64,000 bases of DNA from Amylostereum areolatum (lineage: Eukaryota; Basidiomycota; Agaricomycetes; Russulales; Stereaceae). A program made the position numbers and the translations under genes. This document shows, in pieces, positions 1 to 64,000 of the stretch. Under the pieces are notes generated by a model. That model saw only the letters and a program-made list of their open reading frames with translations. It ran no database searches and was not told the origin of the DNA. The first letter of the stretch is position 1; every line of letters begins with the position of its first letter. Location of the stretch: the NCBI GenBank assembly GCA_012932865.1, contig SAXG01000006.1:1178001-1242000 (forward strand). Direction: 5' to 3'.

Positions 1-539
1 AGACAGGCAGGGCGCGAGAAGCCTGCCCATTGATACCCAGCTAATGAGGGCATGCAGGCCAAGAATGGAACAATGCTACAATGAAATCTTCCCACACTGT
101 CTCATAATGAATTTTCAGGTACTCAAGAAGGAAGCGACGTCAGGGCAAGGCTCTCCAGGGCAATTTTTTGCGAGGGACATTCCCCACGGCAATTTATCCG
201 CGGAATTTCTCGCGGTACTTCCCCCCCCCCCCCCGTCCGAATATACGTCGATTACAAGGTCTCTTGCACCCCGTACTCCAGGAATGGCCACTAGCACTGA
301 CACCTTCATATGGGAACAAAATATCCCATACCAGGATCCATACCACACTGGCTATTTACTACTGGCTCTGGGAATACTGTGATATTCTTCATGTTTGTCC
401 ACACAATACAGGAACATCATGAAGACCACCAAGGCTTTTGACGTGAATTCAATTCCAGTCATGCAACGCTCTGTGATTGCTACTACTGGGACATTTGTGT
501 GGCAAGGCGAACCTCTCGTCGTCTGTGAGGCGCTCACCT
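1..539. other. No gene recognised; C14 tract
   Basis: I see no credible gene here. Short open frames on both strands lack recognisable motifs. A run of 14 C lies at 221-234. The right border at 539/540 is the start of a TRIM LTR. The sequence just left of it matches neither copia-1 nor the other TRIM flanks. Confidence 0.5.
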
Positions 540-661
540 TGTTGAAATAAGGCTAAGCCCTGGCCTGTTGCACACAATCAGAGCTCGGTGATATTCTCTA
601 TATCAACTACCAACCTGTTCCCACTATCGGACAGGTAGCTCAGTTGGTTAGAGCACCCTTC

Positions 662-1112
662 TGTTGAAGATATTCGTTTATGTCTGATTTCTACGCCTTT
701 ATTCTGTTCTATCTCCCTTCTATTCGCGTCTATTCCGCTCCATTCACCCTATTATCATCTAATTCCGCGTCTATACCCTCACATGCCCTCTCCACTTCAC
801 CCACTGTTCGCTATTGTACTGTACTTACTGTAGTTCAGCCTGAGCTAGCTTCCCTAGCTTCAGTTTCGAGTTAGTTACCGCTTTAGGTCGATTCTCGGCT
901 TATTCCGAGTTTCCTCCCACGCTCCATGGCCTCTACCTGCAGCCACACGCGTCTGCTCCTCCTCAGTCGCTCATTCTGTGCTGCAGGTATGCCCTTTGCT
1001 CGTTTCTGTCTTGTTTCTCAGTCGCTCATTCTGTGCTGCAGCAATCCACTGTTTGTGTCAGTTCTGAGCGTCCCTAGCTAGTTGGCTAGCCCCTTCAACT
1101 GCGACTTCAACA
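662..1112 (+). repeat. copia-1 LTR (451 bp)
   Basis: The LTR runs from TGTTGAAGATATTCG to GCGACTTCAACA. It contains an internal direct repeat, CAGTCGCTCATTCTGTGCTG, in two copies about 55 bp apart; the LTR at 3885-4280 has kept only one. By eye it matches the LTRs at 10383-10833 and 15871-16321 throughout. Confidence 0.85.
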
Positions 1113-1131
1113 GGTTATGGGCCCTGCGCTC
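1113..1131 (+). promoter_or_regulatory. copia-1 primer-binding site (half-tRNA type)
   Basis: Directly after the LTR is GGTTATGGGCCCTGCGCTC. Its complement, GAGCGCAGGGCCCATAACC, matches the D-stem edge and anticodon stem-loop of eukaryotic initiator tRNA-Met (CAU anticodon inside CCCATAACC), not a tRNA 3' end. Drosophila copia uses such a 5' half-molecule of initiator tRNA, and I infer the same here. Confidence 0.7.
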
Positions 1132-1702
1132 TAGCCAACATCCATCGCTTTTATCTCGCCTCACAGCACCCCCCTCGCCTCGTCCTTCTACACACCTCTC
1201 CTACCATCCCTAGAGGCCCCAGCCCTCGAGTTTCAAGTCGAACGACCCATCCGTCGCCTCCCAACGCCATCCCCATCCTCCAGGGCGCGCATTTCGCAAC
1301 ATCAAGCGCGCACGCAACGCCCCTTCATCCGTTCGCCTCGCCCTTGCATATTCCGCATCTACTACTCCCTATCCAACTTCGTGCCAAGCCCCAAGGCCGT
1401 CGCTTTTGTCGCTGCGCGTCCACAGCCTGTGACGCTTCCTCCTCCTCCTCCCACAAACATCAAAGGCGCCCTCAGCGCCCCTTCAACCGTTTGCTACCTC
1501 GCTTCGCGTCAGCCCTCCCTACCACCCTTCTAGAATATGGGAGGTCCTGGGTTCAATCCCCGGCCAGTCCACTTTGTGTTTCACTTTATGACTGAAGGTC
1601 CCTCTGTGTTTTCAACATGGTAGCAGCACCCGCCTTCATGATTACTGTTGGGCACAAGTGGCGAGTGCCTAAGATCACATCAGGCCTGGTCTTACGGGGG
1701 TG

Positions 1703-1911
1703 TGTTGAAATAAGGCTAAGCCCTGGCCTGTTGCACACAATCAGAGCTCGGTGATATTCTCTATATCAACTACCAACCTGTTCCCACTATCGGACAGGTA
1801 GCTCAGTTGGTTAGAGCACCCTTCTAGAATATGGGAGGTCCTGGGTTCAATCCCCGGCCAGTCCACTTTGTGTTTCACTTTATGACTGAAGGTCCCTCTG
1901 TGTTTTCAACA
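1703..1911 (+). repeat. TRIM LTR (209 bp) with embedded tRNA-like sequence
   Basis: This is the intact 3' LTR of TRIM copy A. It starts TGTTGAAATAAGG, has a TATAT motif about 30 nt before the tRNA-like segment, the tRNA-like segment at 1792-1864, and ends GTGTTTTCAACA. The final TTTT is the only T-run that could end a Pol III transcript. Sequence matches the LTRs at 16723-16931 and 17017-17225. Confidence 0.8.
1792..1864 (+). tRNA. tRNA-like sequence in TRIM LTR
   Basis: These 73 nt fold as a class I tRNA cloverleaf. The acceptor arm GGACAGG/CCAGTCC has one A-A mismatch, the D arm is normal, the anticodon stem CCCTT/ATGGG has one T-T mismatch, the loop is CTAGAAT (apparent anticodon AGA), the variable loop has 5 nt and the T arm is CTGGG/CCCGG. 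The A box TAGCTCAGTTGG and B box GGTTCAATCCC fit the Pol III consensus. AGA would be a serine anticodon, yet the short variable loop is wrong for tRNA-Ser. I therefore read it as a captured tRNA-derived Pol III unit, not a working tRNA gene. Confidence 0.6.
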
Positions 1912-3884
1912 ACATGGTGAAGGCCGCCTTCATCGGGTGCCCGGAGGGGTACAAAGGCTGGAAGTTCTGGGACCCCATAGCGAAGAAGGTCATCATTTGC
2001 GAGCGCGCAGACTTTGACGAGCGCGATTTCCCTCGCTCCAGGCTCAACAAGCCGCTCCTGCCCTCGCCTTCCGCTCCCCTCTTCCCTCCTTCGCCCCTAT
2101 CGGAGCCTGCTCCCTCTCAGCCGGTGCTGGATGCCGGGGGAGACGACGACTCGCCCTCTGCTGAGCAAGACGAGCCTGATCTGTCTCCAGCTCCGCCTGC
2201 TGATGAGCACGAGCACGCTCCTGCGCCGCCTGCAGCCGATCCTGCACCTCCCTCTCCACATGCGGGCCCTTCACAACCTGCTCCTCGAGGGAGAAAGCGC
2301 GCCGCTTCGCCCACCGGTCCTCTGCGCCGTAGCACGTGCGACGCCGTGGTCAAGGTGCGATCGAACAGCTGGCAGCCTCAGCCAGTGCCCTCCAAGGCGA
2401 AAGTGCGCGAGCCACTTCCTGCAGTCGAATCCGACGAGGAGGACGACGCTCACAGCGACTCTCCTGAGCCGTGGGCGAATGACGACGTCTACTTTGCGCA
2501 GGAGACGCCTTAGGCCGCCTTTGCCATCCACACCGCGTTGGAGACCGCCCTGCTATCTGCAGACGGCGAGCCGCTCTCCTACAGGCAGGCTATGCAGCGT
2601 CCAGACGCGGAGATGTGGCTTGCAGCGTGCAGAGAAGAGCTCGATGCACATGCAGCCAACGGCACCTGGGCTATCGCTTCCCTTCCCCCTGGCGCGCACG
2701 CCGTCGCATCGCGCTGGGTCTTCAAGGTCAAGCGCAAGGAGGACGGCTCTATCGAGCGCTACAAGGCGCGCGTCGTCGCCAAGGGCTTTGCCCAACGTCC
2801 TGGCTTCGACTACTTCGAGACCTTCGCCCCCACTGCCAAGTTCCAGGCCATCCGCACTGTCCTCGCCCTCGCCGCGGTCGAGGATCTCCACCTGCGCCCC
2901 ATCGACATCTCCCATGCCTTCATCAATGGCGACCTCGATGCGGAGGTCTACATGAAGCAGCCTGAAGGCTTCGAGGAGGGTCCTCCTGGCGCGGTCTGCA
3001 AGCTGCAGAAGTCGATCTACGGCCTCAAGCAGGCCGCTCGCCTGTGGAAGATCAAGCTGATGGAGGTCCTGTGCGACAAGATGGGATTCCGCTGCATCTA
3101 CAGCGACGCGTCGATCTACGTGCTCCAGCGCGACGCTGTGCGCGTTCTCCTCCCTGTCTTCGTCGACGACGGCACCCTGGCGTCGAATTCGGAGCCCGTT
3201 CTCGACGAGATCATCGCCACTCTTCGCACGCACTTCAAGCTGCGAGATCTCGGCCCCACCTCCTTCCTCCTCGGCATCCACATCACTCGAGACCGCTCTC
3301 TGCGCACCCTCTTCCTCTCCCAGCGCCAGTACATCATCGACACGCTTGCGCGCTACAATCACGCCGACTGCCACCCTGTCACCACGCCTATGCTTCCTGG
3401 CTCGCGCCTGACGAAGGCCATGTCGCCCCAGAACGCGTCTGAGCGCGAATTCATGCAGAAGGTGCCCTATGGCAGCGCCGTCGGCTCCCTGCTCTACATC
3501 GCGACTGCTACCCGTCCAGACATCGCCTACACCGTCTCCAACCTCTGCCGCTTCATCTCGGACCCAGGTCCTCAGCATTGGCGCGCCGTCCAGCATCTGT
3601 TCAAGTACCTCCAGGGTACGAAGGACCTGAAGCTCGTGTACAGGCCGACCGACGACTCCGAGCTGTTCACCACCTTCACAGACTCGGACCACAGCGGAAA
3701 CGTCGACAATGGCCGCTCCACAGGCGGGTATCTCGTCCGGATCGGTTCTGGCGCTGTCAGCTGGAGCTCTCGCCTCCAATCGCTCGTCGCACAGTCGACG
3801 ACCGAGGCGGAGTACATCGCTGCCGTCCAGGCTGGCAAGGAGATCGTCTGGATGCGCAACCTGCTCTCTGAGTTTGGCTACACA
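1912..3884 (+). pseudogene. copia-1 pol remnant (integrase end, RT, RNase H)
   Basis: The frame begins inside pol at the residues after the integrase core and runs through the proline-rich linker, the reverse transcriptase (VFVDDG active site) and part of RNase H up to LLSEFGYT. It closely matches residues of the intact copia-1 Gag-Pol at 10853-15163. Two lesions are visible: an in-frame TAG at 2511-2513 where the intact copy has GAG, and abrupt truncation at 3884, where an LTR begins in place of the RNase H C-terminus. Gag, protease and most of the integrase are missing because the left border is a TRIM LTR. Confidence 0.85.
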
Positions 3885-4280
3885 TGTTGAAGATATTCAT
3901 TTATGTCTGATTTCTACGCCTTTATTCCGTTCTATCTCCTTTCTATTCGCTTCTATTCCACTCCATTCACCCTATTATCGTCTCATTCCGCGTCTATACC
4001 CTCACATGCCCTCTCCACTTCACCCAGTGTTCGCTATTGTACTGTACTTACTGTAGTTCAGCCTGAGCTAGCTTCCCTAGCTTCAGTTTCGAGTTAGTTA
4101 CCGCTTTAGGTCGATTCTCGGCTTATTCCGAGTTTCCTCCCACGCTCCGTGGCCTCTACCTGCAGCCACACGTGTCTGCTCCTCCTCAGTCGCTCATTCT
4201 GTGCTGCAGCAATCCACTGTTTGTGTCAGTTCTGAGCGTCCCTAGCTAGTTGGCTAGCCCCTTCAACTGCGACTTCAACA
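3885..4280 (+). repeat. copia-1 LTR, 396 bp, internally deleted
   Basis: It starts TGTTGAAGATATTCATTT and ends GCGACTTCAACA. It differs from the 451-bp copia-1 LTRs by substitutions and by loss of 55 bp between the two internal direct repeats. It abuts the truncated pol directly, without the polypurine tract. Flanks TACACA and TTCAT give no target duplication. Confidence 0.85.
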
Positions 4281-6477
4281 TTCATGAATATCCTAACCAG
4301 CATGTCAGTTTGGATACAGGAAATGCGAATGAACCAGTCTTGCCAGACTTCCGGTGGGTACTCCTTCAGCTTGGCTTGAAGAAGTTCAAGCATCTCGCCA
4401 ACATATCGAGCACTCCCGCTTCCACTGTAACGCTTCGCCAATGAGGGAATAAGGTCTTCAATGTGTCCCACATCCACATCTCAAAATATTGAAGGATGTC
4501 AGAATTGAACATGACAGATTGGTACTTGACCATGTCCTTCTCGTGCTCGCCATGTTTCTGCATTTGCATGAGAGCTTTTCGGAAAGCATACTGATCATAT
4601 ATCTCCACGGCCAGGAGCACAAGCTCCTCAGGCTCGCGTGAGAGGAGATCCTCGAGAGCGGAAACACCTCCGGCTACTTGCCAACAAGCAAGGATCTGCG
4701 CCTCCCCCACGTGGTGAAGCAGCTCGTCCAGGTGATGCCAGAACGGCCCCTTCGTTGGTGTTTTCTGGAAGCCCTTCCATTTTAATACATCAATCGCACG
4801 CTGAAGTCCATACCCACCTGCCGTCCCACGGTACTGGCCCGCACCATAAGGGCATGGAACCAGCCAATTTGAAGCACTTGATAGTCGTCCCGGTCGTAGC
4901 TGTTGATCCCGTCGTGATGGAATTTCTGGAGTCCGCGCAGATGTTCCACAGTCAGCTGGTCCCCGACAATGGGAATCAACCGCTCAAAGGCAGTCTTCCG
5001 CTTCTCGTCCGGTGAGTCAATTCCCATTTGAGCTTGCCATCTCCGTTTTGCCTTGTCATTCCCTTCGTACGAAGACTAGTTGATGTCCTCCATGTGCACG
5101 ATGTATTTATTGCTCGACCACATTCTCGGGCCCATATGGAAGAAGATGGGTGAGGGGAGGTGCACCTAGAATCGGGTCGTTGCAATGCTTATAAGAAGCA
5201 AAGGCTGGAGAATCAAGGAGCATGAGGAGGATATGATGGATATGCTGTGCGCGTATCCAGGCCATGGCTTGTTTATTGCCAACCGCTAGGACTGCTGTTA
5301 TGTCGAAAGGTTGTTTGGCACCTTCGCAACGTTGGATCTGATAGCGAGGGTTGATGTTGGCAGGGAGGTGGACGTTCGAGGGCAACACCTAGACCGTGGT
5401 GGCACACGTGCTGTGGAAGTGGTCTTGATTGTGCAGCCGTTGTGAGAATACCCGCATCGGGATGTTGAGATTGTTGTACGAGATGAACCATGCAAGTAGT
5501 TGTACAGCTTGTTGCATTGCGGCCATGGCATTTGAGCTATTTGTCCACTTGTGACTCATGATGAGACCAATGGCGTGGAGAGTGTCGAACGTGCAGGCAG
5601 AGAGACCGCAAGCCTTTAGATAGATGGCCCATAGCATTGGAAGGCGGTTACAGCACGCGGAACACGAATAGAACAACATAGATAGTATGTTTAAAATGAC
5701 CTAGTTAGTAAACACAAGTTAGCGGAGATAGACGAGGCAAGAATGTGAGAGACGTACATTGTCTGGGGTCTTGTGTGTGTTATGTGCAGCCTGTCGTTTC
5801 AACCATCCCAATCCCTTCAAAAATGCCTACACCATGGGCGCACCATTCTCTCCCTGAGCATCCTTTGCCAGCGCGCTGAGGTCGGTGCTCGTCAGCGTGT
5901 CCTTGGCGAGGGGATCTACTCCCTTGGGCGCAGAGAACAGCTTCGCAACCCGCTTCATCTCGCCCTTGCCCATCTCTCCCATGCACTCTCCTACAAACAC
6001 CTGGAGCGTGTCTCATGATGCTTTGGCCATACCCCCCGGAGGTTTCCATCAGCGTCAAAGCATAATAGGAAAGAGCTCACTGGTGAAGAGCCCAGAGCGC
6101 TCAGTCTGGACCTTTGCGTCAGCGGTACATTTGTCGTCCCCCCATGTGAGTGCGTCGAGAAAGATCGGCAGATCGAGACCTTGTTCTGCGATACATTTGA
6201 GAACCACCTTGACCTTCAGGAGCATGGCCGAGTCATTGCTGTCGCCTTCAAGATTTTCCAACAACGCCTTCATTCGTCTTTGTTGGATGGGCTCATTAGG
6301 AATCGCCGATTGGGGGAGCTCTTCGTCGTCGGACATGTCCGTGTCCAGAATTGGTGCAAAGTCGGAATCATCAGAATCGGAACCTGAATCATACTGAAGT
6401 TCTGGAGGGGGGAGATCGAGGTAGCTGAAGGCATCCGGCACGTCCGCGACTGACATTGGACACGTAAGACGAGTCAC
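4281..6477 (-). pseudogene. DUF6589-type protein, decayed, C-terminus lost
   Basis: Reading from 6477 down, pieces resemble a large basidiomycete family of unknown function (DUF6589). There is an acidic N-terminal part followed by LPIFLDALTWGDDKCTAD near 6130, then AIYLKACGLSACTFDTLHAI and ISYNNLNIPMRVFSQRL near 5640-5420, then ILLMLLDSPAF near 5220, and GDQLTVEHLRGLQKFHHDG near 4960. Segments are separated by probable introns, but in-frame stops and frame changes near 4790 and 4480 indicate decay. The copia-1 LTR at 4280 cuts off the C-terminal end. The family assignment is from memory of its motifs. Confidence 0.6.
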
Positions 6478-6601
6478 GACTTGTTCATTTTGCGTACTGT
6501 ATGGATATTACTGCTTACATAGCCACAAAAATCACCTGATGGCAATGAGCCGTCACGGTGATGTCATTGATCCCGGTTTTCTCGACGAACTGCACCAGAC
6601 A

Positions 6602-6733
6602 TCTTAGAGTGATCTCTGCAACCGCCCTGACTCTGTTTTTTTGCCTCCGACTTTAAATTCTGACCGGCAGGTCCCGTGGGCCTTCTCACCCCTCATCCCG
6701 AGTATCTCGTAGGTTGCAGAGATTGCTCTAAGA
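6602..6733. mobile_element. Candidate MITE with 22-bp terminal inverted repeats
   Basis: The sequence begins TCTTAGAGTGATCTCTGCAA and ends with its near reverse complement, TTGCAGAGATTGCTCTAAGA; the 22-bp arms differ at two positions. The 132-bp unit has no coding capacity. No clear target duplication was found, so the assignment is tentative. Confidence 0.4.
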
Positions 6734-6819
6734 CATTGGGAACGAGACTAAGTACGGTAGATCATAGAGGTGATAGAAGATGTATTCTGTAGAGTTTAGG
6801 AGGGTAGGAGCTAGTTAAA

Positions 6820-7025
6820 AGAGCAAAAATAGTGGCTCAGGCATCAACTTTAGGCCCACAGATTCCTCACAGGTACCTTTGCAGGTTATCTGTCGTCTCA
6901 GAATCAATACCTCAATCCTTACAGGTATCAGGCATACAGGTACCTGTATCCGCAGGTTAGATACCTGTGGGTGTGCCTGAAGGGTACCCAAACAGGTACC
7001 TACAGGTATAGCAACTAGTATCATG
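6820..7025. repeat. CAGGTACCTG-rich repeat, degenerate copy
   Basis: This stretch is full of CAGGTA, GGTACC and ACCTGT words and contains the family signature CAGGTATCAGGCATACAGG. It lacks the GAGCTC and ATGACATCAT ends seen in better copies. Confidence 0.45.
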
Positions 7026-7344
7026 CTCTGTGCTCAGTGACCATATTCCGGCGGTTGGATAGGCATGCCAGTGAGGGACCCGGTGGTGAGCATCTGTCCT
7101 CGGTGAGCGGTGCAGCTAAAATCTGGCTGCACAGCATGCAAACATCATGATTTCCACCACCCCTGGCCACTATATTTCGCCCAAATAGATCACCGGGTCC
7201 AAGATCCAGCTGAGCAGTACATAAAAACTGTGGTTTGTACTCTCTAGCTGCTTGGGTTCACTGAAACAGAGCGGACAGGATTTGTGAATTGTTAAGATTG
7301 ATTACAATGTAAATATAGGTTCAGTGGTGATATGCAGGCTCTCC
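7026..7344. other. Intergenic; no gene seen
   Basis: No coding signal. A copy of the motif ACAGGATTTGTGAATTGTT near 7270 links this stretch to the tandem and inverted array at 8040-9260. Confidence 0.4.
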
Positions 7345-7562
7345 GGGGCAGAGCTCACCATGAGTTCTGTTACTTGTGAGTACTTGTTTGAGTACCTGCT
7401 AGGCACATCCGCGAGTACAGGTACTTGTAGACCAAATACCTGTGGGAGTGTGAGTATAGATTTTGAGCCCACAGGTAACCTATGTAGGTATCCACCAAAT
7501 ACCTGTCACCCAATCTGGCAGGTTACCTGTCAATACTCACACACCTGTGACCAAAATAAGTA
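7345..7562 (+). repeat. CAGGTACCTG-rich repeat, diverged copy
   Basis: The left part, CCGGGGCAGAGCTCACC, matches the outer end of the copy at 7850-8033 in reverse complement. The interior has many ACCTGT and CAGGTA words. The ATGACATCAT end is not recognisable. Confidence 0.5.
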
Positions 7563-7849
7563 TAGTAGATGGCCAAGCTAGACACAACTTTTACAACTTT
7601 GCAGAGTACAATCCACTTTGAACTCAATATGGCAGATAAATATAAAAGATAGCTTCAATTCTGTGCAAATATAATGACACCTTTGCTTCTATCTAGCCAT
7701 ATATAATCAGGATCTACTATATATGTTTGTTACATTGCATCAATATATTGATCATGCTTCCAAGCATTATAGATTAAGAGATACATCCTATGTCTAGTCT
7801 CAATGATACTAATAGTACTCAAGTGGGCTAGGCTAGCTATATGGTAGTG
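7563..7849. other. AT-rich intergenic stretch
   Basis: Nothing beyond AT-rich sequence with several ATATAT words was found. Confidence 0.4.
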
Positions 7850-8033
7850 ATGATGTCATTATTCTCAGGTACCACAGGTACCTGTGATACCTGTATTTGT
7901 ACAAGTATTGGCATCCACGAGTACAGGTACTCGTGACCCCAATACTCACACTCCTATGAGTATGGGTCTGAGACACCACAAGTACCTGTATGAAAAACCT
8001 GTGGATATCCGCAGGTGTACTCATGGTGAGCTC
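7850..8033 (-). repeat. CAGGTACCTG-rich repeat, 184-bp complete copy
   Basis: On the minus strand it runs from GAGCTC to ATGACATCAT, exactly 184 bp, the same span as the copy at 40157-40340. The interior is packed with partly palindromic CAGGTACCTGT and GAGTAC words. No protein is encoded. Confidence 0.6.
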
Positions 8034-8484
8034 TGCTCCGGAGTATTCTGGACACGGCCAAGACTTAGCCCAGAACACAGTGACTGCTCGGCAAATATGT
8101 AGAGCCATTTCTGGTAAAACACTTGGTAGAGCACTGTGACAAGATTTGTGAATTGTTTAGGCAATTTCAATACAAGTATGGGTCTAGCAGCAATGTAGAG
8201 ACTCACCAAGGCATCCTGGACACCGCCAAAATTTTGCCTAAGATAGGGACCACTCTGTGAATATGTAGAGCTCTTCCTAGTGAGATATCTAGTATGATAC
8301 CACCAACAGGATTTGTGAATTGTTTAGGCTCATTCCAATGCAAAGGTAAGTCCAGTGGTAACACAGGGACATTGTAAGGACCTCTAGATACCACCAAAAT
8401 ATAGTATAATATGGAAGGACTACTTAGTAGATATGTAGAGCCTATGTTAGGGACAACCCTTGTAGAGCACTCCCTTATGTGTTA
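8034..8484 (+). repeat. Tandem units, left arm of a large inverted repeat
   Basis: About three units of roughly 165 bp follow each other. Each has a CTGGACAC(C/G)GCCAA-like part and a TATGTAGAGC motif; the first two also carry GATTTGTGAATTGTTTAGGC (near 8143 and 8312). The part from 8196 is the left arm of an imperfect inverted repeat whose partner is 8969-9262. Confidence 0.65.
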
Positions 8485-8968
8485 CATATTTACAAGGTCT
8501 TATCTACACACTCAACAACATCTCAAAAGGAGCAATTGACTCTCTGACTTTCTTGTCAAGTCACCAGCATTGCTTTGGATATGGTTCTTATATCGTTGGC
8601 TTCACAATTTGGACACCTGTTTACTTTGTTGGTTTGATGTAGTCAGCTATGCTTGCATAGGTATGCATATTGCACAGTCACAGTGCCCCATCAGAAGCCT
8701 TACCAGTGAGGATGCTACCAAACAACTAAATCTTAGTCGTGGATAGGAGCTTGTGACATTGTTATATAAGACAACTGTACATGTTGTGTTAGTGAAATCA
8801 ACTTAAACAATTTGCTATTCCGTCAGGAGTAATATTTACTAGCAATGACTTTATGTGTTCTCTCAGAAATCTTGTATCCTATTCTAGATATTTAAGGCAA
8901 TAGGAAGCTCATGAAATCTATGTGACACCACTGAATGTGCATATACACAGGAATAAATAGAAACAATT
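8485..8968. other. Spacer of the inverted repeat
   Basis: About 480 bp of AT-rich DNA separates the two arms. I see no open frame of interest, transposase motif or known repeat in it. Confidence 0.4.
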
Positions 8969-9262
8969 TACCAGTTTATAAGGAGTGCTCTACAGGGGTT
9001 GTCCCTGACATAGGCTCTACATATCTACTAATTAGTTCTTCTACATTATACTATATTTTGGCAATATATAGGGATCCTCATAGTGTCACTGTGTTACCAC
9101 TGGACTTGCCTTTGCATTGGAATGAGCCTAAACAATTCACAAATCCTGTTGGTGGTGTCATACCAGATATCTCACTAGGAAGAGCTCTACATATTCACAG
9201 AGTGGTCCCTGTATCCTAGGCAAAATTTTGGTGGTATCCAGGATACCTTGGCAAGTCTCTAT
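8969..9262 (-). repeat. Right arm of the large inverted repeat
   Basis: The reverse complement aligns with 8196-8484 over its whole length at roughly 90 percent identity by eye. It includes the shared block GTGAATTGTTTAGGCTCATT and the TATGTAGAGC motifs. Confidence 0.7.
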
Positions 9263-9484
9263 CATCAGGAAGTCGGGAGGTATCTGTCAATGTCTGACAA
9301 ACTTTGGTCAGAATGACGGGTGATGATAAGACATTATCAGGCCTTACCAGGGACTGCCATTCTGATGTCAAATGATCATGACTCAATCATGCATTACCTG
9401 AGTCCCACAACATGATGCTTCTTGATAATGTTAGGTATGTAAGTGATAAACTCCCCGTCAATATTTCAACCTATCATCATAGTT

Positions 9485-10382
9485 TCACTCATTTTCCATT
9501 ATACAAAAACACTCAGATGCCTCATTTTCACCCATTGATTCTATGATCAGAATGCATTTCACATTGTAGCATAGTGTAGTGTACTCATGAAGCGAATCTC
9601 GTAGGTGAAATCTAGCCGGGGCAGCTCTCACGAACTGCAGCGACCAAGCCAGAGATCGCCCACCTTGAGCTGGGCATCGACGGGACTGCGCGTGACGTGA
9701 GCATCGACGGCCAGCTTCCTTGACACCAACGAGGTTTCCGACGTAGTCAGCGATGGCTTCGGAGACTTGGGGCGGTTGGCAAGGCCACACTTACCAGTAG
9801 GTACGGTGGCGCACGTGTCACGATGAGGTCAAACACAGAGTTCATGGTGCATGCGCCCCCTACACAACAGGGGCAAAGTAAGCGTCACGGACGACAAACG
9901 AGGGGACTCAGAGTTGGTCAGAACATTGACGCAGTTGTAACCCTTGCCCTTGCTGCCACGGGGAACACCGCAGAGGATCTTGTCACCGTAAGCGCTCTTG
10001 GAAGAGCGATGGTTGCTGCTGACCTCGTAGCCATCCTTGCACTGGAATTTGCGGACACCGACTTGTCCCAGACGGAGAGGGGATGCGCGTATGCAGGGTA
10101 CTGGTAGCTTTGCTTGGTGGTGGCATTGTTGATCTGGACGTGATGACATTAAGTTACTATCAAGAGGGCGAACAGGACAAAAATACACCTTGTTTTTGGA
10201 CCATCTTCTGGACGTTGTCGTTGCCGATATCATGGAGGTGTTTTGGTAGGTGGAGTTGACCATCCGCGCGCGCACGTGCATGTGCATGTGTGTCAGGGCT
10301 ACAACATCATAAGATACACCGGGACCGTTCAGTTGAATGGACCGAAGCCCATGTTGTTGTCGGACTTTTCCTGAAAACCGGT
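9485..10382 (-). pseudogene. Unidentified gene remnant
   Basis: On the minus strand, coding-like blocks appear in more than one frame, for example KDGYEVSSNHRSSKSAYGDK followed by ILCGVPRGSKGKGYNCVNVL near 9940, and an upstream block near 10130 reading NNATTKQSYQYPAYAHPL in another frame. The cysteine-containing, non-repetitive composition and possible introns suggest a former protein gene, perhaps secreted. I do not recognise the family. The upstream end is cut at 10382/10383 by the copia-1 LTR. Confidence 0.35.
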
Positions 10383-10833
10383 TGTTGAAGTCGCAGTTGA
10401 AGGGGCTAGCCAACTAGCTAGGGACGCTCAGAACTGACACAAACAGTGGATTGCTGCAGCACAGAATGAGCGACTGAGAAACAAGACAGAAACGAGCAAA
10501 GGGCATACCTGCAGCACAGAATGAGCGACTGAGGAGGAGCAGACGCGTGTGGCTGCAGGTAGAGGCCATGGAGCGTGGGAGGAAACTCGGAATAAGCCGA
10601 GAATCGACCTAAAGCGGTAACTAACTCGAAACTGAAGCTAGGGAAGCTAGCTCAGGCTGAACTACAGTAAGTACAGTACAATAGCGAACAGTGGGTGAAG
10701 TGGAGAGGGCATGTGAGGGTATAGACGCGGAATTAGATGATAATAGGGTGAATGGAGCGGAATAGACGCGAATAGAAGGGAGATAGAACAGAATAAAGGC
10801 GTAGAAATCAGACATAAACGAATATCTTCAACA
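10383..10833 (-). repeat. copia-1 3' LTR
   Basis: A 451-bp LTR with TGTTGAAG and CTTCAACA ends. The GGGGGAG polypurine tract lies directly upstream on the minus strand. Confidence 0.9.
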
Positions 10834-10840
10834 CTCCCCC
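10834..10840 (-). promoter_or_regulatory. copia-1 polypurine tract
   Basis: GGGGGAG immediately precedes the 3' LTR on the minus strand, the position expected for the plus-strand primer. The same tract precedes the LTR at 17268. Confidence 0.75.
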
Positions 10841-10852
10841 GTGATGAGACGC

Positions 10853-13800
10853 CTACTCGAGTCCCATCATCTCCCTGCAGCGCACAACGCGCTCACGAGG
10901 CAGCGCCTTCGTCAGGATGTCGGCCGGCATCTCGTTTGTCCCCACAAACTTGAGAACAATCCGGCCGGCCTCCACTTCGTCTCGCAGCCAGTAGAAGCGC
11001 AGGTCGAGGTGCTTCATGCGTCCATGATGCTCGGGATTCTTTGAGACGTTGATAGACGACTGATTGTCCGAGTACAGGAGCGAAGCGCCCTCGACTGTGT
11101 AGCCAAACTCAGAGAGCAGGTTGCGCATCCAGACGATCTCCTTGCCAGCCTCGACGGCAGCAATGTACTCCGCCTCGGTCGTCGACTGTGCGACGAGCGA
11201 TTGGAGGCGAGAGCTCCAGCTGACAGCGCCAGAACCAATGCGGACGAGATACCCGCCTGTGGAGCGGCCATTGTCGACGTTTCCGCCGTGGTCCGAGTCT
11301 GTGAAGGTGGTGAACAGCTCGGAGTCGTCGGTCGGCCTGTACACGAGCTTCAAGTCCTTCGTGCCCTGGAGGTACTTGAACAGATGCTGGACGGCGCGCC
11401 AATGCTGAGGACCTGGGTCCGAAATGAAGCGGCAGAGATTGGAGACAGTGTAGGCGATGTCTGGACGGGTCGCAGTCGCGATGTAGAGCAGGGAGCCGAC
11501 GGCGCTGCCATAGGGCACCTTTTGCATGAATTCGCGCTCAGAAGCGTTCTGGGGCGACATGGCCTTCGTCAGACGCGAGCCAGGAAGCATAGGCGTGGTG
11601 ACAGGGTGGCAGTCGGCGTGATTGTAGCGCGCAAGCGTGTCGATGATGTACTGGCGCTGGGAGAGGAAGAGGGTGCGAAGGGAGCGGTCTCGAGTGATGT
11701 GGATGCCAAGGAGGAAGGAGGTGGGGCCGAGGTCTCGCAGCTTGAAGTGCGTGCGAAGAGTGGCGATGATCTCGTCGAGAACAGGCTCCGAATTCGACGC
11801 CAGGGTGCCGTCGTCGACGAAGACAGGGAGGAGAACGCGCACAGCGTCGCGCTGGAGCACGTAGATTGACGCGTCGCTGTAGATGCAGCGGAATCCCATC
11901 TTGTCGCACAGGACCTCCATCAGCTTGATCTTCCACAGGCGAGCGGCCTGCTTGAGGCCGTAGATCGACTTCTGCAGCTTGCAGACCGCGCCAGGAGGAC
12001 CCTCCTCGAAGCCTTCAGGCTGCTTCATGTAGACCTCCGCATCGAGGTCGCCATTGATGAAGGCATGGGAGATGTCGATGGAGCGCAGGTGGAGATCCTC
12101 GACGGCGGCGAGGGCGAGGACAGTGCGGATGGCCTGGAACTTGGCAGTGGGAGCGAAGGTCTCGAAGTAGTCGAAGCCAGGACGCTGGGCAAAGCCCTTC
12201 GCGACGACGCGCGCCTTGTAGCGCTCGATGGAGCCGTCCTCCTTGCGCTTGACCTTGAAGACCCAGCGCGATGCGACGGCGTGCGCGCCAGGGGGAAGGG
12301 AAGCGATAGACCAGGTGCCATTGGCTGCATGCGCGTCGAGCTCCTCTCTGCACGCTGCAAGCCACATCTCCGCGTCTGGACGCTGCATAGCCTGCCTGTA
12401 GGAGAGCGGCTCGCCGTCTGCGGATAGAAGGGCAGTCTCCAACGCGGTGTGGATGGCAAAGGCGGCCTCAGGCGTCTCCTGCGCAGAGTAGACGTCGTCA
12501 TTCGCCCACGGCTCAGGAGAGTCGCTGTGAGCATCGTCCTCCTCGTCGGATTCGACTGCAGGAAGCGGCTCGCGCACTTTCGCCTTGGAGGGCACTGGTT
12601 GAGGCTGCCAGCTGTTCGATCGCGCCTTGACCACGGCGTCGCGCGTGCTACGGCGCAGAGGACCGGTGGGCGAGGCGGCGCGCTTCCTCCCTCGAGGAGC
12701 AGGCCGCGAAGGACCCGCATGTGGAGAGGGAGGTGCAGGATCGGCTGCAGGCGGCGCAGGAGCGGGATCGGCCGCATCCTGATCATGCTCATCAGCAGGC
12801 GGAGCTGGAGGCAGAACAGGCTCGTCTTGCTCAGCAGAGGACGAGTCGTCGTCTCCCCCGGCATCCAGCACCGGCTGAGAGGGAGCAGGCTCCGATGGAG
12901 GCGGAGGAGGGAAGAGGGGAGCGGAAGGCGAGGGCAGGAGCGGCTTGTTGAGCCTGGAGCGAGGGAAATCGCGCTCATCAAAGTCGGCGCGCTCGCAAAT
13001 GATGACCTTCTTCGCTATAGGGTCCCAGAACTTCCAGCCTTTGTACCCCTCCGGATACCCGATGAAGGCGGCCTTCACCATGTGCGGCTGCAGGCCCTTG
13101 CGCTTGTCGCGCTGGATATGGACGTATGCGGTGCATCCCCACACGCGCAGACGACTCACATCCGGCTTGGACCCGTGCCAGAGCTCGAAGGGCGTGGTGT
13201 GCGCCTTGATGGCGGCGGTGGGCAGGCGGTTGCGGACGTGGATGTAGGCACTGAGCGCTTCTCCCCAGAAAGACGCAGGCAGGCCGGACTCCGCAAGCAT
13301 CGCGGTGACACCCTCCTCAATGGTGCGATTTGCACGCTCCGCCACGCCGTTCTGCTGAGGGCGATTGCGCGTCGTATGACGGCGCTCGATCCCGTGCAGC
13401 GAACAGAACTCGTCCATGTTGCGCCCCATGTACTCGCCCCCCTTGTCGTCCTGCAGCGCGAGCAGCTTCTCGCCTGTCTGCTTCTCGGCCCACGCTTTGA
13501 AGTCCTTGAACGCCTCGTACTGGTCCGACTTCTTGCGAAGCAGGTAGACGGCGTAGAAACGCGAGGCGGCGTCGATGTAGAGGACCCAGTAGCGATAGCC
13601 AGAGGCGGTGCGGACTGGAAGCGGACCGTGCAGGTCAGAGTGGACGAGGGCGAGGCGCTTTGTGTAGACGGTGGTAGAGGAGGGGAACGGGTCGGCATGC
13701 ATCTTGCCAGCGAGGCAGGGCTCGCAGATAGGGTCGGGCTTCTCTAACGAGTTGAAGACGAGACCGGTGACGAGATTCTCGCGCACTATGCGCTGGAGAC

Positions 13801-15163
13801 CAGCGTGGTTGAAGTGAGCCAGGCGGCGGTGCCATAGGGACGCGTCGAGCGGCGTAGAGGCGGCGAGCGCGGCGGATAGGGCGTAGTGCGACGCTGTAGA
13901 GGTGGAACCATCGAGATAGGCGGTGTTCGCATCGTTGATCGTTGCAGTGAACCACACAGCGCCGTCCTTAGCGAAGGAGACGCGGCTCCCCTTGATGGTG
14001 ACGACGAACGCCTTATGCTTCGCAAGGTAGAGGACAGAGAGGAGATTATTGCGAAGATGGGGAACATGGAGGACTCTAGTAAACTCGACGGCACCCTGCG
14101 CCTTTCCTGCTACAACCGGATTGAACACCACTGAACCGACTCCTGCACTGTACACCGTCTTTCCGTCTGCGAGGCGAATGGGCGTGCGAAGGGGACGGTA
14201 GGAGGCGAAGAAGTGGCGATGCGGGGTCATATGAGACGTGGCGCCGGTGTCTGCATTCCAATCGACGTCAGCATCGAGCTGCAGCGGCGAGAGGGGGTCG
14301 GAAGGAGCGACACTTGCGGATGCAGCGCTGCCAGCGTGTTCGCCAGCAGGATTGAAGCCGTCAGACGACGACGAAGCGGCGTTGGCCTTGTCCCCAAGGC
14401 GAGAACGCAGGTCCTTGATCTGCTTCTGATAGCAGGTCTTCTCCTCGTGCCCGCTCTTCTTGCAGAACGCGCAAGTGAGACGTGGACGCGAGGACTGCCC
14501 CTTGGCCTTGCCAGATGCGCCAGACGACGACGCACTGAGCGCAGACGAAGCGTCCGGCTTGAAGAACTCGGGGTTGCGCTCCCTGTTGGTCTCCTCGCGC
14601 ACAAACGCGTCCTTGACGCTGTCGGGGTCGAGCTTCTCGAGCAGGAGGAGGGAGGAGACGAAGGAGGAGTACTCCGAGGGGAGGGCGCGGATGTACGCCA
14701 TGGTGGTGAGCTCCTTGTCGAGCTCCTCGAGGGTGAGAGACGCAGGGCGAAGGGAACGAATGCGACGCATAGCATCGTCGACTCGCGTCGCCATAGCGAG
14801 CAGGGACTCGTCCTCCTTCTTGCGGACATTGAAGAGGTCGTCATACGCGTTGAAGCGCGCGCCAGGCGCCTTCTTGACGTGCAGCGCCTCGAGCTTCGTC
14901 CACATAGCAGGGGCGTCGCGCCTAAGGTCGTCCACAGGACCTCGCTGGTCCTTGGAGATGAGGAGGTAGATGGCACCCCCAGCCTTGGAGCAGATCGAGG
15001 TGTACTCCTTGAGGGCGGCAGCAGCAGTATCCGCCGGCTTGGACGTCTCCCCCAGCACTACAGCGTCCCAGCCCTTGGTCTGGAGCCAGGCCAGAACCTC
15101 GTTCGACCAGTCCTTGTAGTTTTGGCCGGTGAGAGCGTCGATTTTGGGGATAGAGTCGGACAT
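10853..15163 (-). CDS. copia-1 Gag-Pol polyprotein
   Basis: One frame of 1,436 codons from MSDSIPKIDALTGQ encodes all copia functions in Ty1 order. There is a UBN2-like Gag (about 1-200), a CCHC zinc knuckle at 231-244 (CAFCKKSGHEEKTC), an aspartic protease with DTGATSH at about 305-311, and an integrase with a HRRLAHFNHAG/CEPC zinc-binding part and a core around VHSDLHGPLP, DDKGGEY and RPQQNGVAERANR. A proline-rich linker, RT with VFVDDG, and RNase H ending in TKALPRERVVRC follow. The frame is open upstream to a further ATG at 15328. I prefer the start at 15163 because Gag homology begins there. No shift or stop separates gag from pol. It probably assembles cytoplasmic particles and integrates cDNA in the nucleus. 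Confidence 0.93.
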   Translation of the reverse strand: MSDSIPKIDALTGQNYKDWSNEVLAWLQTKGWDAVVLGETSKPADTAAAALKEYTSICSKAGGAIYLLISKDQRGPVDDLRRDAPAMWTKLEALHVKKAPGARFNAYDDLFNVRKKEDESLLAMATRVDDAMRRIRSLRPASLTLEELDKELTTMAYIRALPSEYSSFVSSLLLLEKLDPDSVKDAFVREETNRERNPEFFKPDASSALSASSSGASGKAKGQSSRPRLTCAFCKKSGHEEKTCYQKQIKDLRSRLGDKANAASSSSDGFNPAGEHAGSAASASVAPSDPLSPLQLDADVDWNADTGATSHMTPHRHFFASYRPLRTPIRLADGKTVYSAGVGSVVFNPVVAGKAQGAVEFTRVLHVPHLRNNLLSVLYLAKHKAFVVTIKGSRVSFAKDGAVWFTATINDANTAYLDGSTSTASHYALSAALAASTPLDASLWHRRLAHFNHAGLQRIVRENLVTGLVFNSLEKPDPICEPCLAGKMHADPFPSSTTVYTKRLALVHSDLHGPLPVRTASGYRYWVLYIDAASRFYAVYLLRKKSDQYEAFKDFKAWAEKQTGEKLLALQDDKGGEYMGRNMDEFCSLHGIERRHTTRNRPQQNGVAERANRTIEEGVTAMLAESGLPASFWGEALSAYIHVRNRLPTAAIKAHTTPFELWHGSKPDVSRLRVWGCTAYVHIQRDKRKGLQPHMVKAAFIGYPEGYKGWKFWDPIAKKVIICERADFDERDFPRSRLNKPLLPSPSAPLFPPPPPSEPAPSQPVLDAGGDDDSSSAEQDEPVLPPAPPADEHDQDAADPAPAPPAADPAPPSPHAGPSRPAPRGRKRAASPTGPLRRSTRDAVVKARSNSWQPQPVPSKAKVREPLPAVESDEEDDAHSDSPEPWANDDVYSAQETPEAAFAIHTALETALLSADGEPLSYRQAMQRPDAEMWLAACREELDAHAANGTWSIASLPPGAHAVASRWVFKVKRKEDGSIERYKARVVAKGFAQRPGFDYFETFAPTAKFQAIRTVLALAAVEDLHLRSIDISHAFINGDLDAEVYMKQPEGFEEGPPGAVCKLQKSIYGLKQAARLWKIKLMEVLCDKMGFRCIYSDASIYVLQRDAVRVLLPVFVDDGTLASNSEPVLDEIIATLRTHFKLRDLGPTSFLLGIHITRDRSLRTLFLSQRQYIIDTLARYNHADCHPVTTPMLPGSRLTKAMSPQNASEREFMQKVPYGSAVGSLLYIATATRPDIAYTVSNLCRFISDPGPQHWRAVQHLFKYLQGTKDLKLVYRPTDDSELFTTFTDSDHGGNVDNGRSTGGYLVRIGSGAVSWSSRLQSLVAQSTTEAEYIAAVEAGKEIVWMRNLLSEFGYTVEGASLLYSDNQSSINVSKNPEHHGRMKHLDLRFYWLRDEVEAGRIVLKFVGTNEMPADILTKALPRERVVRCREMMGLE

Positions 15164-15851
15164 AATGAGGAATTGGAGAGGATATACGCAAAAAGCGACG
15201 ATTTGGACGAGCAGAGGTTCGAGGGGGCGCCGAGGGCGATGGGATAGGGCGATGGGGGCGGGTACGACGGCGATGGGGAGGGTGGATGGTCTAGATGGAG
15301 GCCTGAAGAGCGCGTACCGATAGCACAACGCGATGGGAAGCTACACTCGTCCGATCCCAAGGTGAAAATTTCTCGAAACAGCCTCCTGCAAACAACGAGC
15401 TCCTGAGGGCGAACGGCTTCAGCGACGGCTACCGCGTTTGGCGAGGGGGTAGGTAGGGTGGTAGGGAGGGCTGACGCGAAGCGAGGTAGCAAACGGTTGA
15501 AGGGGCGCTGAGGGCGCCTTTGATGTTTGTGGGAGGAGGAGGAGGAAGCGTCACAGGCTGTGGACGCGCAGCGACAAAAGCGACGGCCTTGGGGCTTGGC
15601 ACGAAGTTGGATAGGGAGTAGTAGATGCGGAATATGCAAGGGCGAGGCGAACGGATGAAGGGGCGTTGCGTGCGCGCTTGATGTTGCGAAATGCGCGCCC
15701 TGGAGGATGGGGATGGCGTTGGGAGGCGACGGATGGGTCGTTCGACTTGAAACTCGAGGGCTGGGGCCTCTAGGGATGGTAGGAGAGGTGTGTAGAAGGA
15801 CGAGGCGAGGGGGGTGCTGTGAGGCGAGATAAAAGCGATGGATGTTGGCTA
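15164..15851 (-). other. copia-1 untranslated leader
   Basis: About 690 nt lie between the primer-binding site and the preferred gag start. The first 394 nt after the primer site are also present in the truncated copy at 1132-1525. Packaging signals would be expected here, but no specific motif was identified. Confidence 0.6.
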
Positions 15852-15870
15852 GAGCGCAGGGCCCATAACC
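15852..15870 (-). promoter_or_regulatory. copia-1 primer-binding site (half-tRNA type)
   Basis: Adjacent to the 5' LTR, minus strand GGTTATGGGCCCTGCGCTC. It is complementary to the anticodon stem-loop region of initiator tRNA-Met and identical to 1113-1131. Confidence 0.7.
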
Positions 15871-16321
15871 TGTTGAAGTCGCAGTTGAAGGGGCTAGCCA
15901 ACTAGCTAGGGACGCTCAGAACTGACACAAACAGTGGATTGCTGCAGCACAGAATGAGCGACTGAGAAACAAGACAGAAACGAGCAAAGGGCATACCTGC
16001 AGCACAGAATGAGCGACTGAGGAGGAGCAGACGCGTGTGGCTGCAGGTAGAGGCCATGGAGCGTGGGAGGAAACTCGGAATAAGCCGAGAATCGACCTAA
16101 AGCGGTAACTAACTCGAAACTGAAGCTAGGGAAGCTAGCTCAGGCTGAACTACAGTAAGTACAGTACAATAGCGAACAGTGGGTGAAGTGGAGAGGGCAT
16201 GTGAGGGTATAGACGCGGAATTAGATGATAATAGGGTGAATGGAGCGGAATAGACGCGAATAGAAGGGAGATAGAACAGAATAAAGGCGTAGAAATCAGA
16301 CATAAACGAATATCTTCAACA
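15871..16321 (-). repeat. copia-1 5' LTR
   Basis: A 451-bp LTR that appears identical to 10383-10833 over its whole length. Confidence 0.9.
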
Positions 16322-16722
16322 ATGGCCGCTCCACAGGCGGGTATCTCGTCCGCATCGGTTCTGGCGCTGTCAGCTGGAGCTCTCGCCTCCAATCGCTCGT
16401 CGCACAGTCGACGACCGAGGCGGAGTACATTGCTGCCGTCGAGGCTGGCAAGGAGATCGTCTGGATGCGCAACCTGCTCTCTGAGTTTGGTTACACAGTC
16501 GAGGGCGCTTCGCTCCTGTACTCGGACAATCAGTCGTCTATCAACGTCTCGAAGAATCCCGAGCATCATGGACGCATGAAGCACCTCGACCTTCGTTTCT
16601 ACTGGCTGCGAGACGAAGTGGAGGCTGGCCGGATTGTTCTCAAGTTTGTGGGGACAAACGAGATGCCGGCCGACATCCTGACGAAGGCGCTGCCTCGGGA
16701 GCGCGTTGTGCGCTGCAGGGTG
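16322..16722 (+). pseudogene. copia-1 RNase H remnant
   Basis: Sense-strand copia-1 sequence begins abruptly within RNase H (NGRSTGGYLVRIGSG region) against the LTR of the opposite-strand copy; both sides share CAATGG-like microhomology. The frame continues through STTEAEYIAAVEAGKEIVWM and SDNQSSINVSKNPEHHGRMK to LTKALPRERVVRC, where a TRIM interrupts it. The copia-1 end resumes at 17226. Everything upstream of RNase H is absent. Confidence 0.85.
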
Positions 16723-16769
16723 TGTTGAAAACACAGAGGGACCTTCAGTCATAAAGTGAAACACAAAGT

Positions 16770-16842
16770 GGACTGGCCGGGGATTGAACCCAGGACCTCC
16801 CATATTCTAGAAGGGTGCTCTAACCAACTGAGCTACCTGTCC
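16770..16842 (-). tRNA. tRNA-like sequence in TRIM LTR
   Basis: The same 73-nt cloverleaf as at 1792-1864, with intact A and B boxes and apparent anticodon AGA. It sits in the 3' LTR of TRIM copy B. Probably not a functional decoding tRNA. Confidence 0.6.
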
Positions 16843-17063
16843 GATAGTGGGAACAGGTTGGTAGTTGATATAGAGAATATCACCGAGCTCTGATTGTGTG
16901 CAACAGGCCAGGGCTTAGCCTTATTTCAACACACCCCCGTAAGACCAGGCCTGATGTGATCTTAGGCACTCGCCACTTGTGCCCAACAGTAATCATGAAG
17001 GCGGGTGCTGCTACCATGTTGAAAACACAGAGGGACCTTCAGTCATAAAGTGAAACACAAAGT

Positions 17064-17136
17064 GGACTGGCCGGGGATTGAACCCAGGACCTCCCATATT
17101 CTAGAAGGGTGCTCTAACCAACTGAGCTACCTGTCC
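17064..17136 (-). tRNA. tRNA-like sequence in TRIM LTR
   Basis: The copy in the 5' LTR of TRIM copy B, identical to that at 16770-16842. A Pol III transcript from here would run to the TTTT at the LTR end, just before the primer-binding site. Confidence 0.6.
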
Positions 17137-17225
17137 GATAGTGGGAACAGGTTGGTAGTTGATATAGAGAATATCACCGAGCTCTGATTGTGTGCAACAG
17201 GCCAGGGCTTAGCCTTATTTCAACA

Positions 17226-17711
17226 GGGTGATGATGGGACTCGAGTAGGCGTCTCATCACGGGGGAGTGTTGAAGATATTCCTTTATGTCTGATTTCTAC
17301 GCCTTTATTCCGTCCTATCTCCTTTCTATTCGCTTCTATTCCGCTCCATTCACCCTCTTATCGCCTCATTCCGCGTCTATACCCTCCACATGCCCTCTCC
17401 ACTTCACCCAGTGTTCGCTATTGTACTGTACTTACTGTAGTTCAGCCTGAGCTAGCTTCCCTAGCTTCAGTTTCGAGTTAGTTACCGCTTTAGGTTGATT
17501 CTCGGCTTATTCCGAGTTTCCTCCCACGCTCCGTGGCCTCTACCTGCAGCCACACGCGTCTGCTCCTCCTCAGTCGCTCATCCTGTGCTGCAGGTATGCC
17601 CCTTTGCTCATTTCTGTCTTGTTTCTTAGTCGCTCATTCTGTGCTGCAGCAATCCACTGCTTCTAAGCATTTCTAGCTAGCTGGCTAGCCCTTTCAACTG
17701 TGACTTCAACA
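17226..17711 (+). mobile_element. copia-1 3' end and 3' LTR
   Basis: After the TRIM, copia-1 resumes with GATGATGGGACTCGAGTAGG, the tract GGGGGAG and a 444-bp LTR (17268-17711, TGTTGAAG to CTTCAACA). This LTR differs from those of the full-length copy by substitutions and small indels, so it belongs to an older insertion. Confidence 0.85.
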
Positions 17712-19640
17712 CCACCGCTGTTTCGAAGCCTGCACCCGCACCTATGTGCTCTCAGCACCCACGTCTGCGCACCCTCAACACTTACCCTCACCTGTACCCA
17801 AGTGCAACCCCTGTGCGCCCTCAACACCCACACCTATGTCCACAACACCATCATCTTCAGCCCACCCACGTGCCCCCCCTCAATGGCCACGTCTCCTGCC
17901 CTCTATGCGCCTCTGCTTTCCCCTTCTCCTCATCTGCCTCTCCTCCTCTTTCCTGGCCCTGCCCTCGACGCATCTGCGTCCCTTTCCACGTCACCTTCCA
18001 GATCTCTGCCCTTGACGGTGTCGCCCTCAATACCCCACCCTTTACAACCTGCATACACAATGGAGGATGTTGCTGCATACCATTAATGCATGGGCAGACC
18101 AGGTTCATCGCATTTGAATGTGCTCCACTGCTCTCGACACGTTGAAGAGAGCGCGCTGAACTTGAGGTGTAGCCGGTGTGCGGGCATGGCGGGCGAGGTA
18201 GGCATGGCGGGCATGTGATGGGCATGACAGACGTAGTGGGTGTTATGGATATGAGGGCGTAGCTAGTGGGCATTGCAGATGTGAGGGTATAGCAGACGTG
18301 CAGCCATAGAAGATGTGGCAGGTGTCAGCCCACATACTCATGAGGCGCGTGAGCAACACTGGCTGGGCATGAAGTTGAGGGCTGCCAAGAAGGGAGAGGC
18401 GAGTGGACGATGGGCACATACAAGCATGGAGTGGGTGCAGCACAGCAAGAGTAGGTGGAGGGTAGACAGCGGACAACGGAACTCGAAAAGAGGCACTCGC
18501 TTGTGACCAGGGTGGTGCTATATGCCAGCTGCAAAGCGTGTGAGAGTTGCTTGAGCTTAAGTACTGAGTACATGAGTGGCGAGGCCTCAAGGGTGTGGGT
18601 GCAGCGCATGCGGCAGCGAAGGTGGCGGCCATTCACATATCTGCACAGGTGAGGGCGAGGAGGGGCAAGGGGCAAGGGACAAGGGCCAAGGGGCAAGGAG
18701 GAGGTCAGCGGAGGTGAGAGAGGAAAGAGGGGATGCACTTGGGGCACAGCCTGTGTGCTGGGTCTCCAAAGGTTGCCTGTGGATGTGGGAGAATAGCGTG
18801 GAAGGCGGCGGCGGTGACAGTGCTGGCGGTTGTAGAACATTGTTGGACACATTGAGAAGGGGTGCAGGTGGTGTAGGTGGTGGTTGGATGAGATGGGAGG
18901 AAGCTGACATTGGGAGCACGTCTTGGGACTTGCCAAAACACGCTTCCAAGGAGGAAGTCGTGTCTTTGTTGCATTTTCCTCATCGCCAACTGGCACTTTG
19001 TCCCTCTCTCCCTCTCCTTTCCCCTGCCTCCACCCCTTCTCAACACCTCCAACAATGCTCCACAACCGCCAGTGCTGCCACCGAGCGTGCACTTTCTCTG
19101 CAATGCGATGGCCGCCCTCCTCCGCCTTCCTCCCTCATCACGTCATTGCAACACCCCCATCCCCCTCGCGCATGTATGCACACAACATCCTTTGCAAATA
19201 TGTGCCGGTCCCTGCGGCAGAGACAGAGAATGCTGAGGGAAATGAGGGTATAGGGTAGTTTGGGACACTGAGGGTGCAAGGTGAGCATGTGTTTCAACTT
19301 GAATACGACAAGCGACTCACTAGATGTCCCACTGCTCCCCGCAACGTCCTCATGATGTTCAACTGGACCTAGCACCCATGCAGTCAGGTGAGTCACACCA
19401 TTTCTCGAAATGGCGGTAGTGCTCACCCCCATGTCTTCGACCCAGGCCCTTCTGTTCTTCTTGTATCTGCCAATACCAGTGCAGGCTCTGTCAGTCCAGA
19501 GACACGAGCATGTGCCACTCACTGCACCTTCTCAAAGAGTGGAATGTGAGTGCCACCTGCCACGATACGCAACCAGCACCATCCGTGCATGTATCACACG
19601 CTGTGACTGCGTCGGTTGCGTTCAACATGAGCGAGACGAG
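17712..19640. other. Low-complexity, GC-skewed DNA without a gene
   Basis: Degenerate C-rich repeats (CTCAACACC-like words) fill 17750-18060, followed by G-rich and A/G-rich tracts. Long proline-, histidine- or serine-rich frames on both strands arise from this composition and show no domain. A segment at 18812-18866 (ending GAGAAGGGGTGCAG) is an imperfect inverted repeat of 19027-19080 with a spacer of about 160 nt. Confidence 0.5.
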
Positions 19641-19645
19641 GTGGG

Positions 19646-19854
19646 TGTTGAAAACACAGAGTAACCTTCAGTCATAAAGTGAAACACAAAGTGGACTGGC
19701 CGGGGATTGAACCCAGGACCTCCCATATTCTAGAAGGGTGCTCTAACCAACTGAGCTACCTGTCCGATAGTGGGAACAGGTTGGTAGTTGATATAGAGGA
19801 TATCACTGAGCTCTGATTGTGTGCAACAGGCCAGGGCTTAGCCTTATTTCAACA
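19646..19854 (-). mobile_element. TRIM solo LTR
   Basis: A single 209-bp TRIM LTR flanked by a perfect 5-bp target duplication GTGGG (19641-19645 and 19855-19859). It carries about four substitutions against copy B, for example GAGGATATCACTGAG in place of GAGAATATCACCGAG. This is the expected product of LTR-LTR recombination of a full TRIM. Confidence 0.9.
19693..19765 (-). tRNA. tRNA-like sequence in TRIM solo LTR
   Basis: A 73-nt tRNA-like cloverleaf unchanged from the other copies, although the surrounding LTR has substitutions. A and B boxes are intact. Confidence 0.6.
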
Positions 19855-20110
19855 GTGGGTGCGCATCCAGAGATTGACACTCCTTATTCTACTCCCTTCC
19901 GGCACGCATATATCCATGCGCCCATGCCACGCTCCTACCTGCTCCTGCTCCAACACCGGAGCCTCAACAATTTGAGGCTCATTTTGTGTCCGCAGCATAC
20001 GGGCCAAGTGCTATGAGGTGGGATGGTGAGGGGCAAAGCTTAAAGGCTGGGGCGTGGGTGCGTTGAGGGCTGAGGGTGGGCATGTTGAAGGCAGGGGTGG
20101 TGGTGTAGGG

Positions 20111-20290
20111 TAGAGCTCCCCACAAGTGCACTCGCAGGTATCCGTTGTATAGGTACCTGTGGGGAAAAAATCTATACCTGTACTCACACAGGTATCAGGC
20201 ACACAGATACCTATATGACAAGTACCTGCACCTGTGGGTGTGCAGGTATGGCAGGTACCTGCTGTGCCTGGCAATTATGACATCATAATT
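20111..20290 (+). repeat. CAGGTACCTG-rich repeat, near-complete copy
   Basis: It runs from GAGCTC (20113) to ATGACATCAT (20277-20286), 174 bp. Internal signatures are ATAGGTACCTGTGG and ACAGGTATCAGGCACACAG. Same orientation as the copy at 40157. Confidence 0.6.
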
Positions 20291-20690
20291 GACAGGTATA
20301 GGAGGTACTCATGAGTGGGGGTGATGAGCACAGCAAGGAGAACAATGATGAGTGTGGCAGGGGTGGGAATGATAAATGCAGTGGAGATAGGGGTGAAGAG
20401 CATTGTGGAGGTGACAACAGTAGTGTTGAGGGTGAATGAGGGTGGCAGTGACAATGTCAAGAGTAGGGGCAACAGTGTTATCATGCTTGGGAAAACAAAT
20501 GTGGTGGAGATGCCAATAGTGTGGAGAGCTAGGGTGATAAGGGTGGTATTGAGAATGAGGGCCATGGTGGAGGAAGCTAAAAGATAGGTGATGTGCATTG
20601 TCAAGTCCAAGTGTCTCACAGGTCTAGTCAATTTGAATACTTCAGGAGAAACAAGTTCAATGAAAAACAATCATAGAAGATTTTGATTGC
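20291..20690. other. Purine-rich GTGATGAG-type low complexity
   Basis: The plus strand is dominated by G and A in loose GTG-containing repeats up to about 20590. Frames reading through it have no domain. No gene seen. Confidence 0.45.
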
Positions 20691-20696
20691 TTTAAG

Positions 20697-20876
20697 ACTC
20701 ACATGTTCCTGAGAGTACCTGTGCAAGTAACCTGTAGGCCCCAGAGCAATACCTGTACTTGTACAGGTATTAGGCATACAGGTATCTGCACCCACGGATA
20801 TGGATCCCTACAGGTGTGCCTGACAGATACTCATGCAGGTACCCACAGATTCTTGAACTCGTGCAGAGCTTTAGCG
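20697..20876 (-). repeat. CAGGTACCTG-rich repeat, diverged copy
   Basis: It contains ACAGGTATTAGGCATACAGG and several ACCTGT words. Ends are degenerate; a GAGCTT near 20866 may be the decayed GAGCTC end. Confidence 0.45.
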
Positions 20877-20880
20877 TGGG

Positions 20881-21600
20881 GGCATGGCATCGATAAACAA
20901 CATATCCAACAACATCTTCAATCGATGGAGTCTCCGTCATCACCCTCACTGCCAGTCCCTAGCTTCCCAAGAAGCCTTTCAGATAGCCAGGGCATGAGTC
21001 ACGCCTAAGGTACGTCCCCTCTCCCTTTCTCTCCTATTATCCTTGGTTCTCACCTCTGTATGATCGTCGCCTCCGTACACTCCTGCTTCTGCACACTCCT
21101 TGCTCTGCACAGACTTTTCCCCCACTTGCTGCGCGACCACAGTACCTCCCTCGTACATGCACCGGCTGATAACCTCCACGGCCGGTGGGGCAGTATTACC
21201 CCCGCCTCATCACTGCACACCCATGCCCATCTCCACAGTATGCGACAAATGTGGTCGCCTATGCATTACATGTGGCGACAGCATTTGTTGTGTTTGGACA
21301 GGTTTCCTCTTCCTGTCCCTCTCGGTTGCCCAAAACCTACACGCTGGACCTGCAGACCATCATCTGTGCACTCCAATGCGACGCACCTGCCTTTTTATTG
21401 CGCTTTCCTGTGTCCCAGCACCTTAACCACTATGCAATTCTATATATGGGTATGTACATGTAAATACAGGGGAATCAAAGCACCGGAAATGTGATTTACT
21501 AACAGTCAAATATGAGAGCAGTCCTGAGTGGTATACAGTACCACATTGCATGAGAAATGAGAACACAACTGCATAAATATACCAAGAAACAAGACACACA
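20881..21600. other. Intergenic; no gene recognised
   Basis: Several short frames overlap on the plus strand between 21060 and 21490, but none has a recognisable motif or convincing splice structure. Confidence 0.4.
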
Positions 21601-21610
21601 TGTAATTACC

Positions 21611-22557
21611 TCACCCCACGAAGGTCTTGCCAAAATCTAGCTCACCAAAATGGGTGCGGTGGATGGCTGCAAGTGAGTCACGCTTGTTCACATATATAAA
21701 AGGACCAGACCAATTTACTGTGCAGTGCATGTTCCTCTTCCAGCTACACGCATTGAAGAGTAAGGGCACACCAGCTCCGAGACTATTCTGAACCTGTTGA
21801 AGCCTGTCTTGGTACCACTCCTCAGCGTTGGATGTCCAATAGCCTATATTAAGGCCAGAACTGTTCCAAGCCTCTTGCGTGGGCCACCAAGATACCTTCT
21901 TTGACTGGTTCACATGATCTGTGCAACAGAACGGTCAAAAACACAAAGCAACCAGGCTAGATGATCTTACTTACTAGTATTAATGTGGTACGTTCCACAG
22001 ATTAACTCCTTCTTTGCATCACATAGTGTGTTCTTCCAGAGTTGCTTGTCCTTGTACATGTGGACTGCACTGTACAACCACACATTGTATGGCACAGGGG
22101 ACATTGCAGACATTTCCTCCAAAATGTTTCACGCAATGCGTCCAATGACGCCACCATGAAAAAGAGCTGCAATGCCTCACAGAGACCACAGAAATTTGTC
22201 GTGTTCAGCCAGGTAGACACCATAATCGACATATGTTGGGACATATTCTTTAGGATGGCAGCCCAGAGGGCAAGTAGGAGGGCGAGTTGGAGGCAACAGT
22301 CGACCTTGGGTCACCTCACAGAGGTGGAAGCAAATCTGCCAAGTGAGAAGATTCTTTGTAAGTTGCTCCATGCCATCCGGCTGCAGGCACAGAATAAGCA
22401 GTACATCAGCTACCATCTCTACTATGACGTTCCAGTGCTCAAAACTGTCATTGTAGATTTGCCACCCACACAGCGTAGGTGACTGAACACGCAATACATG
22501 AGGTGGTGTGCGCAACTTGGGTATTGACCTTCCACCACAAAACAGTACAAGTTGCAC
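21611..22557 (-). pseudogene. Conserved agaricomycete protein of unknown function, degraded
   Basis: Minus-strand blocks in order: PLGCHPKEYVPTYVDYGVYL with LAEHDKFLWSL (near 22250-22190), then PYNVWLYSAVHMYKDKQLW and GTYHINT before a GTAAGT..ACAG intron (about 21920-21980), then KVSWWPTQEAWNSSGLNIGY and WTSNAEEWYQDRL (near 21880-21810). I recall the WWP..W..SGLNIGYW arrangement from a repeated agaricomycete family without assigned function. An in-frame TGA at 22129-22131, where an arginine codon would fit, suggests a CGA-to-TGA mutation. Confidence 0.5.
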
Positions 22558-23346
22558 TCGGCTTTGCCCAGCATCGGCACTGCCTCGGATAAGGCAGTAC
22601 TCTCTACATGTCCTGCGCGTGCGAGTTCACCTACAAACAAACCGACAAAAGGCCACACAGCCTCCAGGCACTCCAACTCCGTCTCCTGGACACACTACAT
22701 TGTGTTGTTCCAGGATAATTTGGGTTGGCGAGGCAGAACACCTATGCCATTGATGCAAAGACCGTAACAGAGGTACATCAGGTGAAGGAGGGAGGCTACG
22801 AGCAAGGGAGGCATCTAATAGGACAGAAGGGAGGATAATTTCCGGCAGGGGTATAGAGGAGGCAGAGGAGTGCAAGGAGTCGGGGGCAACACTGTCAGCA
22901 ACGACTAGTGCAATGGTACCAAGTTATAACAAAGCTGAACAGAAGATAAGGAGGACAAAGGGAGCCGATCAGACACGGCGATAGACAAGGAAAGCAAGCA
23001 AAGTTGGTAGAATTGACTAGCTCGAGATGGGGAATGTGTACAGCGAGAGTGAGCCTTATATACACAAGAGGAGAGCAACTTAGGTAAGCAAATGATACAT
23101 GGCAATCAGTGAGCAGACCAAGTATAAGTAAGCAGACATATGTAAAAGAGCATAGCATGAGTCAGTATTGTACAGTATGAGTCAATAGAAAGGAGTCATA
23201 CCCAGACTGAGATGAGTCACAGATATGGATGAACCGGGTCCAGGCCAGAGTGGAGCTGGACCAGTGATATGCCGATAAGTCCTGAAGCATATAACCAATG
23301 TAAAGTAAAAAGAAAATTATAGACCATTCATGACAATCCAGATCCA
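22558..23346 (-). other. Possible degraded LTR or promoter region
   Basis: No gene seen. A minus-strand TATATAAGG lies near 23070, downstream of gypsy-1 protease sequence on the same strand, which could be the core promoter of an old LTR. No clear TG/CA boundaries or polypurine tract were found. Confidence 0.3.
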
Positions 23347-24991
23347 TTAGGTCATTGTATCACATATCCAGCCCATGATGTTCTTGGTGCCATCCATGTT
23401 ACACATGGGGAACAGATTTTCTAGTTTTCTTGTGGTCAGTTTCTTGCGTTTAGCGAAGCTTCGGTTGATGATAATTCCTTCTGCACTGCTGTCAAGCAGT
23501 GCATCTGCATCAATTTGTCGGCCTGTCACTCATCCAATCATCTTAACTTTGAACGTTATCGAGGGTGTTTGCCTATTCTTTGTGACAGTAGAGAGGTGCA
23601 CACACAGTGGATACAATTGCTCACATGAAGTCATAGATGATAATATAGAGAAATAATTGTACGATGCCAATGATGTAAGTCCTTTGCCTCTGCCAGACGA
23701 TGTGACTGGGGGGTGTTTCAAAAATCCTGCAATTTCAGGATGTCTTTCAACAATGCTACTGCCTGCTCCTTGCCTTCCACATCCAGATCCTTCAGCTGGC
23801 AGGTGATTGCCGCAATAGTCTTGGACGGGTTGGGGGTTGCCTTTGTGGCAGACAAGGCCAAGCTGTCCAGTGGGGGGGCAGTCTAGGTTCAGTCTCCACT
23901 GCGCCCACCTATCGCATGCTTGAGTTGTGGTTGGGGCAGTCACAAGAGACATGGCCAGCCTGCCAGCACATAAAGCACTTGCCTTTGTGTATCATCTTGG
24001 CGTGCTTGTCATCCATCAGCTCACAGGGCAAGCCGTGCCAACCCGGAACGATAAGGAGCCACTGGTGGAGCCGTTCAAGGTGAGCACAACAGCCCCCTTG
24101 GACTGACTGCTCTTCTTCTCCAGGTTCTCTTCGAGCTATTGGTGGTTGATGCGGCAGGCGCACTCCTTCCACTCTGTGAGATTGGTGGGGATCAGGTACA
24201 ACTGGTCCACCTGCTTGCGGAGGTCTCACTGCAGTCCCTTTTTGAAGAAGTGTATCAGTGCTCTGCCATCGTAGTCTGAAGTGGCCGCCAGTAGTTTGAA
24301 CTCGGTGATGTAATCAGTGACATCCCGGGTGGTCATTGTGAGCTTGTTGATCTTGCGCTGAGCCTCTAACTTTGGCTCAATAGGCACGAGGTCCTTACCA
24401 AACCTATCCAAGAGCTCCTTGTAAGTGCTGTAGTAGAGTGTTAAGATTTTGAGGCCAAGATGTTTGGCTTCTTCCTTCTTGTCTTTGTCATCAAAGAGTT
24501 TCATGTGGCGATGCATGGCCCAGGCCTTTGCTGTATTGTCCTCCATCAGGCTGAAGAGGAGCATCATTTTGGTGTTGTCTATGGTGTAAACATCCTTGTT
24601 ATCGCGCAGAAACATGTGAAGTTTGAGCAAATTGGAGAGTGTCACATCTGTCACCCTTGAAGGGTTTTGGCTTCGGGCCGAGCTCCCACTTGGAGACACT
24701 ATCGTGTGCACCATTGTCTCCATCCGATTATCCTGCCTGTATCTCGGTGTTCTCCAATTCCATGTACACAAATCCAGAGCGCCTCCTAGAATTTGGGTGA
24801 GCACATGAAAAGTGGTTAGTCAGTCTGTTCTGTACTGACTGCATAGTGACTGTAGGGGCCGATGTAGGCTTTGGGACTGTTGAAGACAGTGCTGTCACTT
24901 CAGAAAGTAGATTGGGTGCAGAGATAGGTTCGTCCGGCGCTGTGTTCTCCAACCAAAGGTGGATATTCTGCAGTTTGGGTGGCAGCGGCAT
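23347..24991 (-). pseudogene. gypsy-1 gag and protease remnant
   Basis: Minus-strand pieces align with the gypsy-1 copy at 58444-60480. Gag blocks include DNKDVYTIDNTKMMLLFSLM and TKMTMTTRDVTDYITEFKLL-like sequence, a zinc knuckle CFMCWQAGHVSCDC, the gag end GCAGGATTTTTGAAAC and the protease region IDADALLDSSAEGIIINRSF. Frames are broken at several points. One stop, at about 23530, corresponds to a CGA codon in the 60-kb copy (TGA here). The Gag N-terminal extension, RT and integrase are absent. Confidence 0.8.
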
Positions 24992-25825
24992 GCTGGCGGT
25001 CTAATCAATGTAAATCTCATAGAATATCTGCTCGTCAGTGTCACGGTGCCTTGTGCTACCGAAACTATCCTGTTCTTCTATTTGGTTGCAACAAACACCG
25101 TGGCCACGCCATCCATGCTCGCTTATTCCCTTCTCCTCTTGCCAACCACCACCGTCCCCTTGCTGACCATCATTAAATCACCCCGCCATGCATTCTCCCT
25201 CGCCACTCAATCCCTTTCTCGCTCGTGAGTACACACTGTACCGCTTCAGCAATTCCTCTCCGTTTTCTACCACCAGCGGCTCCTGCCTTTTTGATGGTAC
25301 AGGCGACTTCAACAAACAAGCATAAGCCTCGCCCAGTCCGGTGGGTTTCACGCTCCAAGTACGTCTTCTTAATTGACTTAAGTATTTTGGATTCTTATAC
25401 AAGACCCCCTCGTGCCAGGCGGAGATGCTCTTTGCGCCCACCATTGTGCCGTGCATGTCCATTTTGCACATGGCCAGTGCTGAGCAGCTCTAATTAAGTG
25501 GCAATCCAGTCTACCTCCAGATTCTGGCCACCATAGCCCACCTTGAGCAGGAGAAGGCTATCCTGCAAGCCGAGAAAATCATATTGCAGTACGTTTTCCG
25601 CACATTTCATGTATCTTATCAGCATTAAAAATGACCTGATCCTTGTCAGGTCTGTCTTCGACTCCATTGTCGCAACAAGGTCCTCTAGCTTGGTGGGAGG
25701 TGTGTTTTGTGTTCCCAACAGTACCCCAGTTGTGTTCGTCATATTGTACCGTAAAGACTACCCCAACATTCCGCACTGGACATGCAAGGAGTATTCAGCA
25801 CACAATACCAGCATCAAGAGTATCT
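24992..25825. other. Unassigned stretch with weak coding traces
   Basis: Frames on both strands (minus 25178-25471 and 25494-25742; plus about 25500-25900) look non-repetitive but match nothing I recognise. A plus-strand block near 25750 reading KDYPNIPHWTCKEYSAHN may be a fragment of an unknown fungal gene. Low confidence in any function. Confidence 0.3.
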
Positions 25826-26297
25826 TGTTGAACAGACTTATCCAAGTCAGTGAGACACTTGGTCGAAGGGATACTTTGAGTTATGTATTATACCTTATCC
25901 AAGTCAGTGAGACGCTATAGTAAGGTATGTAAGCAAGAGAGAAATAAGTAGAAGGTATAAAGGATTGCTCACCTCAGTTGAAGGGATACTTCGAGTGAGG
26001 AGGCAGGACAAAATATGAGAGCCTTATATACCCAAATCGCTGTGCCATAAGAGCCAATCATAAAAGGCGTAAGAAAGTGGTGTCATAGTGTAGCATAATT
26101 AATCAGCGCCAAGAGTGTGCTCAGTCATTTACTATGGCTTTCATGTGAAAGCGTACAGTAAGAATCATATGCTCCGCACAGCCTTTCACAGCCGATTCCA
26201 TATTGTTCCGGTTCTTCCTAGAGTCTTCCATTCCTTTCTGTCACATATTACATAATGTAGTTGAAGCTAGAGATCATCCGCATTACTATCTTCAACA
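25826..26297 (-). repeat. copia-2 3' LTR (about 472 bp)
   Basis: On the minus strand it begins TGTTGAAGATAGTAATGCGG directly after a purine tract AAGTGGGAG, has TATATAAGG near 26020 and appears to end TTCAACA at 25826. The inner boundary is certain, the outer less so. Sequence differs from copia-1 apart from the terminal TGTTGAAGATA. Confidence 0.65.
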
Positions 26298-26914
26298 CTC
26301 CCACTTAATGGGATGATCAAAAGCTAGCAATTCTCCTTCGCTTCTACTAAACACATCCTCCTACTCAAATAGATGTGTGTGTCATAAGGGACAGGCTTGG
26401 TCAGAGCATTTGCCACTATATCTGCTGAAGGGGCATAAACCAAGGAAACCAATCCATCATCAACACATTTCCAAATGTAATGCCAACAAATATCAATGTG
26501 CTTTAGACTTTTACCAGTGACAGAGTTTTGCGCACTAATAAGTGTGCCCCGGTTGTTGCCATATAAGGTAAAAGGCACTTGACTCGGGTAGCCGATCTCT
26601 TGATAGATGTTCCTGTACCAAGCTATCTGCTTTGCCACTTCTGCCATTGTGACGTACTCTGCTTTATGGGTAGAATGAGAAATTGACATCCAGGCGATGG
26701 CACCACCGGAGGAGATGAAGACATATGCAGATGTTGAGTGACAATTATCCTTATTCTCCACCCAATCTGTATCAGAGAAACCAAATATGGTGCAGGACAC
26801 CAATACACTACCACTTTTTTTTACAAGTCTATAGGACCTTGTAGTTTTCATCTGATTGCCTAGTTCTTTTGTCAAAAGATAGCCATAGGGTACAGCTAAC
26901 AAACTGCTAGAGGG
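26298..26914 (-). pseudogene. copia-2 RT/RNase H C-terminal fragment
   Basis: The minus frame encodes the copia RNase H end: GFSDTDWVENKDNCHSTSAY, a region matching KAEYVTMAEVAKQIAWYRNI, GKSLKHIDICWHYIWKCVD and ADIVANALTKPVP. It belongs to a different family from copia-1. Several conserved positions are altered (KAEYVT in place of EAEYVA, YGNNRGT in place of YGDNRGA). The upstream part of the element is missing at about 26915. Confidence 0.8.
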
Positions 26915-27168
26915 ATTGTTACGGTTCCTCTAGGAACATTTATTATGTTATCCTTTTCCTTCCCATCCGCGCACGATTTGTGACGCTGAGATGGGCTAGG
27001 TTAGGGTTAGTCGCACGTGACCTCCCCTCTAGGTACAACACTTTGAAAGAACTACTACAAACCTTTCTACTGACTACCGCAAGTTCTACATCTTAACTCT
27101 GTACAATTTGGTGGACCTATGTACACTTTCCTGTCAATATACTCTGGGTTACAAAAGTTTTGTATGGG
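26915..27168. other. Possible LTR edge; no gene
   Basis: Sequence beginning TGTTACGGTTCC at about 26925 interrupts copia-2 and could be the end of another LTR element, but its other end was not found. A short TTAGGGTTAG occurs near 27000. Confidence 0.3.
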
Positions 27169-27840
27169 TTAACAGTGCCCACATTCTAGATAGTCGCATT
27201 CGTACAAAAGTTTTGAGCACTTTGTACGAATATTTGAAACACTTCCCTCCAAAACTATTGAACACTTTTGTACAGAAACTTTGAGCACTTTGTACAAACA
27301 TATGAAACACTTTGTACAAAACCGTTGAACACTTTTGTACACGAAGTTTGAACACTTTGTATAAATTTTTTGAACACTTTGTACAAAGATTTTGAACACT
27401 TTTTACAAAACTCTTAAACACTTTGTACAAACCAGTTGAACACTTCCATACAAAAGTTTTGAACACTGTTATACATAACTTTTGAACACTTCATACAAAA
27501 AACCTGAACACTCTGTACAGAAATTCTGAAAACTTTCGTACAAAAATTTTGAACCCTTTGGAGAAATAATGTGAATGTGTTTATACAAACATTTCGAAAG
27601 CTTTTGTACAAACATCTCAAACACTTTGTACAAACATTTTGAACACTTTTGTAGTAAAGGAGCACTCTTATATATAACTTTTGAATACCTTGTACAAAGC
27701 TGCTGAACACTTCCGTACAAAAATCTTGAACACTTTGTACAAACCAGTTCAACATTTTTGTATAGACATTATGAATACTTGTGTACAAAAATTTAGAACA
27801 CCTTGTACAAACCTGTTGAACATTTCTGTACCAATGTACT
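27169..27840. repeat. Minisatellite built on TTTGTACAAA
   Basis: Degenerate units of about 21-24 bp of the type GAACACTTTGTACAAAACTTT follow one another for roughly 670 bp. Each contains the palindrome TTTGTACAAA or a variant. Overlapping minus-strand frames through it give lysine, valine and cysteine-rich periodic peptides, which I attribute to the repeat. Confidence 0.75.
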
Positions 27841-28470
27841 TTGCTCCATACACCTGCTTGTACCTATTCCACCTCCTCGCAGGTGTTTGACCCCTCTCAC
27901 AGCATATACACGCTGAGGCCACATACTTGCGCGATGCGCAAGTAATGCTGGCCAGGCGTGAAGCCAAGGGACGTGTCGAGCGCGGGGGTTGCGCACATCA
28001 AGCACAAAGGGGGCACGTGTGCAGGTCGAGTGCGCGTGCACGTTGTAGGTGCGGGTGCAGGCGTGCTGAGGGCGAGGGGGGCGTGTGCAGCGAGGATGGG
28101 GTGGAGGGTGAGCATGGGGGCAGAGGGTGAGCATTGACGGCCGGGTGCGTGCGCATTGCAGGCAGACACATCGAGCATGGGCGGGCGTGCGTGCGTTGTA
28201 GGCGTGCAGGTTGCGGGCGTGTGGGCAGGCGTGCGGGTTGCAGGCGAGTGGGCGGTTGGGTGTGTGGGCTGCGGGCTGGCGTGCATGGGGTGTGCAGGCA
28301 GGCGCGGGGCGTGAGGGCGCGGGGGTGCGCGGGTGCGTGTGTGGCAGGCGGATGCATGCATGGCAGGCAGATGCGTGCATGGCAGGTGGGCGGGCGCATG
28401 CGTGGTGGGCGGGAACATCGAGGCGGGTGAGCGGGAATGCCACGAGGGTGCGGCAGAAACACGACCGAAC
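27841..28470. repeat. G-rich degenerate minisatellite
   Basis: The plus strand has repeats such as GCGGGCGTGCGTGC and GGCAGGCGGATGCATGCATG. The long minus frame (27793-28578), rich in His, Pro, Ala and Cys, is a product of this composition. No gene. Confidence 0.6.
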
Positions 28471-28474
28471 ACGA

Positions 28475-28545
28475 GCACGGGCTATGATATTTTTCGGAGT
28501 CATTCCCTGAGGTATGACTCCGAAAAACATCATCCCAGGCCGTGC
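28475..28545. repeat. Long palindrome 1
   Basis: The arm ATGATATTTTTCGGAGTCAT pairs with ATGACTCCGAAAAACATCAT, with further pairing outside (GCACGG/CCGTGC). The loop is short, so the strand can fold as a hairpin. Confidence 0.7.
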
Positions 28546-28593
28546 ACCAGAGTCGGGATGACGGGACCGTGGATGCACGTGCTATGATGTGGA

Positions 28594-28631
28594 GGCGAGG
28601 ATGACATCACTCACGTGATGGCATCCTCGCC
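28594..28631. repeat. Long palindrome 2
   Basis: GGCGAGGATGACATCAC and GTGATGGCATCCTCGCC pair with one mismatch across a 4-nt loop. Confidence 0.7.
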
Positions 28632-28980
28632 CGCCCACGGAAGACGGCGATGGGCACGTGGCAGCGAGGGTGAAGGCGCGTGGCGGCGAGAGCAAGGGCA
28701 CATGGCGGCGAGGGTTGAGGGCGGGTGACAGCGAGGGGCGAGGGTGGGTGACAGCAAGGGCGGGTGATGGCGACGGGCAAGGAGGAGTGAAGAAGAAAAG
28801 GTATCAATGCACCAGGGGCGCGCCTTGCGCGCTGACACTCCAAAAGGGGATGCATTGATGAGGGGCAGAGGGCGAAGGCAACAGAGGGGATGGCGGGAAT
28901 ATGCCAGGGAGGCAAGGAGGGGGCGAGCACGTTGGGAGCGGGGGCAGGGATGTGGTAGAGGAGAGGAAGGAGAAAGGGAA
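28632..28980. other. G-rich low-complexity DNA
   Basis: Loose GGCGAGGG and GTGGCGGCGAG repeats on the plus strand. No gene seen. Confidence 0.45.
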
Positions 28981-28990
28981 ATTGCAGTTG

Positions 28991-29039
28991 TGACACATTT
29001 TCAGGACATCAATCTGATTGATGTCCCGAAAATGTGTCA
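28991..29039. repeat. Long palindrome 3
   Basis: 24-bp arms TGACACATTTTC(A/G)GGACATC followed by AATC, separated by one base, with a single mismatch. Weaker pairing continues outside the arms. Confidence 0.8.
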
Positions 29040-29099
29040 TAACTACAGTTCTGGAATCCGGGCCGGCCTTGCCTGACAACCGCCATATCACGCATCAAC

Positions 29100-30160
29100 C
29101 CCGGCGTCTTCTCATGAGGTGTGTCCCCCATTTCCTCTCGCCTTTTGTCCTCTCCGAGTCTCTCCTCCTCGGTCCTCCCCCTCGCCCCACTCGCCTCTAG
29201 TGCTTGCCTCTGCACCCTCTGCGTGCCCTGCGCCCCATGCACCCATGCCTTCGCCCGGGTACCGCTACCCTGCTCACCCCTGCCCTCGCCCTTGTGCACT
29301 CCATGTCCTCGAGCGCTTACGCTCGTGCGCCCTCAACGCTCACGCCCTCGACTCGCCCGCGCTCGCGCGCTCGACTCACCCCCACTCGCCCCCTCAACAA
29401 GCCCTCGCCTGTGCCCTCAACACACCCCAGCCTCACCCCTAGGTGAGTCCCCTAACGCCTCGCCCCCTCATTCTCAATGTGCCCGCATCCCTGCCCTTGA
29501 AGCGCACACGTCCTCGCCCTCGACGTCCTGCCCTCCTCGCCTGCGTCCCCGCCCTCAACACCTCACCCTCCTCATCCTCGATGCACCCGTGTCTTCGCCC
29601 GCATCCCCTGCCCTCAACACGCCCGCATCCTCACCCTCGACATCCCGCCCTCTTCCACCCCGACGCGCCCTCTTCAACCTCAACTCGCCTGCATCCCCGC
29701 CCTTGACACGCCTGCGTCCCCGCCCACGACACGCCCGTGTCCCCTGCCCTCAACGCACCCATGTCCACGGCCTCCACGTGCCCGCAGCATCACCCTCTAC
29801 GCCTACCCCCCTCATCCTTGACACATCCGTGTCTTTGCCCGTGTCCCCGCCCTCAATGTCTCGCCCTCTTCGACCTCCCCGCACCCGCGTCTCCGCCTTT
29901 GATGGACCCGCGCCCTTGTCCTCGCCCTTGTTCCAGCACTCGACACACCCACGTTCTCATCCTCGACGTGCCGCCCACCTCACTCTTGATGCGCGTGCGC
30001 CCCCCAGCCTGGGACATGCCCGTGCCGCCGCCGCCGCTGTCAACACGCATGCGCCGCAGGCTTCAATGTGCATGCACCACTGCCCTCGACCTGCCCGTGT
30101 GCTGGCCTCGATATGGCATCCTGCCACCCTCGACGCCCACGCTCATGCCCATAGCGAATA
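29100..30160. repeat. C-rich degenerate minisatellite, about 1 kb
   Basis: Words such as CCCTCAACACGCCCGC, CTCGCCCTCGACG and CGTGTCCCCGCCC recur throughout with strong C over G strand bias. A 373-codon frame (29121-30242) crosses it, but its Pro/Ser/Arg/Leu-rich sequence has no domain. I treat it as non-coding. Confidence 0.6.
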
Positions 30161-30328
30161 CATGCACACTTGTCCCATGTCCTCCGCATGGCAATCAGTT
30201 TTATGTAGAACATTTAAACCAAAATACAATGAGTTCAAATAATTCGAAAAAAATGAGTGTAGCTGCCTGTTGAAATAAGATAAATGAGTTGCAGGAAATG
30301 TCTCCCAAAGTGCACAAGCGAGGTACCT

Positions 30329-30421
30329 GGACATCACATGACCAGAGAGTGGAAATGAGGTAGTTCGCATGCAGATTGCACGCGAACTACCTCATTTCCG
30401 CTTTCTACTCACGTGATGTCC
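30329..30421. repeat. Long palindrome 4 (44-bp arms)
   Basis: The left arm begins GGACATCACATGACC and ends GGTAGTTCGCATGC; the right arm is its reverse complement with about six mismatches. The loop has about 5 nt. Confidence 0.8.
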
Positions 30422-30591
30422 ATTGGAAATCATGTTACTTATTGAATAAAATAAAATCGGCACCACCAGAAATTGAACGAGTAACTAGTACAAGAGCATC
30501 ACACAAACTATGTCACACTATTACACTACAACTCCTTGGAAAGAAAGCCATTTGTGATGTGTTTATACCACCATTATCTTACAACTACATA

Positions 30592-30955
30592 TGAGTGCTC
30601 CTACATCCTAACACAAAACAGCATGAGCACTTGTATGCTCCTGCAACCCAACACAAATAGTGTGAGCGCTTGCAGGCTCCCACACCCAACACAGATAGTG
30701 TAAGCACTTGTACACACTCTCACACCCCAGCATAAATTGTGTGAGCACTTGTGCGCACCCACACGCAACACAGATAGTGTGAGCGCTTGCACGCTCCCAC
30801 ACCCCAACACAGATAGTGTGAGCGCTTGTGCGCTCCCACACCCCAACACAAATGCTGTGAGCACTTGCATGCTCCTGCACCCTAATGCAAATGGCAGGAG
30901 CGCTTGCATGCTCCCTTAATTTAACACAGATATATATGAACATGTGTACGCTCAC
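30592..30955. repeat. Tandem repeat, about nine units of 38-40 bp
   Basis: The consensus unit starts GTGAGCGCTTGCACGCTCCC and continues ACACCCCAACACAGATAGT. Each unit holds a small inverted repeat around GAGCGCTTGCACGCTC. Units differ by substitutions and small indels and are directly adjacent without unique spacers. Confidence 0.8.
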
Positions 30956-31151
30956 ACATCACAGAGAAGTGAAGTGTGGACATTTACATAATATGGGGAG
31001 ACTGTAGATGATGCATTGTAAAGGGAGAGAGAAGAAGGAACCGTACCGCCATGCACGCAATGGCCCACTCCCCACCAAGTCCAAAAAATAAAATCTGGGG
31101 AAAAATCTTTGCCAACATTTGCCGCTTATGTAACTTTTCCCTTTTTAGTAA
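30956..31151. other. Intergenic; no gene seen
   Basis: Short stretch between the tandem repeat and the transposase gene; nothing recognised. Confidence 0.4.
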
Positions 31152-33963
31152 CTAGGTGCCCGTTCCTGTTCCAGGCACCCAGTCAAAAAGGCGGGCCAGA
31201 GTCTCAGGTGCACGACAGTGAGAGGTATACTGTTTTGAGCTGAACTCCTTCACCTTCATCTGTGCGTCCTTTGCATCTATACCATCTTCATATGCCCCAA
31301 CCCATCTCCAAATTCTATGCTCCCACAAGTGAATGGTCTCCAGTTTCACAGCCTCTATTGCCTTCGGCATATTCTGTTTGAGGATCTCAAATGTGTAATC
31401 ACAGTTGTCCCGGAGGTATTTCTCGACCACGCCCCAGAAATATTCAATGAAGTTGAGTTCGCAGTGATACTTCGGAAGGAAGATAACCAGATGACCAGCA
31501 TCTTCGATGATCTCTTGAACAAGACACCACTGCTCCAGGAAATCAGCTTGCTTTTCGAGGACACATTTTGCGCAACATTGTAGTGAGTCGCCTTCGAAGT
31601 CGCACTTGCCAGTATTGCATTTTGCATGCAAGCTTGCTCGCCAGAGACCACGCTCTGTTAAGACTGCCCTCATTCCCTTTGGTGCATTTGGAAATGTCAC
31701 GTGGTCAGGTGGAAAGATCATTGGTTGTGAGACCTTCACTCCGTCTTTCTAGTACCAACCTGCACGCATCCTCGCTTGTTTTTCCCCAGGTCAGAGGTTC
31801 ATGCGCAATGCCACGAGAGCGTATTCCGCAAAACAAGTATGACCCTGTGAATGGTCCATAAGGATGAGGGCCTGAAAACCGGGCCCGTGCTTCGCTTCAA
31901 ACGATGGAATGAACTTCTCCCTGAGCTGAAAAATCTGTATGCACAGTCAGAACGGGTCAGACAGATCATCATGAATTGAGTGCAATTCACCTGTTTGGCA
32001 AGCAAGTCCCCGTTCCAATACCCTTCATAATTCTTTCCGTATTGAAGAGTCTGGCTGGCATCCACAAGCCAACCAAACATTGAGCAGATAAAGTCGCTTT
32101 GATGAATTCCCCGGCCCTGCCCCTTTTTTTTCAGAGGCTGTTCTCCGTCCAACACTCATCCCCATTTGTTTCCGTCATTTGCCTGTGCTGTCATCTCGTC
32201 ATGTGCACAAGGGACCAGTTTGCGTTCACCAGGAATGCACTCCTTTTCGTGTTCCTCTCCAATGTTCCCAACCTGGTACTCTACAAGTCGACAATGGTGC
32301 ACGTTCAATGCTGGAATGAACACACACTGACGATAATGGACGACATCAGGTCTCTCGTGGCCATCAAAGTACAGAGCCTTCTTGTATTCTGTATATCGGA
32401 ATCCTTCACGATGGAGGAAGCGACAGGCAGTGTGAATGGAGATGTCAGCAGGAGTGGCGGTTTTGTGATGAATGCGAGGGAGGAGAACCTTTTCCAGGTA
32501 TGTCTTTAGGCCTTGCGGTATTTCATTCCTGACGAGGTTCTGTGCATAGTCCTTCACTGCGACTGGAAGCATCTCGTTATTGAGGAAGGACATCAACTTG
32601 TCCGGTGTCATTGACCATTTGTTTGAACGAACAAATGATCTCAGCTTCGCACGAACATCTGGATCGTCAAGCAGCAATGCCGTCTTCGCATGCCGACCCC
32701 TCATTGACTGGGGCAGCTCGCGCACCCAAATCCAGTCTTGTGTCCAGCCCCGGACAAGCCTTCTGCCCCACATCGGTGCAAATCCCTGTGCTTCTGCCGC
32801 TTGCTGTGATGCATCAACAAGCCTGCGACCATTGTGCACCATCATATGCAGGCAACTTTGGATGGTGCGGGCACGATATGCCTGAAGGCCTGCTGGACCG
32901 CTGACAAAGACCTCCTTCCAGAGTGAGCGCAGAAGACTCTCAATGGCGGAGAGTGCGGAGACACACTCATTGGCTTTCTCCTTCTGCATTGGCCTGCCGT
33001 GCTAGGACCTCTAAACGACGGTGCTTTGGAGGCGGGATGTCCAAGGAAGGGATATGAGAAGATAGCGGGACTGGATGTAATGCTGGTCCTGGCAGTGGGG
33101 CAGTGACAATTAAAGGTGGGGTTTCGTCAAGTTCTTCACATTCTTCATCCTCCCCCTGGTCGGTTTCATCGGAGAGATATCTAAGAAAGATCTCATCCAA
33201 TGTTTCGACAATCTGTGGATCTGTTTCACTGCCGTCCTCTGGCCCTACTGGTGAGTCATCTTCGTCTGTGTTGGTATCCGTCTCCTGGGTCCCAACATTG
33301 AAAAAGCTCCGCATCAGAGCAGCACCGGCACTGGCCAAGAGATGCAAGTGAGCTCCTCGCAAGACAGCATCCCACAAGTACTCACCTCTTGCGCACAGCT
33401 GTGTCCTGTTCCACCTTCTTGTGTGTAAGTTTCTGGTGATAACACTTTGTTCTCTCCATATTTTTTGTGTAACATCCTCTGATGCCCCGCTCAGCTTCTG
33501 CCCACTCTTTCCCTCCCAGATTCCTCTTAATCTTATCATATGCCAGTATTGGATGGCCGAGAGCCCAAGCCTTGTGCTGTGACTGTTGTTTGAGACTCGT
33601 TATGAGCTCTTCACCTTCAAGCTCACAACAATCCAGCTCGCTCTCTTCTCCCTCCGAGTCACTGACTTTGTTCTCTTCAGGTTTCACTTCTGGCAGGTTA
33701 TCACAGACATGGCCTAACCAGGAGCACATTTCGAGTTCATCCTCGGATGAGCTGGAAGTGATGGCACCATTGCATGCGTGCAGTGGCCGCTCCGTTCCCA
33801 AGTCGTCAGGTTGCACTGCTGGTTTCGGTGTTCTCGTCGCTATCCAAGGCAATGTTAACCACTTGTGAACTTGCCAATAGGTGCTTAGTAACTCACCTCT
33901 CGTCACTCTCCATCCTTCTTGAGCCCGAGCAGCAGCAGATATGGAAAATTTTCGAGGTGGCAT
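31152..33963 (-). pseudogene. Tc1/mariner-like (DDE_3 type) transposase, decayed
   Basis: A multi-exon minus-strand gene from MPPRKFSISAAARAQEG (33963) down to 31152. An acidic N-terminal half (33.9-33.0 kb) is followed by a helix-turn-helix-like region (32.9-32.5 kb), then LYFDGHERPDVVHYRQ and CAHDEMTAQANDGNKWG (about 32300-32160), EQPLKKKGQGRGIHQSDF (32100), MDHSQGH near 31855, and the catalytic end FLPKYHCELNFIEYFWG near 31460. This matches agaricomycete DDE transposases. Stops are visible: TGA at 32153-32155, where the family has Trp, and two more between 31810 and 31740. Terminal inverted repeats were not identified. A gypsy-1 LTR lies 16 bp upstream of the first ATG. Confidence 0.75.
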
Positions 33964-33978
33964 GCAATGCGGTGGATG

Positions 33979-34385
33979 TGTCAGAAATGCAGTTTATGAG
34001 ACCAATGAAACTGTCTAAGTCACGACAATGGGAGGAGCAAGGGGAACAAATGGATTCGAGAGTGCCAGGTCTAGGGTAGTGCAATGTGAGCTACTGTACC
34101 GTATGATGAGATGGACAGTCTAAGGGACTGTCCTTATATACAAGTGGGAATGATAGTGCAATGAGATGCGATAGTGGTGCGAGTGGGGGGAACAATAGGA
34201 AAGGAGTCATGGAGTGGAGGATGGAAGTCCAGAGCAATGATGTCATAGATAAGGATGCGGAACCCCATTCGGAAGTCTGGGCAATAATGTCATTGGAGCA
34301 TGTGATGCGAAGGAAAGTCATGTGCTGTGACACATCGCGTGTACAAGGTCTGCAAATAAAGAGAGAAATGGAGTGATCCATGACA
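33979..34385 (-). repeat. gypsy-1 3' LTR (407 bp)
   Basis: On the minus strand it starts TGTCATGGATCACTCC and ends TTTCTGACA, with TATATAAGG near 34135. Its outer end lies 16 bp from the start of the transposase gene at 33963. Confidence 0.85.
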
Positions 34386-37300
34386 TTACCCCCCTTTGAG
34401 GACGCTTTCGCCTAGAGCGTGATGTCATCTGCAAGGGTGGATGTGAGAAAATCGTCAAAGGAGATGCCGAGGGAACGCACAGGGCGGGGCGCATTTGGAT
34501 GGTGCTTGTAGAAGGCGTCAATCATGTTGATAACCTTTGAGAGCGATGAACACGGGAGCCAGGTGTTTTCGGAGTTGGGATAGCCGGCCTACTTGACGAG
34601 GTACTGAATACCTTTCTTGTTACGGGTTGGCTTGGAGTGGACAATGTCTTCAATGTCGTATTCTTCTCCATCGTCAATGAGGTCTGGTGGCGGCTGTTCG
34701 TAATTTGGCCCGTGAGTGGCTGTCTCCTTGTACACGGTGAGCAACGAGGCATGGAAGACTGGATGGATTCGCCATGTCTTTGGCAGCTTCAAGTGGTAGT
34801 TGACTGGGCTGATGACGTCAATGATCTTGAAGGGTCCAAATCGTTTGGCGGCAAGCTTAGCTTTCGGTCTCGTCATCTTCAGATTCTTGCCTTCTAGCCA
34901 TACTTTGTCTCCGACGGCAAACTGCATTGATTTGCTGACTGTGTCACCATTGTAGTGCTTCATCAAGTCTGATGCGAGGGCGAGGCTGGCCTTGATCTCC
35001 TGTCGGACTTCTTCAAGTTGACGGAGGCATTCTTCAACTGCAGGGACCTTTGAGGACGGGTTTACAGACGGGTACATCTTCGGGAGGAAACCATAGAGGA
35101 CTTCAAAGGGAGCCTTTCCAGTAGCTGCATGGGTGCGAGAGTTGTGAGAAAACTCGAAGAAGGGCAACCACTTCACCCAGTCGTCTTGACGGTAGTTGCA
35201 GAATACTTGCAGGAACTGCTCGAGGTTCTGGTTCTCGTGTTTGGTTTGGCCGTCTGTCTGGGGGTGATACGCCGTGCTGAGAGTGGACTTGATCCCGAGC
35301 TTCTCATTGAGTGTACATATCACCTGTCCAGCGAATTGGGGTCCACGATCTGAGATGATCTTGTCTGCTAAGCCGTAGTGTCGGTATACCTTGTCGAAGA
35401 GGATGTCGGCCACGCCATCGCTGGTGATCTTTGTCGTGCATGGGGTAGTAACTACCATCTTGGTGAGGCGATCAACCACGACGTTGATGGTGTTATAGCC
35501 TTCGCAGTCAGGGAGCTCGACAATAAAGTCGGTAGAGATGACACCAAATGGTTGATCAGGTACTTCGTTTGAATCATGTCAATGTGGGGTCAGCTGCTCT
35601 GCGTCTTCGTCAACTGGCAGGTTGCGCATCCTGCTAAGAAGTCGCGGACAAAGACAGACATGCCAGGCCACCAATATTCATGACTCACAAGTTCGTAGGT
35701 CTTAAAATGACCAGGGTGTCCAGCCAGGGGCGATTCATGGTACATTTTGACAATGTCATGTCGCAACTCGTCATCTGCAGGGACATATACCTTTCCTCTG
35801 AACAGGACTAGGCCTTCTTCATAGTTCCATTCCTGGAGATTCTTGACGAGTGTACGTGGTCCATTTTGTAAGATGATATCCAGGGCTTGAACGACCTCAA
35901 TGTCCTTGGTTTTGCAGTCACAGATATGTCATCGGAGTTCGACATCGCCGAGGGGGGTTACTGCTCCTGGCCTTGTTGCGCGTACCTGGAAGTACTTGGG
36001 GTCAAGCAAGACGCACTCCTTGTTGTCGTTTTCAACGCCATACTTGTGATCGGGTCGTCGAGACATTGGATCCGGGCAATGGGATATTCCTGGTTTGTGA
36101 ACGAGCGAAAAGTCAAATCGAGTGAGGAACAGAGCCCAACATGCTTGTCGGCGGCTTAGCTTCTGCGCCATCTTGAAGTGCTCCAGGTTCTTGTGATCCG
36201 TCCAGATTTCGACGGTGTCGGGGGCACCTTCAAGGTAGTGGCATCAGGCTTCAAGTGCACGGATGATCGCGAGTAGCTTCTTGTCGTAGAGGTCATAGTT
36301 GTGTTCCGGTTCTGATAGGGCCTTGGACAGATACACCACCGGGTGCCAGTGGCCATCGTCGCCTTTCTGCAAGAGTACACCTCCAGTAGCAAAGTCCAAG
36401 GCGTCGACTTCAACGAGGTAAAGCTTCTTTGGGTCAGGCATGACCAAGATAGGGGAGGAAGTAAACACAGCTTTCAGTGCGTCAAACGCAGTTTGGCAGT
36501 CCGTCGACCAGTCCCATGTGCAGTCCTTCTTTGTCAGGTCAAATAGGGGTCATGCAACCTTGGAGAAGTCCTTGATGAAACATCAGTAGAAGTTGCCGAA
36601 GCCGAGGAAGGATTGCACATCTTTGACCGTTCGTGGTGTCGGCCAGTCCTGAATACCCGCTACCTTGACGGGGTCCATAGCGAGCTTGTCGTGCGAGATG
36701 ATGAGTCCGAGGTATTCAACGGAGTCTTGCTCAAAGACACATTTCTCCGGTTTGAGGAAGAGGTTGTTGTCTTGCAAACATTTCAGAACCTGCCGCACTA
36801 TGGCACCGTGCTCGTCCGTGGTGCGAGTGAACACCAAGATGTCGTCCATGTAGATAATGACCTTGCCCGAGTTGATGAGATCCTTGAACAGTTCATTCAT
36901 CATTGCCTGAAATGTTGTAGGGGAGTTCATAAGCCCGAAAAACATCACTGTAGGTTCAAAGATACCGCAATTTGTCTTGAACACAGCCTTCCACTCGTTG
37001 CCTTCCTTGATGCAGACATTGTTGTAGCCCCAGCAAACATCCATCTTTGAGAAGATCTTGGCACCTTTGAGGCGGTCGACAATTTCTGAGATCAGTGGCA
37101 AGAGATACTCGTTCTTGATGGTGCCCTTGTTCAGCTCTCGATAGTCCTGTACAGGCCGCAGCTTCCCATCCTTCTTTTTGACAAAGAAGAACGGACTTGC
37201 CTGTGGTGACTTCGACGGGTGGATGTAGCCCTTCTTCAGGTGGTCATCGAGGAAGGTGTCGAGCTCAATCTGCTCGGAGGGGGAGAGCGGATAGATCTTG

Positions 37301-37892
37301 CAGGGCTTGGATTTGAAGCCATCCTTCATGTCGATGGCATGATCCCATGGTTGTCGGTCGGGTAGTCGTTCAGAGGTTTTCTTGCTGAATACAGGTGTAA
37401 AGTTGCAGTATGGAGGGGGGGCCAAGTCTTCAAAGGTTTGCGGGCGTGCATTTTCCTTCGAGTTCTCTGCAAGTTCTTGTGCCTTGGTGAAGCCCGTGCG
37501 GATTGATACTGCCTCAAGGTTAGGGCCGTCAACTTCAGGAAGGATCCCAGCATGATGTAGGCCATTAATCTCCCAGTCTCGGAAGACCCTGGGTCGTTTG
37601 TCGTCATCTTCAGTGAAAAGCTGGGCAGGTAGAGGTGAGAGATGGATTGTGCAGATACGAACATCTTTGACCCTGCGCACGGGGATGACATACGTAGGGA
37701 TAGGGGCCCAGGAGACATACACTGATTCTAGGAAGGGGTCGTCCGGGACTAGAGGTACCTTAGGGGCCTCGTCGACTCGAACCTTTTGCTGTGATCGGGT
37801 CAACGGTGGTGTTTGCGGCTTTGTTTCAAGGTTTGTCACAGTCGGTTCGGAGAGGGTATAGGAGGGAGGGCAGCGGAGCATGTCAACACGAT
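34386..37892 (-). pseudogene. gypsy-1 pol (RT, RNase H, integrase, chromodomain), broken
   Basis: Protein order on the minus strand: linker after the protease (37.88 kb), RT with RPVQDYRELNKGTIKNEY and IYMDDILVF (about 37130-36830), RNase H with VEVDALDFATGGVLLQKGDD (about 36400), integrase with KIISDRGPQFAGQV and STAYHPQTDGQTKHENQNL (about 35370-35230), and a C-terminal chromodomain around GIQYLVK. Reading is broken by stops, including TAG at 34589-34591 inside the chromodomain (TGG in the 63-kb copy) and a TGA near 35929 matching an Arg codon there. Not functional. Confidence 0.88.
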
Positions 37893-38198
37893 TGTCACGG
37901 TTCGCCCTTTTGCTCCGCTTTTTCCTTGCTTTCTCGCGCTATCTAATCTCACACCTGTGGATCAATCCCCTTTGATGGCATCGCTGATGTGCCCCTTGGT
38001 CTGTGCACATTCCCTCCCTAGTATATATAGCTGGCCTGCATGTATCTAGTTCCTTAGTCTTTCCTCCTAGTCTTTACCGGCTTAGAGTGCAATGTACTGT
38101 TCTCCCTTTGTTCCCTGATTCCCCCTTCCTCTGAGCCACTGCCTGTGTCGCGACTTAGAAGGCTATTGGATGCATTCCTTAGTCGGTCGTTCTTGACA
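37893..38198 (+). mobile_element. Solo LTR of another gypsy-like family (306 bp)
   Basis: A 306-bp segment TGTCACGGTTCGCCC...CTTGACA with TATATATAG near 38020 interrupts the gypsy-1 linker. Removing it restores the gypsy-1 order. Flanks ACGAT (37888-37892) and ATGAT (38199-38203) look like a 5-bp target duplication with one later mutation. Only the first eight bases resemble the gypsy-1 LTR. Confidence 0.75.
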
Positions 38199-38344
38199 AT
38201 GATCTTGTTGCCAGTCTATGGTGGGGTTATGCTCATCGAGCCAGTCTGCTCCAAGGATCATATCGTGATCACCGATGTCGGTGATGAAGAACTCAGCTTC
38301 TTCCTCATGGTATGCCTTTGAGTCTTGCGAGTATATCCGGATCC
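38199..38344 (-). pseudogene. gypsy-1 protease fragment
   Basis: The minus frame reads RIRIYSQDSKAYHEEEAEFF and ITDIGDHDMILGADWLDEHN, the C-terminal part of the gypsy-1 retropepsin region. It is the other side of the solo LTR insertion in copy M and is cut at 38344. Confidence 0.85.
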
Positions 38345-38767
38345 TGTCACGGATCACTCCATTTATCTCTTCGTTTGCAGACCTTGTACACGTGACGCAT
38401 CACAACACATGACTTTCCTTCGCATCACATGCTCCAATGATGTCATTGCCTGGACTTCCGAACGGGGTTCCGCATCCTTATCTATGACATCATTGCTCCG
38501 GACTTCCGTCCTCTGCCCCATGACTCCTTTCTTATTGTTCCCCCCACTTGCACCACTATCGCATCGCATCGCATCATCGTTCCCACTTGTATATAAGGAC
38601 AGTATCTCTTTTCCCTTTTCCTTAGACCGTCCATCTCGTCCTACGGTACTGTAGTTCGTGTTGCACTACCCTAGACCTGGCACTCTCAAATCTATTGTTT
38701 CTTCTCGCTCCTCCCATCATCCCGACTTAGACGGTTCCATCGGTCTCATAAACTGCATTTCTAACAC
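38345..38767 (+). repeat. gypsy-1 5' LTR (423 bp)
   Basis: It shares TGTCACGGATC at the start, TATATAAGGAC in the middle and the CATAAACTGCATTTCT end with the LTRs at 57282-57701 and 33979-34385. Confidence 0.88.
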
Positions 38768-38832
38768 CTGGACAGTCTACCCCTACGCCTACCTCGCACT
38801 TCTCTCCCCATCTACCCCTGCCATCTCTACGA

Positions 38833-39384
38833 TGTTAAAACCCCTACACCACGGATCTCCCAAACATACTGGTCTTCCTCCCGTTCGACGGTAAACTAAT
38901 CACCCCCCGAGACGACGCACCTCTACCCTACCCCTGGTCTGACGCTGTCACCATCAACTGCCTCGTCCCCGTCCAGAACCTCTGCAAGAAGGACCCGTGG
39001 ACTGCACACGGTCTCAACTTCCGCATCTTCGAGTGGAGGTGGCATAAGGGTCACGGTACGGTTGTCCTCACCCTTTACACCCGGATCACTACGTGCATCA
39101 ACGTAGATCTCGAATGCCTCGAGTTCACCCTCCACGCCCCCACCTACAACACCTACCTCATCCAGAACACTCCCAACCCGATCCTCCAGACAAGCTTCAC
39201 CTCCGTCTCCCAGTTTAATTGCTGGACCCCTGAATCTACCCCACCACCAGTTCTCTGTCCCACCATCAAGGGTAAGACCCTTCGTCACCGCCACCACGAA
39301 CACAAGATCTGCCAGGTAGTAAAAGCTGGCCACCTCACCCAGAAACTCCTCAGTCATCGCCCCGTCGCGGACGACTTCTTCTAG
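38833..39384 (+). pseudogene. gypsy-1 upstream ORF / Gag N-terminal extension
   Basis: From ATG 38833 and after a 1-nt indel relative to the 57-kb copy, the frame encodes a roughly 180-residue region with LPFDGKLITPRDDAPLPYPW, LVPVQNLCKKDPWTAH, LNFRIFEWRWHKGHG and ending in DDFF-TAG at 39382-39384. The same TAG occurs at the same place in the 58-kb copy. No known domain is recognised. Downstream, PPGIFRDYC (39430) continues the conserved protein sequence in another frame. Confidence 0.6.
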
Positions 39385-39424
39385 AACCATCGCTTCCCAA
39401 ACCTTCACCTGTTCCCCCACCCCC

Positions 39425-39663
39425 GTGTTTCCCCCGGGTATCTTCCGTGACTATTGTCTGTACGAGTACTCTGTCCTCACCTCCCTAGACACCAAGAGAC
39501 CGGTACATTGGGTCCACAACCCTCCCGAAGAAAGCAGACAAGACTGGTACTTTCAAGAAGGCGACTATCTCACAGACGAAGACTTTGATCTTGCAACCGA
39601 TGTCCTTACCGCCTTCCTCGACCCACCTGCATCCTCTTCCCCACCGCCCCGCCAATCCACTGT
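39425..39663 (+). pseudogene. gypsy-1 Gag linker region
   Basis: The frame PPGIFRDYCLYEYSVLTS through DLATDVLTAFLDPPASS corresponds to PPGVFRDYCPEEYYILTS through the start of gag in the copy at 58370-58600. Here the transition into the gag proline-rich part stays in frame. At about 39663 the element ends against inverted gag. Confidence 0.7.
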
Positions 39664-39692
39664 CCTCTCCCCCCCCAGGGGATTCAGGTGCA

Positions 39693-40145
39693 TGGCCCAG
39701 GAGTTCGCCGTGTCTCCCTCCATCAGGCTGAGGAGGAGCATCATCTTGGCATCGTCTGTGGTGTAAATATCTTTGTTAACACGAAGGAACATGCGGAGCT
39801 CTAGGGAAAATCGGAGGGTGTCACGTCTGTCACCCTTGAAGGGCTTCGGCTTGGGGCCAAGCTCGCACTTGGAGGCGGTCGAGGGTTTGGTTTCTTCGTC
39901 GGACATTTTGTCAGCAGGGAGGGCGATATCGAGGGATCGGGTGAAGGCTGCTTCTTGTTGGCGTCGGAGTTCCTTGCAATGTTCTTCAGCTTCGTCAAGC
40001 TCGATTTGGACTTCACGCGCGACTTGGAAGTCAGGGGTGTGACGAGTTCCTGGTTGTGTCTCCAAAACCAGAGATCCTGAACAGGGTTTGTACTAGAGGG
40101 TTGCCACTTAACTACTGTGTGCCCTGGTGTTCCTTGCCAGTTTCG
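39693..40145 (-). pseudogene. gypsy-1 gag fragment, inverted
   Basis: The minus frame reads DEETKPSTASKCELGPKPKP, FKGDRRDTLRFSLELRMFLR and DDAKMMLLLSLMEGDTANSW, the central part of gypsy-1 Gag. It is head-to-head with copy P; the junction falls in a C-rich stretch at 39664-39692. On the right it ends where a CAGGTACCTG-rich repeat begins. Confidence 0.82.
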
Positions 40146-40154
40146 TCGATACAC

Positions 40155-40340
40155 CAGAGCTCTTCACGAGTATATCCGTGGATATACCTATATCCATGAG
40201 ACAGGTACCTGTGGTGTCCCAGACTACTACCCACATCCGCACAGGTATCAGGCACACGAATACCCGGATCCGTGGATGCTGAAACCCGTGCGGACACAGA
40301 TATCAGAGGTACCCGTTGTGCCTGAAGAAAATGACATCAT
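40155..40340 (+). repeat. CAGGTACCTG-rich repeat, 184-bp copy
   Basis: It runs from GAGCTC (40157) to ATGACATCAT (40331-40340), 184 bp, with ACAGGTACCTGTGGTGTC and CACAGGTATCAGGCACACG inside. It directly abuts the gypsy-1 gag fragment. Confidence 0.6.
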
Positions 40341-41080
40341 TGCCGGCCCGGATTTGGCCCGACTCACCCAACTCACCCAACCACCCTGCCAAGAAACTCA
40401 CTAGACCTGCCATGCAAGGGAAAACAGTCAATGTATTGAGTCCATAAAGCAGAGATACAAAATCAGAGACCCCAACACGCACAACAATTCCAACTGTAGG
40501 TACAAGGTGATGGGAGCAAGAGGAGAGGGAAAAAACCCCGACAGAAACAACTACATCAGCAATCTAACACATCAGGTTAAGCTATGTTTTGGTCAGTTTT
40601 CTTAGTTGTAAAACCAGTAGAACCTCATGAAACAGCCAAAACAGCCAAACCCTGGAACTCCCCCAGAACCTACGTATTCATTGGGCGGTTCATCAACTTG
40701 CATGGAATTGGCCATCAATTTCTGTACAACTCAGCTATTAACTCAGGTCTTCCTATCAACTAACTAACACGGAATGAATGGGACCTACAACAAGCCCTTA
40801 ATCTAGGTATACCCTATGAACTGGATGTTCAACTGGCCTTAAGTCCTCAAGAAATAATGAATGACAACAAATTGGTTCATTCAACAGGTTCTAATAGGTC
40901 ATAAAGTTCGTAAAAGTTGTAATAACTAAACCGCATAGTACACCATGCAGTTCGCAATAACCATCAACTGGGTAGCAGACATCCAAAACAGATACAGCCA
41001 ACATGATATCCTGTCCAAGTAACAAATCAGTCAGCTTCTAACCGCAATAAGACGATGAGACAGGTAATAGGACATGCATT
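40341..41080. other. Intergenic; no gene seen
   Basis: AT-richer DNA without convincing open frames or known repeats. It precedes the end of the minus-strand gene at 41087. Confidence 0.4.
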
Positions 41081-41086
41081 ATGGCC

Positions 41087-43562
41087 CTACTCGTCATCCG
41101 AGGCTTCGAGCACTTCGCACGCCCTGGCACGGCGCGCGGACACAGCGGAGGGGCGTGCGGCGGTGAGGCTACCGCGACAAGCATGAGCCGAGGGACAGTA
41201 CTTACTCACCGCTGCCATGATCTTCTTCCACTTTTTGTCGGGCAGCTGCGTAACCGCATTAAAGTAGCTTGTTGCTGTCTCACCCCACTTCTCCTCGTTC
41301 ATCCGAGCCTTCTGCTGTACTTCATCCAAAGATCCGGTGCGCCACAGTGAAAGACCGCATTCGTCCTGAGAAAGAACACTAAGTAAACTTGAATGCAAGT
41401 GGATGGAAAACATACCGTGACGAGAGAGAGCACCAAGGCTTGAACCGGGTTTGAGGCGTCGAACCAGGAAGTGTCTGCAAGTGCAGCTGCCTGTACATGG
41501 GTCATAAGGATTTGGGATAGTACTTCATGCTCATAGCTGCCAGTATGTCCCTGGTCCAAAGCAAGTCAGTACACGTCACGAGCAAGTCGAACAAGAGGAA
41601 TACAAATATTCGCGTCATACTGACGCCAGTGGAATATCATCGGCCGGAAATTGTCTTCATCCTCCTCCTCGTCACTGCCCTCGTTCTCTGGCGCGACGCG
41701 CTTGACATAATCTTTGATGGATTCCGGCCGACCGAACTTCTCGTCAAGATACTTCTTGAGGACGATGGTGGATTGCGACCGAAATTTGGTGCGCCAGCTT
41801 CGAATGCCGTTGAGAGACTTCGCCGGAATCTCGGTGAGCTTTCTATCCACTGAAGACGTAAGAAACCACTTACTAGTTCATAAATAGCCTCTTTCGGAGC
41901 GATCTTCTTCGACAGCGCACGGCAGGTGGGGTAGACTTTGAGGAAAACAGTATTCATGATCTCACCGACATTCGCGATAAAGAACGGGTTGGGTACGTCG
42001 GTGAGGCAGCCGATGTATGATAAGAGGGTAGATTGGTAGATAGGGAAATGTTCCTTCACCTCCGCCGGAAGGTCCGCATGAGTGAATACCTTCGCGGATG
42101 TCTTGCCACATTTGAGGGGAACGGAAACAACACGCTGCTCCACTTTGGCCATTGACTGCATCGGATAGTCCGTGATTTGAATAATAACGTATAAGGCAGA
42201 GAGAGGACGGACTCGGACGTACTTTGGATTTTACACCTGTCCCCTTCACAGTCTGAACTTGTCGTTGCTGTGGCATCGACTCCTCCTCGCTCTCCGACAG
42301 CCCACCGTATTGCGATTGGATGGGAACGTCCGCATCTTGAGACGTGGCGACGGGGGTGTGAGACACCGTTGGACGGTTGCGGGTTATCGCAGCCCTACTG
42401 AATCCAGGGCGAGCGCCGGCATTGGCCTTCTTGTCTTCCTTTAGTCTCTTCATCGAGGAATTGCTGTAGGAAGGATGAGCTTGAAGGTTAGCGGGGGCGA
42501 GATGGACGAAGAAGGTACATTTGAAGATCTGTCACAGTGGCGGCGCGCTTTCGTTGAATAGGAGCAGCCGGCGATGTTCCGGTGATGGCCAGCGAGGCGC
42601 CGCGACGTTCTTGTTCAACCTCGTGTTGAACTTGAACGCCCTTCTTCTTTGAGACGCGCAGCTTGGGAGTTTGTTCTTCGACCACCTCTTCTTCTTCGTC
42701 CTCTTCGTCGTCCTCTTCGTCATCCTCCCCTCCGTCTTCATCCACGCTCATACCATCCTTGTCCCTCACCGATTTATCTCCCCTGGATTGGACTGGCTCA
42801 GGCTCTGGACTACTGGAGCTATCGTCGTCCAAATCGTCGACCTGGTCAATGTCGGTCGTCACCGGTGTTGTGGCTGTTGATTCATCACAGCCGTCGTCGG
42901 TATCCGGTAAGTCGGACTCGTGGACCTGTTGAGTTTTGTGCTGAGAAAAAGCTGCAGTTTCAACAAGCATGGGAACCTCAGCTCACCTTCCGACGATAAC
43001 CGTGAAAATGGATGAACCCGTCCAAGTCCTCTTCCGACCCGACTCCAGACGTCTGTGCGCGCGCCGGTACATATGCAACTTTCGTCCGCAACGGAACAGG
43101 TGGGTTAGCAGCTTCCTTGCGCTCTTTGGTAACCCGTGCCTCGACTTCATCTTTGTATCGTGCAAAGTCTTTGACATTGGCTTGCCTGCGCGTCATGGCA
43201 GCTGTTTGGGCCTTCTCCTTTTCAGCGTTTGCTGCCTTGACTTGTGCGGAGCTGCAGCGAGGCGGGCCCTTCCCCTGCAGTGTGTGATAATCCACACGCT
43301 TACCGCGTCTTGTGGTCTCGGCATCATCAGCAGGCTCGGGGTCGTGTGCAGAAGGTACAGATGTGTTCTTGAGAGGCACTGGGTCCCGCGCATACATCTT
43401 CGCAGCTTCCATCTGTTTCTGTGCAGAGGCTGATGGCTTTCGGGAGGTGGTAGAAGCCTTGCGAGAAGGGGGAATTGTTTCAGCTGGGTCGACGACTGAC
43501 TTCGGAATACTAGGCTTTTGCTGCCGAGGTTTAGCGTTCTTCACGGAGGATTTAGGGGCCAT
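41087..43562 (-). CDS. Multi-exon protein of unknown function (DUF6532-like?)
   Basis: Minus-strand exons run from MAPKSSVKNAKPRQQKPSIP (43562; an in-frame ATG also lies at 43676) to a stop at 41087. The N-terminal third is basic and Ser/Pro-rich, followed by an acidic segment with long Asp/Glu runs (42.9-42.7 kb). The C-terminal half is globular: FTHADLPAEVKEHFPIYQST, NGIRSWRTKFRSQSTIVLKK, FRPMIFHWRQYDANICIPLV, WDQGHTGSYEHEVLSQILMT and LSLWRTGSLDEVQQKARMNE. The pattern of the last part recalls the basidiomycete DUF6532 family, but I am not certain. Exon ends coincide with GT..AG borders and I saw no obvious stop. It is divergent from the Plavaka gene at 43746, with under 200 bp between them. 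Confidence 0.55.
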
Positions 43563-43745
43563 AGGAGAGTGTGCTCGGAAATGGAAGGGTGGGAGGAATG
43601 TGCGAGGTTGTGGGAGGACGGAGGAACACATGACTGAGTTCGACGTGGCATCCCAAGTCAGCTTTCGCGCGTTCATCTAAAATTACTTGCATAAGTATTC
43701 CTCCCTCCCACCACGACACCATCACTCACCTCTCCCCCAGTCCCC

Positions 43746-46700
43746 ATGTCTTTTCCATCCACATACAATTATACTCGCTTCACTTGCCTGCAGTGCAACC
43801 GGTCGGACTTTCGCTCACACCATGGACTGACTCAACATCAAAACATACACCATCCCACATTCATTGATTCAGACTCATCATCCTCCTCCTCCTCCGATGG
43901 CGACGACGGCGACGATGGCAACGACGACGACGATGGCGACGACGGCGACGATGGCGACGACGACGACGATGGCGACGACGACGACGGTGTCAATCCTGGC
44001 GAGGCGCTCCCAGACGACTTTGGCGAAGACTTCCCAGACAATCCCGAAGACGAATACGACTTTGATTCAAACTTCGATGACGAGGATGAAGAGCAACCAG
44101 AGCCTGAAACACGTGGTCGAGTATATCATCCTATTCTTGATGGTAGGTCATACATTCTCTTCTCGCTTTCCATCCTCTGATAAACGGACAGAGACACCGT
44201 GCGACGCTCATGGGCAGGACCTTCCGCCTGGTACACCTCCGCCGCCAACAGACAATCGACCCAACGACTGGTCACCATTTGGTGATCGCATCGGCTACGA
44301 GCTCGCCGACTTCTGCTTCACCAAGGTCTAGCTAGGCAAATCCCGCATCGACCAGCTCTTTCAAATACTAGCCGCCTTGTGCATCAAAATCAGCCGGGGT
44401 GACAAGGAGCAGGGCCTGCCGTTCTCGAGCAATGCGGTGATGGAGGAGGCGATCGACGCTATCGAGGCTGGCGATGCTCCGTGGAGCTGCTTTGTGGTAC
44501 GCTATTAGGGAGAGCAGCCGGCAACGAATGTTCCACGTTGGATGGACCAGGAGTTTGAAGTATGGACCCGCAACCCCCTGACGATTGCCCATCAGCACCT
44601 TGCCAACCCTGACTTCAACGGCGAGTGGGATTACGCACCATATCGCGAGTTCGTCAGGCCCGAAGGCGAGGAGCAATGAAAGTACAAGGATTTCATGTCC
44701 GCCAACTGGGCATGGAAACAATGTGTGAGTTTCCTTGTAACAGCTGCTCAATGACGATTTCTCACCTGTGTTTGATCTAGGATAAAATAGCAGAGGACCC
44801 GAAAACTCACGGTGCTATGTACGTGCCGATCATCTCCGGCAGTGACAAGACAACGGTCTCTGTCGCAACTGGGCAGAATGATTATTATCCACTGTACCAG
44901 TTGGCAGGCAATGTGCACAATAATCTTCGCCACGCGCATTGTGAGGCCGTTACGCTGACATCATTCCTGTCCGTGCCAAAAGGTTTGTCCTAAATGCTCT
45001 GACCTTGATCCATGCCTGACCATCCGAAGTGAGCAGACACGACGCCGGCTCCAAGCTCTTTCGCAAATTCTGTCGTCAATTGTTCCACTCTTCATTGGCC
45101 ACCATATTCAAACCCCTCAAGGCGAACATGTTGGTCCCCAAAGTTGTGATGTGTCCGGATGGCCACTATCGACGCGTCATCTACGGGCTCGGTCCCTATA
45201 TAGCCGATTATCCAGAGCAAGTTCTTCTCTCCTGCATAGTCCAAAACTGGTGTGCTCGGTAATCTTCACATCTTCCGTATCCTTCTAATGCTTTGGCTGA
45301 CACTCGAGAATCTAGGTGTACCGCACCATCAGATGATCTTGACGGCAGACAAGCTCTGCCGCGATCGCGAGAGTATCGTGAACGGGCCGTAGATTTTTGG
45401 TCTCTTGGGGAACTATGGGACGGCTATGGGATCGTGGGGGATATCACGGTAAGTCTGCCCATCAAAGTGTTCCGTGCAGGTACAAAATCTGATCGCGCTG
45501 GTTAGCCTTACACCGACAGCTTTCCGCGGGCGGATATAAATGAGCTACTATCCATGGACATCCTCCATCAACTGATCAAAGGAGGTTTCAAGGATCATCT
45601 CGTCACCTGGGTGGGTGAATACCTCGAGATCGCGCATGGTACAGCACGAGCAAAGGAGATAATGGATGACATAGATCGGAGGTATGAAATTTGTCTTGTT
45701 CGATAGGTCCGGGTACTAACCGCGTGTACTAAGAATCTCTCTCGCACCTCCATTCCCAGGGATCCGCCGGTTCCATCAAGGCCGAAACTTCAAGCAGTGG
45801 ACCGGCGACGATTCGAAAGTCTTGATGAAGGTATGGCCGCCCGGGTTTCTGCTTATGTTCCTTCTAATTTGATATTTGTTGCAGGTATATATCAACGCGA
45901 TTGAGGGCCACGTTCCACCAGATATGGTGCGGGGCCATTACGGCCTACCTGGACTTTTGCTACATCGCCCATCGAGCGGAGCTTACCGAGCGGGACCTCG
46001 ATGACCTCGATGAAGCATTGGCTCGGTTTCATGAGTATCAGACTGTCTTCCAACGGTACGGTGTCCGCGCTCCAGGGCCAAAGGGGTTCTCGCTCCCCCG
46101 CCAGCACTCTATGAAGCACTATCGTGAATTAATCGAGTGGTTCGGCGCACCAAATGGGCTGTGTACGTCGATCACCGAAGCGAAGCATATCAAAGCCGTC
46201 AAAGAGCCATGGCATCGGTCTAACAAGTACAATGCCCTCGGCCAGATGCTGATAACCAACCAGCGCATTGACAAAATGGCCGCCATGCGCGTCAACTTCA
46301 AGGAACGGGGGATGTTAGAGGGCTCACTCCTCGAGTGGGTGTTTCGGTGGATCGAGGACATGCTGGCAGCGGCGGAATGGCAAGAGCGTGAAGCTGCCGA
46401 GAACAATGTCGAGGTGGATCCGAATGATGTCGAGGTGGATCCGGACGATTTCCAGGAGTTCCCAGCCAAAGAAGAGGAGATGCTGGCGGCGGAAAGTCTT
46501 GAGGGGGGGCCCGTGAACACACCCACCATTACGAACCGTGTCGTAATGGCAAAGACGCCGCGTAGGTGCTCCTTGATTCCCTTTCCCTCATCATGCTCAC
46601 GCTCTACCAGAACGTGGTTTTCCGAAACAATTTGACGCTCTCGGACAGGCCATCGGAGTACCAAGCCTACGCCGGCTGGTGCTCGAGTTCCTTGTGGACC

Positions 46701-47282
46701 AATTCACTGACAATCCAGACCCGAACTCGGCGGCAGCAGAATGGATCCGCCAACGGTTCAAGGATCGGATCAATGTCTTCAACTCTGCAGCGGCGCTATT
46801 CTATGCCCCCTCGGATCCATCTGGTATCGGCAACATGCGGCGGGAATATATTCGGTCAACGCAATCATGGAGAAGCGACGGGGAGCGTCGAGACTGTGTT
46901 CTCGTCAACATTGACACTACCCGTGACAGCATGGACTCCATGGACGTCGCACGGGTTCTACTTTTCTTCTTATTTCAAGTATAATGGTAAGGTCATTCCG
47001 TGCGGTCTTGTGCAATGGTTCCCGCGTCTCGATTCTTTGCCCGATGCTGACACAGGGATGTGGATGGTGGAGCCGGGGTTGCTCATCGATGGCAGACCTG
47101 ATCTGCAGGTGATTCATCTAGACACAATACTCCGTGCCGTGCAACTTCTCCCCATATTTGGCTCCGCCTTCGTCCATGATGACATGCACTTCACTGATAC
47201 CCTGGATTGGTTCCGCCTGTTCTACATAAATAAGTGGGCTGATCACGATAGCTTTCATACATTATATCATCGTGCCAATTAA
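43746..47282 (+). pseudogene. Plavaka-type DNA transposase, probably inactivated
   Basis: The first exon starts MSFPSTYNYTRFTCLQCNRS with a C2H2 zinc finger (CLQC...HHGLTQHQNIHH) and an acidic Asp/Gly tract. Plavaka hallmarks follow: PCDAHGQDLPPGTPPPP, WSPFGDRIGYELADF, YVPIISGSDKTTVSVATGQN, YYPLYQLAGNVHNNLRHAHC, RVIYGLGPYIADYPEQVLL, then GPKGFSLPRQHSMKHYRELI and a C-terminal MDVARVLLFFLF/VIPCGLVQWFPRL part. Short introns are evident, for example about 44142-44188. Apparent stops where the family has residues (TAG near 44329 and 44507, TGA near 44678) and a frame change near 46600-46980 argue for a broken gene. Confidence 0.75.
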
Positions 47283-49335
47283 GATGCAGTTATTCTTATT
47301 GTTGAGGCAGAGTTATGGAGAGTTTGTGTGACCCAAGTTCTCTCAAGTTTGTGTATCCTGTTGAGTTGTACCAAGTTCTTGTGGCTACATCGAGTTTCAA
47401 GTAAGTTAGCTTAACTCATTCAACTCGGAAACTCCTTAATTGGTATGCAAACTGGTCGAAACCCTGAAACAAAAATGCCAGGTTGCTGATGTATACACAT
47501 AAAACTGAAGCAGTCCGTGTTCGTACCTATCTAAAACCTTCATATCTGTAATAGAATTGAAGTCGACCTCATCAAGCTTGGGGCCCATCTTGCTGAAAAT
47601 GTAGAATGTCTCGAACTCAGAAATGTACGCACTAAAAAAATTATGGAGTGCCTTCACCCAACCTCTCCTCTCTTTCACCTCCGTCAACTCCCATCCTCGC
47701 AACCCGTGCCGACCGTTGAACAAAACAACATGCTCAACGGCAGCCATAAGCGCAGCTCGTGTCTCCGATGTTCGATCCAAATCTGGATCGTAGAAAGCAA
47801 GATAGCAGTCAACAGGGAACGGACACGCACTGGGGAGGTGACCATCCGCTGCAAGGGATGAGAGATCAATTAGGAGTGACTCCTCAACCACGCGGAATGC
47901 AATTGAGTAGAGGAGATCACCATCTCCCTCCAGCATTGTGGTGGTCACATTGCACCCACAGTCAAGACTACTCAATGGGTCATCGAGGACGCCCTTGCAC
48001 AGCACATCGGACATTGCTGTACCAAAAACTTTGGCACCACCATGCTCGCCTTCTCCATTGGCCAGCAGTCATACTTGAAGTACTGATCGCCTAATATAGC
48101 CCACCAAGCCTCTGTCGATAGTGGATAGATGACGGGGTCGGTTCGAGCTAAAGTAACACGCCACAGGAGGTGGGGCCAGAGAGTTACGAGGCGGGAGAAG
48201 AACTGAAGTTGTTTTTCTACAGTTCGGGGACCCCAGAGGATGTGGATAGGGGGGAAATACCAGGATTGCAGGTCGTCGTGCTGAATGAAGTGGTTTATGT
48301 CAACGTCGGAGAACACGCGCGTGTAGCACTCGACAGGGGGGAGGATGTACGACGGATGTGGCAACATGTTGGAGAGTCAACGAAGCTCCTCATTCCAGTA
48401 CGGCAAGGTGCCTGCTTTGAAGCCGTCGAACATGGGGTACTTCGTGCGAAGTTGTGCACGCTCTATGTCGAAGTCAGCTCCAAGCCATACCGAGAACAAA
48501 CACATTAGCTTACCAGCTTCTTCGCGCTCATGCTCCACCCACTTTTGCACCATACGCGTTGAGGGCACATATACATCAGACCGAGCAAGCACGCCGTGAG
48601 CCTAACGCTCAAACTCCGTGTACGAAGCGGTCTGGGGTGGATAGAACCACTGTGGCAAGTTGTGGGGGGTGGTTTGTCCTGATTGAGGGATGTTGAGTAT
48701 CAGAAACAGGTGAGATTGGCAGTGCTTACTTTCAAGGGGAGACGGTGAAGAGAGTGTTTGAACATCTTGGCAGACTTCTTGTTGTCCAACTGCCACAGAG
48801 ATGTCGGGACCACGACGTAGGTGGGGAGACCGCGGTAACCGAAAGACCTGTACAGGTGCATCTCTCTATCCGAGAATATAGAGCCGCGGAGGACGTGCCC
48901 AAAGAGGGGGGGGGTTTGATCCAAGTAAGAAATGAACCACCAGTCAAAGAAGGCTATCAACTCCAGGAGCACATGCTGGAGGGCATGGTAGGCATGCATG
49001 AATTTGGCCCAAGACGTTACGCAGGTAATGAGAACACCATACACGTTGGTGGCCCTTTCCATCGCGAGATCGGGTGGGATGACATAGTCCAAAGTCCCAT
49101 CGGTCTGCGCGCGTTTGCAGAGGGCCACACGAATTTGGCCAAAGCGCTGCTAGGTTTCGTCGAGGACTGAGCGGAGGGCAGTTTGAGCGTCATGCCGGAG
49201 AACATATTTGCCTGGCTTGTCGGAGCCCTGCCACATTAACTTGATGGGTGGGGCAGTGAGTGGGGTATCGGGGGTACCACCAATGCGGGAGCGGAGGAAA
49301 GCCAAGTAAGGGGCGGCATGGTCGAAAGGCTGGGG

Positions 49336-49631
49336 TGTAAGCGTGTCGCTTACAGCCGTTCTATGCGCCGCCTCTTCGGGCACTAGGTTCGCGCCCGAAG
49401 CCGAAGCTGTCCCATTGCGGGGACGCCTTCTCTCTCGTTCCCTTCCATTTTACACGTCTCTCTATTTGTCTCTCACAAACAGCGCTCCTATATCTACCCG
49501 CCCGCCTGTATCTAGTTGCCTTCTTCTTCTCTTTTCCCCCGAATTTATGTTCCGTTCCTGTTCTCCACCGCCCGACTCCCTCACTCCCACTCCCTCATTT
49601 TAGTGTCGCCTACATTATATGCAGGCTTCCA
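49336..49631 (+). repeat. gypsy-2 5' LTR
   Basis: A 296-bp LTR starting TGTAAGCGTGTCGCTTACAG. The interior begins with a T9 run directly after it, with no standard TGG primer site visible. Confidence 0.85.
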
Positions 49632-50087
49632 CTTTTTTTTGAACTCCGAACACCTCGTTCTCCCGCCGTCTTCTTCCCGCCGTTCCCGCCATCCCCGCCC
49701 TTTTCCGCCGCCCCGCCGTCCCCCCCGTTTTTTTTTCCCTTCCCCCCCCCCCCCCCCCGCCCTTAAAATTTCTCGTCCCGTCACCCGGTCGCGAACGCGA
49801 CTAGTCCTGCCGCCGTCCCCCCTCGCCCGACCTTTCCATTCTCACCCCTCTCCCGCCCTCACCCGACCGTTCAACCCTCACACCGCCCTCCCCGGACGCC
49901 GGCCCCGACCTCCGTCGTTGCTCATCCCGCTCCCACTCATCCTCTTTGTCTTCCGACTCCGATCTCGCCGACGTCCGCATGGCACCTCCGTCTTACGCTA
50001 TAGTCACCTAAGCCAACGCCCGGCACCCCCCCCAGCTTACGGCCGGCTTCTGCTCGGTCGAAACACTATCGGAGTGGGAAACCGGGG
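49632..50087 (+). other. gypsy-2 leader and gag start region
   Basis: C-rich and T-rich leader with a C16 run near 49745. Coding-like sequence probably begins before 50088, but no clear start codon was assigned. Confidence 0.45.
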
Positions 50088-51289
50088 GTGGTTAAATACC
50101 AGGACGAGCGCGAAGTCCCCGACGACAAACTGGCCGACAAGGTCTGCATGTACATCGCGGACAAGGTCACCAACGACTGGGTACGCGCAAACTGTGCCCT
50201 AATCAAAACCCTCTCCTTCAGCGCCTTCTTCGCCCTCGTCCGCCCTTGCCTCCTCGGTCACAACTGGGATGCCAAGCTCTACACCAGCATCTCGTCAAAG
50301 ACTCAGGGCTCGATGCCGTTCGAAGCCTTCGCTCGGCCAATGCTCACCTCACCGGGTCGCCGCTCCACATGGACGACGCTATGCTCATGATCACCATCCA
50401 ATCCCGCCTCAACATCGACCTCCTCGAGATGGTCACCAACGCGACCTCCCAGGGCGTTGTCCAGCCGCTGACCCCTGACCTCTGGTTTACGCAGGTCAAC
50501 GATCTCAACCTTGCGCGCATCAAGTTGGTCAAGTCCGCCAATGCCGCTGCTCGCTCCGCGCACGCCGGCACCTTTGGCAGCAGCGCTAACATATCGGGAT
50601 CTCGCACCGCCTCGTCCTCCCGCCCGTCGTCTTCACAGTCCCGCCCGTCGTCCTCGCAGAACCAACAGACCACCGGTCGCCCTCGTGCGATGCCGCTGAA
50701 GCTCACGGAGGACGAACGCTCCCTCCTCATGACCCACCAGGGATGCTTTGGGTGCCGCAAGTTCTATGCGGGACACATGGCATCGGACTGCCCTTCCAAG
50801 TCCTCGCCCCCGCCGGCCGACACGCCTGTCATCACCAGCTCCATGGCCGCTGCCGCCAAGGCCGCCTTCGATCGCAGACAGGGGAACCCGCCTGCCATCC
50901 CAACGACAAACGCGATCCTGGTCGACGGAACTGAAGACTACACGTACCCCTGCGTCCTCGACGAGTACGTGGTTCCTCCTTCGCCCCTGTTCCCCCTGTG
51001 CACCGCTACGTTATCGACGGCACCGCGCCCCCCTTCGCCCTTGCCCAGCTCTTTGCGCGCACCCGAACCACCCTCCCCCATCCGTGCTCGTTCTCCTTCC
51101 TGCACGGATGACTCCCCCCTTGTTGCGGAGCTGCTATTGTGGCACGCAGTTGTCGACGGCCCCGGTTCCACACGTGCCGCTGCTGCACTTATTGATGACG
51201 GCTCCCAGGTCGTACTAGTGCGCGAGAGTGTTGTTTCCGCCCTCGGCCTTCGACGCCACTGCCTCCCGAAGCCGATGCCCACTGCCTCA
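50088..51289 (+). pseudogene. gypsy-2 gag and protease part
   Basis: The first frame (from 50088) reads DKVTNDWVRANCALIKTLSF and SSKTQGSMPFEAFA, then coding sense moves to another frame near 50325 (SANAHLTGSPLHMDDAMLMI), a 1-nt shift. It continues with a zinc knuckle CFGCRKFYAGHMASDC and a protease-like motif ALIDDGSQVVLVRESVVSAL (about 51190). At about 51289 the sequence jumps directly into reverse transcriptase in a different frame. The rest of the protease and the N-terminal RT are deleted. Confidence 0.8.
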
Positions 51290-54077
51290 AATGGTAATCA
51301 ACTACCGACAACTCAATGCCAACACTATTCCCGACAAGTTCCCCCTCCCACGCGTTGACGATATCCTTGCCGACTGCGCGAAGGGGAAGATCTGGGGTAA
51401 AATGGACATGACTAACTCGTTCTTCCAGACGCGCATGCACCCTGACGATGTCGCCTTCACCGCGATGACAACACCGCTTGGCCTGTACGAGTGGCTAGTC
51501 ATGCCCATGGGGTGCCGCAATGCACCATCAACGCACCAACGCCGCATGGTGGCCGCCCTACGACACCTCATTGGCCGTATCTGTCATGTGTATCTCGACG
51601 ACATCATCATCTGGAGCCAGAATATCGACGAACATGTCACCAATGTCCAACTGGTGCTCGACGCCCTCCGTGCGGCGTCCCTCTTCTACTCGCTAAAGAA
51701 GACGGCGCTGTTCTGCATAGAACTCAACTTCCTTGGCCACACCATCTCCGCGAAGGGAATTGAGGCCGACACCTCGAAAGCCTCCCGCATCTCCGACTGG
51801 CCTGTCCCTCGATGCGCGCGCGATGTGCGGTCATTCCTGGGACTCGTCCGATATCTCGCCAACTTCCTTCCGGGCCTGGCTGAGCACTCGTGGATACTCA
51901 CGCCGCTGACGATGAAGGAAGCCGACAAGGCCTTCCCCACCTGGACGCCCACGCACCGCCTCGCCTTCGATGCCATCAAAGCCCTCGTCATCTCACGTGA
52001 CTGTCTGACCACTATAGACCACCAGAACCCGGGCGACAACAAGATATGGGTCACAACAGACGCCAGCGATTTCCGTACCGGTGCCGTCCTCTCATGGGGC
52101 CCGACATGGGAAACTGCCCAGCCAGTCGCCTTCGACTCATATGCCCTCCATGGTGCCGAACTGAACTACCCGGTGCACAACAAGGAACTTTTTGCCATCG
52201 TGTTGGCGCTGTGTAAGTGGCGAACTGATCTACTCGGGGCCGAGTTTATCGTCCGCACTGACCACCGCACGCTTGAGAACTTCCTGACACAGCGCGACCT
52301 CTCCCGCCGCCAAGCGCGTTGGCAGGAGTTTTTTGCTGACTATGATTTCTCCATCTCCTACGTCCCGGGCGAAGAGAACACGGTCGCCAACGCACTTTCT
52401 CGCCTCCCGGCTGGCCTTGACTCACCAACATCCCCCCTGTTTGCAGTGTGCGCCCTCTCCCTTTCCTCCCTGCCTCCCGTAACCGCTGCGACGACGGTCA
52501 CCCTGCACGCTAACCCGTCGGTCCTGGCCGACATTCGCACTGGTTACAAGACGGACCCCTTCTGCGTCCGGCTCCATGACAACATTGACAGCGTGGTTGG
52601 TGCATCGATCTCAAAAGACCAGCTCCTGTTCATCGGCACCCGCCTCGTCATCCCTCGCTACCAGAAACTCCGCCAAACGCTCTTTGAGCTCGCGCACGAC
52701 TTGCTCGGTCACTTTGGAATCGACAAGTGCTATTCTGCACTCCGTGACTCGTACTACTGGCCGACCATGCGTGCGGACTTGGCCAACATCTATCTTCCTG
52801 CGTGCGCAGACTGCCAACGAAACAAGTCCTCCACCCGCCGCCCAACTGGTCCCCTTCACCCGCTCGCTGTCCCCGATCCGCGTGGCTCCAACATTGCGAT
52901 CGACTTCGTCGGGCCCCTCCCGGAGGAGGATGGCTACGACTGCATCGCCACTGTCACTGACCGCGCGGGCGGCGACATCCGCCTCATACCCTGCCGGACG
53001 ACTTGCTCTGCCGAGACTTTCGCGGCACTCTTCTTTGAACGATGGTACTGCGAGAACGGCCTGCCGACAGAAATCGTCTCCGACCGGGACAAGCTCTTTG
53101 TCTCCGGTTTCTGGTGCGCACTGAACCGACTAACCGGTGTCAAGCTTGCCATGTCCTCCTCATACCACCCCGAAACCGACGGCGCCAGCGAGCGGACAAA
53201 CAAGACTGTTATCCAATGCCTGCACTTCCATGTCAACCGGCAGCAGCAAGGCTGGGTGAAGTCCCTGCCCCGTGTCCATTTTGAGCTGATGTCGACCGTT
53301 AATGCGTCCACAGGTTTCTCGCCTTTCCAGGTGTACCTTGGGCGCTCGCCTCGTCTGATTCCCCCCTTCACCGCCAACCTTTCCTCCTCGACCCGTGTCG
53401 ACTACGCCTCGGATGCCGTTCACGCCGAGGCCCTCCTCCGTCGAATCGAGACCGACTTCCAGCAGGCCTCGGATTCGCTCCTTGGCGCCAAAGCTGACCA
53501 GGCCGCCTTCGCCAACCGCCGCCGCTCACCCAAAATCCCTTACACTGAGGGCGACCGTGTGCTGCTATCCACCTTCCACCGCCGCCGCGATCTCAAGGCC
53601 TGCGACCCGACGCGAGTCGCGAAGTTCATGCCGCGTTTTGATGGACCCTATGTTGTCAAGCTGGCAAACCCCGCGAGATCATCTTATACTCTTGACATGC
53701 CCGCCCACCCTAACCTTTTCTCCACCTTCCATTCCAGCCTTCTCAAGCCCTTCCTCGAGCCAGACCCGGAGCTCGCTCCCGACCACGTCCTATCCCGCCC
53801 CGCGCCAGTCGTCCTCGCCGACGGCTCGGAGGAGTACCTCGTCAATAGCATAGTTGACGAGCGTACCTTCCGCCGGTGCAAGCAGTACCTCGTCACCTGG
53901 CGAGGCTACGGGCTCGAGGACTCACAATGGATCAATGCCATCGAACTCGATGACAATGTGGCGCTCGACGTATGGGAGGCCCGGAGTCGACCCTCCACCC
54001 CCCGCCGCCGTCTGCGCTCGATCAAGTCTGCTTGCGCTGCCAACTCACCGCCCGTTCGCGCTACCCGCCGTCGTTGA
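51290..54077 (+). CDS. gypsy-2 Pol: RT, RNase H, integrase, chromodomain
   Basis: A long uninterrupted frame (open from 51228; homology from about 51290). RT starts mid-domain at VINYRQLNANTIPDKFPLPR and includes the catalytic YLDDIIIW. RNase H follows (VTTDASDFRTGAVLSWGP, RTDHRTLENFL), then the integrase HHCC and core (LLGHFGIDKCYSALRD, CADCQRNK, IDFVGPLP, EIVSDRDKLFVS, SYHPETDGASERTNKT) and a C-terminal chromodomain (YLVNSIVDERTFRRCKQYLV, TWRGYGLEDSQWI). The chromodomain would direct integration to marked chromatin. The missing N-terminal RT part and lost frame link to gag make the protein non-functional as it stands. Confidence 0.88.
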
Positions 54078-54240
54078 GCACCCTCCGTCGCGCTGGGCCT
54101 GGAGTTGGATGGTCCGGTTCCGCTGGTGCCCCTCATGTTGTCTCCTTTTGTTTGTTTCTCGTCCTTCCCGTTTCGCTTCTCGCCCGTTTCGCGTTCTGTT
54201 CCCCCCCCCCCCCGCTCCCAATTTTTGGGGTGGGGGAGAG

Positions 54241-54536
54241 TGTAAGCATGTCGCTTACAGCCGTTCTATGCGCCGCCTCTTTGGGCACTAGGTTCGCGCC
54301 CGAAGCCGAAGCCGTCCCATTGCAGGGACACCTTCTCTCTTGTTCCCTTCCATTTTACACGTCTCTCTATTTGTCTCTCACAAACAGCGCTCCTATATCT
54401 ACCCGCCCGCCTGTATCTAGTTGCCTTCTTCTTCTCTTTTCCCCCGAATTTATGTTCCGTTCCTGTTCTCCACCGCCCGACTCCCTCGCTCCCACTCCCT
54501 CATTTTAGTGTCGCCTACATTATATGCAGGCTTCCA
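54241..54536 (+). repeat. gypsy-2 3' LTR
   Basis: A 296-bp LTR differing from the 5' LTR mostly by transitions, for example TGTAAGCATG versus TGTAAGCGTG. CTGGGG follows directly. Confidence 0.85.
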
Positions 54537-54720
54537 CTGGGGTTCCAAAGCCCAATCGTGTGGGCCCCAGTCGCCGAGTGCACCAACAGAGAGTGGGGGG
54601 TAGAACTGCGGGGGGACTGGAATGCGCTCCGTGTTCACAATGACAATTGTTGTTATTGGTGACCACGTGTGCGTGTAGCGGTAGGGGTACAGGAACAGGT
54701 CAGGCATCTAAAATGCATTA

Positions 54721-56214
54721 GACACGATTGCATGTGCAAGGGACAGGTGACAAACCTGCATGGATGCAGAAATTGGGCGGCGGGTGGCAGGGTGACGAGG
54801 GATTATACGCGAATGTTGGGCAGGAGGGTGATAAAGCGACGGGGCTTGATGAGTGTACAAAAACGCGCAAGTCAGCAGAAATATACGAAATGGCACAATA
54901 GAGACGCACCGAGTCGCATGCGAACATTGGGCGGCGGGCGGCGGGGTGACGAGAGGTGTACAAACGTGCACGTTAGTATATGATCATGAAAGAGTCAAAG
55001 GGAACATACCTGTGCTAACGGAGATGTCAGACAATGGCGAGGCAAACTTGAGTGACGGATAGGCCGACTTGGGCGGTAAATGAGGGGGGAGACGAACTCC
55101 GCCGGCTGCGGGGCTGCAGGCACACATTTGTGAAACCTCGCCGGCAGGAGACGTCTAGGAATGTGGGAGTGAGAGAGTAGTAAATGAGGGAGCAGGAGTG
55201 CGAAGGCGGAACAATGGAAACCGAGGGGGACGAGGAGATGTAGAAGGGGGAGAGATTGAACTGGTGCTGGTGCGTCGCGACACGTTGACGTGGCAAGTCG
55301 AAGTCACGACTTCGTTCGGAAAAACCCGCGGGTACCCAGTGGGCCGGTGGGTACCTGCCAGCAAATATAAACCCATCCCTCATGTGCTGGCCCGCTTTCC
55401 CCCTCCCCATTTTTGTTCCCCTTTGTCATACGCACCCCCCCTTTGTCATCTCCACTCCCAACGCCATCATCCACATTCCCGAGGTGACTCTCGCCAGCAC
55501 GGTTTGACAAATGTCTGCCTGTAGCTGTGCTACTGCCCGCAGAGTTCACCTCCCCCCTCGTTTCGGACCCCCTTCCGGATACCCGTTCGGATTTGCATGC
55601 AAATATTGTACGTGTTCCAGCCGCCCACCTTGCACCTTCGCCTCGTGTTGTGGTGTATCACTAATGGCTGTGCGAATTAACAGGCGGTCACCAGGGTGGA
55701 ATAGTGCAAACGAGCAGACGGTGCATGGTATCCACTTTGTCCACATTCTTTTCTCACTTTTCTTACTTGTTTGCGGTGGGATGACGGTCCAGGATGTTCA
55801 GTGTTCCCTCGTTGGGTTGTTGGTGCATTTACCATTTCTTTCTTTTTGTTTTCTTCAAGTTACTGATGCTCGTGTCTCCCAGCGTATAAAAGTAGCATGT
55901 TGTAGAGCACTGTGAATATATCCCTTTCTCCCTTCCTGAACCTCGTCCCTGTTCTGCGTCCAGCTAAGCAATCAGCTCACTGTCACCGTTGTTCATGCCG
56001 ACGAGCCTCTCCTCGTCTACCTCGTCCTCATCTGTGTCCTCCGCATTGTCCACGCACTCTCAGTGTTCCACTCCTTGTTCATCCCTGTCTCCCTCAACTA
56101 ATTCCCTTCCAAGTTTACGTTCCGTGTTCCCGTCCCCCTCGCCGCCCCCCTCTTCATCATCACTGCCAATACCCCCAGATCTCTTATTAAAGCTCGACGA
56201 GTTCATTGCTGACC
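54721..56214. other. Upstream stretch of the split gene and of the hAT gene
   Basis: A GGGCGGCGGG(C/T)GGC(A/G)GGGTGACGA block occurs twice (about 54773 and 54928). The minus strand may hold further 5' exons of the split gene. Plus-strand frames at 55511-55915 and 55989-56366 have no domain. No independent gene could be supported. Confidence 0.35.
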
Positions 56215-57281
56215 ATGTCGAAGAGGAAGCAGCAAGTGCTGGCAGTGTCGAAGGTGTCGTCTGTGTCCGCTGTCTTGCGCACACCCTCCATATCAACACC
56301 GCGGAGCTCACCGCCAGCGGGGGATTTGCCGCCGAAGAAGAAGAGGAAGCAGGCTCAGACGTTTGACGAGAAGTATGATGTCGAGAACAACATGGATGAG
56401 GAGGTCCTTGGTACATACCTTCACATCTCATCTCTGCACAATGCTAATGGTTATCTAGCTTTGCAGATGAAAGGATGGACGTCGTCGTGCTATGACCACT
56501 TCTCGCTGCCACCCACGATTGACGTGAAGGATGGCAAAGTTCGTTACAAGTTCCATTGTAAAGTGTGAGTGGTGCTCAATGTCTTGCTACTACTACGCTG
56601 CTGACTGCCAAGCAGGCATCCTTTGACCTTTGTCCTCCGTGTCCGCACAGACAGCTCCACCAGCAACCTCCTCTTGCATACACAGTCGTGTGGTAGTGAA
56701 ACTGCCCCTGATCTCTCAATTTCTGCCTTTGCCCACGAGCGTCTGCATCTGTACACTGACCTTTGGGTCGCCTGCTCCCACCGCCCCTTGGTCATCATTG
56801 AGAATGAGTACCTGGTCAAGATCCTCAAGATGTTCAACTCGGCGGCTGTGATACCGTCGGACTCAATGGTTTCGCATGACGTCAAGGAGATATTTACTGT
56901 CTGCCAGGCCAACGTGAAGAAGTTCCTGCTGGTACGTGGTCCAATAGTTATATGTAGCCTGGCTAATAGTTACGAGTATAGGATCTGCCGGGAATGCATC
57001 ATCTAGGGCTTGACGGCTGGTCCTCTCCCAATGCGATTTCATTTCTTGGTGTTGTGGTTTACTTCCTTCACGATGGCAAGATGAAGTCAGTCATCCTTGA
57101 CTTCATCCGCTTGACGGAGGCCCACACTGGGGAATACCTGGCCAAGCAGCTCCACATCTGCCTCAAGAAGTATGGGTTGGAGGAGAAGGTATGTTGTGGT
57201 GAAATCATGCTGCGAAGTCTTACTCATGCATTGCAGTTCATTGCACTAGCACTCGATAACGCCGCTAACAATGACACTATG
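56215..57281 (+). pseudogene. hAT-family transposase, N-terminal part, cut by gypsy-1
   Basis: Five exons join without stops: 56215-56410, 56459-56564, 56616-56931, 56982-57188 and 57237-57281, all with GT..AG introns. The protein begins MSKRKQQVLAV with a Lys-rich segment and has a BED-like zinc-finger area (KGWTSSCYDHFSLPP, KFHCKV, DSSTSNLLLHTQSC). The hAT core starts with GLDGWSSPNAISFLGVVVYF, ILDFIRLTEAHTGEYLAKQL and the DNAANNDTM motif. At 57281/57282 the reading frame runs into the gypsy-1 LTR. The dimerisation domain would lie beyond the insertion, outside this window. Confidence 0.78.
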
Positions 57282-57701
57282 TGTCACGGATCGCTCCATT
57301 TCTCTCTTCGTTTGCAGACCTCGTACACGCGACGTGTCACGGCACATGACTTTCCCTTGCATCACATGCTTCAATGACGTCATTGCCCGGACTTCCGAGC
57401 GGGATTCCGCATCCTTATCTATGACATCACTGCTCCGGACCTTCGTCCTCCGCCCCATGACTCCTTTCCTATTGTTCCCCCCGCTCGCACCACTATCGCA
57501 TCGCATCGCACCATCGTTCCCACTTGTATATAAGGACAGTGTTTCTCTTCCCTTTTCCCTAGACTGTCCATCTCGTCATACAGTACTGTAGCGCACGTTG
57601 CACTACCCTAGACCCCGGCACTCTCGAATCTATTTTCTTCTCGCTCCTCCCATCGTCGCGACTTAGGCGGTTCATCGGTCTCATAAACTGCGTTTCTGAC
57701 A
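57282..57701 (+). repeat. gypsy-1 5' LTR (420 bp)
   Basis: Begins TGTCACGGATCGCTCC, has a TATATAAGG core promoter at about 57527 and ends GCGTTTCTGACA. CC and then TGGACAGTCTACCCC follow, the likely primer-binding site. Confidence 0.88.
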
Positions 57702-57766
57702 CCTGGACAGTCTACCCCTACGCCTACCTCGCACCCCTCTCTCCATCTACCTCTGCCGTCTCTACG

Positions 57767-58564
57767 ACGTTAAAAACTCCCACCACGGACCTCCCGAACG
57801 CACCGGTCTTCCTCCCGTTCAACGGAAAGCCGATCACCCCCCGCGACGACGCACCACTCCCCTACCCTTGGTCCGACGCCGTCACCGCCAACTGCCTCGT
57901 CCCCGTACAGAACCTCTGCAAGAAAGATCCCTGGACCGCGCACAGCCTCAACTTCCGCATCTTCGAGTGGAGGTGGCACAAGGATCACGGTACTGTCGTC
58001 CTCGCCCTATACGTCCGGATCACTACGTGCATCAACGTAGATCTCGAACGCCTTGAATTCACCCTCCACGCCCCCACCTACCACACATACCTCATCCAAG
58101 ACGCCCCCAACCCGATCCTCCAAACCAGTTTCACCTCCGTCTCCCAGTTTAACCGCTGGACCCCCAAATCCACCCCGCCACCAGTCCTCCGTCCCACCAT
58201 CAAGGGTAAGACCCTTCGTCGCCGCCACCACGAACATAAGATCCGCCAGGCAGTAAAAGCCGGCTACCTCACCAAGAAACTCCTCGGCCGTCGCCCCATC
58301 ACGGCGGACTTCTTCTAGACCATCATCACGTCCTCCACAGCCCCTCGTCCCCCCACTCCGAACCTCCCCCCAGGCGTTTTTCGAGACTACTGTCCCGAAG
58401 AATACTATATCCTCACCTCGCAGCAGGCTAAGGAATCCGTACGTTGGCTGCACGACGAACCAAACCGGCAACGTCGAGACTGGTACTTCGACGACCGCGA
58501 CGAACAACCCTACGTCGAAGAATCGGATTTTGCCACCGCTGCGGACGTTCTCAGCGCTTCCTGA
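57767..58564 (+). pseudogene. gypsy-1 upstream ORF / Gag N-terminal extension
   Basis: The frame begins at ACG (57767), where copy P has ATG. It encodes LPFNGKPITPRDDAPLPYPW, LVPVQNLCKKDPWTAHSLNF, RIFEWRWHKDHGTVVLALYV and ends DFF-TAG at 58316-58318, as in copy P. The frame is open again after the TAG (PPGVFRDYCPEEYYILTSQQ) until TGA at 58562. A 1-nt deletion relative to copy P just before that stop separates it from gag. I see no known domain. It could be a separate small protein, or the N-terminus of a Gag made by TAG readthrough. Confidence 0.55.
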
Positions 58565-59934
58565 ACCCCCCTCCGACCAACTCGCCCCCACCCCGTCGAC
58601 GTACTGTAGTCGAAGTCCCAGAAGGGATCAACCACAACGACACAACTGGGAAGTGGTACGCCTATAGACGGAACAAGAACGGAACCCCAGGACGATCAGT
58701 AGTTGAGTGGCAGCCCACTTCGTTCAGTCCCGTCCAAGATCACTGGTCGTGGCATCATAATCAGCAATTCCTCACCCCCGCCGACTTCCTTGTCGCAAAA
58801 CAAGTTGAGGACGAAGTTGAAGAAGCAGAAGAACGCCGACGAGAAACCCTACGCCGCCTTGATCAAGAACTCGCCCAATCCCTCACCGTCCCCCTCCCCT
58901 TCGACAAGATGTCCGACGCCGAATCCAAACCTGCCGTCTCCAAGCGGGAGATCGGCCCCAAGCCAAAGCCATTCAAAGGCGATAGACGCGACACCCTCCG
59001 ATTCTCCCTCGAGCTCCGCATGTTCCTGCGCGTTAACAAGGATGTTTATGCCACAGATGACGCCAAGATGATGCTCCTCCTCAGCCTGATGGAGGACGAC
59101 ACAGCGAAAGCCTGGGCCATGCATCGCCGCATGGAACTCTTCGCCGACGAAGACGAGAAGGAAGACGCCGAAACCCTCGACCCCACGCCCCCAACACTCC
59201 ACTATAGCTCCTACAAAGAGCTCTTCGAGAGGTTTGGCAAAGACTTTGTGCCTGTCGATCCGAAGATAGAGGCTCAGCGTAAGATCAACGAGCTCGCAAT
59301 GACCACCCGGGACGTCACTGACTTTATCACCGAGTTTGAGATGCTGGCAACCATGTCAGCGTACGACGACGAGGCGCTAATCCACTTTTTCAAGAAGGGA
59401 CTTCAGCGTGACCTCGGCAAGCAGGTGGCCCGGTCATACCCGTTCCCCACCAAGCTCGTGGAGTGGAAGGAGCGCGCCCGCCGCATCAACCACCAGTGGC
59501 TCGAAGAGAACCCGGAGAGGAAGAGCAGTCAGTCCAAGGGGGCTGTCGCGCTCACCTCGAACGGTTCGACCAACGACTCCTCGTTGTGCCGAGTCGGCGC
59601 CTTCACCAACACCTCGACCCGCCCTGCAAAGCTGACGGACGACGAGCGCGCAAAGATGATGCGCGAAGGCAAGTGCTTCATGTGTCGACAAGCCGGTCAC
59701 GTCTCTCGCGACTGCCCCAACCGCGACTCGAGCGCGCGACGGGTGGGCGCAGTAGAGACTGGGTCCAAGGCCCCTCCCCTGCCGACGAACACGGCTCCGT
59801 CCACTGCGAAAGCAGCTCCCGACCCATCCAAAACCATTGCGGCGATCACTCGCCAGCTGAAGGATCTGGACGCGGAAGGCAAGGAGCAGGCAGTAGCGCT
59901 GTTGAAGGACATCCTGGAATCGCAGGATTTTTGA
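58444..59934 (+). CDS. gypsy-1 Gag
   Basis: The frame from 58444 (homology from about 58558, NPPPTNSPPPRRR) encodes a linker (GINHNDTTGKWYAYRRN), the basic motif GPKPKPFKGDRRDTLRFSLE, a Retrotrans_gag-like capsid region (MMLLLSLMEDDTAKAWAMHR, YKELFERFGKDFVPVDPKIE, TTRDVTDFITEFEMLA, IHFFKKGLQRDLGKQV) and one CCHC zinc knuckle CFMCRQAGHVSRDC near residue 410. The C-terminus is Ala/Pro-rich and ends IAAITRQLKDLDAEGKEQAV before GAT-TTT-TGA. The annotated ATG lies in a shifted stretch and is probably not the native start. It forms the particle shell and binds RNA. Confidence 0.8.
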   Translation: MAARRTKPATSRLVLRRPRRTTLRRRIGFCHRCGRSQRFLNPPPTNSPPPRRRTVVEVPEGINHNDTTGKWYAYRRNKNGTPGRSVVEWQPTSFSPVQDHWSWHHNQQFLTPADFLVAKQVEDEVEEAEERRRETLRRLDQELAQSLTVPLPFDKMSDAESKPAVSKREIGPKPKPFKGDRRDTLRFSLELRMFLRVNKDVYATDDAKMMLLLSLMEDDTAKAWAMHRRMELFADEDEKEDAETLDPTPPTLHYSSYKELFERFGKDFVPVDPKIEAQRKINELAMTTRDVTDFITEFEMLATMSAYDDEALIHFFKKGLQRDLGKQVARSYPFPTKLVEWKERARRINHQWLEENPERKSSQSKGAVALTSNGSTNDSSLCRVGAFTNTSTRPAKLTDDERAKMMREGKCFMCRQAGHVSRDCPNRDSSARRVGAVETGSKAPPLPTNTAPSTAKAAPDPSKTIAAITRQLKDLDAEGKEQAVALLKDILESQDF

Positions 59935-59945
59935 AACGCCCCCCA
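59925..59945 (+). promoter_or_regulatory. Candidate -1 frameshift site at gag-pol junction
   Basis: Gag ends in GGATTTTTGA. A -1 slip on TTT with TGA in the A site leads directly into the pol frame, which is open across the stop. The same GCAGGATTTTTGAAAC followed by CCCCCCAGTC is conserved in the gypsy-1 remnant near 23725. Confidence 0.5.
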
Positions 59946-62900
59946 GTCGCGTCGTCTGGTGGAGGCAAAGGACTTTTGGTATCATCGTCAAATCGTTTCG
60001 CTGTATTATCATCTATGCATACCTGTGAGCAATCATATCCCTCGTGTTTGTATCTGTCTACTGTCACCAAGAACAGGCAAACACCATCGATCACGCTCAA
60101 AGTCAAGCTGATCGGACGAGTTACCAAAAGAGAAATCGACGCAGACGCGCTGCTTGATAGCGGCGCAGAAGGAATTATCCTGAACCGAAGCTTCGTTGAA
60201 CGCAAGAAGCTCACCACAAGAAAACTAGAAAACCCGTTCCCCATGCATAATGTGGACGGCACCGAGAACATCATGGGCTGGGTACGCGACACAACGACCC
60301 AGCGGATCCGGATATACTCGCAAGATTCAAAGGCGTACCATGAGGAAGAAGCTGAGTTCTTCATCACCGACATCGGCGATCATGACATGATCCTTGGAAC
60401 AGACTGGCTCGACGAGCACAATCCCACTATAGACTGGCAACGAGACCGTGTTGACATGCTCCGCTGCCCTCCCTCATGCACTCTGTCTAAACCTCCTGTG
60501 ACGAACCTCGCAACCAAGCCACGGAAACCATCATCGGTCCAATCACAGCGTAAGGTTGAAGCAGGTAAAACCCCGAGGACACCTCTCGTTCTGGACGATC
60601 CCTTCCCAGAGCCGACATATGTGTCCTGGACCCCGGTCCCCACTTATGTTATTCCTGCACGCAGAGTCAAAGGTGTTCGCGTCCGCACGGTCCATCGCCC
60701 CCCTCTACCCGCACGACTCTTCACTGAAGACGACGACGAGCGGCCCATGGTATTCCGAGACTGGGAGATCAATGGACTACGCCGCGCCGGAATCCTCCCT
60801 GAAACCGATGGTCCTAATCCAGATGCAATACCCATCCGCGCGGGCTTTACAAAAGCGCAGGAGCTTGCAGAGCATTCAAAAGAGAACGCACGCCCGCAAA
60901 CCTTTGAAGACTTAGTCCCCCCGCCGTACCGCGACTTTGCGCCTGTATTCGACAAGAAAACCTCCGAGCGACTTCCTGACCGATGGCCATGGGACCATGC
61001 TATCGACATGAAAGACGGCTTTGAACCCAAACCGTGCAAGATCTACCCCCTCTCACCTTCCGAGCAGATCGAACTCGACACCTTCCTCAACGACCACCTG
61101 AAGAAGGGCTATATCCGCCCTTCGAAGTCACCTCAGGCGAGTCCGTTCTTCTTTGTGAAGAAAAAGGATGGAAAGCTGCGTCCCGTACAGGACTATCGAG
61201 AATTAAACAAGGGCACTGTCAAGAATGAATACCCCTTGCCACTGATCTCTGAAATTGTCGACCGCCTCAAAGGTGCAAAGATCTTCTCCAAGATGGATGT
61301 TCGCTGGGGCTACAACAATGTCCGCATCAAGGAAGGCGACGAGTGGAAGGCTGCGTTCAAGACGAATCGCGGTCTCTTCGAACCTACGGTGATGTTTTTC
61401 GGGCTTATGAACTCCCCTGCGACATTTCAGGCAATGATGAATGAACTGTTCAAGGATCTCATCGACTCGGGCAAGGTCATCATCTACATGGACGACATCT
61501 TGGTGTTCACTCGCACCATGGACGAACACCGTGCCATAGTGCGGCAGGTTCTGCAGCGTTTGCAAGACAACGACCTCTTCCTCAAACCGGAGAAATGCGT
61601 CTTTGAACAAGACTCTGTCGAATACCTCGGACTCATCATCTCGCACGACAAGATCGCTATGGACCCCGTCAAGGTAGCAGGTATTCAGGACTGGCCGACA
61701 CCACGAACGGTCAAAGATGTGCAATCCTTCCTCGGCTTTGGCAACTTCTACCGACGTTTCATCAAGGACTTCTCCAAGGTTGCACGGCCCCTATTTGATC
61801 TGACAAAGAAGGACTGCACATGGGACTGGTCGACGGACTGCCAAACTGCGTTTGACGCACTGAAAGCTGCGTTTACTTCCTCCCCTGTCTTGGTCATGCC
61901 TGACCCAAAGAAGCCTTACCTCGTTGAAGTCGATGCCTCGGACTTTGCTACTGGAGGTATACTCTCGCAGAAAGGCGACGACGGTCACTGGCATCCAGTG
62001 GCGTATCTGTCCAAGGCCCTATCGGAACCGGAACGGAACTACGACATCTACGACAAGGAGCTGCTTGCGATCATCCGTGCGCTTGAAGCCTGGCGCCACT
62101 ACCTTGAAGGCACCCCCGACACCGTCGAAATCTGGACAGATCACAAGAACCTGGAGCACTTCAAGACAGCACAGAAGCTGAGCCGCCGACAGGCACGTTG
62201 GGCTTTATTCCTCACTCGATTTGACTTCTCGCTCGTTCATAAACCAGGAATTTCCCACCGCCCGGACCCAATGTCTCGACGACCCGATCACAAGGATGGT
62301 GTTGAAAACGACAACAAGGAGCGCGTCTTGCTTGACCCCAAGTACTTCCAAGTACGCGCAACAAGGCCAGGAGCAGTAACCTCCCTCGGTGATGTCGAAC
62401 TCCGACGACGTATCCGCAACTGCAAAACCAAGGACATCGAGGTCGTTCAAGCCCTGGACGCCATCTTACGAAACGGACCACGTACACTCGTCAAGAACCT
62501 TCAAGAGTGGAACTACGAAGAAGGCCTGGTCCTGTTTAGAGGAAAGGTATATGTCCCTGCAGATGACGAGTTGCGACGCGACATTGTCAAAATGTACCAT
62601 GAATCGCCCCTGGCTGGACACCCCGGTCGCTTCAAGACTTATGAGCTTGTGAGTCGTGAATATTGGTGGCCTGGCATGTCTGTCTTTGTCCGCGACTTTG
62701 TAGCAGGATGCGCAACCTGCCAGTCGATGAAGACACAGAGCAGCCGACCCCACGTCGACATGATACCAAACGAAGTACCCGATCAACCATTTGGCGTCAT
62801 CTCCACCGACTTCATTGTCGAACTCCCTGACTGCGAAGGCTATAACACCGTCAATGTCGTGGTTGATCGCCTCACCAAGATGGTGGTTACCACCCCATGT

Positions 62901-64000
62901 ACAACGAAGATCACCAGTGATGGCACGGCCGACATTCTCTTCGACAAGGTATACCGACACTACGGCTTAGCAGACAAGATAATCTCGGATCGTGGACCCC
63001 AATTTGCTGGACAGGTGATGCGTACACTCAACGAGAAGCTCGGGATCAAGTCCGCCCTCAGCACAGCGTATCACCCACAGACAGACGGCCAAACCGAACG
63101 CGAGAACCAGAACCTCGAGCAGTTCCTGCGAGTATTCTGCAACTACCGTCAAGACGACTGGGTGAAGTGGTTGCCCTTCTTCGAGTTTTCTCACAACTCT
63201 CGCACCCATGCAGCTACTGGAAAGGCTCCCTTTGAAGTCCTCTACGGCTTCCTCCCGAAAATGTACCCATCTGTAAACCCGTCCTCAAAGGTCCCCGCAG
63301 TTGAAGAACGCCTCCGTCAACTTGAAGAAGTCCGACAGGAGATCAAGGCCAGCCTTGCCCTCGCATCAGACTTGATAAAGCACTACAATGGCGACACGGT
63401 CAGCAAATCAACGCAGTTTGCCGTCGGAGACAAAGTATGGCTAGAAGGCAAAAATCTGAAGACGACGAGACCGAAAGCTAAGCTTGCTGCCAAACGATTT
63501 GGACCCTTCGAGATCATTGACGTCATCAGCCCAGTCAACTACCGCTTGAAGCTGCCGAAGACGTGGCGAATCCATCCAGTCTTCCATGCCTTGCTGCTCA
63601 CCGCGTACAAGGAGACAGCCGCTCACAGGCCAAATTATGAACAGCCGCCACCAGACCTCATTGACGATGAAGAAGAATACGACGTTGAAGACATTGTCGA
63701 CTCTAAACCAACTCGTAACAAGAAAGGCATTCAGTACCTCATCAAGTGGGCCGGCTATCCCGACTCCGAAAACACCTGGCTCCCGCGTTCGTCGCTCTCA
63801 AAGGTTACCGACATGATTGACGCTTTCCACAAGCGCCATCCAAATGCGCCCCGCCCTGTGCGTTCCCTCGGCATCTCCTTTGACGATTTCCCCGCATCCA
63901 CCCTTGCAGATGACATTGCGCTCCAGGCGAAAGCGCGTCTTAAAGGGGGGGGTAATGTCACGGATTGCTCCATTTCTTTCTTTGTTTGCAGACCTTGTAC
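59931..64000 (+). CDS. gypsy-1 Pol, intact, open to the window end
   Basis: One frame of over 1,350 codons with no stop. The aspartic protease has DADALLDSGAEGIILNRSF (60140) and GDHDMILGTDWLDEHNP (60380). RT follows with GKLRPVQDYRELNKGTVKNE and catalytic IYMDDILVF (61482), then RNase H (VEVDASDFATGGILSQKGDD, IWTDHKNLEHFKT). Integrase has an HHCC zinc finger around YHESPLAGHPGRFKTYELVS and CATCQSMK, and a core with STDFIVELPD, IISDRGPQFAGQV and STAYHPQTDGQTERENQ. A GPF/Y-like part and a chromodomain (GIQYLIKWAGYPDSENTWLP, 63730) complete it. No ATG is needed if it is made by -1 frameshifting. In copy M the frame ends TAA after a G6 tract. Here the tract is G8, so the frame runs on into the LTR past the window edge. 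Confidence 0.88.
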   Translation, partial: MKRPPVASSGGGKGLLVSSSNRFAVLSSMHTCEQSYPSCLYLSTVTKNRQTPSITLKVKLIGRVTKREIDADALLDSGAEGIILNRSFVERKKLTTRKLENPFPMHNVDGTENIMGWVRDTTTQRIRIYSQDSKAYHEEEAEFFITDIGDHDMILGTDWLDEHNPTIDWQRDRVDMLRCPPSCTLSKPPVTNLATKPRKPSSVQSQRKVEAGKTPRTPLVLDDPFPEPTYVSWTPVPTYVIPARRVKGVRVRTVHRPPLPARLFTEDDDERPMVFRDWEINGLRRAGILPETDGPNPDAIPIRAGFTKAQELAEHSKENARPQTFEDLVPPPYRDFAPVFDKKTSERLPDRWPWDHAIDMKDGFEPKPCKIYPLSPSEQIELDTFLNDHLKKGYIRPSKSPQASPFFFVKKKDGKLRPVQDYRELNKGTVKNEYPLPLISEIVDRLKGAKIFSKMDVRWGYNNVRIKEGDEWKAAFKTNRGLFEPTVMFFGLMNSPATFQAMMNELFKDLIDSGKVIIYMDDILVFTRTMDEHRAIVRQVLQRLQDNDLFLKPEKCVFEQDSVEYLGLIISHDKIAMDPVKVAGIQDWPTPRTVKDVQSFLGFGNFYRRFIKDFSKVARPLFDLTKKDCTWDWSTDCQTAFDALKAAFTSSPVLVMPDPKKPYLVEVDASDFATGGILSQKGDDGHWHPVAYLSKALSEPERNYDIYDKELLAIIRALEAWRHYLEGTPDTVEIWTDHKNLEHFKTAQKLSRRQARWALFLTRFDFSLVHKPGISHRPDPMSRRPDHKDGVENDNKERVLLDPKYFQVRATRPGAVTSLGDVELRRRIRNCKTKDIEVVQALDAILRNGPRTLVKNLQEWNYEEGLVLFRGKVYVPADDELRRDIVKMYHESPLAGHPGRFKTYELVSREYWWPGMSVFVRDFVAGCATCQSMKTQSSRPHVDMIPNEVPDQPFGVISTDFIVELPDCEGYNTVNVVVDRLTKMVVTTPCTTKITSDGTADILFDKVYRHYGLADKIISDRGPQFAGQVMRTLNEKLGIKSALSTAYHPQTDGQTERENQNLEQFLRVFCNYRQDDWVKWLPFFEFSHNSRTHAATGKAPFEVLYGFLPKMYPSVNPSSKVPAVEERLRQLEEVRQEIKASLALASDLIKHYNGDTVSKSTQFAVGDKVWLEGKNLKTTRPKAKLAAKRFGPFEIIDVISPVNYRLKLPKTWRIHPVFHALLLTAYKETAAHRPNYEQPPPDLIDDEEEYDVEDIVDSKPTRNKKGIQYLIKWAGYPDSENTWLPRSSLSKVTDMIDAFHKRHPNAPRPVRSLGISFDDFPASTLADDIALQAKARLKGGGNVTDCSISFFVCRPC
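63945..63952 (+). promoter_or_regulatory. gypsy-1 polypurine tract
   Basis: AAAGGGGGGGG just before TAA and the 3' LTR start TGTCACGG. Eight G here, six in copy M. Confidence 0.75.
63956..64000 (+). repeat. gypsy-1 3' LTR (first 45 bp)
   Basis: TGTCACGGATTGCTCCATTT matches the 5' LTR start at 57282 with a few differences. The rest lies outside the window. Confidence 0.85.

Follow-up and report, generated by a model that had tools for sequence, protein, structure and literature searches.

A TRIM element whose LTRs each carry a tRNA-like unit, and its possible Copia partner, in the genome of Amylostereum areolatum

The element and its tRNA-like unit

At positions 16723-17225 of the window (the whole 64-kb stretch of DNA that was analysed, C139:1178001-1242000 in a 57.13-Mb assembly of 182 contigs), direct reading revealed a 503-bp element made of two 209-bp LTRs and an 85-bp interior. 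The sense strand of the element is the minus strand, its primer site running from 17016 downwards and its purine tract lying at the 16932 end. The 5' LTR (17017-17225, minus strand) begins with TG and ends with CA, and the 3' LTR (16723-16931, minus strand) is the same at 209 of 209 nucleotides. The interior (16932-17016, minus strand) contains the primer binding site TGGTAGCAGCACC (17004-17016, minus strand), which pairs over 13/13 nucleotides with the 3' end of the genome's initiator tRNA-Met, CCA included. At its other extremity, directly before the 3' LTR, the tract ACGGGGGTG (16932-16940, minus strand) is purine-rich with two pyrimidines. The interior is short and without coding capacity, and the whole element remains below 1000 bp. 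The sequence GGGTG was found on both sides (16718-16722 and 17226-17230) and constitutes the target site duplication (TSD). Apart from the sense strand, which is a correction, these features agree with the first-pass annotation of this DNA, which had described the LTRs with their TG/CA ends, the two interior sites and the duplication.

Two other members of the family were present in the window. A solo LTR with the TSD GTGGG was seen at 19646-19854 (minus strand), as had been announced. The second copy (540-1911, plus strand) had been described as having the same structure; however, its 5' LTR is interrupted by a Copia piece of about 860 bp (663-1522), and no TSD is formed by its outer flanks, CACCT and ACATG. 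This Copia piece corresponds to one LTR and about 410 bp of interior and is located inside the tRNA-like unit of the TRIM LTR; the repeat that borders it (CACCCTTC) measures 8-9 bp, not 5 bp.

Each LTR of the element at 16723-17225 contains a 74-nt tRNA-like unit oriented as the element itself (17063-17136 in the 5' LTR and 16769-16842 in the 3' LTR, both on the minus strand), recognised by ARAGORN and by the Rfam tRNA model (RF00005). In the 64-kb window, ARAGORN made four tRNA calls, all of them tRNA-Ser(AGA) and all inside LTRs of this TRIM family, and each of the four units scored 56.1 bits with RF00005. The Rfam search of the LTR gave tRNA only and no 5S rRNA-derived sequence. The unit has an AGA anticodon, a short variable loop, an A box (TAGCTCAGTTGG) and a B box (GGGTTCAATCC). 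When it was fitted to the tRNA model, the acceptor stem and the anticodon stem each had one mismatched pair; furthermore, its free fold was not unusually stable (z -1.25), 26 of 200 shuffled sequences folding equally well. Because of these mismatches and of this unremarkable fold, the "intact" cloverleaf initially proposed for each LTR was slightly generous, while the tRNA-like unit and its two boxes were recovered.

The label given by ARAGORN would fit a tRNA-Ser(AGA) gene that is functional and dispersed by the element. However, the genuine tRNA-Ser(AGA) genes sampled were 82-83 nt long, against the 74-nt body observed here, in which no long variable arm is joined to the serine anticodon and two stem pairs are mismatched. 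This explanation was rejected and appears very improbable. Among the cellular tRNAs sampled (63 of 1,434 scan candidates were scored), the closest was a tRNA-Ile(AAU), which was the same at 50 of 74 positions. When the parent tRNA was searched for in the genome, a first D-arm pattern gave no match and a second one gave six places, all of them tRNA-Ile-type D arms. We infer that the tRNA-like part acts as a promoter and not as a tRNA for translation. For genome annotation, every LTR of this family yields one false tRNA-Ser(AGA) call.

Two features of the assembly are also of interest for tRNA genes. Two tRNA-Ile genes on different contigs (L014 and L024) have common flanks, and the assembly may contain both haplotypes or large duplications. 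AT-rich clusters of mitochondrial-looking tRNAs were found on C85, C87, C150, C151 and C77 (L011-L013 and L027-L038), some of these contigs exceeding 0.8 Mb; they may represent mitochondrial DNA copied into the nucleus, or else chimaeras created during assembly.

Copies and their distribution in the genome

A 50-mer taken from the tRNA-like part was found at at least 166 places in the genome with up to three mismatches, and the first 52 nt of the interior at at least 55 places; the reversed 50-mer and the control of the interior gave none. Eighty loci were fetched, consisting of all 55 interior places and of 25 LTR places without full interior, the latter drawn from the 100 listed of the 166 LTR places (two of them, L096 and L097, carry interior remnants). 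One locus without a complete LTR pair (L049) was excluded. After merging of equal flanks, 68 distinct flank pairs were obtained, from which 10 were excluded from the TSD count, as an end of the element was missing, leaving 58 distinct complete insertions.

A perfect 5-bp TSD was present in 47 of these 58 insertions (37 full copies and 10 solo LTRs). By comparison, only 19 of 4,556 mismatched flank pairs gave a 5-bp match, and chance or local duplication alone was rejected as the origin of the copies. The paired LTRs and TSDs expected by the first-pass annotation are thus found across the genome. In the 346 kb of loci collected (overlaps included), the LTR pieces devoid of the tRNA-like unit were truncated or split ones only, which does not bear out a local insertion of this unit in the copies of the window.

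Blocks carrying copies have been duplicated in C56, in C1 and among C72, C158 and C134, as would be expected if all copies were segmental duplications of one locus, never retrotransposed. Nevertheless, 47 distinct sites with their own TSDs remained after equal flanks had been merged, and this possibility is negligible. The LTR pairs were identical in 43 of 49 full copies, which points to a recent burst of retrotransposition. Of 138 complete LTR rows, a count that comprises overlapping loci, 100 had the same sequence as the LTR of the window. The family has been amplified by a recent retrotransposition burst and enlarged by block duplication.

Eleven insertions had no TSD. One of them (L097, labelled solo by the script) is a truncated copy with an interior remnant, and three others (L070, L098 and L115) are rearranged. 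L098 (C96:533929) and L115 (C96:535344) are opposed LTRs about 1.4 kb apart whose 5-bp flanks (GTTTG and TGACA) are reciprocally swapped, the pattern expected after an inversion between two opposed LTRs. L070, on C56, is a recombinant of two insertions, sharing its left flank with L068 and its right flank with L071. A different arrangement was observed for L042/L043 (C32:62626-63626), where a TRIM lies within the end of the LTR of another TRIM and forms a tandem pair with the TSD GTTTT.

Judged by eye, the 47 sites showed no strong target motif. A preference for Copia sequences as target was rejected: 22 of the 58 insertion sites (23 with another end rule) lay in the family of the Copia element resident in the window, and this family accounted for 32% of the bases at least 300 bp away from the insertions (12,507 of 38,656), so that the excess is small.

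The interiors were distributed over 19 contigs, 16 of which carry at least two. All six interiors of C56 were contained in 24 kb of 954 kb, all five of C139 in 52 kb of 1.43 Mb, and all four of C1 in 12 kb of 3.1 Mb. The span of the interiors was below random at P < 0.05 in 11 of the 16 contigs (uncorrected and with duplication ignored); clustering was not significant in C41, C72, C134, C148 and C165, some of which are short contigs. The clustering is not absolute, since two LTRs without interior on C76 are at least 220 kb away from the only interior of that contig.

The Copia-rich clusters in which the copies reside are possibly centromeres, by analogy with Ganoderma leucocontextum, in which a Copia element with a 427-bp LTR is reported to be confined to the predicted centromeres of all chromosomes (PMC10817607). 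This family, GlCEN427, is a Copia with LTRs of about 430-450 bp that occurs in one repeat-rich region per chromosome, and such a region resembles, by description, the islands of TRIM and resident Copia. Unlike the TRIM, it is autonomous.

Retroelements are likewise abundant in the right part of the window. It contains a Gypsy-type integrase/SH3 region (34592-35479, minus strand), a reverse transcriptase (36586-37881, minus strand), a 949-aa open reading frame (ORF) with chromodomain-bearing relatives (51228-54077, plus strand) and a gag ORF (58444-59934, plus strand). In the left part, a 229-nt inverted repeat (8245-8473 and 8982-9210), 92% complementary with its arms 508 nt apart, is possibly the remnant of a DNA transposon.

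Helenus, the resident Copia and the initiator tRNA-Met

TRIMs with tRNA-like LTRs were named Helenus (TRIMp3) by Kojima 2024 (PMC10886601), where they are reported in fungi including Agaricomycetes, in animals and in one lycophyte. The first-pass remark that the family was not known to be described therefore applies, at best, to this one sequence family, as the kind has been published. A search of the literature on tRNA-carrying TRIMs gave, among the matches listed, only that paper and a meeting report of 2026 in which it is cited (PMC12859917).

Like Helenus elements as described (PMC10886601), the element is smaller than 1000 bp, with an LTR pair, a non-coding interior, a primer site directly after the 5' LTR and a purine tract directly before the 3' LTR, and each LTR bears a tRNA-like unit with an A box of the form TRGCY...YGG (TAGCTCAGTTGG) and a B box containing GGTTC (GGGTTCAATCC). 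The fungal Helenus elements are characterised there by 5-bp TSDs and Copia-type primer sites, and the Helenus anticodon is in conflict with the tRNA body; here too, 5-bp TSDs, solo LTRs, a conflict between anticodon and body, and a host among the Agaricomycetes were found, whereas the link to Copia is a possible one. By its structural defining features the TRIM fits Helenus, the named families having been compared by description. It differs from Helenus as reported in that its copies are clustered and a partner-like Copia of the same islands has its primer site elsewhere on the same tRNA. The first-pass annotation was right in reporting a TRIM whose LTRs each hold a tRNA-like unit, and in its analogy to plant Cassandra (PMC7215508). 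Cassandra, too, is a small LTR element that is non-autonomous and has an internal promoter of the Pol III type in its LTR; as it carries 5S rRNA there, and not a tRNA-like unit, the present element is no member of it.

A Copia element resident in the window (10383-16321, minus strand), the LTRs of which are identical over 451/451 positions, is a candidate source of proteins for the TRIM. Its ORF of 1491 aa (10853-15328, minus strand) gave gag and RVT_2 above the Pfam cut-off and the integrase core below it, and no 5-bp TSD was found at this copy. In protein searches, the named fungal relatives of this ORF and of a Gypsy ORF of the window were mostly from Agaricomycetes. The TRIM and the resident Copia have in common a TGTTGAA start, a TTCAACA end and an ACGGGGG(T/A)G tract. 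When this link is set against the Copia link of fungal Helenus (as described in PMC10886601), termini and purine tract are shared, but the priming site is another one and no exact stretch longer than 10 nt is common to the two elements.

The initiator tRNA-Met gene was identified in the genome by ARAGORN (Met, CAT); it occupies six places, two of which were fetched. By inspection, a variant present at two of the six (L133 type) pairs with 12 nt only of the TRIM primer site. In the resident Copia, the primer site is complementary to the anticodon arm of this tRNA over 17/17 nucleotides. Both modes, on the anticodon arm and on the 3' end, are reported for fungal Copia and Helenus elements (PMC10886601). 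From the sequences, what appears to be new here is a TRIM primer site directed to the 3' end of the initiator tRNA-Met while a resident Copia with matching termini would use the anticodon arm.

The partner of the TRIM could then be a second, unseen Copia also priming on the 3' end of this tRNA, and not the resident one, which primes on the anticodon arm instead. Such an arrangement would reproduce the situation reported in rust fungi, where TRIMs and partners have matching primer types and Copia-39_PHord primes on the 3' end of the initiator tRNA-Met (PMC10886601). Nevertheless, a genome search for the junction of CAACA with TGGTAGCAGC gave 52 matches, all of them this TRIM and none a Copia, and TGGTAGCAGCACNNNND was found at four places, none immediately following a CA end, these patterns being blind to a Copia whose match is shorter, whose LTR ends differently or that has a C at the excluded position. 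Taken together, we give a second Copia a little less than an even chance. A single Copia machinery that uses the initiator tRNA-Met in two ways, by its anticodon arm for its own RNA and by its intact 3' end for the TRIM, both elements sharing Copia-rich islands that mostly number one per contig and may be centromeres, is a more tentative proposal, which we regard as rather unlikely in this complete form.

Transcription and the proposed cycle

The motif TATATC (17161-17166, minus strand), located 30 nt upstream of the tRNA-like unit, is a candidate TATA box compatible with Pol III or with Pol II. In 17 sampled tRNA genes, whose flanks include near-duplicates (L014/L024 and L020/L021), a TATA was present between -35 and -20 in 4, which counts against the Pol III reading. 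On the sense strand, the only runs of at least four T in the element are the TTTT at LTR position 201, one per LTR. That of the 5' LTR (17022-17025, minus strand) is a possible weak Pol III terminator and that of the 3' LTR (16728-16731, minus strand) a candidate RNA 3' end. As a T5 or longer run was found within 60 nt in 16 of the 17 sampled nuclear tRNA genes, the single T4 of each LTR may be leaky.

Across the 19 variant LTR sequences (138 complete rows, 20 distinct sequences, repeats from overlapping loci included), changed sites amounted to 7/74 in the tRNA-like part, 18/89 upstream and 5/46 downstream, and 2 of the 11 sites of the B box were altered. The variation does not clearly spare the tRNA-like part, a result neutral to slightly against strong constraint.

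These observations bear on the possibility that the element is an ordinary TRIM driven by Pol II, in which the tRNA or SINE inserted in the LTR is a fossil without role in transcription. The TATATC might serve Pol II as its TATA box, the variation among LTRs does not clearly avoid the tRNA-like part, and Pol III would have to read through the T4 of the 5' LTR. Against this, the unit scores 56.1 bits and has both an A and a B box, and the same boxes are conserved in the published Helenus families (PMC10886601); we hold a Pol II-driven element to be unlikely. Pol III transcription is suggested by these sequence features, and its use by Helenus was left unproved in the account of Kojima 2024 (PMC10886601).

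The element is probably a fungal Helenus (TRIMp3), that is, a non-autonomous LTR retroelement with a tRNA-derived internal promoter in its LTR. In the most likely cycle, Pol III would start near LTR position 90 after binding of TFIIIC to the two boxes, A and B. The single T4 of the 5' LTR would be passed by a fraction of the polymerase, which would end at that of the 3' LTR. From the positions of these only T-runs, the terminal repeat (R) of the resulting RNA would measure about 115 nt and its U5 5 nt. The initiator tRNA-Met, whose complementarity to TGGTAGCAGCACC is observed, would prime minus-strand DNA at this site, and reverse transcriptase and integrase would be supplied in trans by a Copia element, as suggested by the shared termini, the purine tract and the 5-bp TSDs. 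Integration would then proceed with the 5-bp duplication seen at 47 independent sites.

If one Copia with two priming modes does serve both elements in shared islands, dozens of tRNA-type promoter units would accumulate in candidate centromeric chromatin. In the genome of this mushroom-type fungus, a Helenus family that is compact and was active very recently lies beside an intact Copia whose ends match its own, and the genes of the initiator tRNA-Met have been identified. Two points left by the Helenus paper thereby become testable, namely transcription by Pol III and the dependence of a TRIM on a partner with a different LTR and primer site.
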